Positions 1-64,000 of a DNA stretch of 64,000 nt are shown piece after piece. The DNA lies in assembly GCF_000151665.1 (NCBI RefSeq), contig NW_013171865.1:216001-280000 (forward strand), written 5' to 3'. The notes beneath the pieces were generated by a model, which worked only from the letters and a program-made list of their open reading frames with translations, did not search any database and was not told the origin of the DNA. Position numbers and translations under genes: made by a program. Source of the stretch: Blastocystis hominis. Taxonomy: Eukaryota > Sar > Bigyra > Opalinata > Blastocystidae. How positions within the stretch are numbered: position 1 is the first letter of the stretch; each line of letters begins with the position of its first letter.

Positions 1-1
1 C

Positions 2-714
2 ATGCTCGCCATCACACACAAGAGCGAAATGCCGCTCGACTACGCGCTCCTCGCACGCCTCACGCGCGGCGTTCTCCACTGGACCGAACCGGCAACCGCG
101 GGAATCGAGACCGTCTCCCCGGAGACCGGCGAGGAGGAGGCCGTCGAGCTTTCCCCCGTGGTTCTCGGCGAGTTGGAGGAGCTCGAGCAGCTCGAGCAGC
201 TCGAGGCTCCCGAGACTGGAGAAACTGGAGAAACTGGAGAAACGGAGAAGGATCGCGGGACACGGGAGTTTTTGGTGAAGAAACTGTCGGGATTGTTCGA
301 TGAGCTGCAGAAGCGAGTAGGAAAAGGAGAAACGGTGGTAACGGGTAGTACCCGCGGGACGTGCAGCTGTACGACATTCTGTATCTGTTCTATGAGGGAA
401 CGGAGCAGAGGGAGGCGGCGTTGGACGCGCTGATGAAGAAGATGCGGTCGAGCATGACGGGGAATTATCTGGCGAGCGAGGAGTCGGTGAAGCGCGTGCT
501 GGGCAGCTGTACGCAGCTGATGGAGTTCGTGACCGCGCACAGCATGGAGAAGAAGACGCAGGAGGTCCGGATGGTCTGTCGCAGTGTGCTGTCGCGCTGC
601 CAGCGCAACTTCAGCGCGCTGCCCGAGTTCCAGCGCCTACAAGCCCTGGTCCAAAACACGCCTACAGCCACAGCCAAAGCCACAGCCAGGGATGCAAGTG
701 CAGGCAAGGCCTAG
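2..714 (+). CDS. TTC27-like protein, C-terminal part (5' end outside window)
   Basis: The gene enters from the left edge; the ATG at 2 may be internal. One 32-nt intron (317-348, GT..TAG) joins the two frames so that QKR is followed by YPRDVQLYD, and the stop is TAG 712-714. The product is helical, with a Glu/Thr-rich insert (about residues 35-80) followed by a conserved-looking helical region. The order of helices resembles the C-terminus of the TPR protein TTC27 (a kinase-like helix pair, then a long region ending in a helical bundle), but this is a by-eye match. A TTGTTTGA octamer follows the stop. TRAP1 converges from the other strand, with its stop 95 nt away. Confidence 0.45.
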
Positions 715-808
715 AGAGAACATTTCTTGTTTGAGCCAAACACACAACCCACAATCCACTTTACTACGACTATTGCTGCTACTTCTACTTCTACTACTGC
801 TTCCTCGT

Positions 809-3091
809 CTATTGCTTCTTCTTCTCTTCGGCCGCGGCGTCCACGTTGGTCACCACTTCCTCCTTCTTCTCCTCGTTCGCAGACAGACTCACCACCTCCG
901 CCGGGAGCTTGAAGTCGCCGCCCAGCGCCGCCAGCAGCAGCGAGTTCAGACGCGGGATCATCGTACGGGAGTCGTCCATCAATCCGGCGGACACCAAGCA
1001 GTCGTCGAAGAGCTGCTCCGTCACGCACTGCGCCAGCAGCGGCTTGCTCATGCGCACCTCGTTCAGCTTCAGCATCAGGTCGTGGCGCGGATTCACCTCC
1101 AGCACCATGGGCTCCAGCGGCATGATGCCCTTCAGATCGCCGCGCGCCGCCTGCATCAGCTTCACCATGCGGCGATAGCCCGCGTTGTTGCTGTCCGTCA
1201 CGATCGCCGGCGAGCTCACCAGGCGGTGCGTCACCTTCACGTCCTTCACCTTCTCGCCCAGCGAGGTCTTCATCCACGCCGCCAGCTCCGCGGCCGCCTG
1301 CTCGCTCAGGCCCTCCGGCAGCGCGGACTTCGCGCCGTCCTCCTTCTTCGGCTCGTCCGCGGAGAGGTCGATCTCCGCGTTCTCCACCGACACGAAGCGC
1401 TTTCCCTTGAACTCGCGGACGTTCGTCATCACGAAGTCGTCCACCGGGCTGTACAGGAACAGCACCTCCAGTCCCTTCCGCTTGAACACCTCGTAGTACG
1501 GCGAGGCCTGCGCCAGCGAGCGGCTCGTGCTGTTCAGGTAGTAGATCTCCTTCTGGCTCTCCGGCATGCGCTTGATGTACTCGTCGAGCGTGGTGAGCTT
1601 GGACGCGTCGCACGCGGAGGACTCGAACATGAGGATGCTGGCGAGGTCCTGGCGATTGTCGTAGTCCTGGATCACTCCCTCCTTCAAGAAGGGATGGAAC
1701 TCGTTGAAGAACACGAGGTACTGGTCGCGCTCCTTCGTCGACTTGTCGTGCAGGAAGCGCAGGAACTTCTTCGTCAAGATCTTGCGGATCCGCTTCACCA
1801 GCAGCGAGTCCTGCATGTTCTCACGCGACAGCGAGAGCGGAATGTCCTCGCTGTCCACCACTCCGTACACAAACCGCATCCAATCTGGCAGCAGCGTCTT
1901 GCTGTGCGACTCAATCAGCACTTTGCGGCTGTACAGCGACACGCCCGGCTCCATTCGGCCCAATCCCATCTTCTCCGTCTGCATCGAGCCCACGTAGAAC
2001 AGCGCCTTCAGCGCGATCGGCGCGTCCGCAGAGAAGTGCAGGCGGAACAGCGGCGTGTCCCAACCCTGTCCCACGAAGTGGTAGAAGTCGAGATACTGCT
2101 GCTCGGTGATGCTGTTCTTGTCCATCGCCCAGATAGCGCGCACCGTGTTCACTTCCTGTCCGTTCAGACGGATCGGGTGGTTCACGAAGTTCGAGTACTT
2201 CTTGATGATGCGGTTCACCGTCTGCTCGATCGCGAATTTCTTCTGGTCCTCCTTCAGGTGCAGCACGATCGTCGTTCCGCGAGGAGCCGACGACGCCTTC
2301 GTGATTTGATAGGCGCCCGTGCCGTCCGAAGACCAGCAGTACGTTTCATTGTCCGTTGCGGAGTGGGAGAACACGTCCACGTGGTCCGCCACCATGAAAG
2401 CCGCGTAGAAACCGACACCGAAGTGGCCGATCAGAGAAGTTCCCAGATCTCCGGCCTTGCCTTCCGCTGTCGCCTTCTTCAAAAACGCCTTCGAGCCAGA
2501 GCGAGCGATCACACCCAGGTTCTCTTCCATCTCCTTCTTTGTCATACCAATACCCGTATCCTGGATCGTAATCGTTCCGTTCTTCTCATCTGTGTAAATG
2601 TGGATCTCCAGAGGGAGGTCCTTGTCATTCACAGCCACTCCGGAGACCTGCTCGTGGCGCAGCTTCTCCAGAGCATCCGAAGCATTGGAAATAAGCTCTC
2701 TCAGGAAAACCTCCTTGTCCGTGTAAATGGAGTTGGTCACAATATCGAGCAGCTGCTTCGTCTCAGCCTGGAACTCATGCTGCTCCTCGGGAGCTCCTTC
2801 CTCCTTCTTAGGAGGAACAAACTCTTCCTTCACCTTCTCCGAATCCTTCTTGTTGTCGCCCAAGTCCTTCTCGTTAAACAACATCTCAGCGGCCATTTTC
2901 TTGGCTTCTTCGGGAGATAACTCCTTCTTTGCGTTCTGGTCCGTGGTCGTTGACATAAACATGACGGGGACTCCTCTCATAGGGACGAGAAGCGATCGAC
3001 CGTAGGTGGTGACCACTCGGCGTCCCAGAGCTCTTGAACTGGAACGGACACCATTTATAACAGCAGAAAATGCACGAGTGCGAAAAGCCAT
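809..3091 (-). CDS. TRAP1: Mitochondrial Hsp90 chaperone TRAP1
   Basis: An intronless 760-residue protein and the clearest identification at the left end. Residues 1-50 form an Arg/Ser-rich presequence (MAFRTRAFSAVINGVRSSSR) suited to import into the mitochondrion-related organelle. A charged linker leads to the GHKL ATPase domain, which starts with FQAET at about 107. It contains the RELISNASDA helix (131-140) and the ATP-binding DTGIGM motif (about 178-183), followed by the middle and dimerisation domains. There is no KDEL and no MEEVD, which argues against the ER and cytosolic paralogues; the C-terminus is Lys-rich. The frame is open further upstream, but the ATG at 3091 is the first that gives a proper targeting peptide. 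TRAP1 is an ATP-driven chaperone of organellar proteins. Confidence 0.93.
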   Translation of the reverse strand: MAFRTRAFSAVINGVRSSSRALGRRVVTTYGRSLLVPMRGVPVMFMSTTTDQNAKKELSPEEAKKMAAEMLFNEKDLGDNKKDSEKVKEEFVPPKKEEGAPEEQHEFQAETKQLLDIVTNSIYTDKEVFLRELISNASDALEKLRHEQVSGVAVNDKDLPLEIHIYTDEKNGTITIQDTGIGMTKKEMEENLGVIARSGSKAFLKKATAEGKAGDLGTSLIGHFGVGFYAAFMVADHVDVFSHSATDNETYCWSSDGTGAYQITKASSAPRGTTIVLHLKEDQKKFAIEQTVNRIIKKYSNFVNHPIRLNGQEVNTVRAIWAMDKNSITEQQYLDFYHFVGQGWDTPLFRLHFSADAPIALKALFYVGSMQTEKMGLGRMEPGVSLYSRKVLIESHSKTLLPDWMRFVYGVVDSEDIPLSLSRENMQDSLLVKRIRKILTKKFLRFLHDKSTKERDQYLVFFNEFHPFLKEGVIQDYDNRQDLASILMFESSACDASKLTTLDEYIKRMPESQKEIYYLNSTSRSLAQASPYYEVFKRKGLEVLFLYSPVDDFVMTNVREFKGKRFVSVENAEIDLSADEPKKEDGAKSALPEGLSEQAAAELAAWMKTSLGEKVKDVKVTHRLVSSPAIVTDSNNAGYRRMVKLMQAARGDLKGIMPLEPMVLEVNPRHDLMLKLNEVRMSKPLLAQCVTEQLFDDCLVSAGLMDDSRTMIPRLNSLLLAALGGDFKLPAEVVSLSANEEKKEEVVTNVDAAAEEKKKQ

Positions 3092-3421
3092 AGTAAATAG
3101 AGAAAAGCGTACAACCAATTCGATTATGAAAAACAAACGTAGAAACGGGGAAGCGACCCTTTGGAAAAACATCAAACATTCCGAGTTCCACAGAGAGGAA
3201 TCGGACGCATTGAGAACTTTGCAGCACGATACGAGATATTCGTTCAAACGATTTTGGATCTTCGAAAGGAAGGTCGATGTGACAGTCATTCCACCAAACA
3301 ATAGAACTCGGCTTTTGTAATAGGTTGCACCTGGTACCACATAAGCTATGCTGTCCTGTACGGATTTGACACAACTTGTAACTTCTCATAAAAACTCTTT
3401 TATTGTAAGTCTTCCCATTCC
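3092..3421. other. Divergent intergenic region between TRAP1 and the acyltransferase gene
   Basis: About 330 bases separate the TRAP1 start (minus strand) from the acyltransferase start (plus strand), so both promoters must lie here. The reading frame remains open upstream of TRAP1 on the minus strand, but the peptide is Cys/Arg-rich and unlike the family. I see no RNA gene or repeat. Confidence 0.4.
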
Positions 3422-4881
3422 ATGAGAATTGTAGTTACAAATCCTAGCTATGCTAACTCATAGGGTGTGTTGATCCGTTTTCTGATTGTTGGTATTGTTG
3501 CACTGGTGACTGTTATCATTCAATACAGTCTCTTCATTCTGTGCCATCTCCTACGCCCGATTATTGGAAAGAGAGGAGTTCAATATGGGTTGTCATTCCT
3601 CATGGTATCTTGTATGTACGATGAGATATCGTCTAGGGAACCTACCTCCGCTTTGTCCGTTTCTTTATTTCGGATTTTAAAGTGATTCTTACAGGAGATG
3701 TGGATATGATTGAGAAGACAACGTTCAACCGATGTGTCTACATTCAAAACCACCAAACGGAGTTGGATTGGCTGTTTATGTGCTACTTTCTTCAAATGTT
3801 CGATCGAGAGAACGACTTCTCTGCCATCATGAAGAGCAGCATTTCGTAAGTTTATTTTTTAACCAATACCCCTCATGTTCTAGCAAAGTTCCTGCGTTTG
3901 GCCCCATCGTCCAGGAGCTCAATATGTGTCTCTTGGACCGCGATTGGAAGCGGGACCAGAAGAACTTCGCCCAGTTCCTCGAGCAATTCGAGCACCACCC
4001 TCGTCCGGTGTGCGTTTTCCTCTGTCCTGAAGGCACCACAATCACGCAAGGTTAGGTTTTCTTAATTTGTTTCGAACGCATAGCATCGCTCGACCGCTCG
4101 CAGCAATTCGCAAGACGCGCCGGCCGTCCGGTCTTCGACGTTTTCTCTTCTCGATTGCATGCATGCCTAGCACGTCCTGCTGCCTCGCTCGACCGGGCTC
4201 GCGTTCATCATCCAGCAAATCCGCGAGTGGGAGAAGGAAAGCGGAGAGACGGTCTACCTGTACGACACGACGATGCAGTTCGAAGGCTTCACCGGCGAAG
4301 TGAGCGGCGATCACTACGAGCGCGTGGTGGATGTGAACTTTCCCGACTTGGATAACTGCTTTTTCTGGGTAGGGGAGGAGCGAGGAGGTGAGAGATAGCG
4401 AGTGCCGGTGCAGTGCCACATGCATGTGAAGGTGGTTCCGCTTACGAAGATCGTGAGCGAGGAGGCGACGAGTTTGGAGGCGATCTCGAAGGAGGTGCAG
4501 GACTGGCTGGACGCGTCGTGGACGGAGAAGGAGAAGCAGATGAAGTACTTCGCGAAGCATCAGACGTTCGATGAATCGTGGAATGCGAATCGAGTGAGCG
4601 ATGGAGAGAGAAATGAGGGATAGAAAGTGGAGCTGTTCGATTGGACGCATCGACTCAAAGACTCGATTCGATGGGTTGCTGTAGGTGTTGTGTCCCTCGC
4701 CATCGATACTGCCGTTGTTTCGCTCATCATCAAGGCGATTCGGTTCCTTCGAACCGGTCTTTCTCTTGTTTCTTGCATCAAACACATCACTTTCTCTCAG
4801 TACCCTCACACAGCTTCTCCATCCTTCACACATTGCACCACTTCTGCAGAGCCTCCATCGCGCTCGCAGGGATCGCGCTGA
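3422..4881 (+). CDS. Lysophospholipid acyltransferase (AGPAT/LPLAT, PlsC family)
   Basis: Transfers an acyl chain to a lysophospholipid such as lysophosphatidic acid at a membrane. Seven introns of 30-38 nt (3431-3463, 3605-3636, 3846-3883, 4051-4083, 4140-4170, 4369-4398, 4594-4623) give a 410-residue frame to the first encoded stop. An N-terminal membrane segment is followed by the PlsC blocks: NHQTELDW (the catalytic HX4D motif), then LCPEGT (block III) and a VLLPRSTG stretch, as in the AGPAT3/4/5-LCLAT1 branch. A second hydrophobic segment lies near the C-terminus. The encoded stop at 4881 overlaps the 3' end of the convergent RING-MORN-LRR gene. A stop made by polyadenylation near T4762, just before a TTGTTTCTT stretch, is possible and would shorten the tail. 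Confidence 0.85.
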
Positions 4882-7763
4882 ACTCCATCTTCGACTTTGG
4901 CTTATTGCGCAGAGGGCAGCGATAAAGCACAGTCTGCAGATTGGGACATCGGGACACCTCGATCTCCTGGAGCGTCATGAAGTTTCCATTTTCCAGCTTC
5001 AGGGACCGCAGCGACGCGTTGTCCCGAAGCAAAAGACACTGCGACTTCTCAAACGACCCCATGCCCAGCTCGATATCCTCCAGATTCGGACAGTCTAGAG
5101 AGTGAATGACAGCGTCGATTCGTACTGAGAATGATGAATCCGCGCGTGGATTGGAAGCACATCCTCGCAATGCGGATATGCTTCAAACTCGGCAAATCTG
5201 AGTCTCGTAAGAGTTGACCAATCCCTACTGTAGAACTCGCAGTTCTGCACCATCTTCATGCACCTCTCGCTGATGATGATCTCCTCCAGACTGCCAAGAT
5301 CTACCGATGAGAGCGAAAAAGCAAAAAAAAAACTCGCCAGCTTGAACGAATTCGACATTTGTGGGAAACTATTCGGCTCCAGAACCAGCTTTGAGAAATC
5401 GAAGCAGTCTATCGCTCAATCCCTTCCAGCTCTCCAAACCCTTCAACGTAAAATCCCTGATCATCTTGGTGAAGTACTTGGAGAAGCGAAGCACTTCGAA
5501 GCCCGTGCAATCTACACTCAAATTTCCTAACCACACGAACGATCCAGTACGACTTCGTTCAGCGATCCAGAGGCCGTCACGCTCTCGATAAAGTTCGCGT
5601 TTTCAAAATAGCAGTCTGCTCGTTAGGGTCTTTCGCTTCCTCTTCTTCCTACTGTGCAAAATGAGCGCCGACACCGCAGCGATCTTCAAATCCGTTCTAA
5701 ACAGATTGTTGATGCGCAGATCCGACAGATACAGCTTGTTCAGCATGTTCAGTCGCTGGCACAGCCACGACACCGACTCGAAATCGATCGGTCCCACTCC
5801 CAGCCCGTTTCCATTCCCATACAGACAAAGAACCTGAATGCTTTCCACCGAGGACAGCAAGAAATAGCCCCGACGCGCTTCGAATCTCTGCATGGCTTGG
5901 AAGACTTCCTGATCCACGTCTACGCCTCATTCTCTCGCTCCATCCCGACAGATCCGCACAGTCTGATGCGGGTTATCCGCCTTCATGAAGATCTGGTCGC
6001 ACGCGGATCGGATCGACACCACGTTCTGCAGGTCGTAATATTTCTTGTCGTACTTCGGGTGTAGCGGGGAGTCCTCGTAGTCCAGCGCCACATACACGAG
6101 ATCCTTCTCCTCTCTGTTCCCCATGTTGTATTGGCACAGCCTGGCCACGTTCGGGCCCAAAAACTCGTACGCCGTGCCCGTCTTCATGTTGTTAACGTAC
6201 GATCCCTTGAAGATCAGACCGCCCATCCCGTTCCGGATCTCCGCCGGACCCTGCTTCTTCCCGGCTATATACTCGGATTTGCTCCGAATCTTGCCGTCAT
6301 TGAAGAACTCCGTGCTCCGCCCGTTCAGCTTGTCGTCCACGAAGTGGTCCTCGCGCAGCCGCAGCCGCTCGTTGTACAGAAAGAACGTGCCCTCCTTCTT
6401 CCCCTGCTCGAACATGCCCTCATAGCAGTCCTGATTCTCCGAGTACAGACGACCCCTCCCGTGGTACTGTCGCTTGTAGTAGCAGCCATCGTACAGCAGG
6501 TGCCCCGACCGCAGGTACGCCTTGCCTCGCACGCACGTGACCTTGTCGCCCGACCGGATCACTTCCAGCATGCACTCGTCCGGCTTCCGCTCGTGGTCCA
6601 GCCACTGGTTGTTGTAATAGTGCTCGAAGAACAGATAGATGTTGTCCGGGTTGTTGTGGTCCTTCTCCAGCTGCTCCAAGTGGTACTTCAGCAGCGCCAG
6701 CGTCTCATGGAAGCCGTTCCGCGGCAGATTGTAGAGGTAGTTCACGATACGCGCGCTCACCTAGGCTCACAAGAGGGCGGCGAGGGTACTTCGCTGGGGA
6801 AGAGGCAGAGCAGATCGAGGATCTCGCTGATTCCCCGGTAGTTGTCCGTTCCCGCGAGAATCTTCAGCAGGCGCTACGCTGGAGTGGAAAGGAGGGGCCT
6901 ACGCCGATGTCGATTTCGCGCGATCGGCGCTCCAGGTTGTGAATGAGCTCGACGTTCTCGTCGTCCATGTAGGTCACGAAGGTGATCGTGCGATGCATGT
7001 CCTACCGCTCAGACCTCTCTCTGCTTGCAGTACCTTGACCGAAATCGTGCCGGGAATCTTATCCACCAGAACTTGCTGCCCCTCGGTCAGCTGGAAATAA
7101 GAAAAAAGGCGACTGATATAAATACCTTGTGATCCAGGTTAGTGAGCACGACGGTGTTCTTGACAATGCTACGGAAACTTTCAGCATCGAAGAAGTCGGT
7201 ACGAAGAATCTTATCAAACACTTCCTAAAGCTAAAAGGAAAGAGATGGACTCGACATAGGATTCATCACAGATCGAATTTAGCACATCTAGCATATCACG
7301 AATAATCTACAACTATTAGCATAGAAAGGAAAAAAGAAACAGGATGAATGTATTTAAGCTCTTTTTTTGTAATTTCATAAACCTATATATATAAAACACG
7401 ATGATTATAACAACCTCATGACTTCGAGTGGCATAATCAACAATAATACTGCAAATTTTCTAGATGTGACAAAAAATGAATGAAAGTACGTCACAATTAA
7501 CTACATTACTAAATTGGACTCCACAAACTGGGCAAAGTCTACAATAATACTTTAAAACAAAACAAACTTATTTGGACACTCCTCTATGCATGGCCGGCAA
7601 AAGGAGTGGCAACAATTATTTAAAAAGACCCGATCATCGGGTTTATCATAACAAATCTCTGCAACATTACATCCAACTAACACATATAAATACGGCAGTC
7701 CTCTAAGCAGCCGATAATCCTTCTTGCAAGTTCTTCAATATAAACTTTCTTAATCGCAGCCAT
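4826..7763 (-). CDS. RING finger-MORN-leucine-rich-repeat protein (predicted ubiquitin ligase)
   Basis: Seventeen small introns (29-41 nt) assemble into one 795-residue protein; the summed exon length is an exact multiple of three. Residues 23-55 are a complete RING-HC finger: C23-x2-C26-x12-C39-x-H41-x2-C44-x2-C47-x4-C52-x2-C55. A helical region follows (about 60-290). Next come MORN-type repeats (Y.G.. and G.G..Y patterns, about 340-520) and a C-terminal array of BspA-like leucine-rich repeats with units such as NLGSLEEIII and NCPNLEDIEL. In the LRR part, introns sit in phase 1 just before each N/D-L/C-P..L unit. The inferred role is ubiquitin transfer to a target bound by the LRRs, with MORN repeats possibly contacting membrane lipid. 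No TM segment was seen. It starts 128 bp from the divergent PWWP gene. The fusion is unusual, so function is inference. Confidence 0.8.
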
Positions 7764-7891
7764 TTTATAGTATAAATTTTACTGAGAAGAATCTGAAGGA
7801 ATTTGGGTATTGCGGTAATCGGGCATTATATTGGCTGTTCTTCAATTGTTGTTAAGTTATTTATCTTGATAATAGATTATCGCAAATATTC

Positions 7892-9778
7892 ATGAAACAA
7901 AGATCGGATACTAGTGACACCAGTATTACCTGTGCTACTAGTGAAGATCTTGATGACGAATTGTTTCTATCGATTATGAAAGAAGTGACATCAATTACAC
8001 TTTGTTATTGGTAGGAAAACCATAGTATCCACGATAAAAGGGAAAATGATGTCAAAGTTTCCTATCCGGAGGATGACATTGACTTTGAAAACGAAAAGAC
8101 ATGTAAGCAAAGGAAGAAAAAACAAAAGTCTTCAGATCTTTCTCAAGAAGTTCACCGTGGAACGATTGTTTATCAGCCTGACAAATACGCAGAAGAAATT
8201 GAAGAAAGAGTAGTAGTAGAGAGTAATATGCCATGTAGAGATTAATGGAGATAATAAGAGAGGGAAATGATCTAATTTGGGCGGATGTTCGGAATGTATT
8301 TCTTATTCAGTCGAGAATTCGTTTGTGGTGGCCAGGACGTGTATCTTCTCTATTATCCGGTATTTCTCTAGGTGCTGAGCGATTACGAAGTAAATCTATT
8401 AGATCCGCAGGATCGAGAGCATCCAATCCAGTTTGAGAAAGACTATTCTTATGTAGAGCTATTTGGATATCGAAGAAATTTCCGTTACTATCCGTATCTA
8501 CCTATTACATTTTATTTTATCTAGTGTTCAAATCCAGAAAAACTTCATTGTGTCCTACTGTGGCAATTATATGGAGGATGAAAGTGGAAAATCGGCCAAA
8601 GCACTGGAAACGAGCTCACAATCATTAGGACAGTTGTCTCAGTACTGGAAGGAGGGAATGCGACTGTTGAAGAAAGTGACGAAATGAAGGATTTGAGAGA
8701 TAGATCGAAAAGGAAAAGGGTATTGATCCCTTTCAGCAAAGCGCGTTGGCCAAGTTTGAGAAGCCGATCTGCATGACAGAACGAAAGAAGCAAACAAAAA
8801 AGAACACAAAGAAAGGGAAAAGGGAGCATGAAGACGAACCCAAAATAGACGGTAGAAATGTAGCAAGCAGCATTTCGAATATGAATAATGAGCACACAGA
8901 GACGGATACACAAATAGAAACAAACACGCAGGAAGATCGAAAGACGGACGGAGGGTTTGAGAGAAATATACAAGCAGATGGGGAGTTGCGAACAGGCACA
9001 CAAGCAGATGAGGAGTTGCGAACAGGCACACAAGCAGATGGGGAATTACGAGCCGACACACAAACAAACATGGAGATCCAAATGGTGGACCCACAGGCTC
9101 TGAAGCAAAAACGGTCCGACTATCGACAGATCCTCCATCAAGTGAACCGAACATGATTAAATCGATTGTAGAACACGATCACAGCATATGCAGGAGATGT
9201 CAAGGAAGAAATCCATGCCGGAGATCTGATTTGCTATTACTACAAACCAGTTTGTTCGTCCCTACGAGCTGATGAATAGTTCGGAGCAGCAGGCAATCCC
9301 AAAGCGCTTGTGACGACATATGTGCTCTCTGTGTACCAGGAGTACGGCCAGTCCAAACTACGACTTGAAAATGGTCATGTTCTGCTCGGCGATACACAAG
9401 TACGACGGGTAAGGAATGAGGCGCAGGAAGAAATCGAGAATCGTGGTAAGGATTGGTGGCTCTGCTGAGAGCGCAGGGACCTTTGGGACCTTTAAGAGTT
9501 TGAGTGAATATGTACTCATTCCAGGAGAAATGAAGAAGGAGAATGCAGAAGCGATGTGTCTGTATACACTTGATCATTTAAGAAAGGATTTGATGAAGGT
9601 TGGGGATGAGGTTGCGTTTGTGTTATTCTAGATTAAAGAAGTGTACGATGATGGAGTTGATGGGTTAAATGGGATGAACAGCACTTCAAAGAAAACAACG
9701 GATTTCATCAAATCACAAAAAAAGATTAAACATTTGTGTAACAAAAAAGAAAAGACGACAAAGAAATGGTATGTTTGA
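7892..9778 (+). CDS. PWWP-domain chromatin-associated protein
   Basis: Ten introns (24-33 nt) yield about 527 residues. The PWWP fold is recognisable in the N-terminal third: GNDLIWAD joined to a WWPGRV motif, then LSDYEVNLLDPQ and LFGYRRNF, matching the aromatic cage region that reads methylated histone H3 in this family. The intron inside the PWWP (8287-8310) would be only 24 nt; removing it gives the normal spacing between DLIWA and WWPGRV, but retention is also in frame. The middle is Lys/Glu-rich and holds three 10-residue tandem repeats (8971-9060). The last exon reaches TGG TA at 9771, followed at once by TGTTTGAT; cleavage there would make TAA, otherwise TGA 9776-9778 is used. The convergent MORN-LRR gene ends at 9779. 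Confidence 0.75.
8971..9060 (+). repeat. Three 30-nt in-frame tandem repeats in the PWWP gene
   Basis: Units at 8971-9000, 9001-9030 and 9031-9060 all begin CAAGCAGATG and encode QADGELRTGT-like decapeptides. Units one and two differ by one base and the third is more diverged. This looks like a minisatellite in a disordered linker. Confidence 0.9.
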
Positions 9779-11252
9779 TTAGTACACATGTTCATTTCCT
9801 CGTGATATTGCGTTCGCTAGTACATCCGCATTCAATTGCATAATGGACGAGACACCAACAAACGAGGAGTCGCTTATAATAACACTTTCAGGTTTCAGAG
9901 ATGATAGATTTTCCAGATGGATCGGATTCATTCTGTAAAAACTGTAAGAATCAGAAAGAAACGACTTCAACTGAGGCAAATCTTGGATGTCAAGCTATGC
10001 AATGCGATGCACATACCTTTCAGTTCGAGACTCCGACTTTCAATACACTCTTTCACACTGTGACTATCAGCATTTTCTTCAGAAGACTTCCAAAAGCACA
10101 TGCTGGACACTACGATATCGGATAAACTCTCCAGGTCTATGCGTAAATGTGCGGAAAGCATCTCGGACTCCAGATCAAAACCTTTCTACCCTTAAAGAAA
10201 CTTGAAAACGCGAATTCGAGTGAGGTCAAGCAGGGACAATCTAAAAATTTATCTATTTCTACACCTACTCTACCTCGTAAAACAAATTCTTCAGCGTTAT
10301 TAAAGCTGAATTCTCCAAGCAGAAGAGTCATCAACGAGGAGCAGCTCGAAATACAAACAGATTTGGTTCTTCGTAAGCAGTATGCACCTATTTCCACCAC
10401 TCGCAGAGATTTGCAGTTTTGAAATCGTACAGATCCGTTTACTCCCTTGTCAACATACTCGCTGCAGCAGCTCCGATCTAACAGAGTAACTCTGTTTATA
10501 GAGTTCTGTCCAATCGCAACAATCGATCGGATCCTTGGAAGCGACTTCTCTGTACATCGTAGCTCACACAGACATGGAAACAGGTTTAAATCCAATGTTT
10601 CGATCTCCAGTTCGGGTTCTATTACCAGTGAAGTGATTTGGTTACAAATCAGCTGCACTTCTGGTTTCACAACCAATTCAAGAGCCTGATATGGAAAAGC
10701 GCCTTGATGAATAATATGTCCCTCACGTGAATAGCTTGTGCCAAACCCGATACACTCATCATTTACAAATGTGCCTTGATAGTATGGAGTGCCAAGTTCT
10801 GGGTAATACTGGATCCCATACCCCATCTTCTTCCCATGGAACATAAAGCCTTCATATTCTAAATTACCATACTTGTCATACAATCTTCCCCAACCCTCAA
10901 AGCCGTCACTATCGACGCTTCCCTCCCATCTCTCTCCATGACTGCTAATGTCAAATATAACAAATTCAGAAGGGATAGAATGTTCCTTTGTGATCACATC
11001 GTTTTCTACAGAGAAAATCTTATCGATTTGACCATTCACAAGGTTCAATAGTAGCATATATCCATGGATATGGGCTTGTATGCAACATAGAATACAGTAA
11101 TGCAAATCGTCAACTTTTTTAACCAAATACCCAACAGGCCGAATTCCTCTATCCAAATTGCAATGTGTATGCTCCCATTCCAGCTGGATCTTATTCCCAA
11201 CCATCAGGTTGGTGTACGTTTCGTAGTTTCCATCTAAAAGCATGTACTCCAT
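9779..11252 (-). CDS. MORN-LRR family protein without RING or TM segment
   Basis: A 457-residue protein with three introns (33, 32 and 35 nt), all phase 1 at LRR boundaries; the last ends in AAG instead of TAG. The N-terminal part is a degenerate domain. MORN-like repeats follow at about 110-190 (YEGFMFHGKKMG and YYQGTFVNDECIG), then BspA-like LRRs with units such as CPCLTSLEFAF and LPQLKSFLSDS. It is a paralogue of the RING-MORN-LRR gene and of the giant gene, but it begins directly at the MORN part. The ATG at 11252 lies only about 36 nt downstream of the ABCA transporter's last codon on the same strand, so its promoter must overlap the end of that gene. Function unknown; a binding or scaffold role is inferred. 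Confidence 0.75.
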
Positions 11253-11276
11253 CCGTCGTTAAAAATTCACATATAA

Positions 11277-11284
11277 AACAAACA
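11277..11284 (-). terminator. Polyadenylation octamer of the ABCA gene
   Basis: TGTTTGTT on the minus strand, starting four bases after the codon TAT that would become the stop. It is the most direct case in the window of a stop made by poly(A) addition. Confidence 0.8.
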
Positions 11285-11287
11285 AAA

Positions 11288-14200
11288 ATACATGGACTTT
11301 AAAGCCTCTTCTTGAGTTAGCATAACCGTTTCTTCTCTCTGCTTCTTGGCAAATTGGATAAACACCTGATCCAATGTGCTCTGACTAAGCGTATACTCCT
11401 TAATACCCAGCTTCTCCTTGTTCGACTCGAGTAGTCTGAACAAGAAGGACAGAGGCTTGCCCGTTGGAAGGATCACAATCGCATGTGATCCATGGCTTTC
11501 TCTAATTTCAATCTTCCCAACCTGACTATTTAGGAACTCCAGAACCTCGTCCATCTTCTTCTTATCATCCTCCGTCTTCAGATCGAGCGTGTACCCATCT
11601 CCATACTTGCTCTTCAAGTGCTGGCTGCTTCCTATGCACTCGATCTGTCCATTCACCATAATCGCAATCCGGTTGCACAGAGCGTCCGCTTCTTCCATCA
11701 GATGCGTCGTCAGCAAGAACGATCGCGAGGTCGACGAGCTCTTAATGATGTTCCAGAGCTTGCGTCGCGAGACGGGATCGAGGCCTGTGGACGGTTCATC
11801 CATAATGATCACTTGCGGATTGCCCATGAATGCGATGGCGACACAGAGTCGACGCTTGTTTCCGCCCGATAAATCGCGCGTGAATTTGTCACGATGCTCT
11901 TCGAGACCCAGGCAGATCAAGATGTTTTCGATCACGGACGGAAGCTGCAGACAGTCGATTCCCTTGATTCCTCCGTAGAACCAAAGGCATTCGTAGGTCG
12001 TCAGACAGTCAAACAGCACGTCGAACTGCGGACAATAGCCCAAATAGGTGTACGCCTTCTTCACCTCCTTCGGAATCGGGCAGTTCTTAATCGAGCACGT
12101 TCCCTTATTGAAGCCCAGCGTGCCCATCAGGATGGAAATGATACTCGTCTTTCCGGCTCCGTTCGGTCCGATCAGACCGAAGCAATCGCCCTCGCAAATG
12201 CCGAACGTGACATCGCGGCAGGCTTCGACGGGCGGCGTTTTCTTGCCTCCCGGATAGACTTTCCACACGCCATCGACGCAAACCGCATCGTTTTTGGTGG
12301 CGCGGACGCGCTCGATTTCCTTGGCGACGTCCTCATCGGTGGGCCGGTATGGCTGCGCGTCGTAATTGACCTTGTCGGTCTTGATCCACGTCCATCGCTC
12401 GACGTAGATCAGCAGAATAAAGAAGACGAATCCCTCGATATAGAGATACGTCATCGCTCGTCCACAGTACTCCCAAGAGAACGGAGAGGGCAGAACCAAT
12501 CCCTCGATCAGCGAGTTCGGTCCGAAGAAGAGAGCGACGCGATAGGTAACATCCATTACCGTATATCCAGGAACTAAATAGACAATGTAGGTAATCAGAT
12601 TGAAAATGGTCGGGTTTAGATTGAACTGGTTCAGCAGGAACGTCACCAACATGGCTGCGAGCATGGTGAGCATCACAACATTGGTGAGGTTCTTCTCTGC
12701 CGAGGCTGCGGACTTGTAGGGCAGCGATAAGAGATAGCAGAATGGAAGACACGCCCAAGAGAAGCCGAGCAATGTCAAAGTGAGCGGCAACGCGCTGGTC
12801 TTCATTCCAGAAGCGAAGAAATAGCAGACGAAGTAGAAAATGAGGATAACGGGGAGGGAGAGAAGGAGATCGAAAATGAGGACTGAAAGCCAGTACAGCA
12901 CATCGTAGACTCCCATCAATCGCTGCTGCAGTCGAGCCTGCGAGATTCGCTCGCGCGCCACAGCGACGCCAGCATAAATCGGGACGAAGTTGATTCCTTC
13001 GCACACATAGATGCAGAAGAAAAGCGTGAACAGAATCTTCAAGACAGAAGTGTTTCGCGCCGTGGTGGGGAGGGAGTTATAGGACACGTTGAGAGAAATT
13101 CCGGTCGAACCACTCGCCATGTTGAGTTGTGCCGAGTCCAGTGTCGTGTGCATCAGCGGGAGAACTCCGCTGTACGACGTGTTGAACCAGATTCGCATGC
13201 ACGGACCTAATGGTGTGGTGGTCGGCTGGACCAACGCCAAGTTGTACGAGTGGTCGAGAATGTAGCGAGCGATCTGCGAGTCATCCGAGATGTCCTCGAT
13301 CGAATCCGTGACGTCCTCTGCGAACAGACGACTCTCAGGGTAGAGCGGGATCTGCGAGCCGATCCAGTTCTCCATGATGACCTTCTCCGTGGCGTTGTTA
13401 TAGACATAGAGAATGCCGAGCGAGTGATTGGTCGCGGAGGTCTCGAGAATGCTTTCGTCGAAAATCAGCTGGCTGGTCGTCTGCACTCCCATAAACAAGT
13501 CTCCCAAGAACAGGAAAAGTATACCGAACGCCATGCAGAAGATGGGCGCCACGATTTGCTGCAGCAGCTCCTTCTTTTGGCGAACACTCATCAATGCCTT
13601 CTTCCAAATCAGCGTTTTCACTTGTCGAGTCACCGAGAACGTACCCTCCGAAACGGGGAATTCCTTACTTTGCGCAATCGGGCTCGCTTCAAGCGGCGAA
13701 GGCTTCGGCTGATCCAGCGCCTGGCTCGTATCGACTCCCATTTCAGCCTCCGCAGCCAAGTTCAAAAAGACTTCTTCGAGAGAAGTGGCGGCCACGCCGC
13801 TGCTGGAAATGTGGAGTTCGTCCTTCTTGTTCTCCAGCGATTCCAGCACGTCGGCGAATTGCTCGACACTCTCGCGAGGAACGATAATCTGGCAGGACAT
13901 GTGGTTCGTCTCTTCAATCTTGGCCTCCTTGATGAAGGTTTGAATGTGCGAGAGAATCTTCTGATCGTCGGCGTCCGCGTTCTTCGCGATTTCGAAGTGG
14001 TATCCCAGACCATAGCGATTCTTCAAGAAGAGAGACGATCCAGCGACCTGCAGTTTGCCATGCGACATAATCACGATCCGATCGCCCAAGAAGTCGGCTT
14101 CGTCCATGAAATGAGTGCAGAGCACGATCACACGGCCCTTCTTTTTCTTTTCTAAGTACTCCCACACCTGATGACGAGACGTTGGATCCATTCCCGAAGT

Positions 14201-16524
14201 CGGCTCATCCAACAAAACAACGCGCGGATCCCCAATCATAGCCATCGCCACATTGAGACGGCGCTTCATTCCTCCAGAAAGATTCTTCACGTACGTATCT
14301 GCTTTGTCCAGCATTCCGATCTATCCGTCACCCAGCCTTGCTATGTCGCTACATCCTTCAGCGATTCCTCGACCAGACCAGGCAGTTTCTCCGGATCCAC
14401 CTTGCGTAAACGACCGAATAACAGGAGATGTTCTCGGCACTATGGATCAAAACTCTCTCCATCTCATGCGTACCGTCAGCACGTCGATTAGAAGGTTCTG
14501 CTGTGGGCAGACGCCGAGTTCTTTTCGGATTTCCTTCATTTCGTGCAGAAGGGATTTCCCGAAGAAGTAAGCATCGCCCGTCGTCATGCCGTAGAGTCCC
14601 GTCAGAACGCTGATCAGCGTCGACTTTCCAGCGCCGTTGTGTCCCAAAAGCGCCGTGATCTGGCCCTCGTAGCTGCACAATCAGAGAGGAAACGAAGCGA
14701 AATACAAGCAGGTAGAGAAGTCGTCGACAGCCACGATCGGCTGTCCGTTCTTGGTCGCGGGCGGGAAGGTCTTTCCGATGTGATCGATCTTCAGTCCGTC
14801 GCGAGCTCGAATCTCCTGATCGACCGGCTCGATGTTTTCCTATCTCTCAATCCCAGAAGACACGCTCTACGCCGACCAATTCCTCGATCGATCCCGGCGT
14901 CACTCCTTCCGGGAGGATTTTGTTTTTGCAGTTCTTTGGGTCCAGGCAGAAGCAGCACTTTTCTCTCTTTCCGTATTGATGCTTCCAGACCTTGTTCAAA
15001 TAATATCCGAAGAAGATCCAGATAATTCCCGAGAGAAGCAGGCAGAGCAGCACCAGTCCCACATTGACGCCGCTGGCCGTAATCGAAGGCTATCCATGAA
15101 GAAGAGCGAGCAATCCCACATCAAAAAGAGAGCCAAAATGGATTCCATTCTTCTGCACACTGTCGGCCTGCACGAGCAGAGCGCCCAACTCGGCGACGCT
15201 GGTTGAGGGGAGGATAAAGGACGCGACAGCAAAGACCCAGGTCTGCATGTTCTACGAGTGAGCGGCGAAATCATAAGAGGAACCGGAAGGAAGCTGGAAG
15301 GGAGACTGGCTAAGACGATGATGAGGATAATAATGCCGCCTCCCGTGGTGGATTTGTCAAATAACGAGGTCAATCCGAGCGTGTAGGAGGTGAGAGAGAA
15401 TCCCATTCTAGAGAGATAACCGACCATCCTCGCAGAGATACATAAACAGAAAGATGAACACGACGTACCATGGAGTCTTTTGGAAGATGAAGAGCGAGCA
15501 GATCAAGGTCCCAACTACACTCACGATAAAGCTGCGAAGCAGGAATGTGCAGTACCAGGAGAGGTACCACACATACTCGTTAAGACCGGTCATGAACAAA
15601 GCTTCTTGCATTCGCTTTTCTCGCTCCTCTAAAAGACGGGTGGCAACAGAGATCATCGAAAAAACGATCACCAAGCAAAGATAGGGCGGAAGGACTCCAG
15701 AGAGAGACTAGAACGTAAAGAGAGGATGCAATGCGAGATACAGAGACGCGCGTATCTTGATAATAGGAGAGTGTAGGGAACTGACGATAGACCGGTTGAT
15801 AAACAGAAATAGAGGCGCCCTTCGAGAAGGAAATCAGAGAGTCCATAAAATGCTGCAGCGGTGTAAACATATAAGCTAATGAGGACGCCATTGCATTGGG
15901 CGCCTGATGAGTAGTATTAGCGTAGTTCACCCAGTTAGTAATGGTGAATTTATTATATGAAGGACGAATATGATAAGCAACTGACTTGTTTGAGCCGGGT
16001 ATAAGGGCTGATGGATCTTCAAAATCAAAAGCCATATCCAGCGACTCTTCGATAGCAAGAGATTGGAGTTCCTCTTGCGTACTAATACAGTGGATGTTTA
16101 GGTTGATGTTTGCCATATTCATAGAAGCATTAAAAACCATGATCAAGGGAGTTAGTGGAGAATTCTAGAAATGACACAGAGGATACGAGACCACAAGGCA
16201 TTCTTTGTTGTCCACAGGAAGGAAGGCAACGTGACTTCCAGAAGAAAAAAGGCTACTTGAATAAACAGGAATCGTCGGCATGTCATCATACAGTAAATTT
16301 TCCTAATCGTAATGGCGGTATTCATTCATTACGTCGAAGAATTGGTTCTTTACTCCAGCACTAATTCCAACCAAAATGAACAACAACAAAATTGGGTATC
16401 TACCAATAACCTGCCAAAAGAACACTTACACTACGTCAAGTACCAACTCGACTGGATTTCGTTTGATCACCAGCCAATTCTTCCAACTGATAATTCTAAA
16501 TTGTTCTCGTTTGTCTCCAGACAT
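11288..16524 (-). CDS. ABCA-type full ABC transporter
   Basis: A full transporter of about 1,626 residues with 11 introns. Order: short N-terminus (MSGDKREQ), first TM helix, large non-cytosolic loop, TM domain 1, nucleotide-binding domain 1, TM1b, loop, TM domain 2, domain 2. NBD1 has Walker [10 protein letters not shown] (about 530), signature LSGGM and Walker [17 protein letters not shown]2 has Walker [10 protein letters not shown] (about 1,334), signature LSGGN and Walker [14 protein letters not shown]. Both sites look catalytically complete. ABCA proteins move lipids across membranes. No stop codon precedes the polyadenylation octamer: the frame reads ATG TAT TTT into TGTTTGTT, so UAA is probably made at T11290. 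If read on, the first encoded stop is at 11267. Confidence 0.9.
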
Positions 16525-16664
16525 TTTTATGACAAACCTTTCATTGGAAGACCGAATCCAAGGAGTTTCATCAATACTCCTCCATAGTTATAATGGCCAT
16601 TTGGACTGAAATACGATTCCATACGGTTCCATAAAGAGCAAATGCTCGTCCACCGAGGTTATCT

Positions 16665-16672
16665 AACAAACA
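16665..16672 (-). terminator. Polyadenylation octamer of the PA28 gene
   Basis: TGTTTGTT on the minus strand, four bases beyond the encoded TGA of the PA28 gene. Confidence 0.75.
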
Positions 16673-16676
16673 TCCA

Positions 16677-17527
16677 TCAATACATCAAATCGTGTTGCAT
16701 GTGTGATGTACCTTTCGGTTTAACTATTTTATCGTAGTTTTTATTGATTTTGTCCAGAATTGTCGAATAAGCGTTTCGTAAATCTCTAAACCCTTGACAC
16801 AACGTGAAGAAGCTAAATTGAGAAGCACCATGAAAACAAACTGAGCGTTGTCAAGAGTTCTGATATACTGAACGAGATCAGACACCGCCATATTCCGACG
16901 ACACTACATCCTAACTCAAAACACACATCCGCACGACAAGAATATTATTCGAGCGATCTTGGAAATACGAGGATAGCGATACGAGCATCTCAACAGCTGA
17001 GTCCTTCCCAGCGTCTAACGAATTGAAAAGTTCGTTCTAAATGACCATAGGAATTGAATTCTACTTGAACTTCCTCTCCCAACGGGTGGCCATTGTCGGC
17101 AGGAGCGCGGTTGTAGGTGATCCACATACTAGAATCGATATTTCCAGTTGATCAAAATACTATAGCACGTCGTATATATCCAAAAATTCAGCAATTTCTT
17201 TCTTTAGTTTCGCATTCAGCTCATTAATCTTCTTCGAATGAAAGAATCCCCAAAAATGCACCTCGTTACAGTCGACACTTTCCCCGCGCATATCTACATC
17301 CGGGAGTTCTTCATTCTGCAGAACGGTCTGCTGCATCTCCTAAGCAATAGCAGTCTGGAAGGGCAGTACCTCGATAAATTCACTCAAGTTACATATTTTC
17401 CTTGGAAGGACGATCTGGATGATTCGATCTGCTTCTTCTTTGGTTTCCCTTACTAGGTTGCAGAAAAACTAGAATTATATTCAAAAGAAAAGAATACTTC
17501 AGTTGGAGGATGGGGTGTGGAATTCAT
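16677..17527 (-). CDS. Proteasome activator PA28 (REG/11S) subunit
   Basis: Hidden by six introns (28-34 nt), which splice to a 222-residue protein, close to the usual PA28 length of about 240-250. Matching segments are the N-terminal helix with LPRKICNLSEFIE, then WITYNRAPADNGHPLGEEVQ at the position of the family's activation-loop region, and the C-terminal helix LRNAYSTILDKINKNYDKI, very like REG-gamma. It ends in a short tail, DLMY, of the kind that docks in 20S alpha-ring pockets. PA28 forms a heptameric ring that opens the 20S proteasome gate without ATP. Start ATG at 17527. The octamer 16665-16672 follows the TGA at once. Whether it resembles the alpha, beta or gamma type was not resolved; a single-gene gamma-like form is likely. 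Confidence 0.85.
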
Positions 17528-18018
17528 TTTCTAATTCTCTCTTTCGATACTGAGCAATTCAATACAGTAAGGGGTGGAAAGGGAGCAAAGAGGAATCTGA
17601 ATAAAGATATATATATATGTATATTCTTTTTAAAAGTTGAGAATAGCTCTGTTTTTTGTCATTCATAAAGTCCATCCATCATATACTATTACATTTTTTG
17701 CTATGCAAGCCGTTTTACTATGCGTATAGGTAAGTGTGTGTTTGATAAAATTGCCATACCCTAGAAAACAAGCTCTGGACTGCTGTTGTGTGGTTTAGAG
17801 AAGAAGTCTAGGAAGAGACCTCATTCTTGCTTTTGAGATGAATATTCAACTGAAATATCCATTTGGAAGAATGATATACTAACGTTCTGTAGGCTTTTGT
17901 GTTTGTTCCAAACAGGCTGTGTTACTTACTACAGACAGCTAGCTAGGTCATTCAGAATGGGTACAGTTTCACATTGATACACGAGAACATTTAGCAGGAA
18001 CAAACAGCCTTGGAAAAA
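17528..18018. other. Intergenic region with an orphan plus-strand polyadenylation octamer
   Basis: About 490 bases between PA28 and uL24m, both on the minus strand. A (TA)n stretch lies near 17609-17620. On the plus strand TGTTTGTT occurs at 17900-17907 with no recognised gene before it. A short frame from ATG 17703 with a possible 35-nt intron (17730-17764) could encode about 30 residues. A non-coding transcript is equally possible. Confidence 0.35.
17999..18006 (-). terminator. Polyadenylation octamer of the uL24m gene
   Basis: TGTTTGTT on the minus strand, 12 bases beyond the uL24m stop codon. Confidence 0.7.
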
Positions 18019-18683
18019 TCATTCTAAAGAAAACAACTTCGCATGGGGATTCCTCAGCTCAACCTCTGGGTTATATGTGACTTCGATAACCTAGATCAAA
18101 TCCTCGCTGATAGAAATACATCATTTGGTGCGGTATCCTTAGGACCAATCTCCGAAGTGACCGGATGGCTCCGTTGCTTCGCTTCCAGGGGCTTTTTAAT
18201 CACGTTTCCCGTCTGGAGTGACACTCGTTGGCGAACACCATCCACAAGGTTGAACTTCACTTTCGTTGGTTTACTAAATCAGAGGCAATCAAAAAGGCGT
18301 ACCCTGTGCTGGGGTCTACGAGCTGAACATTTGAATATGCAATCGGTGACTCAACATCAAAAATGCCTCCCGGCTGCTCATCCGTTCCCTTAATGTGCCT
18401 CTTTCTCTAAGTATAAACGAATGAAAGCAAAATGACAAAATTCACGCCTTCAACCAGAACGCGATTCAGTTTTCGATCAACACGCAATACTTTTCCTTGT
18501 TTTCCCATATCATTGCCGTGAATCACTTCGACCTACGTAAAAAGCGATGCCACTATCACATACAATATCTCCTCGAACAATACTCCAGGTTCGAATTGTA
18601 TCTGCAGCGTTAATTTTTCTCTGCAATTTAACGTCCATCCTGTGTTTGATAACAGGATGAACTAATCTTTTCATGTTTTGCAT
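18019..18683 (-). CDS. MRPL24: Mitochondrial large-subunit ribosomal protein uL24m
   Basis: Four introns (31, 39, 29 and 29 nt) splice to 178 residues. The N-terminal MQNMKRLVHPVIKHRM is a basic targeting-like segment. The KOW motif follows: WSIVRGDIVEV, then GNDMGKQGKVLRV and NRVLVEG, then the uL24 hallmark IKGTDEQPGGI and the SNVQLVDPSTGKPTKV block. The length suits a mitochondrial uL24 rather than cytosolic L26. The protein helps nucleate assembly of the large subunit. Its presence agrees with a translation system inside the organelle. Start ATG at 18683, 247 nt from the divergent RPL3 start; an in-frame ATG at 18636 is the alternative. Confidence 0.85.
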
Positions 18684-18930
18684 TTGAAAAATATACGAAA
18701 AATAAAATCTGATAGATACTTTGTTAGTTGATTAAAAATACCGTTTAAGTGAGTAGAATACTCCCCTAATCGATAGGTTTCAGGGTAGAAATGAACAAAC
18801 CAAATTAGGACCTAGTCAGATTCTGCCGAGAATCCGAGTATTCAATCCTATAGTAATTTTCCACGATGGAATCGGAGTGGTTTCATTATCAGACCATTCA
18901 TTTTCCTCACTTTTTTCCTAATCAAACAGC

Positions 18931-20141
18931 ATGTCTCACCGTAAATACGAATGTAGGTCTGTGTTGGAGTACTGTGGAGCGATTGTAACGCGTGTGTAGG
19001 TCCTCGTCATGGACACATGGGTTTCCTTCCTCGTAAGCGATGCACTCACAACCGCGGTCATGTGCGCAGCTTCCCCAAGGACAAGGCTGACCAGAAGCCT
19101 CATCTTACCGCTTTCATGGGATACAAGGCCGGTATGACTCACATCGTGCGTGTCTTGGACCGTCCCGGAAGCAAGGCCCACAAGCAGGAGATCGTGGAGG
19201 CTGTGACCATTCTGGAAACTCCTCCCATGGTCGTCGTGGGTATTGTGGGATATGTGGAGACTCCTCGCGGTCTGCGCACCCTGACCACCGTGTTCGCTGA
19301 GCACTTGGATGACTCTTGCAAGCGCCGCTTCTACAAGAACTGGTACAACAGCAAGAAGAAGGCCTTCACGAAGTACGCTGCCCGCATGGCTACGGACGAG
19401 GGCAAGGAGGCCATGGAGCAGAAGCTGAAGAAGATCGTGGACTACTGCCAGGTGGTGCGTGTGCTGGCCCACACCCAGATCCAGAAGCTGAAGATCGGTC
19501 AGAAGAAGGCCCATCTGATGGAGATTCAGGTGAACGGTGGCAACATGGAGGAGAAGGTGGCGTTCGCGAAGAGCCTTCTGGAGAAGGAGGTGAAGGTGAG
19601 CGACGTGTTCGAGCCGAGCGAGATGATCGACACGATCGGTGTGACGAAGGGTAAGGGCTTCGAGGGTGTGACCACCCGTTGGGGCACCACTCGTCTTCCT
19701 CGCAAGACGCATCGTGGTCTGCGTAAGGTGGCTTGTATCGGTGCCTGGCATCCTTCGCGTGTGCACTTCACCGTGCCTCGTGCGGGTCAGAACGGATACC
19801 ATCACCGCACCGATGTGAACAAGAAGATCTACCGCATTGGAGCTGCGGGCGACGCCAAGTCCGCTTCCACGGAGGCCGATCTGACGGAGAAGAGCATCAC
19901 TCCCATGGGAGGCTTCCCTCACTACGGAGAGGTCAACAACGACTGGATCATGGTGAAGGGAGGTGTGATGGGATCCAAGAAGAGAGTCATCACGCTCCGC
20001 AAGTCCCTCCGCACGCACACTCGCAGATCCGACCAGGAGAACATTGTCCTGTCCTTCATCGATACCTCCTCCAAGATGGGTCACGGAAGATTCCAGACCA
20101 CCGCCGAGAAGGCCAAGTTCTATGGAACCCTCAAGAACTAA
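18931..20141 (+). CDS. RPL3: Cytosolic 60S ribosomal protein uL3
   Basis: 387 residues with one 47-nt intron (18953-18999) just after the first eight codons, a frequent place for ribosomal-protein introns. The start MSHRKYE joins [14 protein letters not shown], followed by the full uL3 fold including the conserved [11 protein letters not shown] and the GFPHYG stretch near the peptidyl-transferase centre. The third-position G/C bias is strong, as expected for a highly expressed gene. The TAA stop is 29 bases before TGTTTGTT. Confidence 0.97.
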
Positions 20142-20170
20142 GAGAGTCGAACGATCGATTGGGAAATAAT

Positions 20171-20178
20171 TGTTTGTT
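20171..20178 (+). terminator. Polyadenylation octamer of RPL3
   Basis: TGTTTGTT 29 bases after the RPL3 TAA; a near-perfect second copy overlaps it because the tract is TTGTTTGTTTG. Confidence 0.75.
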
Positions 20179-20179
20179 T

Positions 20180-21199
20180 GAAATGGAGAGAATAAACAAG
20201 TGTGTGTAACAAAAATAGAAAGAGGGAATAATATACTATAGAGGAGTAATAATATACTATCCCCTCCAAATCAGATTGATAATATAGAATAATCCTGTTT
20301 AATACATGTTAATAACATTGTGATTTGACATGTCATTCATGTTTCTCGATTGAAAGAATGAACTCTTTGCCGTAAAACTTGCTTTTCTGTTTTGTAACAC
20401 ACGAGTATAGTGTTGTTTTATCGGCATATTCCAATTGTAGTCAAAATAGATCAGCAATATGGAACATAATAGACTGTCTCACCTCAAATGGACTTACGAA
20501 CCATAGAATTGGACTTTACGTGTTCTCATAGACTCGGGATGGGACTAACTCAAACATATCACTCAACGGCCTATGGAAAGGATGAGAGAGAATTAACAGA
20601 ATCGATAGCCAAGCATGAAGGACACAAAAAACAATTTAAAATAGTAACCTAACAATATGTGTTATACTACTGATTACTCATTGTGTTTTTAGGATCACAT
20701 CTGTAAAATAACGAGAAAGACAAGAATAATAGTATCTATGCAATCTCTATATCGACGTTATTATGCAACTGGAATTGGTAGTAACAACAGACAAATCTCA
20801 GATATTTCCAGATTGACAAACTATATTTCCTATACCTCTCCGGTTACCCAGAATTTGTCAGATCAGAAAAAAGGCATTTTCCATCAAGTATGAGGTAATG
20901 AGAAATAACAAAAAGAGAAATATACATATATATGTGACAGTACATACGCATATATGCCCAAAATTTTAAAATATAGGTTCACTTGTCATTTCAATGACGA
21001 CCACTCTATATTCGACCATAGGTTACCTAGCAAACATAATCAATACACGCAAAGGCTAAAATTATCCCATTTGGCGTTGAGTTTCCCAAATCGAACACAA
21101 TCGAAAAGACGTTAATTTAGACTTCAACCACAAAAACGTTACTTTCCAAGTTGACCATAATTTTATTATTTTCTCTTTCAGCGAAAAAAGTTAACTTAA
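20180..21199. other. AT-rich intergenic region upstream of the giant gene
   Basis: About 1 kb with short AT repeats (near 20230-20265 the phrase AATAATATACTAT occurs twice) and no frame or splice pattern that I can support on either strand. It presumably holds the promoter of the 8.6-kb gene that follows. Confidence 0.5.
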
Positions 21200-24100
21200 A
21201 TGAGTGATATAGAAAGTGAAAAGGAAGTTGCCCCTAGCACTGATCAAACAATGCCAAGGGAAGAAGAAAACGTGAAGTTAGAGAGAGGCCACTTTTGGGA
21301 AGGCAACCTCTCTGAGAAGTTTACCATTAAGGAATCTACGGAAAAAGATGGTCATTTCGATGTAGTGTTGGAAGAACCCTTTCAGGGTATTCGTGTCAAT
21401 ACAACGTTGCAGAACAACAAAATGCACGGAGAAACAACATTTACTTCGGAGGATGGAGTTGAACTCGGTAAATTGACTTTTGTGGAAGGAATTGCTACGG
21501 GACCTTGTACATTGAATGATGAGTCAGGCAAACTGTATTTCAAAGGAAGAATGGAAGAGGGATATCGCCAAGGTCGAGGAGCGGAATATGATGAGTCTGG
21601 CAATGTGACATTCGATGGTTTTTATGCCAAGGGAACCAAGCTTGAAAACATCGTTCCATTAGAAGAAGTGAGTGGATACTGGAAAGAATACAACGCCGAG
21701 CACAAATTGGTCAGTATTAGTCAGCGAGATGATTTCGGAAGAAAAGAAGGAATTTGCTATTTCTATGATGGTGAAGAGAAGATGGACCGAATCAGTGAAT
21801 GGAAGGAAGATAAGGAAGTATCCACTTCGGGTTATTGTGAGATATTCGACGAGCCGCGCAAAGTGTGGTATAAGGGTTATTTTGATAATGGAAAACGAGT
21901 CTTTACTGTTCCATTAGAAGAAAGAAAAGGATACTGGAAGGAGTGCAACGAAGACAACAAACTAGTTTGTATTTGTCGCAAAGATAAAGAAGGCAAGTAC
22001 GATGGTATTTGTTATTTCTATAACAACGAAAAGATCAGTCAAGTCAGCTATTGGGAGCATGGAAAGGAGGTGAGAGTCATAAAGCAGTTCAATGGCCTAA
22101 CAATGACTGAATACAACGATGAGAAGCAGAAGCTGTATGAAGGAGAATACCTAGATTCTTTTGAATTGGACTATCCCCGACATGGAAAGGGAACCAGTTA
22201 CAAGAATAACGAGGTCAATAAAAAGACGACTTGGCTAACTGGTTATTCGACACAGGGACTATTGCTGACATTCTTGGCAATAGTAATTGTGTTAGTTATT
22301 TTATTTGTGATAGATGTGATTTTGGGTCTTGTTGTTACAGCAATTGTCGACTTACTGGTTATTATTCGATGGAGTTGTCCTAAGCTGTTGGGTAGTAAAC
22401 TATGTAACAAGACAGACCTCCAGTTAATGGCAGATTACATGAAAACTAAATCTTCCAAGACTACAGAAAAAGAAAAAGAAACCGAAAAGAAAAAATCGTC
22501 TAATTGTTTTTACAATAACATTTATTTAACAATAACTGTTATTCTTTCTCTTATTATTGTATGTGTCTTAATTGGTGCCCATTTCTACTATTCTTTGGTG
22601 AATCCTTACGTGAGTGTGTTTCAAGGTACCTACAAAGTGGGGTCGAATAAACTCAACAAGCTATCTGGATTTAAGATTAGTAATAGAGCGTTGCTGAAGT
22701 CAATTGAAATTGGAACCGGTTGTTTTGAAGTTGCTTCTGTGTTCCAAATCAAGGGACTGAACTCGCTGAACTCTGTTAAGATCGGTTCGAATTCGTTTAC
22801 TGAGCAAAGAAACAATTTTGGAAATGATGGATCGAAATCATTCCATATTTTGAATTGTAAAAATCTACAATCAATCGAGATCGGTGAATATAGTTTTAGT
22901 GATTTCGGAGGTGACTTTGAGATAAAGAACCTTCCTTCTTTGAAATCTCTTGAAATAGGTGTGATGAACACATCATCCTATAATTTCTATTCTGTGAAAT
23001 CGTTTATTATTGAAGGTATGGAGCAGTATTTCTCAGGTTGGTAATTGAATAGATCTTCCTACGCTCAACACGATATCTTTTGGAGATTCTGCATTCTATG
23101 ATTTCCAGTTGGCTGCTTTCAATAGTAGGAAATATTATGAGTGTGAGTGCTAATGACTAGATCTTCCTGAATTGAATTCAATCAATCTGGGACAGCGCGC
23201 ATTCTATGGTAAACATGATATGTCTTGTGCATTGATGATGGAAGGTACGCCAAGTAATGAGTGATGTATAAACAATAGATCTTCCGAAGTTATCATCGAT
23301 CCATTCTGTAGGATATAGTTTCTATTATCCTCGCAATGTTACACTCAACAGTATTGCTAGATAGTAATTGTAATCATAATGTAGACATTCCTAATCTTGA
23401 AAGTGTGGAATTGCCAGACTCATTTGGATATTATTTTTACTTAACTGTAAATAGTATGTGTAAAACGATTTTTGTATAACGTGTAGATGTTCATGAATTG
23501 TTGTCACACTATGTGCCTAGCAATGTTTATCACATCGATGATTTGTATGAATCAGTGGATGTAATTCCATCGGATGCTGAAAAGATCATAGTGAAAGAGA
23601 ATTCTTTTGGTAATACTGAAACCTTATCAATCAATAACTACCCGAATTTGACATCTCTTGTATTTGAAGACAATACGTTTAAGAATGTGAATTCTGTGGA
23701 GATCAATGGAGATAATATCGAAGAAGTTGTTATTGGGGATAACTGCTTCTCGAAGTCGGAGTCTGGAGTGGAGGGAAGTAGAAGATTGGAGGATACGGGC
23801 AGTATTGATTTGACTCTTCCACATACAGAGCGCATTAGAATTGGAAGTAAGTCAGCACTGAATGTGAATACATTGGTGTTCAATGAGCTATTGGACAGTG
23901 TGGAATTTGAATTGGGTAGTGAATCGATGAGGAATATCAATTTGATTCGGTATAGTTACGGAATCTCAACTGATACAATTAACGGCATCAAAACGGCAAT
24001 TGAAAACAATAAAGGAGAAGGTGAGTCAATTGAAACGGAGACAATTAATACTCCTTCAGTTATTCCTACTACTGCAGCTCCTACTGAAGCGCCTACGACT

Positions 24101-27100
24101 CAGGTTCCTACTACCGAAGTTCCTACTGAAGCGCCTACGACTCAGGTTCCTACTACCGAAGTTCCTACTGAAGCGCCTACGACTCAGGTTCCTACTACCG
24201 AAGTTCCTACTGAGGTACCCACTACCGAAGCTCCTTCTACTGAGGTTCCTACTGAGGTACCCACTACCGAAGCTCCTACCGAAGCTCCTTCTACTGAGGT
24301 GCCTTCTACTGAGGTGCCTACTGAAGCTCCTTCTACCGAAGCTCCTTCTACCGAAGCTCCTTCTACCGAAACTCCTTCTACCGAAGCTCCTTCTACCGAA
24401 GCTCCTTCTACCGAAGCTCCTACCGAAGCTCCTACCGAAGCTCCTTCTACCGAAGCTCCTTCAACTGAGGTCCCCACTACTGTTGCTCCTACCGAAGCTC
24501 CGACTACTGAGGTGCCTACCGAAGCTCCTACTGACGAGGTACCTACGACTGAGGTGCCTACCGAAGCTCCTTCTACTGAAGTACCCACTACTGTTGCTCC
24601 TACCGAAGCTCCGACTACTGAGGCGCCTACCGAAGCTCCTACCGAAGCTCCTTCTACTGAGGTGCCTACCGAAGCTCCTTCTACCGAAGCTCCTACCGAA
24701 GCTCCTACTACTGAGGTGCCTACCGAAGCTCCTACTGACGAGGTACCTACGACTGAGGTGCCTACCGAAGCTCCTTCTACTGAGGTGCCTACTGCTTCTC
24801 CTACTACCGAAGTTCCTACTGAGGAAGTACCCACTACCGAAGCTCCTTCTACTGAGGTGCCTACCGAAGCGCCTACTGAGGAAGTACCCACGACTGAGCT
24901 GCCTACAACTCAATCTCCCACTACTGAGGCTCCTACAACTCAATCTCCCACTACTGAGGCTCCTACGACTCTGCCTCCCACTGAGGCTCCTACCACTTTG
25001 CCTCCTATTGAATGTGGCGAGAGACAGTTCGCGGTTACGGTTACCCGTACTTGTGGAAAGTTTGGATCTGAAGAATCGGTCAGCATTTATGAAGGAACTA
25101 TTTTATCTGGTAGTCGCGTTTATCAGGAGACTACTTGTACTGCTGGTACCTTCTATTTCTGCATGAGACCTATGCAGCACACGATTGTGTTGACGGATAG
25201 TGCTCGCGATGGTTGGGATATTAGCTCGTCTATTGTATTGAAGAGTGGAGGTATGTCTCTTTCTTACACTTTGGACACTGGAAGTTCTGTTACTTATTCA
25301 TTCAATCTGACTCCTTCTGGGGTTCCTACTGAACTTCCTCCTACTGCTGGTCCTACGACTGCTACTCCCACTACTGAGGTGCCTCCTACTGAGTCTCCTA
25401 CGACTGTTACTCCTACTGAGGCTCCTACGACTCAATCTCCCACGACTCTGCCTCCCACTGAGGCTCCTACCACTTTGCCTCCTATTGAATGTGGCGAGAG
25501 ACAGTTCGCGGTTACGGTTACCCGTACTTGTGGAAAGTTTGGATCTGAAGAATCGGTCAGCATTTATGAAGGAACTATTTTATCTGGTAGTCGCGTTTAT
25601 CAGGAAACTACTTGTACTGCTGGTACCTTCTATTTCTGCATGAGACCTATGCAGCACACGATTGTGTTGACGGATAGTGCTCGCGATGGTTGGGATATTA
25701 GCTCGTCTATTGTATTGAAGAGTGGAGGTATGTCTCTTTCTTACACTTTGGACACTGGAAGTTCTGTTACTTATTCATTCAATCTGACTCCTTCTGGGGT
25801 TCCTACTGAACTTCCTCCTACTGCTGGTCCTACGACTGCTACTCCCACTACTGAGGTGCCTCCTACTGAGTCTCCTACGACTGTTACTCCTACTGAGGCT
25901 CCTACGACTGTTGCTCCTACGACTCTTCCTCCCACTGAGGCTCCTACCACTTTGCCTCCTATTGAATGTGGCGAGAGACAGTTCGCGGTTACGGTTACCC
26001 GTACTTGTGGAAAGTTTGGATCTGAAGAATCGGTCAGCATTTATGAAGGAACTATTTTATCTGGTAATCCCGTTTATCAGGAAACTACTTGTACTGCTGG
26101 TACCTTCTATTTCTGCATGAGACCTATGCAGCACACGATTGTGTTGACGGATAGTGCTCGCGATGGTTGGGATATTAGTTCGTCTATTGTATTGAAGAGT
26201 GGAGGTATGTCTCTTTCTTACACTTTGGACACTGGAAGTTCTGTTACTTATTCATTCAATCTGACTCCTTCTGGGGTTCCTACTGAAATTCCCACTACTG
26301 CTGGTCCTACGACTGCTACTCCCACTACTGAGGTGCCTCCTACTGAGTCTCCTACGACTGTTACTCCTACTGAGGCTCCTACGACTGTTCCTCCTACTGA
26401 GGCTCCTACTACTCTGCCTCCTACTACTGAGGTACCTCCTACGACTGCTGCTCCCACTACTGCTGCTCCCACTACTCTTCCTCCCACTGAGGCTCCTACC
26501 ACTTTGCCTCCTACTACTCTTCCTCCTACTGAACCGATTCCTGAGTGCGGAGAGGACAAGCTGCTGCTCGAGATTATTCGTGTGTGTGGTACTTATCCTA
26601 GCGAAGAGCGAGTGGATATTTATCAGGGAACAGATCGTCCTTTCACTGGTACTCCTCTGTACAGTGAGTCTGTATGCACTGCTGGAACTCATTATGTATG
26701 CATCAACCGTGTTGCTCACACGATTGAGCTGCGTGATTCTGGCTATGATGGATGGAATGGTAATTCGCATGTTACTTTGAAGAGTGGTTACATGTCTATG
26801 ACTTACACTTTGACTGCTGGAGGTTCATATGCTTATCATACCTTTGATATGACTCCTACTGAGGCTCCTACTGAACCTATTCCCACTACTGCTCCCACTA
26901 CTCCTGCTCCCACTACTCTTCCTCCCACTGAGGCTCCTACCACTTTGCCTCCTACTACTCTTCCTCCTACTGAACCGATTCCTGAGTGTGGAGAGGACAA
27001 GCTGCTGCTCGAGATTATTCGTGTGTGTGGTACTTATCCTGAAGAAGAACGAGTGGATATTTATCAGGGAACAGATCGTCCTTTCACTGGTACTCCTCTG

Positions 27101-29821
27101 TACAGTGAGTCTGTATGCACTGCTGGAACTCATTATGTATGCATCAACCGTGTTGCTCACACGATTGAGCTGCGTGATTCTGGCTATGATGGATGGAATG
27201 GTAATTCGCATGTTACTTTGAAGAGTGGTTACATGTCTATGACTTACACTTTGACTGCTGGAGGTTCATATGCTTATTACAATTTTGATATGACTCCTAC
27301 TGCTGGTCCTACTGAATCTCTTCCTACTACTTTGCCTCCTACTGAACCTATTCCCACTACTGCTGGTCCCACTGAGGCTCCTACCACTTTGCCTCCCACT
27401 ACTCCTGCTCCTACTACTCTTCCTCCTACTGAACCGATTCCTGAGTGTGGAGAGGACAAGCTGCTGCTCGAGATTATTCGTGTATGTGGTACTTATCCTG
27501 AAGAAGAACGAGTGGATATTTATCAGGGAACAGATCGTCCTTTCACTGGTACTCCTCTGTACAGTGAGTCTGTATGCACTGCTGGAACTCATTATGTATG
27601 CATCAACCGTGTTGCTCACACGATTGAGCTGCGTGATTCTGGCTATGATGGATGGACTGGCAACTCGCATGTTACTTTGAAGAGTGGTTACATGTCTATG
27701 ACTTACACTTTGACTGCTGGAGGTTCATATGCTTATCATACCTTTGATATGACTCCTACTGAGGCTCCTACTGAACCTATTCCCACTACTGCTCCCACTA
27801 CTGCTGCTCCCACTACTCTTCCTCCCACTGAGGCTCCTACCACTTTGCCTCCTACTACTCTTCCTCCTACTGAACCGATTCCTGAGTGCGGAGAGGACAA
27901 GCTGCTGCTCGAGATTATTCGTGTGTGTGGTACTTATCCTGAAGAAGAACGAGTGGATATTTATCAGGGAACAGATCGTCCTTTCACGGGCAGTCCTCTG
28001 TACAGTGAGTCTGTATGCACTGCTGGAACTCATTATGTATGCATCAACCGTGTTGCTCACACGATTGAGCTGCGTGATTCTGGCTATGATGGATGGACTG
28101 GCAACTCGCATGTTACTTTGAAGAGTGGTTACATGTCTATGACTTACACTTTGACTGCTGGAGGTTCATATGCTTATCATACCTTTGATATGACTCCTAC
28201 TGCTGGTCCTACTGAACCTATTCCCACTACTGCTCCCACTACTCCTGCTCCCACTACTCTTCCTCCCACTGAGGCTCCTACCACTTTGCCTCCTACTACT
28301 CTTCCTCCTACTGAACCGATTCCTGAGTGCGGAGAGGACAAGCTGCTGCTCGAGATTATTCGTGTGTGTGGTACTTATCCTGAAGAAGAACGAGTGGATA
28401 TTTATCAGGGAACAGATCGTCCTTTCACTGGTACTCCTCTGTACAGTGAGTCTGTATGCACTGCTGGAACTCATTATGTATGCATCAACCGTGTTGCTCA
28501 CACGATTGAGCTGCGTGATTCTGGCTATGATGGATGGAATGGTAATTCGCATGTTACTTTGAAGAGTGGTTACATGTCTATGACTTACACTTTGACTGCT
28601 GGAGGTTCATATGCTTATCATACCTTTGATATGACTCCTACTGAGGCTCCTGTTTCTCGCTCGGTTGCTGCCTCCCAAGCCACTGCTTCATCTGTCAATT
28701 TCATTCCTCAATGTGCTGAGGATCAATCTTTGCTGGAGATTGTTCGCACTTGTGGAGTGAATAGCAGCGAAGAATCCTTCGATATCTATTATGGAATGGA
28801 GCCTTCGAGTTCAACCGAAGTATTTAGTCAGAGTTCTTGCATTGCTGGAACATATTATACATGCATTAGTCCTGTTGAACACACTTTAGTAATGCGGGAT
28901 ACAGGTCTGAATGGCTGGTCTTCGGGCTCTCTTTTGATTCTGAAGAGTGGAAAGGTTTCCTTGGCTTATGCTATGGAAAGTGGAAACGCCATTGCTCACA
29001 AGGTCTTCAATTTCGGTTCTGCAGTTGATCAAACTTCTGGTGACATCATGATGTCCGAAGACCGAATGAAAGTCACATTGATTCGTTCATGTGGCAACTC
29101 GTCTGATTCTGAAGGATTTGCGATCTATGAAGGTGCCTCGCGTGATCGCGCCATCTACCGCCAGACTCACTGCATTGCCGGTGTGGTGAATCTGTTCCTT
29201 TCTCGAGGTATTTACACGATTGTGATGACGGAAGCGAATGGAGAGGCTTGGGAACAGAATTCGGTGGTTCGTATTTTCAAGAATGGTCTGCTTGGATCGT
29301 ACAGAAAGACGGTGGTGGGTGCTGAAGAATCGAAGCACTTCGAGTGTGTTGCGGAGCTCACAACCTCGGAACAATCGCTGGTTGGAAGTGGAGTGGCTCA
29401 ATCGAGCAAGGCGAGCATGACTGGTTACTCGGTTGAGAACCTGTTCGATAACTCGGTTTCTACCAAATATCGCGTCGCTGTGACGAGCTCGGATTTCCCT
29501 GTGGAAGTGACCTACACGTTCCCTGATGGCAATGAATACACGATGAACAAGTATGTGCTCACCAACGGCGATTCGACGGCTGCTGCTTGCAACACGTGGA
29601 AGATCTTCGGTAGAAAGAACGAAGATAGCAACGAATGGGTGATGCTGGATAGCCAGGATAGTGTGGAATGGAGCGAAGGCAATCAGTCGCTGAGCTTCAC
29701 TGTGAACAATGCAAGTGCTTTCAATGCTTACATGTTCCAGTGCAGCGCGGTTGTGAATATCGATGACGAGAATAACGGAAGTCAGTTGGAAATGGCGGAA
29801 TGGAAGTTGATCCAAGCTTAA
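21200..29821 (+). CDS. Giant MORN-TM-LRR-mucin-like-modular surface protein
   Basis: Five introns (23016-23052, 23125-23160, 23245-23278, 23351-23384, 23454-23486; all phase 1) give 2,815 residues. Order: acidic N-terminus; MORN-type repeats (about 75-340, e.g. YFKGRMEEGYRQGRG); hydrophobic segments at about 351-390 and 441-466; LRRs from 474, the last ones one per exon; a Thr/Pro/Ser/Glu stalk (about 890-1,213); ten related Cys-containing modules of about 100 residues (three type A, five type B, two diverged) spaced by TPT linkers; and a C-terminal F5/8 type C-like domain (from about 2,674) with WKIFGRKNEDSNEWVML. With an odd number of membrane passes, about 2,350 residues would be outside and the MORN part inside. 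Likely an adhesin or glycan-binding receptor; unproven. Final exon of 6.3 kb is intronless. Confidence 0.85.
24040..25012 (+). repeat. TPTEAP-type mucin-like tandem repeat stalk
   Basis: About 320 residues built from short units such as TEAPTT, TEVPTEAP and STEAPSTE, encoded by nearly fixed codons (CCT ACT GAA GCT). The DNA is a 12-21-nt minisatellite with higher-order blocks. Such tracts are normally heavily O-glycosylated and extended. Long open frames on the other strands here are only by-products of the repeat. Confidence 0.9.
25003..26280 (+). repeat. Three near-identical type A modules of the giant protein
   Basis: Units start at about 25,003, 25,478 and 25,957 with IECGERQFAVTVTRTCG and are almost identical in DNA over about 300 bases; only a few codons differ (SRVYQE against NPVYQE). 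Each has Cys pairs, a conserved TDSARDGW and a C-terminal beta-strand pattern SLSYTLDTG. Separated by TPTE-type linkers of variable length. Confidence 0.9.
26530..28640 (+). repeat. Five near-identical type B modules of the giant protein
   Basis: Units at about 26,535, 26,979, 27,436, 27,880 and 28,322 start PECGEDKLLLEIIRVCG and contain ELRDSGYDGW, the counterpart of TDSARDGW in type A. Differences are few (PSEER/PEEER; GWNGN/GWTGN; GTPLY/GSPLY). Two diverged members follow at about 28,700 and 29,050. Confidence 0.9.
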
Positions 29822-29868
29822 TTGAAGAAGAAGTAAACAGAGTTGAACAGAAATGAATAAAGAAAGAT

Positions 29869-32396
29869 CTACAACAATGCGTCAAAGTATAGAAATGAAT
29901 TGCAATGTTTGTTGAAAGAAACACACAACAGATCAGGATGCACAGAACGGAAGCAATCCATATAACTCTCATAGGTGATCTCGCCGTTCTTACTCTCGCT
30001 GCGCGCCATTTCCTGGATCAACAGCAACTCCTTGATCGGCACTCCCATGGTAATCTCGGAAGACACCTTCGCGATCACTTCTTCGCTCATGCCTCCAGTC
30101 TTGCGCAGCACACTCGCGACATCCTGCGACGCGTACGGCACCGGAATGTCCTTGATCACGTTGAACGGCTAGCCCTCATCCCCGTCCCTCGTCCCTACGT
30201 CCATCAGGCCCAACTCCTCCATTGCCGTTCGCTGCGAGGTCGTCGCGATGATCATCAGCTTCCGGCCCTCCGTGGGCGGGATCTTCTTGATCAGAACCAG
30301 CAGCGCCTGCAGCACCGCGTTGCTGAAGCGCGGTCCCAGCCGCACGTACTCCACCAGCCGCTCCAGATCGTCCAGAATGATCATCGACAGCGGCGATTTG
30401 TAGGCGTCCTGGAAGATGGCGGAGATGCGGCCCGCCTTCGAGCTGTCGGCGGCGCCGAGCAGCATATCCGCCGAGATGAACTTCACGAACGGGAACTTTG
30501 ACTCCACGGCGAGGTACGCGGCCAGCGCGGTCTTTCCGCAGCCTACACGTCAGTCCGGGCGCTCGCTTGGACCCTGGATGCCGTCCAGACAGACCGACAT
30601 GAGCGGCGTCTGGTCGGAGTTGCGGACCTGGTCCACCATCGTCATCAGCTCGGCGTACAGCTTCTTGAACTCCTCGGAATACTCGATGATTCCGTTGCGG
30701 AAGCGGATGGACAGCTCGTCCTTCTCCAGACCGAACGCCGGCTGCACTTCCTGCAGCGCGCGCTGGAAGTCCTGCCAGGTGACGCGCATCTTCTCGGGGT
30801 CGATGGAGACCTTGGTGAGGTTGTTGATGTCCACCTCGCGCTCCAACGCGAAGGACGACGCGCTCTTCACCAGACCCTCCAGCTCGGCGCCCGTGAAGTT
30901 CTTCGTCAGCTCGGCCAGCGCGTTGAGATCCACGTCGTCGGCGAGGTAGCCGTTGCTGCGCATGGTGTTGGTGTGGATCGAGAGAATCTGCACGCGGCCC
31001 TCGTGCGAGGGCAGGCCGATCTCCACGTGGACCTCCAGACGGCCCGGACGCAGCAGCGCGGGGTCGATGAGGTCTTTGCGGTTGGTCATACCGATGATCA
31101 GCACGTTGTTCAGCGCCTCGACGCCATCGATCTTGGACAGCAGCTGGTTGACGATGCTGTCGTGCACGCCGGTGCCTACTCCTCATCCTCCCGACGAACA
31201 AAAACCATCGCCGTTGGCGCCTCGCGACTTGCAGATCGCATCGATTTCATCGAAGATGATGATGTGCAGGTCGCTGTTGTCGCCCATCTCCTCCTGCTCC
31301 TTCTCCGCGTCCTCGAACAGCGCGCGGATGTTCGCTTCCGACTCGCCCACGTACTTGTTCAGGATCTCCGGGCCGTTCACCACCTTCGGCTCGTGCGCGT
31401 TCAGCGCCTTCCCGATCTGCCGCGCAATCAGCGTCTTACCGCAGCCCGGAGGGCCGTACAGCAGCATGCCGCGCACGTGCTTGATGCCCATCTTGCGCAG
31501 CACTTCCGGAGGGAACACACGCGACGCGAACGCGCGGCGGAAGATGTCGGCGAACTCCTTGTCCAGACCGCCGATGCCCATCGCCTGGAAGTTGAAGCCG
31601 CGCTCGAAGAGACGGCTGTTCCCGCTGCTCGAGCCGCCCTGGATGCGGATCGCAGCGTCCTTCTTCTTCTTGAAGAGCAGGGTCGACGCCTTCACGAGCT
31701 GGCCGCAGGGACGGCCGAGGACCGGCTCGGATTTCTGGCCTTCGATCTCGATGAACTCCATGCCCGTGCAATGCAGACGGAGCTGCAGACCTTCCAGGTT
31801 GCAGGCAAGCTGAGAGTGAGGAGGGCGGGGAGAACAGCGGTACGAGCTGGTCGGTGCAGAACATCTGGCGACCGTAGAGATCCTTCATCAATGTGGTGAG
31901 CTTGTCACAATCGACATCGATCGGCTAGGGGTGATGAATGGGGAGCTGGGATCGAACCTTTCCGGAAGTGTTCTTCTTGAGGAGCTCGATCTCGAAAGTG
32001 ACATTGTTGAGGCAGCGAATGTTCTCTTCAGGGTACACAGAAACCTCGATTTCCTTATTATTCGCAAGCTGAGCGCACATTCTCTGCAACATACCGCAAG
32101 CCAGCTGATGTCTCTCCATCCCTTCAAACGGCCTGACAGATGACACTCCTTCAATCATAACAAACCTTGCCGTGAACACAAATTCGTTCACCTGGATGAG
32201 AACACCCGCTTTTGTATCGTCAATCTTTCCAGCGTCATTCGCGAGCTAGGAATCATAAGATCCTATGGATCCCACCTTGTCGTAGTCTCTTTCGCTCACG
32301 TAAACACAGTTTGTATAACTACCTATTATCACACCAAAAGTAGGGCTACGCAAGACTATTATTTGGCAAACCAACAACCTTAAATGTGCGACCCAT
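29869..32396 (-). CDS. NSF: N-ethylmaleimide-sensitive factor (NSF), SNARE-disassembling AAA+ ATPase
   Basis: Eight introns (30-34 nt) give up to 758 residues, the usual NSF length. N domain (1 to about 190) begins [21 protein letters not shown]1 carries Walker A GPPGCGKT (about 263), Walker B IIIFDEID and the second region of homology [19 protein letters not shown]2 has Walker A GIQGCGKT (about 547) and Walker B IILDDLER. It uses ATP to take apart SNARE complexes with SNAP adaptors on membranes of the secretory pathway. The last codons (after CFRSVHPDL) diverge from the family and run into TGTGTTTC, so a stop made by polyadenylation after CTG T is possible; otherwise the encoded stop is at 29869. 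Confidence 0.95.
29906..29913 (+). terminator. Polyadenylation octamer of the giant gene
   Basis: TGTTTGTT on the plus strand, 84 bases after the TAA of the giant gene, inside the 3' end of the convergent NSF gene. Confidence 0.65.
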
Positions 32397-32560
32397 TCCA
32401 ACTTAGATTTATTTAGCTACATTCTTTGGATGATGGCAGAATTCGGAGCCATTTTCGTAATGAGAAATGAAACTCCGTATCAAGGTTTTTTGCACAAATT
32501 TGATGAAATCAACAGAAAATAGTATATAGTCATATTCTACATCACAAGGTCCAAATTCTC

Positions 32561-33205
32561 TCACGTTTCCCTCATTCGCTCCGCTATCTTGTGCACGTAC
32601 GACACCAGCAACGCATTATGCTTTGTTCTTTCACTCTCTCCAGGCAATAGTGAGTGTTTTGTTGGATTTCCAGACAAGGAATCAATATGTTCTGAGAGAG
32701 TGATGATCGCTCTCAAATCCTAGTATTTAAAAAAATTATCATAATGGTCAATACGGATTCATGATTCTTTTGCATTAATCGTAATTCCTCAACGAGCTTC
32801 CTACAGGTCAATCAACAAAGATGGATCCAACTTTCTATCTTCATTCATTTGAAAATGCTCCAAAGAAGAGCTAGAGTCAGATGAAGCTGGATTCGAGACT
32901 CCCTACAGAATGCACAGGATCCATGGTACCCTACTTTTTGCACAGCCAATTCTTTTTTCTCTGATTCCAACTGTTCAATGCGCTTCGAGAGCACCTGGTG
33001 TTGTTCTTTATAGCTTTCTATCCATCATCCTCCCAAATTATTCCCATATACGTATTTCCTCTTCCAACTTTCTTTCATACTCATTTCGGACTGACCATTC
33101 GATTCCTTCAAAAACCTCCAATTCTTTCTACAAATGAACCTCACCATGCACAGCAACAGCCACTTGCGATTCAATATCGTAGTAACATTCAATAGATGTA
33201 CTCAT
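32561..33205 (-). CDS. Small coiled-coil protein
   Basis: Five introns (about 36, 34, 32, 31 and 35 nt) assemble a 158-residue acidic/basic helical protein starting MSTSIECYYDIES. Heptad-like Leu/Glu/Lys patterns run through EYERKLEEEIQSYKEQ and LSKRIEQLESEKKELA, then a Ser-rich linker and a second helix DLRAIITLSEHIDSL. The first intron could be 24 nt instead (both are in frame), and the very end could include one more 28-nt intron that changes only the last residues. I do not recognise the family. It lies between NSF and Tom7 on the same strand. Confidence 0.5.
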
Positions 33206-33244
33206 CGATAAATCAAAATGTGAAAAACCCTGTGAAACGTATCA

Positions 33245-33252
33245 AACAAACA
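33245..33252 (-). terminator. Polyadenylation octamer of the TOM7 gene
   Basis: TGTTTGTT on the minus strand 25 bases after the TAA at 33278. Confidence 0.7.
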
Positions 33253-33277
33253 ATCCGAGTTCAAAGTTCCCAAATAG

Positions 33278-33477
33278 TTACATAAAAGGTAATAATAACT
33301 TGTGCACAGGCTCTCCCGTTTCTACCATTCCAATATAAATCACTAACGGTATAAAACCGTAGTAAACAGCTTTCTGCACATTATTGCCGTTCATTCAAAA
33401 CCTACCATCGCCAAGTTATTCCCCTTTTCGAACAGCTTCTTTAAATCAGCTAGAAGTCGTTTCCCCTTTTTGTTCAT
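33278..33477 (-). CDS. TOM7: Tom7, small subunit of the outer-membrane protein translocase
   Basis: Two exons around a 32-nt intron (33374-33405) encode 55 residues, the size of Tom7 in other eukaryotes. The N-terminal part is a basic amphipathic helix (KRLLADLKKLFEKG). The membrane segment carries the Tom7 hallmark YYGFIPLVIYIGM, where GFIPLVIY is nearly invariant, followed by a short Pro-containing tail. Tom7 is a single-pass subunit that modulates assembly of the TOM complex at Tom40. The gene is too small and too split to show up as an open frame. Confidence 0.88.
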
Positions 33478-33586
33478 TTATATTAATAAAGAATTGTCTT
33501 TTTAGACGATTTGTGGTAGTGATCAAAACCCGATCACACCAGAATTCACTTGTTCTGAATGAATTCGTTTAGTTTTACTCAGCCAC

Positions 33587-34330
33587 CTAGTCTAAAGACG
33601 ATTGCCTATCCAAGTATATAATATTGTTGTGGAGATGAGTACCTAGAAGGAAATCCACCTAGCTCGGGAGTGTCTTCCGATTCGTATTCGTCTTCTAAAG
33701 ACTCGTATAATGTTGCTTCTGCAAACTAGCGTCTAGAGTGTGCTTTTCTTGGGGACAAGGAAATAATATGGCACTCACAGCAAAGTATGTGTGTAATTTG
33801 TTATTTGATTTGTAGGGATGTCGAATAGTGAGCATCTCTCTGATGTGTAGGGAATAACTCCCAAATGCGTTCGTTGTTTCTCTGCCGATAAATCTGATGA
33901 AATTCACGCATCGGTATATAGAAAAATCTTGATTTTAGGAGTAGATTATCCGTGAGCTCTACCCATATTATAAAACGTTCCAACGCGATGTTCAATTAAC
34001 AAAGAGTATAGTCTCCTATTCATTTCGAATAGACCTCCGTTCCACGATCCTCTCCTATTGCCAAACTCTCACAAACCAGCTCCAAAAGTTCAGCCAAAAA
34101 TGCCCCAAGCCGGCCATTAAGATCGCTATGGATGTTTCTCTTTCTTACTCTTTTGTCTATCGTGTATAGGAGATCGAGAAATGCATTTGCATCTTCTCTC
34201 TGTTCTTCGTAACGCATCATCGCTCGGTTTTCGCCTTCAAATCGTCGTTCATTTCCTTCCTCCAAGTCTTTCTTCTTTCCTTTCGTTCCTTTCAGGAATT
34301 CTACGTTCCATCCATCGACCAGGATCAATA
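33587..34330 (-). CDS. Unresolved minus-strand coding region (one or two small genes)
   Basis: Open stretches with coding character but no family match. The upper part (about 34,020-34,213) reads MMRYEEQREDANAFLDLLY and GRLGAFLAELLELVCESLA, and may end after a 30-nt intron (34018-34047). The lower part contains REFHQIYRQRNNERIWELF in one frame, or RETTNAFGSYSLHIREMLT in another joined by a 53-nt intron to an acidic tail (TLYESLEDEYESEDTPEL) ending at 33587. I could not choose between these models. Transcript data would be needed to fix them. Confidence 0.3.
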
Positions 34331-34337
34331 CGACGCG

Positions 34338-36016
34338 ATGGAGAGCCAGCCTGCTTCCTACGAGACCGAGGAAATCATCGACATGATCGAGCAGTTAATT
34401 CTCTGTGGCGATGTTCCTGCTTCTTTTCGAAATCATTTGATCAGATGCCGCGTCTCTCTTCCTTTTTGCAGTCTCTCCAACAAGCTTCGATTCCAATACC
34501 CGATTTAGAAATCGTTTTTTTCTCTCTTTCTGCGACACTCTAGTTCCAATCCCTCGCTGCTTCCTGCCCCTATTTCACAGCCTCCAAAGAAGTCGATCCA
34601 GAATTCACGTGGAAAGAAGTTTCTTTTTTCCTCCTTATTTCATTCACCATAGAAATGTTTTCTCGCGTTCACCGAAGCCAAAGCTCGCAAATTTCCCCTT
34701 CTCAAACTCTTCAAACTCTTCACTGGCGAGATTACGAAAGGATCGTGGTGCGTTTAAGTCTCATTTCTGAAGCAAAGGGAGCAGGAATTGCTCTGGGATC
34801 TTCTCTTCCGATCGCGGATTCGCGTCCGATCCGACCTTCTGAACACAATCAAGCGATACAATCATCATCTTTATCTGCTGTGCAGTTCTCCGTTTGATGT
34901 GGGATCGCTGAATCTGGTTTTGATTGGCTAGTTGATCTCGATGATCATGGAAACGGGCCTTTCGTTCTTGGCGTATCAAGTCGCGGTGATGATGATTCTG
35001 TTCAACACGGTTTTCTCTCTTTTCTTTTTGTCGATTTTTTGTAGATTTCGCCCTCGAATAACGATGTCGTCGTCTCGGAGAAGCTTTTGAAGGACGTCGT
35101 GGCGGATTGTTTGACCAACCAGATCGACGTTTCCATTCCGATTTCGCTCGTCGATGTATTTCCTTCCTCGCTCTCTTTTCCTTCAATAGACGCAACTCCC
35201 GATCGGCATTCGAGCCATCCAGAAAGATCTGATTCTGCAGATCTTCCAAAGCCAGCAGCTCGCGAATGAGGACCACGCTCGCTACCTTCTCTCCATCGCT
35301 TCCTCTCTCTCGTTCCTCTTCCACTCCTCTCTCCACGATTAGAAACGCGTCTCTCCAAGTCCAAGTCAAGCAGCTGCTCTACACGCAGGTGATTCTGCAG
35401 TATCTTCGCATCGATCAAGTCTTCCCCGCCGCGCATTGGGAGCTTCAGCTCATCAACGATTGCTCTCTGCACCGCGTTCCCAGCCTCGTCGCCGAATACG
35501 CCTTTGAGCGAATGCTCAGCGAGCCGGAGAATCTTGTGGCGGACGTGCGAGGGCTGTGTTCCGTCCTCGCGCAGAGCAGCGAGTTCGTGAATCTGGACGC
35601 GCTCAGTGAGTTTTCGGACGTCGTCGAAGGGCTTTGCGTAGGGAAAGGGAGAGGAATCGAGGGCAGAAGGGAGGGGACGTGAATAAGGAGCTCGCGGTCT
35701 TCATGCGAAGGCTTCGCTCGCTGGATGATTCGCATCGATGGCCCGCGTTCGCTGTGTTTATTGGCGTCTCACGCGTAGAACCGTTCGACTGATTCTCTTG
35801 GTGTTCAACGCGCTGGCGAATCAAACGACCGCTGCGCAGAAGCTCTCTCTGCAGAGTGTGCTGGACGTGAACGCGCTCTTTGTGGTGGGACGTGGATTCG
35901 ATGGCTCAGGGCGTAGTTTTGCAGGAATCTGGAGGACACGAAGTCCCAATTTCAAGACCCTCAGGAGATTTCCGCTGTGTTTTGCAAGGAAATTCGATCA
36001 AAGATTGCCTCTCGAT
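34338..36016 (+). CDS. Alpha-helical protein of unknown function
   Basis: Eleven introns (30-40 nt) give 438 residues with exact frame. Start MESQPASYETEEI. The whole protein is predicted helical, in long amphipathic stretches such as ELLWDLLFRSRIRVRSDLL and QVKQLLYTQVILQYLRIDQ. It reads like an ARM/HEAT-type or vesicle-tether helical protein, but I recognise no signature. No encoded stop precedes the octamer at 36021: the frame reads TCT CGA TGG CT into TGTTTGTT, so cleavage after T36016 or G36017 would create TAA or TGA. One intron ends AAG (donor near 35640). Confidence 0.6.
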
Positions 36017-36020
36017 GGCT

Positions 36021-36028
36021 TGTTTGTT
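36021..36028 (+). terminator. Polyadenylation octamer of the helical-protein gene
   Basis: TGTTTGTT directly after the last codons of a frame without its own stop. Confidence 0.75.
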
Positions 36029-36042
36029 CCAAAAAACAAAGC

Positions 36043-36679
36043 ACTGAGATGATCTCGCCTCTTGCCAGCGCTTCCAATCACCAAAGGTATCTAAACCGGC
36101 AAGGAGAAGCGCGTAGCCGACGTAATGCTTGAAGTTGGGGAATTTTATGAAGGGAAGCAAAGCGACCGAAACTCCAGTAATGTTGTTGTAGAAGTCGCTG
36201 CTCCTTCGCTTGACCTCCATGGTTGTTTTCACCACTTGGTAGACGGTGAAGAAACTAGACATTATTTCTTGAACCTACAACTACCCTCCCATGGAGAGCA
36301 TGTTGAGCGAAACAGCACGGGCCGCTGCTCGCATCATAGTAGCCTTTGATTGTCCTTTTTTAGTGACAACACCGTATATATCCAGCATACTAAGCATTCC
36401 ACCCAGCATACATCCAGAAGACAAGCCGAAAGGGATTACCTTTTTAAGCTGGTCACCCAAGGACTTCTCATCACCTTTCTCATCCTTCTCTTCCTTCATA
36501 AAGACGTTCTTGATCTTGTTCTTGGCTATCTGTATCTTTGTTTGTGTGGAATCAATCTCAGGCTCTTCCTCTATAATATCGTCGTCGTCCTCCTCATCGT
36601 CGTCGAGTTTCGTCCAAACTTCCTTACTTTTCATTTTGGGAGGTGTTTTACTGTTCCTTGCAGACGACCAACTGCTCAT
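36043..36679 (-). CDS. Tim17/Tim22/Tim23 (PRAT) family inner-membrane protein
   Basis: 202 residues, one 30-nt intron at the SMGG/FFTVYQ junction. The N-terminal half is soluble and very acidic (KLDDDEEDDDDIIEEEPE) with a Lys-rich stretch. The C-terminal half has four hydrophobic segments typical of the family: SGCMLGGMLSML, AARAVSLNMLSMGG, ITGVSVALLPFI and YVGYALLLAGLDTFG. The PRAT motif is present as R-x3-D-x6-G (RRSSD followed by FYNNITG). Members are import channel subunits or related carriers of the inner membrane; which one is not clear. No encoded stop lies before the convergent gene: CAG TGC at 36043 would become TAA by cleavage after T. The start is 14 nt beyond the octamer of the upstream gene. 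Confidence 0.7.
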
Positions 36680-36692
36680 GCTAAACGACTCA

Positions 36693-36700
36693 AACAAACA
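36693..36700 (-). terminator. Polyadenylation octamer of the zinc-finger/WD gene
   Basis: TGTTTGTT on the minus strand. The upstream gene has no stop before it, and the next gene's ATG (36679) is 14 bases further on. Confidence 0.8.
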
Positions 36701-36704
36701 AAAA

Positions 36705-38610
36705 CAATTTATACATTCTACAACAAAAACATTGTTCGCACCGCCATAGCCCAAAATATATCGATTCTGATCACCACTAATGCAGCAAGTTAGCCAGTAC
36801 GCATCCGACTTGTTTGTCTTATTCATATTTAAACTGCTCTTGCCTAACCGCAGCACGCCCTGCTCCTTATTCAACACATCGATATGCCCATAATCCAGCC
36901 CCAACACAGTGACCTTCTCCTTTCCACTCAAAACGAGCTTCGACGTGTGCGTTACATACAGCACATCTCCCAGATTCGTTGTCATCGCTATCAAGTTCCC
37001 GTCCTCACTCATGCATGCATTCGCAATCGTCGCTTTCAAATCCGCTCTACGTCTCACCATCCTCTCTACCGCTCCTACATCGACCGTGTAGAAGCCGAAG
37101 CGGCCGCATTCAAGCTCACACAGCGCAATCGATGTCCACTGCACACCAGCACGCAATAACTCCCCGAATCAGAGCAATTAACCGCGGGAGCGAACACGGC
37201 CTGCGTCTCCTCCAAGCAATCCGCGTTGCAGAGCCATCCCTCCGGCCGTCTCCAGTCCCAGACCATCACATTTCCCTCCTACGCGTGATCGTGTGCCTCG
37301 ATTTCCACGATGTCGCAAGCGACGACCTCCGAATCGCTTTGTGGAATTCCAGAAATCGAGGCGATCGGGAGGGCCTCGAACCATCCGTGCGGCGGCACCA
37401 GCGCGTTCAGCACGGTCTGGAGAAAAGTGGAACCCGCGGACCTACCCACTGCAAGCGTCCGTTTCGCTCGTGGAGTTCGATGGAACGCAGACTTCCGTCC
37501 TCCAATCCGGCCAATAAAATCTCGCCGTACATCGGATGCGCCGCGAACGCCGTGATTCGCCGAGTGAAATGGATCCGAACCGCGGGGACGAGGTCGATCC
37601 ACAGCCCGGAGGCCAGCGACCGCGGGACGTGGAACACATCCAGGTCGCCGCTGGACCACAACGCCGCCAGAATCCCCGCGGATCCCGCGGGAGCGAGCGA
37701 CGACGGCAGCCAACAGAGCTGCGTCGGGAAGCCCTGGTTCTGGCTTTGCGTTTGGTTGGAGGCGATGTGTAGCGTGTGAGTGATCTGGAGATTGTGTTTT
37801 TGTGTTTCGTAGATGCTCAGCCACCCCGCGCGATCCGGAACTTCGCTTCGAAGAGAGTGGAACGAGCGGCGCGGATATGGAAGATGCGGGCCGTGCCCAG
37901 GGGAAACGGTGGAAACGGTGGAAACGGTGGAAATGGTGGAACCATCCGGGGTGGAGGGGGGTGGAGGGGGGATGGCTGGGTTGTCGACACAGCCGATGGC
38001 AATGAATAGACGATCATCCGTTGAGTGAAATGCGCTGCTTAGAATACAGCCTCCACAATTAATGGCGATTGCGTTCGCTAGGTGAATACTTGTGAAGGGA
38101 GGAAGAACGTGCTCCTGTGAATCCAAATGGAGAGTTAGATTATGAGAATGATATTGCTGGGTTGGCATGTGAACTGTGTAATCGAGATACGAAAAAATCT
38201 TGTTGGAAATATAGGATATGGGAGACATTGATTGCTGGAAAGCGGGCCGCATCGGGCTAGGCTTTTCCTTAACCTTTTTGTAGTTACCCTTGTGAAATCG
38301 AGGCGGTATCGCGTGCAAATGAGTTTCTTTTAAATGATCCACCATTGCTTCGGGAGTTTCCGCCACCCTGAAAATGATTCCCTTCCTCCAAAAAGAAAAA
38401 ACCAATTGCAATAACAACATGTCAAGGAAAAACGCGACGAAGCAGGATTAAATACACAGACTTGCTACAATTAATTACCCACCACTCTAGATACCATATG
38501 ATATCGGAGAGCAGGACTGCTGTTGAACGTTCTCTGACAGGATTTACAAACAAACTACGAACAAAGGTACGATCGACTCCATACTTGACCATCTGATGCT
38601 TTTGTTGCAT
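36705..38610 (-). CDS. C2H2 zinc-finger/WD-repeat-like protein
   Basis: Six introns (29-38 nt) give 571 residues. Near the N-terminus (about 45-66) a C2H2 finger is visible: CCYC, then MVDHLKETH (C-x2-C-x14-H-x4-H). The rest is beta-rich with WD-like endings: VACDIEGNVMVWDWRRP, GILAALWSSGDLDVF, ILLAGLEDGSLRSIEL and YILGYGGANNVFVVE. It may be a propeller of a transcription or chromatin complex (TFIIIC-like architecture was considered), but no family is certain. A poly-Pro plus TV-repeat stretch (37900-37970) lies in the middle. The frame has no stop before the octamer 36693-36700; ATA AAT TG would give TAA or TGA after cleavage. It continues open into the next gene. Confidence 0.6.
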
Positions 38611-38704
38611 CCGATCGCTCTACAGCGCGCCTCGGCATTCAGAGAATCAAATTGAAGCGGAGTGTAAAATCGTGAATACTTTTGGATTTTCACAATTCTA
38701 CACA

Positions 38705-39442
38705 ATGCAAGAGAAGGGGTATCAATTTGCGACCATATGCTCATCCAACGTGAACCGAAGTATGGAAGCGCATAGTCTCTTCAAGGTACGACTTTCAGCC
38801 ATGCTTGATTTTAGAAAAACCATCTCCGCGTCTGCTCGTATGGAACGGGTAGAAAAATCAAAATTCCAGGTCTTTCCGAGAAGAAACCTCTAGAGTAGGG
38901 ACATTCGGGTCCTCGAACGTAGATATGGATTCGGAACTGAATATGAAACGATTCTAAACGACTTGATTGAATTAAATAAAGACTTGTACACTCTTGCCTC
39001 GATGGTGTGATTTAGTTTTACGGAGCGCGAAATTATTCCGATGATACAGCGAGACAAAGGAGTCAAGAAAGCTCCACAGCGTTTTCAAGATGAATTCGAC
39101 TTGAGCTTTATTGATGTGTGTATCTGCTTTGACGAGCACGTCTTCGACTCAGTGGTTGAAGGTGAGCGTTGTTTGTATGATGGGATTGTAGAGCTGCAAT
39201 TTCGCGGATGTTCAAAGATTAAACCGATTTTTGTGTTCAATATTCACGTTAAGGATCGAGTCTCGACGGCTCGAGAGGGCGCGAAGCACGCTCTTCGTTT
39301 GGCTGAAATGGTATGGATGGAGTGGGTAGCTGAATGATAGCTGAATGCCTGCCCGGATTTGGAGGTTGGCGCTGCGGAAGTGAAAAAGAAATTCGAGATT
39401 GAGACAGAAATCCCTCTTCTCTTTTGTATGTTTTATTTATGA
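38705..39442 (+). CDS. SSU72: RNA polymerase II CTD phosphatase SSU72
   Basis: Five introns (28-30 nt) give 196 residues, the normal SSU72 length. The catalytic loop CSSNVNRS (C-x5-R-S, about residues 12-19) is intact, with the following MEAH. Further landmarks are KIKIPGLSEKKPLEYGFGT, the APQRFQ stretch, and the ICFDEHVFD region corresponding to the general-acid segment. SSU72 removes Ser5/Ser7 phosphates from the Pol II tail and works in mRNA 3'-end processing. TGA at 39440-39442; TGTTTGTT follows at 39471. The 5' end is divergent from the zinc-finger/WD gene, 94 bp apart. Confidence 0.93.
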
Positions 39443-39470
39443 GTAGTAGAGATGTAAAATTACTATTTTT

Positions 39471-39478
39471 TGTTTGTT
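39471..39478 (+). terminator. Polyadenylation octamer of SSU72
   Basis: TGTTTGTT 28 bases after the SSU72 TGA. Confidence 0.75.
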
Positions 39479-39536
39479 TCAAAGTTGGATTACTTGAGTA
39501 ATTACATTTGGCAAACACTTTAGGCATTTTGTGCTT

Positions 39537-40470
39537 ATGCAGCAGCTTATCCGTCAGTGCAAAGAGACGCTACGCTCTCTAGGATTTGATTTGTTTGTCC
39601 CTTTTAGCGGTATCGAGTGCGGAATATCTGGTTGAAGCGTAGTGCAGCACTACAATAGTTTGGTTCAAAAACGGTTTCAGGTTAGCGATTACGGGAGAGA
39701 AAACACTTTGGCAATTCTGATCGGTGCTTTTCCTACATTTTTTTCATTCTTAGGGAATACTCGGAATTTATGGACTCCATTTATTAAGCATTTGTGTGAA
39801 ATTGATTATCAGTGCGATCAAGATCCGAATCCACTTGACTCGTACTTGATGCTTCTTTTTGATTCTTCCGCATAGTTACACAAAGTCTTGTGTCACTTCA
39901 TCTTTCCAGATCTTTCCCGTTGAGCAAGATATTCACTACACTTGGGAAATGACGCGTGGACGCATTCTTCCTTTCCAACGCATATCTGAAGTGATTTCCT
40001 GTATATGTATTTTAATGTAGATTAGCGGGTTATGCGAAAACAGCAAACTAAGTCATTTGACCTACCATCCCAAGTATAGTTCCTGGATCGGTCTTCGCGC
40101 AGTGGCGATTCTCAACGCCGATTTTGAAGATGCAAAAGAATTCGCTCTTCCTCCCATCCAGCCGTGCATTTGTCAAGAATGCGATGAGAAGGCGAAAGTG
40201 GTCTTAGATGAGTTAATGCGCACAACGGATTACATGGAGCTGCATAGAAACGACGAAGTCTGGAGGAGATGGCTGTCATTACGAACCATCTGCGAGAAAC
40301 AGCCGTACGTGTATTCGTGGCCGCAAGCGGCTTACCACTATTCAAAGAATCAGAAGTACTTGGTTGGGGAGAAGGAGCGGATGCAGAAGGGAACGTTTGA
40401 GCTGGATTATGATTGGGTGGCAGACTTTAATAAGGATATTTTGGGATATAAGAGGGAGATATTTTTTTGC
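39537..40470 (+). CDS. MMACHC: Cobalamin-processing protein MMACHC (CblC)
   Basis: Four introns (30-34 nt) give 268 residues. Family landmarks in order: an N-terminal helix, FVPFSVQHYNSLVQKRF (compare the YNALV stretch), TLAILIGNTRNLWTPFIKHL, VEQDIHYTWEMT, ISGLCENSKLSHLTYHPKYS with SSWIGLRAV, and a C-terminal LHRNDEVWRRWLSLR. MMACHC removes the upper ligand of cobalamins in the cytosol and feeds the B12-dependent methylmalonyl-CoA mutase and methionine synthase. There is no encoded stop before GCGTTTGTT: the frame TTT TTT TGC would become TAA if cleaved after T40468. Left unprocessed, it stays open to TAG 40531-40533, four bases before the COG4 ATG. Confidence 0.85.
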
Positions 40471-40536
40471 GTTTGTTCTATCATACCACACAAAATCAGG
40501 CGAAAAAAGAGAGAGTTTGTCACAAATATCTAGAAA

Positions 40537-43169
40537 ATGGATTTTTTGAAACAGCTTGCATCGGTAGAAGAGGTGATGGCCGAGTTGGAAGCCATTGAGA
40601 AGGAGGAATCTACACTCGAGCGCTTCATTCTGTACAACCTCACAGGAGACCAAGAATATTACGATATCTCGAGTGAAAATGACACGGTAAAAGCGTGCGC
40701 TCTTGAATATAACAGAATAACAGCTGATTTACGATCTATGGGGCAGAGCGTGAGCGGTACCATTCTTTGTATGCTGCATAATTCGGATAGGAGTTACAAG
40801 CGAAATCGAGGAACTGTCCAAGGAAATGGCTGCTTGTAGTGGAGATGCTGTAAAAGCGAGTGAAAGTATAAAACATTATAATACGTTAAAGGTTTGCTCT
40901 TTGGACTTGCATTTCCTGTAGGTAAATGCTGAGAAATCTTTGGAGTTGGTAACTGCCATGATCGATTTGAATCGCAGTGTGGCTGGTGTAATTAGAAGAC
41001 GTGGAGATGGCTGATTGAGTAGATCGAGAATTCTCTGGAGCACGAGGAATACGAAAAAGCCACCGATTACATTCTAAAGTACCGTCGAGCGATTCTCACG
41101 GGCGACATCAGCACCAAGGACGAAAGCATAATGAAGAAGGTATTGGAATGCTGTCCAATCGACCCTAGTCAACAGAAACGCTGATTCGAGCTCTGACCGA
41201 GCAGTTCCAAAGCAGCATGACCAAAAACAAACAGACCCAAGTCTACCGCTACTGCCACCTGCTCGATAGTCTCGGCGAAGGCCGCTCCATTCTCCAGCCG
41301 TTCCTCTCTCTCTCTTCTTTCGAGCTAACGCATAGATTGGTGCAGTACTTAATGACTCCCCTTGTGGAACAAACCAAAAAAGACAACCAGCTGCTGCAAA
41401 GCCAGCGCTCCGCTCACCACGTCGGCGTGGTTGTGGGCAATCTGCTCGGCGGTCTCTACCAGAAAGCCGTGGAGCTCGTGGACTCCGTGGAGGATTCCTT
41501 CCAGAACTGCTTCGTGAACGAGCAGTTCGCGTACTGCTATCTTCTCCGCTGCGTTTTTATCCACTGCGACACGCAGGTGGGCTTCGCTTTTCTCTCTCTT
41601 TTTTTCCAGGCCGGCCAGCTTTTCTCCACCTTCGCTTCGCTCCGCGACCTCTCCGTGCTCTTCGAGGACTCCAAGACGCGCCTCCAAGCGTACATCTCCA
41701 ACGAGCAGGGCGTCGAAGACGCCGCGCTGGACGCTCTCAACCCCGTTCTCAACGAGATCTCCCTCATTCTCCAACACGCCGAGTCCTTCTCTCGCTACCT
41801 CACCGGCAAAATGAACGACGCCGTCCTGGCCGCGTCCCAGCGCGTCCCGCCCGACTCGGAAATGCTGACGCACTACCCGTCCACTGCGAACGTCCCTGCG
41901 GACGTCGTCGCCGCGCTGCGCAGCGCGGAGCAGAAGAAGGGACTGCCGCAAGGCGGGCAGCAGCCGTCGTGGAAGGCGATGCAGTCGCTGTGCCAGAGCT
42001 ACACGGCGCTGGAGGAGAGCTACACGCTGTACGCGGTGAACCGGTCGATCTTCCACGTGCGGTTGGACGAAGAGACGCGGAGCAGCACGGTGCCGGAGGA
42101 AGTGTTCTATCTGTTCGAGATCGTGATCAACCGCGCGATCAGCCAGGGAAACGTCCGGAACATCGCGATGGTGGTGAGCATCGTGAAGGGCTGCATCGAC
42201 CAGTACCTCCACGCCTATCTGCTCTCGGTGATCCGCGGCAGACGATCGCTGAACACTTCGCGTGCGCGATGCGAAGCGCGGATTCACGCGTAGAGATCGC
42301 GTCGACGCTCACGAAGGAGCAAATCGCGACGGTGCTTACGATGAACGATCTCTCGGTAGCCGCTGGGCGAACTGCTGGCTGACGCGATAGACGTGCATTG
42401 AATACATTCGCAAGCTGACGACGCGCGTGACGCAAGCGCTGCTCGCCGTGTTCCCGCAGATCCCGAACACGATCAAGAAAAACCTGGACGAAATGGAGCG
42501 CGAGTCGCTCCGTCTCATGAACGAAAGCTTCCAGCTGCTCATTCGCCGTACTCCTCATCTTGCTGGTTGCGTGTAATTGCGTAGGACTCAAAGAAACCGT
42601 CATCACGCCGCTCTCGCAGAAGCTCGAAAAGAACATCACGTCCATGAATTACTGCTTGGAGTCGGCGTTTGCTCCCCCTCTCACTCCCAGAAACGAGCTC
42701 AAAACCGAGCAGCAAGCCGAGGAACTCACGCAGAGCGAGCTCCACTTGATCCAATTCACGCTCTCTCCGTTCGCTCCTCCGTTTTTCTCTCTGATTTTGT
42801 AGCTACGCCGAGCTTCTCAACAGCGAGACCGTGACGATTCTGCTCAACGAACTCGCACTCGCGCTCTCTAGTCGCCTCGAGGTCAGTCTCACGAAGCTCC
42901 GGTACTCGCAGCAGGGCGTTCTGGCGCTGGACAAGGCGGTTCGCGCGATCTGCAACGAATTGATTCAGCTGGGAGGCAGCGAAATTCGGACGAATTTTGG
43001 AAAGGTCAATCGGCTGATCGCGATTCTGAGCTGTGACGATGTGGGGGAGGGGAGAGGCGGTGAGGCGTAGATGTCGAGCGCGCTGTCGCTCGTGACGACG
43101 GAGGCGAAGGACATGAGCAATGAACAGGTGAAGTCGATTTTGAAGCTCCGCACTGACATTCATCAGTAG
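40537..43169 (+). CDS. COG4: Conserved oligomeric Golgi complex subunit 4
   Basis: Eleven introns (29-37 nt) give 755 residues, close to typical COG4 length. The N-terminus is helical (FLKQLASVEEVMAELEAIEK), followed by the conserved VTSEIEELSKEMAACSGDA and LKVNAEKSLELVTAMIDL blocks, then EHEEYEKATDYILKYRRAI. The middle domain has GLYQKAVELVDSVEDSF and the ALEESYTLYAVNRSI region. The C-terminal helical bundle ends GKVNRLIAIL. COG tethers vesicles for retrograde transport within the Golgi. The 33-nt intron at about 41577-41609 is in frame and could be retained. Encoded stop TAG 43167-43169. Confidence 0.9.
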
Positions 43170-43302
43170 AGCGGAGACAGTGGCGGAGGAGGTGGTGTTC
43201 GCGTATTCTTGGCGTTCTTGGTATTTGTGGTGTTTTTGAAATCTTTTTGTGTTTTGTTGGAAAACCAATTTCCGTTCTTTTCAAAGTGGTTTTCTCGATT
43301 GG

Positions 43303-44943
43303 ATGGGCCTCTCCATCAAGGCAGTGGTATTTCTCGTTGGCTTTGTGGCCTCTTGCGTCTTCGTGATCTTCCCGGTGGATTTGAAGTTTGGGAAGAAGAA
43401 CAAGAAGTTCGTTTTCCCTTTAGACTACTCCACGGCACCTATCATTGTGGTTCTCATCCTGTTTGCTACGACTTGCATTCCCTATGTGGTGGTTGTTCGC
43501 GGACTGCTGGGAGCTGATTCCCCAGACTGGGCGAAGGACGAAACGAGCACCAGCTACCTGGTTCCATATACTGTGGTGATTCTTTTCATGACCCTGGCAT
43601 ATGTCTGTATGTCTGCAGAGCACACGAAGGCGTTCATCTATATTGCCAATAAGTTTTCCAACGTGGCTCTTTCCTCTTCTAATCCGAGTATCATCGGTCT
43701 TTCCCTGTTCACTCTGCTGTCAGCAATCTTTACGCTGGTTACGAGTAACGATATCGTCATTCTGACGCTCACTCCCATCATTCTCCAGTTTTCGAAGAAA
43801 ACGGATCCGCGTCTTCTCCTTCCCCTCCTTCTAGCAGAGTTTTGCTCTGCCAACTCTTTTAGTGCCGGTCTTCTCAGCGGCAACCCGTCCAACATTATCC
43901 TCTCTTCCGTGTTCGAGATCAACTTCACCACCTATCTCCAAAACCTTCTGGTCCCCGCCATCCTCAGCGGCTGCGTCGTCTATCTCTACTGCATGGTCCT
44001 CGCTGCCCGCAACCGCCGTCCCCAGTCCCTCCCGGTCCACACCGAGATGGAGCTTCCCGCCGTGAATCCGCAGGCGGCCAAGCCGGTAGCCGCCAACAAC
44101 GAGCAGAGCACGCTGAAGAAGTCGGCCGTCGTGGCGAACTCTCCTGTGGCTCCTCCCGAGGCAACGACGGTGGTGGGGATTCCGGAGAATGAAGAGAAGA
44201 AGCCGGCCGAGGCGGAAGCGAAGCCTGGGAAAGAGCTGCATAACGATCACACGGTGAAGGAGAGGAGCGAAGAGGAAGTGCCGCTGACTCGCAATGCGAA
44301 GTTCGCATTGGGGATCTTGGTGATGCTGTTTTGTTTGTTTTTGCTCTCCACGCCCATCCAGAACCGATGGCCGGTCATCGAGTTCTGGCATATTGCCGTG
44401 TTTGTTTTCTTCATCACACTCATTAAGGACGTTCTGTTCTACTGGAACGATCTGAAAACCATTTGGACCATCACCAAATCATTACCATGGAAGGTCCCGC
44501 TTTTCCTGTTTGCTATGTTTATCCTTGTGGAGACCGCTTCGTACTATCAGTTCACGCTCGCCGTGGCGGACGTGTTCGCTCGGTGGATCGCAGCGCCCGT
44601 GGTGCGTTGCGGCGATTTTGCGATTGCCTTTGTCTTCAATTTCATTACTTGCATTGCTTGCCTCATATTTAACAACCTCCCTGCCACTATCTTCATCACG
44701 CGCGTTATTAGCGAGAAGTCGGTGAAGGATGTCCTGGGAGAGAAGATGAACATGGCCATGTTCAGTGTGGCTGCGGGCACCAACTTTGGAGCTTGTATTC
44801 TGCCGAACGCGTCATTGGCGGGACTAATGTGGTCGTCGCTGGTGAAGGACGCGAAGCTGCTCAAGCGCGTTTGGTTGAATGGAACACTTGTTTGCCTGCT
44901 GATGGTGATCGTGTGTTCCCTCGTATTAATAATCATTTCATAG
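43303..44943 (+). CDS. ArsB/CitM-type (ion transporter superfamily) anion transporter
   Basis: An intronless 546-residue membrane protein with 10-11 hydrophobic segments in two halves, split by a charged linker (about 246-335, with Pro/Ala/Lys/Glu repeats). The first half has the family's signature helix-turn region TSNDIVILTLTPII, followed by SANSFSAGLLSGNPSNIIL, the substrate and Na+-binding type motif of ArsB/NhaD/DASS proteins. The second half repeats it as LIFNNLPATIF and GTNFGACILPNASLAG. It is likely to export or import a small anion; arsenite, citrate, phosphate or sulfate cannot be told apart. The frame is open before ATG 43303, but only this start directly precedes the first TM helix. 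Confidence 0.8.
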   Translation: MGLSIKAVVFLVGFVASCVFVIFPVDLKFGKKNKKFVFPLDYSTAPIIVVLILFATTCIPYVVVVRGLLGADSPDWAKDETSTSYLVPYTVVILFMTLAYVCMSAEHTKAFIYIANKFSNVALSSSNPSIIGLSLFTLLSAIFTLVTSNDIVILTLTPIILQFSKKTDPRLLLPLLLAEFCSANSFSAGLLSGNPSNIILSSVFEINFTTYLQNLLVPAILSGCVVYLYCMVLAARNRRPQSLPVHTEMELPAVNPQAAKPVAANNEQSTLKKSAVVANSPVAPPEATTVVGIPENEEKKPAEAEAKPGKELHNDHTVKERSEEEVPLTRNAKFALGILVMLFCLFLLSTPIQNRWPVIEFWHIAVFVFFITLIKDVLFYWNDLKTIWTITKSLPWKVPLFLFAMFILVETASYYQFTLAVADVFARWIAAPVVRCGDFAIAFVFNFITCIACLIFNNLPATIFITRVISEKSVKDVLGEKMNMAMFSVAAGTNFGACILPNASLAGLMWSSLVKDAKLLKRVWLNGTLVCLLMVIVCSLVLIIIS

Positions 44944-45132
44944 TACATTTAGTATCTGTTTGTTGAATAACAAGAGAGGGATGAAGGATGCATCCTCGTA
45001 CGCTTCTCTGTCTTTTTTGCTCCTCATCTTCTCCTCAAAGGTTGCTTCGCGATCCCTATCTCTACCAATATGCTGCGATTTTAGCATGTTTGCTGTTTTC
45101 CCCAGTTTCTCCAATTCATTTTTGTCTTTCAT
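44938..45132 (-). CDS. Small charged protein (uncertain)
   Basis: A 64-residue Lys/Glu/Arg-rich frame starting [12 protein letters not shown], with a hydrophobic C-terminus. The frame extends upstream as [10 protein letters not shown], perhaps from another exon, so the true start is open. It overlaps the 3' end of the anion transporter by six bases and the 5' end of the lipoyl synthase gene on the other strand. The charged composition looks coding, but there is no homology that I recognise and no octamer. Confidence 0.3.
   Translation of the reverse strand: MKDKNELEKLGKTANMLKSQHIGRDRDREATFEEKMRSKKDREAYEDASFIPLLLFNKQILNVL
44957..44964 (+). terminator. Polyadenylation octamer of the anion transporter gene
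   Basis: TGTTTGTT 13 bases after TAG 44941-44943. Confidence 0.75.
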
Positions 45133-46582
45133 GCTTGCTTGTTGCAGTCGAGTTAGGAAACGTATGTAGTTTTGATCTGTAGCGTATCCTTATTCGTTCA
45201 TTTGCTTCCTCAGCAGGAAGTAATCGTTTGAACGATTTGCGAGTAATTTTATTCACTCTCTGCTACTCTAGAACAAGCTGCAGTCTGGACCTGATCTTGC
45301 AGATTTTATCGACAACGACAAAGTCAATCCCGCGGGATTGTCTTCTCCCGATCCTTCAAAAAAACAAGTCCGCGCTCGCTTGCCGCCGTGGTTGAAGGCG
45401 GAGCTTCCTTCGGGAGAGAATTATAAGCACTTGCTCAAAACTGTTTGTGTGCCTTGCGATCGCTCTATCGTAGGTCCGCGAACTTAAACTCGCAACAGTA
45501 TGCGAAGAAGCCAAATGTCCGAACATTGGGGAGTGCTGGGGAGGCAAGGACGGAATAGCGACGGCCACGATCATGCTGATGGGCGATACCTGCACTCGTG
45601 CGTGCAAATTCTGCAACACCAAAACACATGCCCACCCCGCCCCTCTCGACCCGAACGTACTGGTTCCTTCACCTCCACTCCGCTTCTAGGAGCCAGAAAA
45701 CGTCGCGAAAGCGGTCACCGACTGGGGTCTGAATTACGTGGTGCTCACGAGCGTGGATCGAGACGACCTTCCCGACTTCGGCGCTTCGCACATCGCCAAA
45801 ACCATCCGCGAGCTCCGCCGCCTCGCCAAGAAGAAGCTGGTCATCGAGTGCCTCACTCCCGACTTCAACGGCCGCCGCGACTGCATCGAAGCCGTCGCCG
45901 TCTCCGGCGTTCGCGTCTACGCGCACAACATCGAGACCGTCGAGCGTCTCAGCGTAGTTTCCCCGTTTCCCCTTCCCGCTAGCCCTTCGTGCGCGACCGT
46001 CGCGCGGATTACCGGCAGTCTCTGCGCGTGCTGGAGACCGCGAAGCAGTGCGCGCCGCCGCTGATCACCAAGACGTCGATCATGCTGGGACTCGGCGAAA
46101 CCCGCAGCGAAGTGCGCTTCTCTGGGCTTTTCTCAGTAGATCGAGCAGTGCCTCCGCGATGTCCGCAACGCGGGAATCGACGTGATCACGCTGGGGCAGT
46201 ATCTGCGTCCGAGCAAGAATCATCTGCCGGTGAAACGGTTCGTAACGCCTGAAGAATTCGAAGAATGGAGTCGCGTGGGGAAGGAGATGGGCTTCCGCTA
46301 TGTGGCGAGCGGGCCGATGATTCGGAGCAGTTATCGCGCTGGAGGTAGGGGAGGGAGAGAGAGTGGAGCGTAGAGTTCTTTATTCGGAGCTTGGTGGAGG
46401 AGAACGAAAAGAAGAATCGAGATGAAGGCAATGCGGATCAGACGAAGGAGAAGGCACAGCAGTGTGGCTCCAGATCGGGTTCGGAATCGGGCTCGGGATC
46501 GGAAGTGAATTTGGATGCGGCTTTTAATTCGAATCTGGATGCTGCTTTTGATGCTGCGTGTGATGCTGGGTTTAAGAGTTAG
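45131..46582 (+). CDS. lipA: Lipoyl synthase, organellar
   Basis: Seven introns (28-33 nt) give 413 residues. The N-terminus [20 protein letters not shown] is a typical mitochondrial presequence, and the first two introns lie in or right after it. The N-terminal cluster motif is [12 protein letters not shown], the radical-SAM motif CTRACKFC, and the end of the fold is RSSYRAGEFF; all [4Fe-4S] ligands are present. The enzyme inserts two sulfurs into octanoyl groups on E2 and H proteins. After the usual C-terminus there is an extra Ser/Gly/Glu-rich tail of about 80 residues with DAAF repeats ([20 protein letters not shown]), which I do not know from other lipoyl synthases. Stop TAG; octamer at 46623. 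Confidence 0.93.
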
Positions 46583-46622
46583 GGAATGGAGACGGTGATA
46601 GTAACGGTTATTGGGCACTGCA

Positions 46623-46630
46623 TGTTTGTT
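46623..46630 (+). terminator. Polyadenylation octamer of the lipoyl synthase gene
   Basis: TGTTTGTT 40 bases after the TAG. Confidence 0.7.
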
Positions 46631-46791
46631 GAAATAAGCTTTGGAGCCGATGTTTTCAAATCAATCTTCAGAGAAGCGCGTTGATAAGCAAGAAACCACT
46701 GAACAGCTGAGTACTAAAAGACTTCAAATCGCTTATCCTGTGATTAGATCTTTCCTAAGTATTTGCAGAATCGTTGGGATCAGGCTCTAGT

Positions 46792-48275
46792 ATGTTTTCG
46801 ATTAACAATCAACCTATTGTAATTGACTCTGGGACTGGGTAGGCGATACATGCCAATTCTAATTGGTTCAGATTTACAAAAGTCGGCTTTGCTGGAAACG
46901 GGGCTCCAACGGCTATTTTCCCGACTGCCATTGCTTACCCTTCACATGTGCTCTTTTGAATTCGCAGTAATCGAATAGAAGAGAACGACACGGTCCTTCC
47001 AGAGTCTGGACGATCTGGACTATTTTGTGGGAGAGCAAGCTTTCGGGAAGACTGACTACATTCCGACGTATCCGATCCAGCATGGCATTATTCAAGACTG
47101 GAATAGCATGGAACGGATCTATGATTACTCGATTTACCAAGAACTGCGTTGTAATCCTGAGGATCACTACTTTTTAATAACGGAGCCGTTCAACAACACT
47201 CCGGTTTTGGATGGATGGAGCGATAAGCGGTAGGAGAACCGTGAATACACTGCCGAGGTGATGTTCGAGACCTTCAACGTTCCAGGAATGTACATTGCGA
47301 CGCAGGCGGTGCTCTGTTTGTACGCAAACGAGTTGTCGAAGAAGGATGGAGGCGCTGTAGTGTTTGATAGGGTTGATTCGAATCAGATGAACTCGGCTGT
47401 TTCGGGCGTGGTGGTGGATGCTGGAGAAGGCGGGACCTCGATTATTCCTGTGGTATGATGTGTGTGGAGATGGTGAAAAAAAGGCGGAGGGCTATGTGTT
47501 GGGAGCTGCGGTGAAGACGCTTCCTCTGGGTGGCCACGATATTTCGGAGTTCATTTTGCGTCGTCTGCGCGAGCGCAACGAGCCCGTTCCGTCGGAGGAC
47601 ATTCTGGACGCCGTGAAGCAGGTGAAGGAATCGCTGTGCTACTGCTGCGGCAACCTGGTGAAGGAATTCTCTGCGTTCGACGAAGATCGGAGCAAGTTCA
47701 AAACGGTGTCTGGAATCAACGCTCGAACCCAGCAGGTGGTGTCAAAGACGACTACTGAGCGATAGAAATGGACGATCGATGTGGGATACGAGCAGTTTTT
47801 GGCCCCCGAGCTGTTCTTCAACCCGGAGATTCTGAATCCTGAATATACGACGCCGTTGGCGAACTTGGTGGATCAAACGATCATGCGCTGTCCGGTGGAT
47901 GTGCGTCGTCCGCTGTACAGCAACATCGTGGTGGCGGGCGGTTCCACGAAGTTTAAAGGATTTGACAAGCGACTGAGCCGCGACTTGAAGCGAATCGTGA
48001 AGGCTCGGTACGATGCGAACATTTCTGCGGTGCGCGCGAAATTGCAGGGAAATCTTGAGATTCAAGGAAAGGAGATGGAAGTGGTGGTGAAACCTCCAAA
48101 GAAACGGGAGATTGCTTCGTGGATGGGAGGCAGTTATGTGGCTTCGCAAGTAGGCGGAGATGGACGCGTTGAACTGTAGGATGAGTTTGTAGGAGCGTGT
48201 GTGACGAAGGCGGAGTATGAGGAAAAAGGAGCGAAGGTAGCTCGCAAGAATGCTCTCGTGAAAGTGGACTATTAG
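46792..48275 (+). CDS. ARP3: Actin-related protein 3
   Basis: Six introns (30-33 nt, one ending AAG) give 432 residues, the size of ARP3 rather than actin (375). Actin-fold motifs are [15 protein letters not shown] (phosphate loop 1), [15 protein letters not shown] (phosphate loop 2) and [13 protein letters not shown] (adenosine motif). ARP3-specific stretches include [19 protein letters not shown], the [13 protein letters not shown] insert and [13 protein letters not shown]. It nucleates branched actin networks as part of the Arp2/3 complex. The third intron (30 nt) separates NNTP from ENREY. Encoded TAG. Confidence 0.93.
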
Positions 48276-48411
48276 TGTGATCTAGCTGTATGTAATGTGT
48301 TTGAAAGAACAAATTTAAATCCTTGATAAAAGCATCGAATCACTGTACAGTTCTCTGCTCTATTTGTTAGGTTTCACTTGCTTTTATCGCTTGTATTTAC
48401 GTATTTGAAAA

Positions 48412-49109
48412 ATGGGTAAGTTTGTCTTTGGATGGGTGGTCTGCAGTGTAATTCTAATCGTGGTGTAGGTATTTGCCGTGATTCTCGCCATAAGCGTCGT
48501 TTGACCGGAGGAAAGGTTGTGATCAACATCAAGAAGAGAAAATTCGAGATGGGTCGTCAGCCTGCCATGACCAAGCTCGGAGCCAAGAGAATTTACCTGG
48601 TCCGCTGCCGTGGTGGAAACATCAAGCACCGTGCTATTCGTCTGGATACTGGTTCGTTCTCCTGGACCGGAGAGGGTGATTTTTGTCTAGTGAAGTGATT
48701 TGTAGCTTTCTCTGCCAAGACCAAGATCCTGAACATTGTGTACAACGCTTCCAACAATGAGTTGGTGCGTACGAACACCATTGTGAAGGGTTGCATTGTT
48801 TCGATCGATGCGACCCCCTTCAAGGCCTGGTTCGAGAAGCACTACTCCTGCAAGATCGGAGCGAAGGGCGAGGTGACGAAGGACGATCTGAGCAAGCTGG
48901 AGGGTGTGAGCAAGTCGAACCTTGCGAAGCTGCAGAAGCTCCAGGATTCCCTTCAGGAGCAGAAGGAAGTGATCGATCAGCTGGCTTCGGGTAAGATCCT
49001 GGCTCGCATCTCGTCGCGTCCTGGTCAGTGCGGTCGTGCTGACGGCTACATTCTGGAGGACGAGGAGCTGGCGTTCTACCACAAGAAGATCAACCAGAAG
49101 AAGAAGTAA
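48412..49109 (+). CDS. RPS8: 40S ribosomal protein eS8
   Basis: 204 residues. The first intron (48416-48468, 53 nt) comes after ATG G, so the start is MG then [15 protein letters not shown] second 30-nt intron (48676-48705) interrupts GE/AFSAKT. The sequence [20 protein letters not shown] and the C-terminal [18 protein letters not shown] are diagnostic of eS8. Strong G/C-ending codon bias, as for RPL3. A variant octamer (TTTGTTTGTG) lies about 50 bases after the TAA. Confidence 0.96.
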
Positions 49110-49319
49110 AGCGAAATGTCCTATAGTTCGAAGCAATACAAGTGAAAATGGTTCCTTTGTTTGTGTTATCCAACCAACCATCCATCCATTCTTTTTTATT
49201 TTTATTATTGAAGAGTGATTACAAACAAAAGGAAAGGAAAACAATTTGCTTTGTGTTGTCGAATAAAACCTCTAGAAAATGGGAGTTTCGAAAACAGTGT
49301 TTTCTCACTAATTTCAAAT

Positions 49320-49821
49320 ATGGAGGACGGTAAGATGAGCTACTTTGTATTCTGAGTGTGTAGAAGTACGAAACAGAAAGGAAGAACCCACGGTGGAGTC
49401 GACTGTACCATTTTGTGAGATTTTTGCTTATGGATAGCAGCCTGTAAACGAAGAGGAGCCTCTTCCAAAGGGATATGACGTAGAGTCGGATCCTCAGTGT
49501 TGGACATCATGCTGTGTTTTTATTGATAGTTTCTTACATTTTCATTGGTTTGCGTATCTGTATTGTAATTCTTGCGTACTTCTGCTTTCAAATGGTACGA
49601 TACGGTTCGTAGTGTTTATTTTAGGCGTTTGACACTTTTATCAGACCCCTTTTCATCTCGATGGACGAGCAACTTGGTTTGATTATCGCTTCCTTGCAAG
49701 ATCAGTGGTGTGTTCATGGACAGTGTACAGAAGAGGATGAAAAGGTGATTCAAGCGATTGTAAAGAATATCAAGGAGAGTGGTCATCGATTCCGGTGGTT
49801 CTACTTTTAGTTGTACTCTAA
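49320..49821 (+). CDS. Small single-pass membrane protein of unknown function
   Basis: Five introns (30-34 nt) give 113 residues in exact frame. The N-terminal third is acidic (MEDEVRNRKEEP, EEEPLPKGYDVES). A TM helix follows (FSYIFIGLRICIVILAYFC), then a C-terminal soluble part with SLQDQWCVHGQCTEEDEKVI. It ends VL-TAA, six bases before TGTTTGTC. The topology suggests a tail facing the lumen or cytosol with two Cys close together. I do not recognise the family. Confidence 0.55.
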
Positions 49822-49936
49822 TGGAGTGTTTGTCACAAACAAATGATCCTACTATCTTTCTGGTTTGGTTGCTTTTTTTATTCGGTTTGTTTTCTTGTGT
49901 TTTTTTTGTTTTTTTGTTTTATCCATTTTGTTTTCC

Positions 49937-51888
49937 TCACATTCTCTCCTTCTTTCCAGGCATAAACCCAATTCCTCCTCCACTACTCATCGGCGACATC
50001 CCTTGTCCCACAACAAATTGACTCGCATTCATGCGTCTCTCTCCGAACCTCGCCGCCATCAGCTCCGAATACACGTTCTCCAGACATCTCCGCACATCTC
50101 CATACGAGCACACCAGCACCGTCTTTCCATCCGGACTGCACAACGGAATCGTTTCCGGGTCGCCAACATCCAACTTGGCCAGCGAATCGATCACATGGCC
50201 GAAGTCCACAACCGCTCTTCCCTCCTCGTCCTTCTGATGAAACACAAAGTCGCGAAACAGCCGCAGAATGTACCGATCGCCCGTATCGCTCCAGCTGTAA
50301 CCTCCCTTCTCGTCGGGACGCTCATTCACGAACGCCAGCTTGGTGAGAAGCCGCATATATCGACCGTTCGCGTACTCTTTTCGCTAGAAATCAGCGCCCT
50401 TCTTCGCGTCTACGAGATCGTTGTAGTACGTGTCGCATGTCGAGAGCGAGCTGTTCAGCGTCTTCACGATCTGCGCAGTGCACTGCTCTAACACGACGGA
50501 CGCGGGCGACTGTGCGGAAAGCAGCAGCTGCACGACCTTCACGAACTTCTCGCTGTAATGCACGGCCAGCGTTTTGATGTCGGGGAAAACAGCGCCGCGA
50601 CAGCCGAGCACGACGAGCAGAGAGCCGAGCTGATAAAGATCCTTGGCTTGGAGATCTTGGTTGGTGCTGTGCGGCTCGAGAATGTCCATCACGCCGACAC
50701 TGCCGATCCGAAAGCAGTTTCGCTCGGTCATGAGGACGTGGCGGTAGTCCACGGTGCGACAGGCGAGATTGTAGGCGTGGATGGTCTGCAGAGCGGAGAG
50801 CAGCTGGATGGCGATGCACCAGAGAAGGTCTTCGAGGAGAGGGGCGGAGCCAGGCAGGACGTTCTGCGAGGATTAAGGAGAAGAGAGAGAGAGAAGCACT
50901 TTGAGGAAACAATCGTAGAGACTGGTCGCGGTGGGGTAGAAGTCGTGGACGAAGAAAACGGCGCCATTGCTGAGGTAGCAGTTGCGCAAAGCGATGATGT
51001 TGGGGTGATGAACGCGCTTCCACGCATTCAAAACCATCGCCTTTCACATTATAAAAAGCACAGAGTCCGCTTACCACCATCTCGTTATTCGTGCGAACTC
51101 GCTCCACACGACGCAAAGCGTAGCTCATCCCGTCCGTTACGTCCACCACTTTGTAGAGAGAGGTGAGAAAGCCGAAGGAGCCGGTCACCATTTCCTTCTC
51201 CGCGTCGTCGAAGACGCGCATGGAGCAATAGCAGGGCGGGATCTGCTTGTAGCGAGGATCGTCCGGGGCTTCTTGAGCCATGATCTCGCGAGCCTGGACG
51301 TGAGGGAAGGGAGGGAAAGACAAACTTCCCGCTCAAACTGACGCGACATTTCGCGAGGGACGAAGATGGTGGAGAAGGTTCGCTGGGTCCGAACCTGAGT
51401 TAGAAAAGGAGCTTCCCCCATTGAGGGATTGGGTCGCATGGCTGTCTCCTTTGGATGAACCAAGCAGTACGAAATAAACAGAAAGATACGAATTTTCCAC
51501 ATAACTCTCCATCGGGCGATAAACCTGTAAATCAGATAAAACACAGAATATGACTGAATGAGCAGATCTCAGAGCAACTGGGGAATACGAATCTAGGAAT
51601 GATGAAACAACCAAGTTCGTGCTGATAGATGCCGGTTGTGGTGAATGAGACTACAAAGTGAGGAAACATAGATTGTTAATTTACCGATGAAGATACTGAA
51701 GGTGTGAACGGAATTGCTTCAGACTTCATCGATTTCGATACGGATTGAGGAACAAATGGAGCCGCTTCAAGTGCTTTCTAAAACATTGAAAGAGCCAGGA
51801 GATTCTCTACAGTGAGCGAAGTGGCTTGCTCCTCTGTTTTCGGTGGAGGTGTTTCATTAGCAGACGGTTTACTGTTTTCTGAATCCAT
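49937..51888 (-). CDS. PAN3: PAN3, regulatory pseudokinase subunit of the poly(A) nuclease
   Basis: Eight introns (30-52 nt, two ending AAG) give 556 residues. The N-terminus is disordered with two PAM2-like motifs (LEAAPFVP and SEAIPFTP) that would bind poly(A)-binding protein. The pseudokinase follows: TFSTIFVPREM, ALRRVERVRTNNEMV, VHHPNIIALRNCYLSNG, and IHAYNLACRTVDYRHVL, in which the HRD motif is lost (CRT), as in PAN3. The knob domain has LLTKLAFVNERPDEKGGYSW, GDRYILRLFRDFVFHQ and DEEGRAVVDFGHV. PAN3 recruits PAN2 to trim poly(A) tails in the cytoplasm. Start ATG 51888. The 52-nt intron (51449-51500) is the least certain join. Confidence 0.88.
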
Positions 51889-53309
51889 ACTCCTGCGGGA
51901 TTTCAGTGGCTCCTATTGCATAGCAGTCTAAATCCTTCGAAAGTGAAGGTAGGACTTCCGCGGTTATCGGATCTTTTGATGGGAAATCAATAATTAGTCA
52001 TTATGTATGAAAAGAAACATAGAATATATTATTCGATTCGGTCTTTGAAAGATTCATTCCTATCACATCACTATGGAATAAACGTATTCAATTCTACTAC
52101 AGCATAAAGAATTTGGAAAATATGTGTTTTGAGGTGTGATATTCTTGCCTTATAATTAATAAGAAATAAAAAAGCAATAAGATATTGTCTCTTCATTTGA
52201 AACCGAGTATTGAACAGTCATCTAGAAAAAGAATACAAGTTATCTATATATAAATATTACATTTAAGTATATTCGATTAGTTAGTGAATAGAAAATGCAC
52301 GACTTCTCTAACTCTTCGGAGCAATTTTCGAGAAGGTACAATTATTGATAATTACAATACTTTCTAATGAATTTGGATTGATTAGCATTATTCCTTGGTG
52401 AGATCTTGAGAATGACCCATACTTGTTTGTAATGAGCGTTGTTGAGAGTGAAAAGTATAGTCATTTTATTTATTACCTACTGTTCTAAACATTTTCTGTA
52501 GTTTTCGTTTGTTTCGTGTTACATTCACCTTTATTACCGTAGTAATCAAGTGTATCCATCAACCAAAAGAAAATACAATAATGTACTAACAAGGCCACAA
52601 AACAGTATTTGAAAATAGTATGACTTCATAATAATAGTTCAAAACAAGTTCACCAAACTGTCATTGGCATTTGTAGTTCACCACCATTCGAGTTTGAAGT
52701 ATAATAGGCATTTTCTTGCCATTATTGAGCATTACTGGTTACACGAACAATAGTGATACTGTGGGTTACATATTACACTGTTCACGATGATTTGAATCAG
52801 TCATCTCACTATCTAATATCAAACTTGGTATTATCATCTTGCATAATAGGAATAAATGTAGCAGATTGCGTAATAGATAAAAAGAGTTGTTCAAAGTGTT
52901 TTTGAAGAAAAACAACAACACTCATAGCAGAAGCATATGATCATGAATATTTAACAATGAATATTGATAAGAAGCATACCAAAATGCGTGATTGTACATC
53001 CATTGTGTTTCAAGTCGAGAATATAGCTCCAGCTTGTAATTCCATTCAATAGGCATAATGGCAATTCTTCACATAACTCAATCTACTGTGTGAATAAGAC
53101 AATTATGGTAGTATTCACAAAATGACAAAATCTGTCCACTCTTTACTTCTACTATTCCTATTATTGTTCAAATCAGAATATCATACTAGTATTAAGAAAA
53201 GAATGTACAATGCAACAATAAGAATTATAATGGAGAGAAAATTATACTGGAATCAAATAGAGAAGAGATTCGTTTCATTTTGGTGTTTTTTTCCATATTA
53301 TCATTATTT
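51889..53309. other. AT-rich intergenic stretch
   Basis: About 1.4 kb with long AT-rich runs and no frame, splice pattern or RNA gene that I can support. A lone CGTTTGTT-type octamer at about 52508 (plus strand) might mark the end of a short transcript. The end of the stretch is a low-complexity Leu/Phe frame that appears non-coding. Confidence 0.45.
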
Positions 53310-55249
53310 ATGGAATTATCTACAGATTCCGGAATTAAATTAGATTATATTGTCGAAATAAAACCATTGGACGTGTCTCGTGACCTGGGAAAGGAATCTG
53401 GGTTTGAGGTTGATATTTGGAATTGGTGTATTACCAATCAATTCCCTATTAGTACTATAGATAAGATTGATAGTGAGAATGTGATTCTGAACATTGGTTC
53501 TCCACATCAAGGTTACACTATTCAAACGAAGATGAAAGATGGGAAATTAAATGGGGGAGCTATTATCAAAACAACAAACAATAAGATAATAGCAGAATTC
53601 GAATATCGAAGTAATGAGATAAAGGGACAATGTAAATTGTATTATGATTCAGGCGAATTATATTTTGAAGGGAATCTTGAAGATGGATATCGTCAAGGAT
53701 TTGGAATAGAGTATGATAAGAATGGGAATGTGATATTTGAAGGTAGGTATGAAAAAGGATGTCGAGACAATCATTGTGAAAGAATGGATGGAATGGAAGG
53801 TTATTGGAAAGAATTGGATGGGAATGGAAATGTGATTTCGATTTGTCAAAAGAATGAAAAAGGAATGAATGAAGGACTGTGCCTCTATTTTGAATCAGGA
53901 TTACTGGATCGAGTCAGTATTTGGAAAAACAATGAAGAAATATCGATTTTATATCGATTTGAAAATGGCAAAATGATAGAATACAAAAATGGTGTAAAGT
54001 GTTTTGAAGGATACTATGAAGGTTCAATTGAGAAAGGATTTTCTCGACAATATGGAGTTGAATATGATGAAGAAGGCAAGAATGTGATTTATGAAGGTGA
54101 ATTCCTGAATGGAAAACGATGTGGACGAGGAACATCTTAAAAACAATGAAAGAGAATATGATGGAGAATGGGTGAACGGAATACCAAAATCAGAGTATAT
54201 ACTGTTATTTGCAATAATTCCAGTAATATTCGGGCTATGTATTGTTGTACTGACATTCATTTTACCAATACCAACATTCTTGCAGTGGTTAATAATGTTA
54301 CCAGTAATCACTTTTGGATTAATATTCCTTGATTATATTTGGAAGAATGTATGTGAAGGAATCATAACAAAGGACTTTTATCCTAGAGTATCTAGTAAGA
54401 GATACATATATGAGGGGGAACATGTCATATTTGAAGATGAATGCTATTCCAAAGTGCAAACATTCAAAATCGATGGATTGAATCGATTGAAAACTATCAA
54501 AATCGGAATCAATTCATTCACTCAGAAAAAGAATGGGTATGGAGGTGATGAATCGAAATCATTCCACATATTGAATTGTGGATCATTGGAATCCATTCAA
54601 ATTGGTGAATTCAGTTTCAGTGATTTTGCTGGCGACTTTGAATTGAAGAATCTACCACAATTACAATCCATTCAAATTGGTATAATTGGTAGTTATTCAA
54701 CCAATTTCTATTATAGTTCATTTGTGATTCGAGGTATTGATTTGATATTGTATATTTGAATGCATAGATCTTCCAAATCTACAATCCATTACATTAGGTG
54801 ATTGGGCGTTCTGTGGATCCTCATCAATAATAATTGAAAGTATTGAATAAATGAGAATGAAATGATTGATGTAGATCTACCATCTCTACAATCCATTCAA
54901 CTCGGTATTAAGGTACTTTGTGGAAGAGGGGATAATAAATCAAGTTCATTGATAATGCGAAGTAATAATGAATTGATTGATTATGATTTGATTTGTAGAT
55001 CTTCCAAATTTAACATCAATAACTTCTGTACTATTTAGTTTCCTGTATTCTCGTGTAGTGACATTGGAAAGTATTTCTGAATATTGAATATTGATAGTAT
55101 TTAGATATTCCAAATCTTCAAAATGTTGATCTACCTCGTTCATTCGAGTATGTTCGATCGAAATCAATTTCGAGTATAGTTTGATTGATTTGATTTGATT
55201 CATAGATGTTTCTTCCATTCTCGCTGATCTTATCGAAATCGATGAGTAA
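53310..55249 (+). CDS. MORN-TM-LRR family gene with a frame break
   Basis: Paralogue of the giant gene's N-terminal 700 residues. It has MORN-type repeats (LYYDSGELYFEGNLEDGYRQ matches the giant protein's LYFKGRMEEGYRQ), hydrophobic segments (LLFAIIPVIFGLCIVV), then LRR exons separated by phase-1 introns of about 32-37 nt, each starting D/N-LP-L. The last exon ends IEIDE-TAA (55247-55249). At 54140 the frame is broken: relative to the giant gene's GTSYKNNE, two bases are missing between GGAACATCT and AAAAACAATGAA. A non-standard 56-nt intron ending GAG could bypass it, so decay is likely but unproven. There is no stalk or module region. An octamer follows at 55338. Confidence 0.6.
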
Positions 55250-55282
55250 ATCTTTAATTTTGATTTGATTTGATTTGATTTG
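55190..55282 (+). repeat. TTGAT-type pentanucleotide low-complexity tract
   Basis: Runs of TTGATTTGATTTGATT at 55,181-55,200 and 55,258-55,285, the first inside an intron. Simple repeat, nothing else implied. Confidence 0.8.
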
Positions 55283-55337
55283 TTCAGTGATTCGTCATTG
55301 TTTAGGAACATTTCCATTGATTGATTAATTGATTGAT

Positions 55338-55345
55338 TGTTTGTT
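55338..55345 (+). terminator. Polyadenylation octamer after the MORN-TM-LRR copy
   Basis: TGTTTGTT about 90 bases after the TAA of the frame-broken family member. Confidence 0.6.
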
Positions 55346-55725
55346 TGAAACCGATTCTTGATCACAATTCATGATTCTATAATAATCAAAATATCAATCC
55401 TGCCTGATTATTATGATGTTCTTCTTTACCATTTTAACAATGATACTGAATTACTATAAAGTGTTTTTGAATTGAGGATTTTTTGGGAAACTTTACTGGC
55501 CATTTCGGCCAAAGTTAGCCTCAAACCCTTTTCAATTGACTGCAAGCGTTAATCACGCAATATGACCACGGACATCTTTTTGCCCTTCTTAGAAATAAGG
55601 CGAGAAATATTAACCTTAGTTTATTTACCTCAACCTCGCTGTGTATGATAAAGCGAAGCAAGCTATGAACGGTAAATTTCCAATTCCCCAACAGTAATCC
55701 TTGCTCATCCAAGGATCACCTAGTA

Positions 55726-55857
55726 ATGGCACGTTCTCGTGGTTCAGCTCGTACTAGTACAAGAATCCTTACACACTTCTATGACTGTCCTGTTCACACC
55801 CAATCAAGTCATGTTCAACAATGTGGATTCTACGAATGGGATCACGAATTCGAATGA
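55726..55857 (+). CDS. GRF-type zinc-finger-like peptide
   Basis: A 43-residue frame containing HFYDCPVH, then QQCGFYEWDHE, the second half of the GRF zinc finger pattern (RxFYxCP..C.FF.W.DE). The N-terminal Cys pair is not clear: upstream codons in the same frame include NPC. GRF fingers bind single-stranded nucleic acid and occur in topoisomerases, APE2 and many mobile elements. Here it probably belongs to the element. Confidence 0.4.
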   Translation: MARSRGSARTSTRILTHFYDCPVHTQSSHVQQCGFYEWDHEFE

Positions 55858-56190
55858 CGAGGAGCTAATGATTCTTTCTAGATTACTACAAGATCGGTCA
55901 AATCATTGCCATCCTCAACATCATGACCGATACAATGTTCTCGATATCTATAAAGGCTTCAAGTTATAGGTGTATTTATATCCCGTCCCCATACTCTATC
56001 GATCTCACCAATGTTCCAGATATTCGAGAAATCCTCGTTTTGGAAGGATGTACCGTCATTCTATCCGCTTCGTTCTATGGATCGAATGTGATTGATATCA
56101 CTCGAAATTGTCACGTGATTCAGTGTATTCATCGTTGGAACGATCATCTGATTTGAAATCGCTAATCAAAACAACAATTCACTCACCACA

Positions 56191-56685
56191 ATGATTATGC
56201 ATGATTCTGAAATCAATGATATCAATACTGTAAAAGAAATATGTATACCGATGATTCACCGATTTGATCGACTGATGTTTGTGATCAATAATATGAATGG
56301 TAATATCACACATTTGAATGGTGAATTCGAACTCCATTTGACTATTGAAGATGTGTGTGATCAATTGCATACTCCAGTTCCATCGACCAACCAATTCAGT
56401 ACGATTGAAGTATTTGGAAACAATAACAAGAAGGAGATAAAATTGGATAATCCTCGATCATTCGATAAGTGTTACATATCATTTGTATCATTCTATACCG
56501 ATTTCACATTTCATAATGTACCATATGATCAAGTAGTTGTGATCAATGGAGGTAAAGTAGATGAAAGTGTAATATCGATTTCACGATGTACATATGATAT
56601 CAAAACGATCATTTCACTGTTGAATGCAAGTGATGCTCTATTTGAAGTAGTGTATAGTGGAAAAAAATGTATTTCGAGTCTATAA
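56191..56685 (+). CDS. Element-associated protein, possibly a capsid-type protein
   Basis: A 164-residue intronless frame starting MIMHDSEIND. The stretch RFDRLMFVINNMNGNITHL followed by NGEFELHLTIED recalls the C-terminal strand pair of Polinton minor capsid proteins (a sentence-like D.NG...F.G....L.I pattern). This is a weak visual match without catalytic residues to test. The frame just upstream (about 55,970-56,155, with IYIPSPYSIDLTNVPDI) may belong to the same or a sister gene. Confidence 0.3.
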   Translation: MIMHDSEINDINTVKEICIPMIHRFDRLMFVINNMNGNITHLNGEFELHLTIEDVCDQLHTPVPSTNQFSTIEVFGNNNKKEIKLDNPRSFDKCYISFVSFYTDFTFHNVPYDQVVVINGGKVDESVISISRCTYDIKTIISLLNASDALFEVVYSGKKCISSL

Positions 56686-56751
56686 CCAGTTTGTGATTCT
56701 TCCTCTGACACAACTCATTCATTCCTTGAATAAAGCGGTTCATTTATCGAG

Positions 56752-57963
56752 GTGTGTGGGAACATAAATGAGATCAAGGAACTATGGAAACCAGCAAAAC
56801 GAAGAGGTGCCACTCGAGTGATCATCAGTGGGTTCAAACGAAACATATACTTCATCGATCTTATTGATTTCTCTTCCAAACAACACAAATCGATACAGGA
56901 AGTATTGGGATCACAAAAGAGTACTGGATTCTACAAGAATCGTGGATACAAATATGTCCTTGTATGTATTGATGGATATTCGAAATACCTGATAACTCGG
57001 AAATTGAAAAGCAAGAGTACCACAGAAGTCACTCATGCGATGAAGGACATCATTCAAACATATGGTGAATCATCAAAGCATAGTTGCTCGGATCGAGGTA
57101 CCGAGTTCACCAATGCCATCTTTTGTACCAACATCTTGAACAAGTATGACATCACCATGTATCACATGGATTCAGCGAATAAGGCAGTACTAGATGAACG
57201 AACAATTCGAGATATCAAGGAACACATCATGGTTCCTTCATTCCATTCAATCAATCAATGGAAAGGTGTATGGTTTGATTTGATCGATGGTGCAGTTCGT
57301 ATACATAATGAAAGAAAGAACAGAGACATCGGATATACACCCAATGACATTTGGCTTAACAACAACAACGATATCTTGTACATGGATAAAACAGAACCAT
57401 CCAACATGACAGCAAAGGACACAACACCTCAATTCGATGTTGGTGATTATGTTGGAGTGACACGAAGACCTCGCATTTTGGAAAAGCGATCATTGACGAG
57501 AAAATGGTCTCAGGACTTGATTGAAGTGGTTGACATTGACGATCACATCATGCCATTGATGTACGAAGTGAAGAATGTGGAAAGTGATAGCACACAGAAG
57601 TGTTATGACTGGGAACTGCTGGCAAGCAAATGCAAACCACAACCAGCACCACCCATCACGCGATCCAAGAGTGGTAAAGAACCCAATACATTGAGAGAGG
57701 CAGCAAAATCACATCGACCCATTACGAGCACTCAGAAAAACAGAAGAAGCAACAACAACAACCTGGCTCAAGTGTTGGAAAACGATCGTGATACTCTTCA
57801 CACCTCTCAGACATACAAGAGAAGGGATATTTGTGAATACAGAGATCATATGACTCTCACTTGTCCATTCGATTCCATTTACCAGTTTGGTATGGGAAAG
57901 GGTCACAAGATTGTTGAGTGTATCGATGAATGGCATATCGAGCAATCACACACCATCCATTGA
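56752..57963 (+). CDS. Polinton/Maverick-type integrase (retroviral rve fold)
   Basis: About 403 residues. The core shows the DDE triad: first Asp in YKYVLVCIDGYSKYL, second in CSDRGTEFTNAIF, and Glu in LDERTIRDIKEHI about 40 residues later. A chromo/SH3-like C-terminal region follows (FDVGDYVGVTRRPRILEK). The SDRGTEFTN motif and short spacing are those of Polinton integrases, which insert the element's DNA. The frame is open only from 56731 and has no early ATG (the first codon used here is GTG), so the N-terminal zinc-binding part is lost or on a separate exon. No stop interrupts the core. Whether it is still expressed is unknown. Confidence 0.8.
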   Translation: MCGNINEIKELWKPAKRRGATRVIISGFKRNIYFIDLIDFSSKQHKSIQEVLGSQKSTGFYKNRGYKYVLVCIDGYSKYLITRKLKSKSTTEVTHAMKDIIQTYGESSKHSCSDRGTEFTNAIFCTNILNKYDITMYHMDSANKAVLDERTIRDIKEHIMVPSFHSINQWKGVWFDLIDGAVRIHNERKNRDIGYTPNDIWLNNNNDILYMDKTEPSNMTAKDTTPQFDVGDYVGVTRRPRILEKRSLTRKWSQDLIEVVDIDDHIMPLMYEVKNVESDSTQKCYDWELLASKCKPQPAPPITRSKSGKEPNTLREAAKSHRPITSTQKNRRSNNNNLAQVLENDRDTLHTSQTYKRRDICEYRDHMTLTCPFDSIYQFGMGKGHKIVECIDEWHIEQSHTIH

Positions 57964-58399
57964 AACACTCACCTTGTATTCCTTATCCACAACCGATTCG
58001 ATGGAATCACAATGTTTGAATAGGACATCATTCTCATTGTAACATGGAATCGATGTGATTATGAGATATAAAGCAGAAGATAATTGGAATTGGCATTGAT
58101 TATTGAATGGTTGAGTGGATGTGTGTGTATGTTCAAACAATGTGGCATTATTGACTTTCACAAAACACTCAGAAGGTATTATCCACGAATATTGATGAAC
58201 GCTATCCACTGTCTCACACACGAGGACATGTTTGCCGTCGTTCTCTGGCATATAGATGAGCATGTTATCAAGCTTCTTGAACGTTTAATTGTTTCCATTG
58301 CTACTGAATATGATCGACATTGATTGATTCAATTTACTTTGGTTGATTTGGTTCATAGTGTTTGACATACACACCTTTCAGTCACGTTCCATTCATATT
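57964..58399. other. Spacer between integrase and polymerase remnants
   Basis: About 440 bases with short open stretches on both strands (for example a minus-strand frame starting MLIYMPENDGKH), with no homology that I can name. It probably represents deleted or decayed element genes. Confidence 0.35.
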
Positions 58400-59350
58400 C
58401 GAATATGTGAACATATTGAATGAGAAACAAGTCAAATCCAAGACCATTGTGGAGAAGAACCTATACTAGTTATTGGCATAATTGACATATTGCAAATTCG
58501 TGGAGACTAAATTGAAACGAATGAAAGTGAAGTTTGTCACCACATGGAATGAACGCATGGCTATCATCTAAAAGCATGAATATGTTATGGCCGTGGGAAC
58601 CACCATGTATTCCGAGAATGTGATCGGTCTCAAGTTGAATACACCTTTGAGGAAAGTAGTGAAACCGTTCTTCATAAGATTTGCTATTCTCGGCATGTCC
58701 AAACAAATCATATACAAATTCTACTACAATGTGTTCAAAAACACATTCGATAACATGGAGATACTGGGACAGGACACAGATTCTATCATCGTACAGTTGA
58801 ACGATAACGTCAGTATTGTTTACGAGATGTGTGACATGGTTAAGTCGTTCGATTTCTTAGAATTGGATAACACGAACTATTTCTAAGGGCAACTCGTGAA
58901 CTATGAAGATCAGGAAATGGACAAGAACAATTTCCCTTTGCTCTCATCATTCCTCAACGTTAACACGTAATTGTCGTGGCCTATTTTGAAGGATGAACAC
59001 AATAGGCATCGCATCACGGAGTTCGCAGGACTCAGACCAAAGGTATAATGTCTGCTGGATGAGAAGAACGTAGTACACAGTGCGGCATAGGGAGTTCCAT
59101 GAAATGTGGTAATCGATGATGAGCGAATAATTGTGAAGAACACCGATTTGTACAAGTGTGTACTTGAAGCAGAGAAGAAAGGAGATGTAGTCATTGAAAA
59201 CAGCTTTAAACGTATCAATAACCAGGGATTCGATTTCACCACGAAGGAACATACTAAGACACTCATGACATGCACGGATAACAAGAGATAAATCATGGAC
59301 CATAATATACATACACTGGTATTCGGGCATTAGCGGTTGGTTGATAAGTA
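58400..59350 (+). pseudogene. Broken protein-primed DNA polymerase B (Polinton type)
   Basis: The C-terminal half of a family B polymerase. Recognisable parts are KPFFIRFAILGMSKQIIY, FYYNVFKNTF, the catalytic motif C as GQDTDSIIV (DTDS), the RITEFAGLRPK block and the C-terminal TLMTCTDNKR. At least six in-frame stops interrupt it, e.g. after EKNLY, MAII, NTNYF and RPKV, where Tyr, Lys or Gln codons would be expected. No intron explains these. The palm and thumb remnants are present, while the exonuclease and N-terminal domains were not found. It cannot make a working enzyme. Confidence 0.75.
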
Positions 59351-59580
59351 CAGACAAACTAACAAGTATTATCTTTGGCCATCGGCCAAATAGTATCGCT
59401 CTTTTGGCGCCGTCGAAACCTGGGTAGGGTCAAAAAATCGCACCTTTTTTCTTCTGAAGGGCAATAATAACAAGTTGTTTGGTGTGAGCAACGGTGAACC
59501 ATAGAAGATAGGGTTCTGAGGAATGACTTTGGCTGTAATAATGTGTCATGATTTTTGGCCATTACCATTATACTGTTGAG

Positions 59581-60052
59581 AAATCGATAAGTAAAACTAT
59601 TGCCATTCAGTAATATTTTTTGTTCAAATTAGGAATAAGAAAATCTTGACGAATCGCTAGTTATTTTGGATAAAATGATGTAATCTATAAAACAACTACA
59701 GCATACTTGTATGTCTCATGTAATAGATATCTAGATTTATCATTTAAATGTTAATAGGAATTATGCTTGAACTTTAAATGTATGTATCAAATATACAAGT
59801 TACACTTCTATCATTATGTATGGTGTTATTTCCAATACTATTCTTGGTAGAAAAATGAAACCAATTTCTCAATACTATGCATATTTCTATTACAAAACAT
59901 TGAATAATAGAATAATTTGACTACGTAGATTACTAATGCAGATTACCTCCATTTGTCACTCTGTGGAATATTGTTGATACTTTTTAGTCTATAAAAAGTG
60001 ATTTATCACATTCATTCTCATTTGTTTTGGGTCTGGAAGCCGAAATACTCTT
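59581..60052. other. AT-rich spacer after the mobile element
   Basis: About 470 bases of AT-rich DNA with no supported gene on either strand. Confidence 0.5.
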
Positions 60053-60265
60053 TTATTCATATTCTTTAAATATAGCACTGTCTTTGTTAAAATGTTTGTA
60101 ATATGTTGCCAACACACCATCTCCAGTATTCCATTTCTTACTTTTTCGCAGAACCCATTTATTTTGAGTTACAATACTCTCACCAACAACCCTGAAATTC
60201 ATTTTTTCAATATTATCAGTATTCTCCATCATCCAAGTAAAGTCCTGTTTAAAAATCCATTCCAT
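60053..60265 (-). CDS. Small hypothetical protein
   Basis: A 70-residue frame starting MEWIFKQDFTWMMENTDN, with the stretch VVGESIVTQNKWVLRKSKKW. Ends with an encoded TAA. It looks more coding than chance, but I do not know the family and no octamer follows on this strand. Upstream splicing was not resolved. Confidence 0.3.
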   Translation of the reverse strand: MEWIFKQDFTWMMENTDNIEKMNFRVVGESIVTQNKWVLRKSKKWNTGDGVLATYYKHFNKDSAIFKEYE

Positions 60266-60308
60266 TTTCGGAAATAAAATCTAGCATAAAGTGCATGAAT
60301 AGCGCCAA

Positions 60309-60422
60309 ATGTTTCTTCTGATGGTGGTTGATCTGATTCGCGAAAAGAACATAACGACCGACGAGTCAGAAATTGCTTCCATGATTGAAGAGAAATATCC
60401 CGAGTTTAGTCGTAACGTTTAG
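60309..60422 (+). CDS. Last exon of an unidentified gene
   Basis: Open from a possible acceptor (GAATAG, 60296-60301) to TAG 60420-60422. The peptide is MVVDLIREKNITTDESEIA followed by SMIEEKYPEFSRNV, a well-formed helical end. TGTTTGTT follows at 60433, so a transcript does end here. The upstream exons were not found. Confidence 0.4.
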   Translation: MFLLMVVDLIREKNITTDESEIASMIEEKYPEFSRNV

Positions 60423-60432
60423 AATAGTCGTT

Positions 60433-60440
60433 TGTTTGTT
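60433..60440 (+). terminator. Polyadenylation octamer after the 60.4-kb exon
   Basis: TGTTTGTT 11 bases after TAG 60422. Confidence 0.65.
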
Positions 60441-60555
60441 TAGAAACATCTCACTTCGGAATTTGAGAACTGTAATTGTTCATAGAATTCACTGTTTTTG
60501 GATTCCGACGTGAGTCCCTCTTTCCCAAATATTCATATAGATTTAGTAATTTTCA

Positions 60556-62238
60556 ATGAGCGAACTCCAAACTTTCCGAAGATCGTATATCCCTCCTCTT
60601 CCTACCATTTTGACCAAGGACGTGAATGTGAAGAAATGCGAGGCACTGGGCGCTGCCGCTGATCACGGTATGGTTTTGGTACGGATTGATGATATGGATA
60701 GAGAAAATTCAGGCTTTGTTCCCCTGCACTTACGGACTTCCTCGTGTAGAGTATGAGGAGTGCACCGGCAAGGTCTGGAGACCCATGAACATCGGTGTGG
60801 TGCTTTCGGGAGGTCAGGCTCCTGGAGGTCACAACGTGATTGCCGGAATCTACGACTTCACGAAGAAGGTGGGCGGAAACATGTACGGATTCCGCTACGG
60901 ACCCCGTGGTGTGTTCACCGGCAAGTACGTGAAGATCGACGACAAGTTCATGGACCAATACCGCAACATGGGAGGCTTCGATATGATCGGTTCGGGTCGT
61001 GACAAAATCAAGGGAGACGACCAGGTTCGTTATTTGTGTGTTGGCTTGATTTGTAGTTCCAAGCGTCCGCGAAGGTTTGCAACGATCTGGAATTGGACGG
61101 TCTGATCGTCATCGGAGGCGACGACTCGAACACAAACGCTGCCCTTCTGGCGGAGTACTTCCAGAGCATCCACCACCGCACGCACGTGATCGGCTGCCCC
61201 AAGACGATCGACGGCGATCTGAAGAACGACTACATCCCGGTGTCCTTCGGCTTCGACACGGCGTGCAAGATCTACTCGGAGCTGATCGGGAACATCTGCG
61301 TGGACGCGTTGTCTGCGCAGAAATACTACCACTTCGTGCGCTTGATGGGCCGCTCGGCGTCGCACATCACCATGGAATGCGCGTTCGAGACGCACCCGAA
61401 CTACACGTTCATCGGCGAGGAGATCTCCCAGAAGAAGAAGTCGGTGAAGCAGATCACGCAGGAAGTGGTGGATCTGATCGTGGAGCGCGCCAAGCTCGGC
61501 AAGAACTACGGCGTGATTCTTCTCCCCGAGGGACTCATCGAGTTCATCCCCGAAATGGGCTCGCTGATCGAGGAGCTCAACGAGGTCATCGCGGCCGGCC
61601 ACACCGCGCAGGACGACATCGCCGCGCACCTGCAGCCGGCGTCGCGCGAGCTGTTCGACTATCTGCCGCAGTCGCTGCGCGATCAGCTGACGCTGGACCG
61701 CGATTCGCACGGCAACGTGAAGGTCTCGCAGATCGAAACGGAGAAGTTCATCGTGTCCTGCGTGCAGAAGGAGCTGGACGCGCTCAAAGCGCAGGGCGTA
61801 TACTCGGGCTCGTTCAACGCGCAGTGCCACTTCTTCGGGTACGAGGGCCGCTGCGGCCTGCCGTCGTGCTTCGACACGAACTACTGCTACGCGCTGGGCT
61901 ACAACGCGGGCGTGCTGATCCACGAGGGACTCAACGGCATGATGTCCACCATCAGCAACCTGGACGCTCCGGTGGAGGCGTGGACGGCGGGCGGCGTGCC
62001 GGTGACGATGATGATGAACATCGAGCGACGCAACGGAAAGGACGAGCCGGTGATCAAGAAGGCGCTCGTGGAGCTGGACGGACTGCCCTATCGACGCTTT
62101 GTCGAGCAGGCCAAGAAGTGGAGACTCGGAGATTGCTATAGCTTCCCGGGACCCATTCAGTTCACGGGACCCGCGGCGAACGTGATCAACCAGACGCTGG
62201 CGTACGAGATCGAGGAGAGAAGAATGAGAAAGCATTGA
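60556..62238 (+). CDS. Pyrophosphate-dependent phosphofructokinase
   Basis: 538 residues with two introns (60668-60701 and 61025-61056). It phosphorylates fructose 6-phosphate with pyrophosphate in reversible glycolysis, a recorded trait of Blastocystis and other low-oxygen protists. Motifs: GGQAPGGHNVI for substrate and PPi binding, the diagnostic GGDDSNTNA (about 164), where Asp replaces the Gly of ATP-dependent enzymes, then PKTIDGDL with the catalytic Asp and Lys, MGRSASHITMECA and GYEGRCG. The length and insertions match the long PFP type. Third-position G/C bias is strong, suggesting high expression. Encoded TGA; octamer at 62264. Confidence 0.94.
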
Positions 62239-62263
62239 GGAGGTTTTTGAGTCGTTTTTGGCG

Positions 62264-62271
62264 TGTTTGTT
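62264..62271 (+). terminator. Polyadenylation octamer of the PPi-PFK gene
   Basis: TGTTTGTT 25 bases after the TGA. Confidence 0.7.
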
Positions 62272-62475
62272 GCAGTCAGTCAGGGGTGTGGGAGGAAGGT
62301 GGTGAAGTAAAGGAGATAAGTGAGTGGAATTAAGTGGAATTGCTTTTTTTTCAAGGATCCAATGGAATTTAGGATGGAATCCATTTGTGGCACTTGGTGA
62401 TGAATGATTCCATTTTGGAAGGGGGGTTGGAGTGTGGAGATTGGCAAAAATAGTTTTGTGTAAAGATCATTTCGA

Positions 62476-62823
62476 ATGCCTATTGGAAATACTGTATACC
62501 TGTTCACGCGCAAACAAATGGGAGACGATAACGAGCTTGGAAGAAAGCTGATTCGTGGCTTCCTTGGAAACCTCGCGAAGCAAGAAGTACTCCCTAAGCT
62601 CTTGTTCTTTGTCAACGAGGGAACCTTCCTGGTGTGCACGGAGGACGAAACGCTTCTGACGCCTCTCCGCGCTCTGGCTGATAAGGGAGTGGATATCGCC
62701 GTGTGCAAGACTTGCCTGGACTTCTACAACATCCCTGTGGAGAAGATGCCTCTGGGTCGCGTTGGAACTTCTCCGGAGTTCGTGAAGATCACCACGGAGT
62801 TCCCTGTCATGACTGTCACATAA
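62476..62823 (+). CDS. YedF-like DsrE-family protein
   Basis: An intronless 115-residue protein. It matches the DsrE half of bacterial YedF: GDDNELGRKLIRGFLGNL, PKLLFFVNEGTFLVC, then LRALADKGVDIAVCKTCLDF with the CKTCLDFY motif whose Cys residues are conserved. The SirA-like N-terminal domain of full-length YedF is absent. In bacteria these proteins relate to selenium or sulfur transfer. In an intron-rich genome the lack of introns and the bacterial family point to gene transfer. A TTTGTTTGAT octamer variant lies about 20 bases after the TAA. Confidence 0.75.
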   Translation: MPIGNTVYLFTRKQMGDDNELGRKLIRGFLGNLAKQEVLPKLLFFVNEGTFLVCTEDETLLTPLRALADKGVDIAVCKTCLDFYNIPVEKMPLGRVGTSPEFVKITTEFPVMTVT

Positions 62824-62872
62824 TTGGGTTTTCATGATGCCTCTTTGTTTGATAAGAAACACAAATAGATCC

Positions 62873-62986
62873 ATGAATGTTCTCGACGGATATGACTCTG
62901 ATGGAGAAGAGTTCTCCTTCAACCCCTGTGGTAGAAGCGCGCATTTGTATTGACAATTAGAAGACATTGACTGGGATTCAACATAG
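62873..62986 (+). CDS. Very small acidic peptide gene (uncertain)
   Basis: ATG 62873, a 30-nt GT..TAG intron (62931-62960) and TAG 62984-62986 give 27 residues (MNVLDGYDSDGEEF then SFNPCEDIDWDST). The intron is of the usual type and the frame is exact, but so short a frame can arise by chance, or it may be the first part of a longer gene. No octamer was found. Confidence 0.25.
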
Positions 62987-63736
62987 GGTCGTATTATAAC
63001 CCAGGATTGCAAAGTACTATGTAATAGTAACCTTTGTAGGATAAAAATAGAATGAATTGACCGAAATGGAAATTATAGCAATTGTGGGAGTAATTCGATA
63101 CAATATTAACATTTTCTAGAGAAAGACCACCATTGATCATTCACAAATACTGAGAAGAAAGAGTGAGAACACCTAGACATTGAGATGAGTAGTTATTGTT
63201 GCTGAAGTTGAGAGAACGAAGCTTCCATACAATATTGTGCATTGGATATAGCATTATTAATCGGGTAGATTGGGAAATAGTCAATAATCCAAACAAAACG
63301 TTTTTACAAGTATTGAAGAGCAATCCAATTTAGAAAATGACAATTCATTTACCAGCAGAAGGATGAGATTGGAATTAATGATTATGTAAATTAGCATAGT
63401 ATCAAAAGCAACTGATTTTAGTATCTCGCTCATAAGTAAAAAGGAGCTCTAATTTTGATTCCGCAGCTATAACACCACAACAAAACGGCTTTCAAAAACA
63501 AAACACGATAAATTAAACATACAATCTATATTATGCAGTTATGTCAAAGCAAGGATACTGCAATCTTTTTTTCTGAGTCAAAAAAACAGTGAGAATTAAT
63601 AGCACATAAAAATATAATGGATTTTCAAAAAGTCACTTTCAATCGATTTTTCCTGGACCTCATTAAAGGAATCTGGTAGAAAACTATAGATAAGCTTGAT
63701 ATATCTATTTTGTTCATCAGTGTAAATACCAGATAC
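62987..63736. other. AT-rich region with possible LRR remnants
   Basis: On the minus strand at 63141-63323 there is an LRR-like stretch (KLRSLNFSNNNYS) within a frame that has no clear start. The rest shows no supported gene. Confidence 0.3.
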
Positions 63737-64000
63737 TCTTCACTTTCACTGAACTATAATAATAGAAACTATATCCTTCAGATTCAATATTTCCAAGTTT
63801 TGGCATATCTACATTCAATCAAGATAAGAATATCATTCATACTTCACATTGTCAAGGAATATAATTCATCATCTCTTCCACATAGTTACATTCACCGCGT
63901 TGAATGAATTGTAGATTAAGATAATCTATTCATTTCATATTCAGTGGCATATCTATACCTAGAATCACAAAAGAACTGTAATTAAAAGTGTTTGATGTAC
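63737..64000 (-). pseudogene. Leucine-rich-repeat exons of a family member, cut by the window edge
   Basis: An exon at 63737-63808 is 72 nt long, exactly like LRR exons 2 and 4 of the giant gene, and encodes (D)MPKLGNIESEGYSFYYYSS. Introns on both sides begin GT; the upstream one (63809-63842) ends TAG. The next exon (63843-63925) is 83 nt instead of 84 and has a stop, so this copy looks decayed. The gene continues past the right edge. Confidence 0.5.

Follow-up and report, generated by a model that had tools for sequence, protein, structure and literature searches.

We consider it probable that one gene in the window, the 64,000-nucleotide stretch of Blastocystis hominis DNA analysed here, encodes a membrane protein with its N-terminus inside and its C-terminus outside, a likely surface adhesin or receptor from a family whose members exchange cassettes. 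After removal of five GT..AG introns, positions 21200 to 29821 of the forward strand translate as 2,815 residues and a stop, in six exons and with no internal stop. The introns lie at 23016 to 23052 (37 nt), 23125 to 23160 (36 nt), 23245 to 23278 (34 nt), 23351 to 23384 (34 nt) and 23454 to 23486 (33 nt), lengths that agree with the figure of around 32 nt published for ST7 (PMC3129679). All five are in phase 1, and each splits a D or N codon that is followed by LP, LP, LP, IP or VH. We read the exons between them, exons 2 to 5 at 23053 to 23124 (72 nt), 23161 to 23244 (84 nt), 23279 to 23350 (72 nt) and 23385 to 23453 (69 nt), as symmetric phase-1 units carrying one leucine-rich repeat (LRR) apiece.

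The splice sites are supported from two further directions. In a locus alignment, all five are common to the paralogous loci L009, L012, L014 and L015; compared with the window gene, L012, L014 and L015 contain indels within the introns and none within aligned exons, the exon gap columns for L014 and L015 in the intron-identity alignment being the start points of cut pieces. In addition, the database protein P0003 is 76% identical to the window protein and runs without gaps across all five junctions, so that it derives either from a processed transcript or from a copy without introns. The five introns and the single spliced frame over 8.6 kb that an earlier note had claimed for this DNA were thus borne out. 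A copy of TGTTTGTT, the published polyadenylation motif of Blastocystis (PMC5608401), stands at 29906 to 29913 on the same strand, 85 nt beyond the coding end. The gene lies on contig C15 of the genome searched (40 contigs, 18.7 Mb), and its neighbours encode ribosomal protein L3 (576 bits) and, on the opposite strand, an AAA ATPase.

The protein begins with a MORN-like region (residues 1-333; 21200 to 22198), predicted to be cytosolic; the hydropathy profile shows no hydrophobic N-terminal start. Two long hydrophobic stretches follow: residues 346-394 (22235 to 22381), which we read as a two-helix hairpin with a D-x-x-x-G turn, and residues 436-469 (22505 to 22606), a putative third transmembrane (TM) segment. 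Between them lies a K-rich loop, also predicted to be cytosolic (residues 395-435; 22382 to 22504), with 11 K/R and 6 D/E in residues 394-440. Two LRR blocks, recognised by matches in relatives, close exon 1 (22607 to 23015) and open exon 6 (23487 to 24040). Next comes a stalk of 322 residues (24041 to 25006), defined by its composition (30% T, 22% P, 18% E) and by tandem arrays.

Ten modules joined to the stalk were detected by a profile derived from the copies in the window itself. Modules 1-3, of type A, lie at 25007-25318, 25484-25795 and 25961-26272 (span 25007 to 26272), and type B comprises modules 4-8 at 26537-26860, 26978-27301, 27437-27760, 27878-28201 and 28319-28642 (span 26537 to 28642); T/P linkers separate the copies of both types. 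Module 9 occupies 28703 to 29017, and module 10 (29045 to 29350) is divergent, being 25% identical to module 4. Eight of the ten are underlain by arrays in the DNA, one of 477 bp x 3.0 (97%) and one of 441 bp x 5.0 (94%). An F5/8 type C-like domain (29351 to 29818), assigned through a bridging relative on contig C9, ends the protein. There are 41 Cys after residue 930, and three of the 15 sequons fall within the MORN part.

These domain labels rest on bridging relatives because the window pieces themselves miss Pfam cut-offs. Window pieces gave no match to the MORN repeat (PF02493/PF07661) up to E 10. Among relatives, P0004 is above the cut-off for both PF02493 and PF07661, and L030 scores 22.5 bits for PF02493 at a cut-off of 22.5. 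SET7/9, radial-spoke, T. brucei MORN1 and junctophilin appear in the fold comparison for the MORN part, with non-MORN proteins ranked among them (SdgB/TarM with Z to 7.2, OspA to 6.7). The window LRR piece hit LRR_EndoS below the cut-off (E 0.0098), and an LRR unit of locus L034 reached 26.9 bits for LRR_4, against a cut-off of 27. The BspA-like family LRR_5 (PF13306) did not match the window gene, all four matches in the genome being at C37:159372-160553, and a scan of eight window pieces listed no He_PIG. Similarly, PF00754 was not listed for the F5/8-like domain itself in the Pfam scans. C9:383132-383461 matches this domain at 39.4 bits (E 6.5e-9), and C9:383132-383521 scores 31.1 bits for PF00754, above the cut-off of 28.2; through this bridge, the end of the window protein is significantly related to a domain that passes for F5/8 type C. 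Both AF2 models are of low confidence (mean pLDDT 44.5 and 51.7), and the F5/8-like end falls mostly below pLDDT 40.

A hairpin followed by one TM segment would place the MORN region and the loop inside and everything from the LRRs onward outside. This is the most economical topology, and it agrees with the earlier note, which held that MORN repeats usually face the cytosol and that such stalks and discoidin-like domains are extracellular. A hydrophobic stretch of 42-55 residues with a central D/N-x-x-x-G is present in all nine family sequences measured, and in each a K-rich loop with 8-12 K/R and 3-7 D/E separates it from another hydrophobic stretch. A third hydropathy peak in the window protein, at residues 2600-2618, was not accepted as a TM segment; it barely passes the threshold (1.64) and lies inside module 10.

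Several observations count against the proposed topology. The first hydrophobic stretch is a single long helix (residues 351-392) in the AF2 model, in which case the topology would flip, and three sequons lie within the part predicted to be cytosolic. The same window also holds a short MORN-hairpin-LRR paralogue (53196-54759, forward strand) with no evident third TM segment in the frames seen, whose LRR would thus be cytosolic. Together with the appearance of junctophilin-2 in the fold comparison, the continuous helix and the short paralogue would suit a protein with an even number of crossings, its LRRs and modules on the MORN side, or an internal-membrane protein resembling a junctophilin-like tether. 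We regard such arrangements as unlikely. A stretch of 42-55 residues is long for one pass, the D/N-x-x-x-G recurs in every sequence measured, and the Cys-rich modules and stalk fit the secretory route. Moreover, in L026 a weak module match (28 bits, E 3.9e-5) starts at residue 21, directly behind a signal-peptide-like start, and at least this module would therefore enter that route.

Frame evidence argues for one gene from the MORN region to the F5/8-like end, from which we infer a single transcript. Exon 6 lies within a stop-to-stop open frame of 2,113 codons that runs from LRR2 to the end. L011, on contig C4, carries a MORN region, TM segments, an LRR fragment, seven modules and an F5/8 domain in a single frame without interruption, 1,401 codons long or 1,398 when counted from its first ATG. 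The first 470 residues of P0001, a database protein from a different contig, share 98% identity with L011, and P0001 shows 84% identity to the last 382 residues of the window protein; it so spans both ends of this order in one frame. The order originally described, namely MORN, TM, LRR, stalk, ten modules and F5/8-like end in one continuous spliced frame, is supported. Two or more transcripts, one for a MORN-TM-LRR protein and another, begun at an internal start, for the modules as a protein of their own, would accommodate both the modules found on other N-termini (L010, L016-L019) and the C-terminus of P0003, which falls ten residues past the expected start of the stalk and leaves P0003 silent on the remainder of the protein. 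Given the single frame of exon 6 and the union of both parts in L011 and P0001, we consider this very improbable. The failure to find TGTTTGTT between 20171 and 29906 also speaks against it and adds little, because composition predicts only 0.24 occurrences in the gene.

The gene is not the one-off chimera that it had first been taken for; six paralogues, this gene among them, combine a MORN/TM base with the F5/8-like end, and they sit within a much larger MORN-LRR family. The MORN, TM, LRR and F5/8 queries for the genome search were window pieces, and the window therefore matches them by construction. The F5/8-like end gave 27 matches in total, with seven close loci at 239-335 bits and the next at 80 bits or less. 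Six of the seven have the MORN/TM base under this end (the window, L009, L011, L012, L015 and L014), of which L014 shows a TM match and LRRs only because its upstream part is masked. The seventh, L010 (C40, reverse strand), has a papain-like base (Peptidase_C1, 45.9 bits). Module counts are ten in the window, five in L009, seven in L011, three each in L012, L015 and L014, and six in L010; L011 has neither LRR2 nor a long stalk. L030 and, where readable, L029 share the MORN-TM-LRR-stalk base and have other or masked ends. Among the matches listed, the wider family comprises at least 112 LRR clusters and at least 87 MORN clusters on 28 contigs, and at least 32 of the MORN clusters are followed within 3 kb by an LRR match.

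Three further features of these loci were observed. Papain-like domains head module proteins at L016-L019 as well as L010, with a Pfam match in L010 and none in L016; a Ser occupies what we take to be the usual position of the catalytic Cys in L010, which suggests a pseudo-enzyme. A domain of ~300 residues (PWFPIYDPF...) follows T/P-rich stretches in L030, L012, L013, L016 and L017, and its L012 copy has no Pfam match. Finally, in L034 (C40:147300-155000, reverse strand) a MORN-TM gene is followed by thirteen LRR1 matches, a tandem amplification of an LRR unit; eleven of the intervals between them measure 440 bp and one measures 446 bp.

Comparisons at the DNA level indicate that the window gene is a mosaic. 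Identity to L009 is 98-99% in LRR1, the intron block and LRR2, and 95-97% in modules 1-8; where modules 9-10 align it is 77-79%, and where the F5/8 end aligns it is 83%. Against L012, those portions of MORN and TM that align are 69-70% identical (with the first 500 bases unmatched), the intron block is 93% identical, and modules 9-10 reach 89-93%. L010, whose N-terminus is unrelated, matches modules 1-8 at 95-98%. For the introns alone, identity to the window is 174/174 bases in L009, 170/174 in L029, 160/174 in L030, 157/170 in L012, and 84/161 in L014 and L015; L029 and L030 reach only 68-77% where their MORN and TM parts align. Because the introns are more alike than the adjoining coding sequence, recent exchange or conversion of the intron block seems likely, and the pattern is hard to explain otherwise.

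Synonymous differences between the window gene and L012 vary likewise: they amount to 0.77 per site in the MORN part (saturated), against 0.12 for LRR2 and 0.28 for module 10 together with F5/8. Over the segments compared (MORN, TM plus LRR1, LRR2, and module 10 plus F5/8), dN/dS was 0.07-0.44 in eight of 11 comparisons, the other three being saturated. Slightly less probable even than separate transcripts is an assembly chimera of repeated paralogues, such that no single molecule of this kind exists: near-identical cassettes make up the mosaic gene, and repeat arrays are prone to mis-joins or wrong copy counts, but P0001 joins MORN-TM to modules-F5/8 in one frame on a different contig, L009, L012 and the strongly diverged L015 keep the same order, and dN/dS is low in the segments compared.

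Protein searches over limited length ranges returned no protein from NCBI that represents the window gene. A public Blastocystis hominis protein, P0016 (397 residues), corresponds to the final part of a longer frame at L014, with 963 further open codons upstream; the match covers the first 300 residues of P0016, the L014 piece stopping before the stop codon. This case points to under-annotation, and it agrees with our suggestion that exclusion of repeats from gene prediction concealed the MORN-LRR family. The reference gene set would then miss repeat-rich surface genes. Literature searches, which did not extend to subscription papers or preprints, returned nothing combining Blastocystis with the MORN repeat and, judged by title, nothing on such a family for Blastocystis and leucine-rich repeats.

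How might such a protein work? A cytosolic MORN platform would lead through the hairpin, the K-rich cytosolic loop and the third TM segment to an outer LRR base, from which the T/P/E-rich stalk, probably O-glycosylated, would raise the ten Cys-rich modules and the F5/8-type end off the cell. The most likely role is that of a cell-surface adhesin or receptor, in which the repeated modules and the discoidin-like tip may attach with avidity to glycans or to a second surface, and the MORN part would oligomerise or be tethered to the cortex. A published argument sees MORN repeats as modules for oligomerisation and for interaction between proteins, not as lipid binders (PMC7725318), and we therefore favour a cytosolic clustering platform beneath an adhesive ectodomain. 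Mucus binding and signalling to the inside, both raised in the earlier note, are candidate functions. Exchange of LRR, module and tip cassettes between loci would diversify binding. A broader proposal, which we offer only tentatively, is that of a recombining surface-receptor repertoire in which one-LRR exons, module arrays and tips are cassettes gene-converted between scattered loci on a conserved MORN-TM base, most of this repertoire being absent from the reference annotation since repeats were kept out of gene prediction. How Blastocystis attaches to its host has been described as little known (PMC4031124); a large family of modular membrane proteins whose outer parts can be exchanged would supply named genes for studies of attachment and for tests of strain differences.

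The protein can be compared with several known systems. The 2011 Blastocystis ST7 genome paper reports 26 genes for putative adhesion proteins with He_PIG (IPR008009) (PMC3129679). L027, a large protein of the same genome, scores 65.4 bits for He_PIG and has weak module matches (18 and 25 bits); L020 and L022-L025 are loci with module and F5/8 matches, and of all these the He_PIG scan covered L027. Unlike the window gene, L020, L022-L025 and L027 have no same-strand MORN or LRR match (some being cut pieces), and L027, unlike the window protein, has a hydrophobic segment at its C-terminal end. The likeness to F5/8 type C (discoidin) proteins is carried by the C9 bridge, the window domain itself being below PF00754. 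Junctophilins and MORN1 scaffolds, which appear in the fold comparison, have a MORN region like that of the window protein, near the membrane in junctophilins; to our knowledge they have no outer LRR, stalk or modules. BspA-like LRR surface families are large in the mucosal protists Trichomonas and Entamoeba and have a probable surface role. The window family resembles them as a large LRR gene family of a mucosal protist, again with a probable surface role, whereas the window gene differs in having no LRR_5 match and in combining a MORN platform with a module/F5/8 end.
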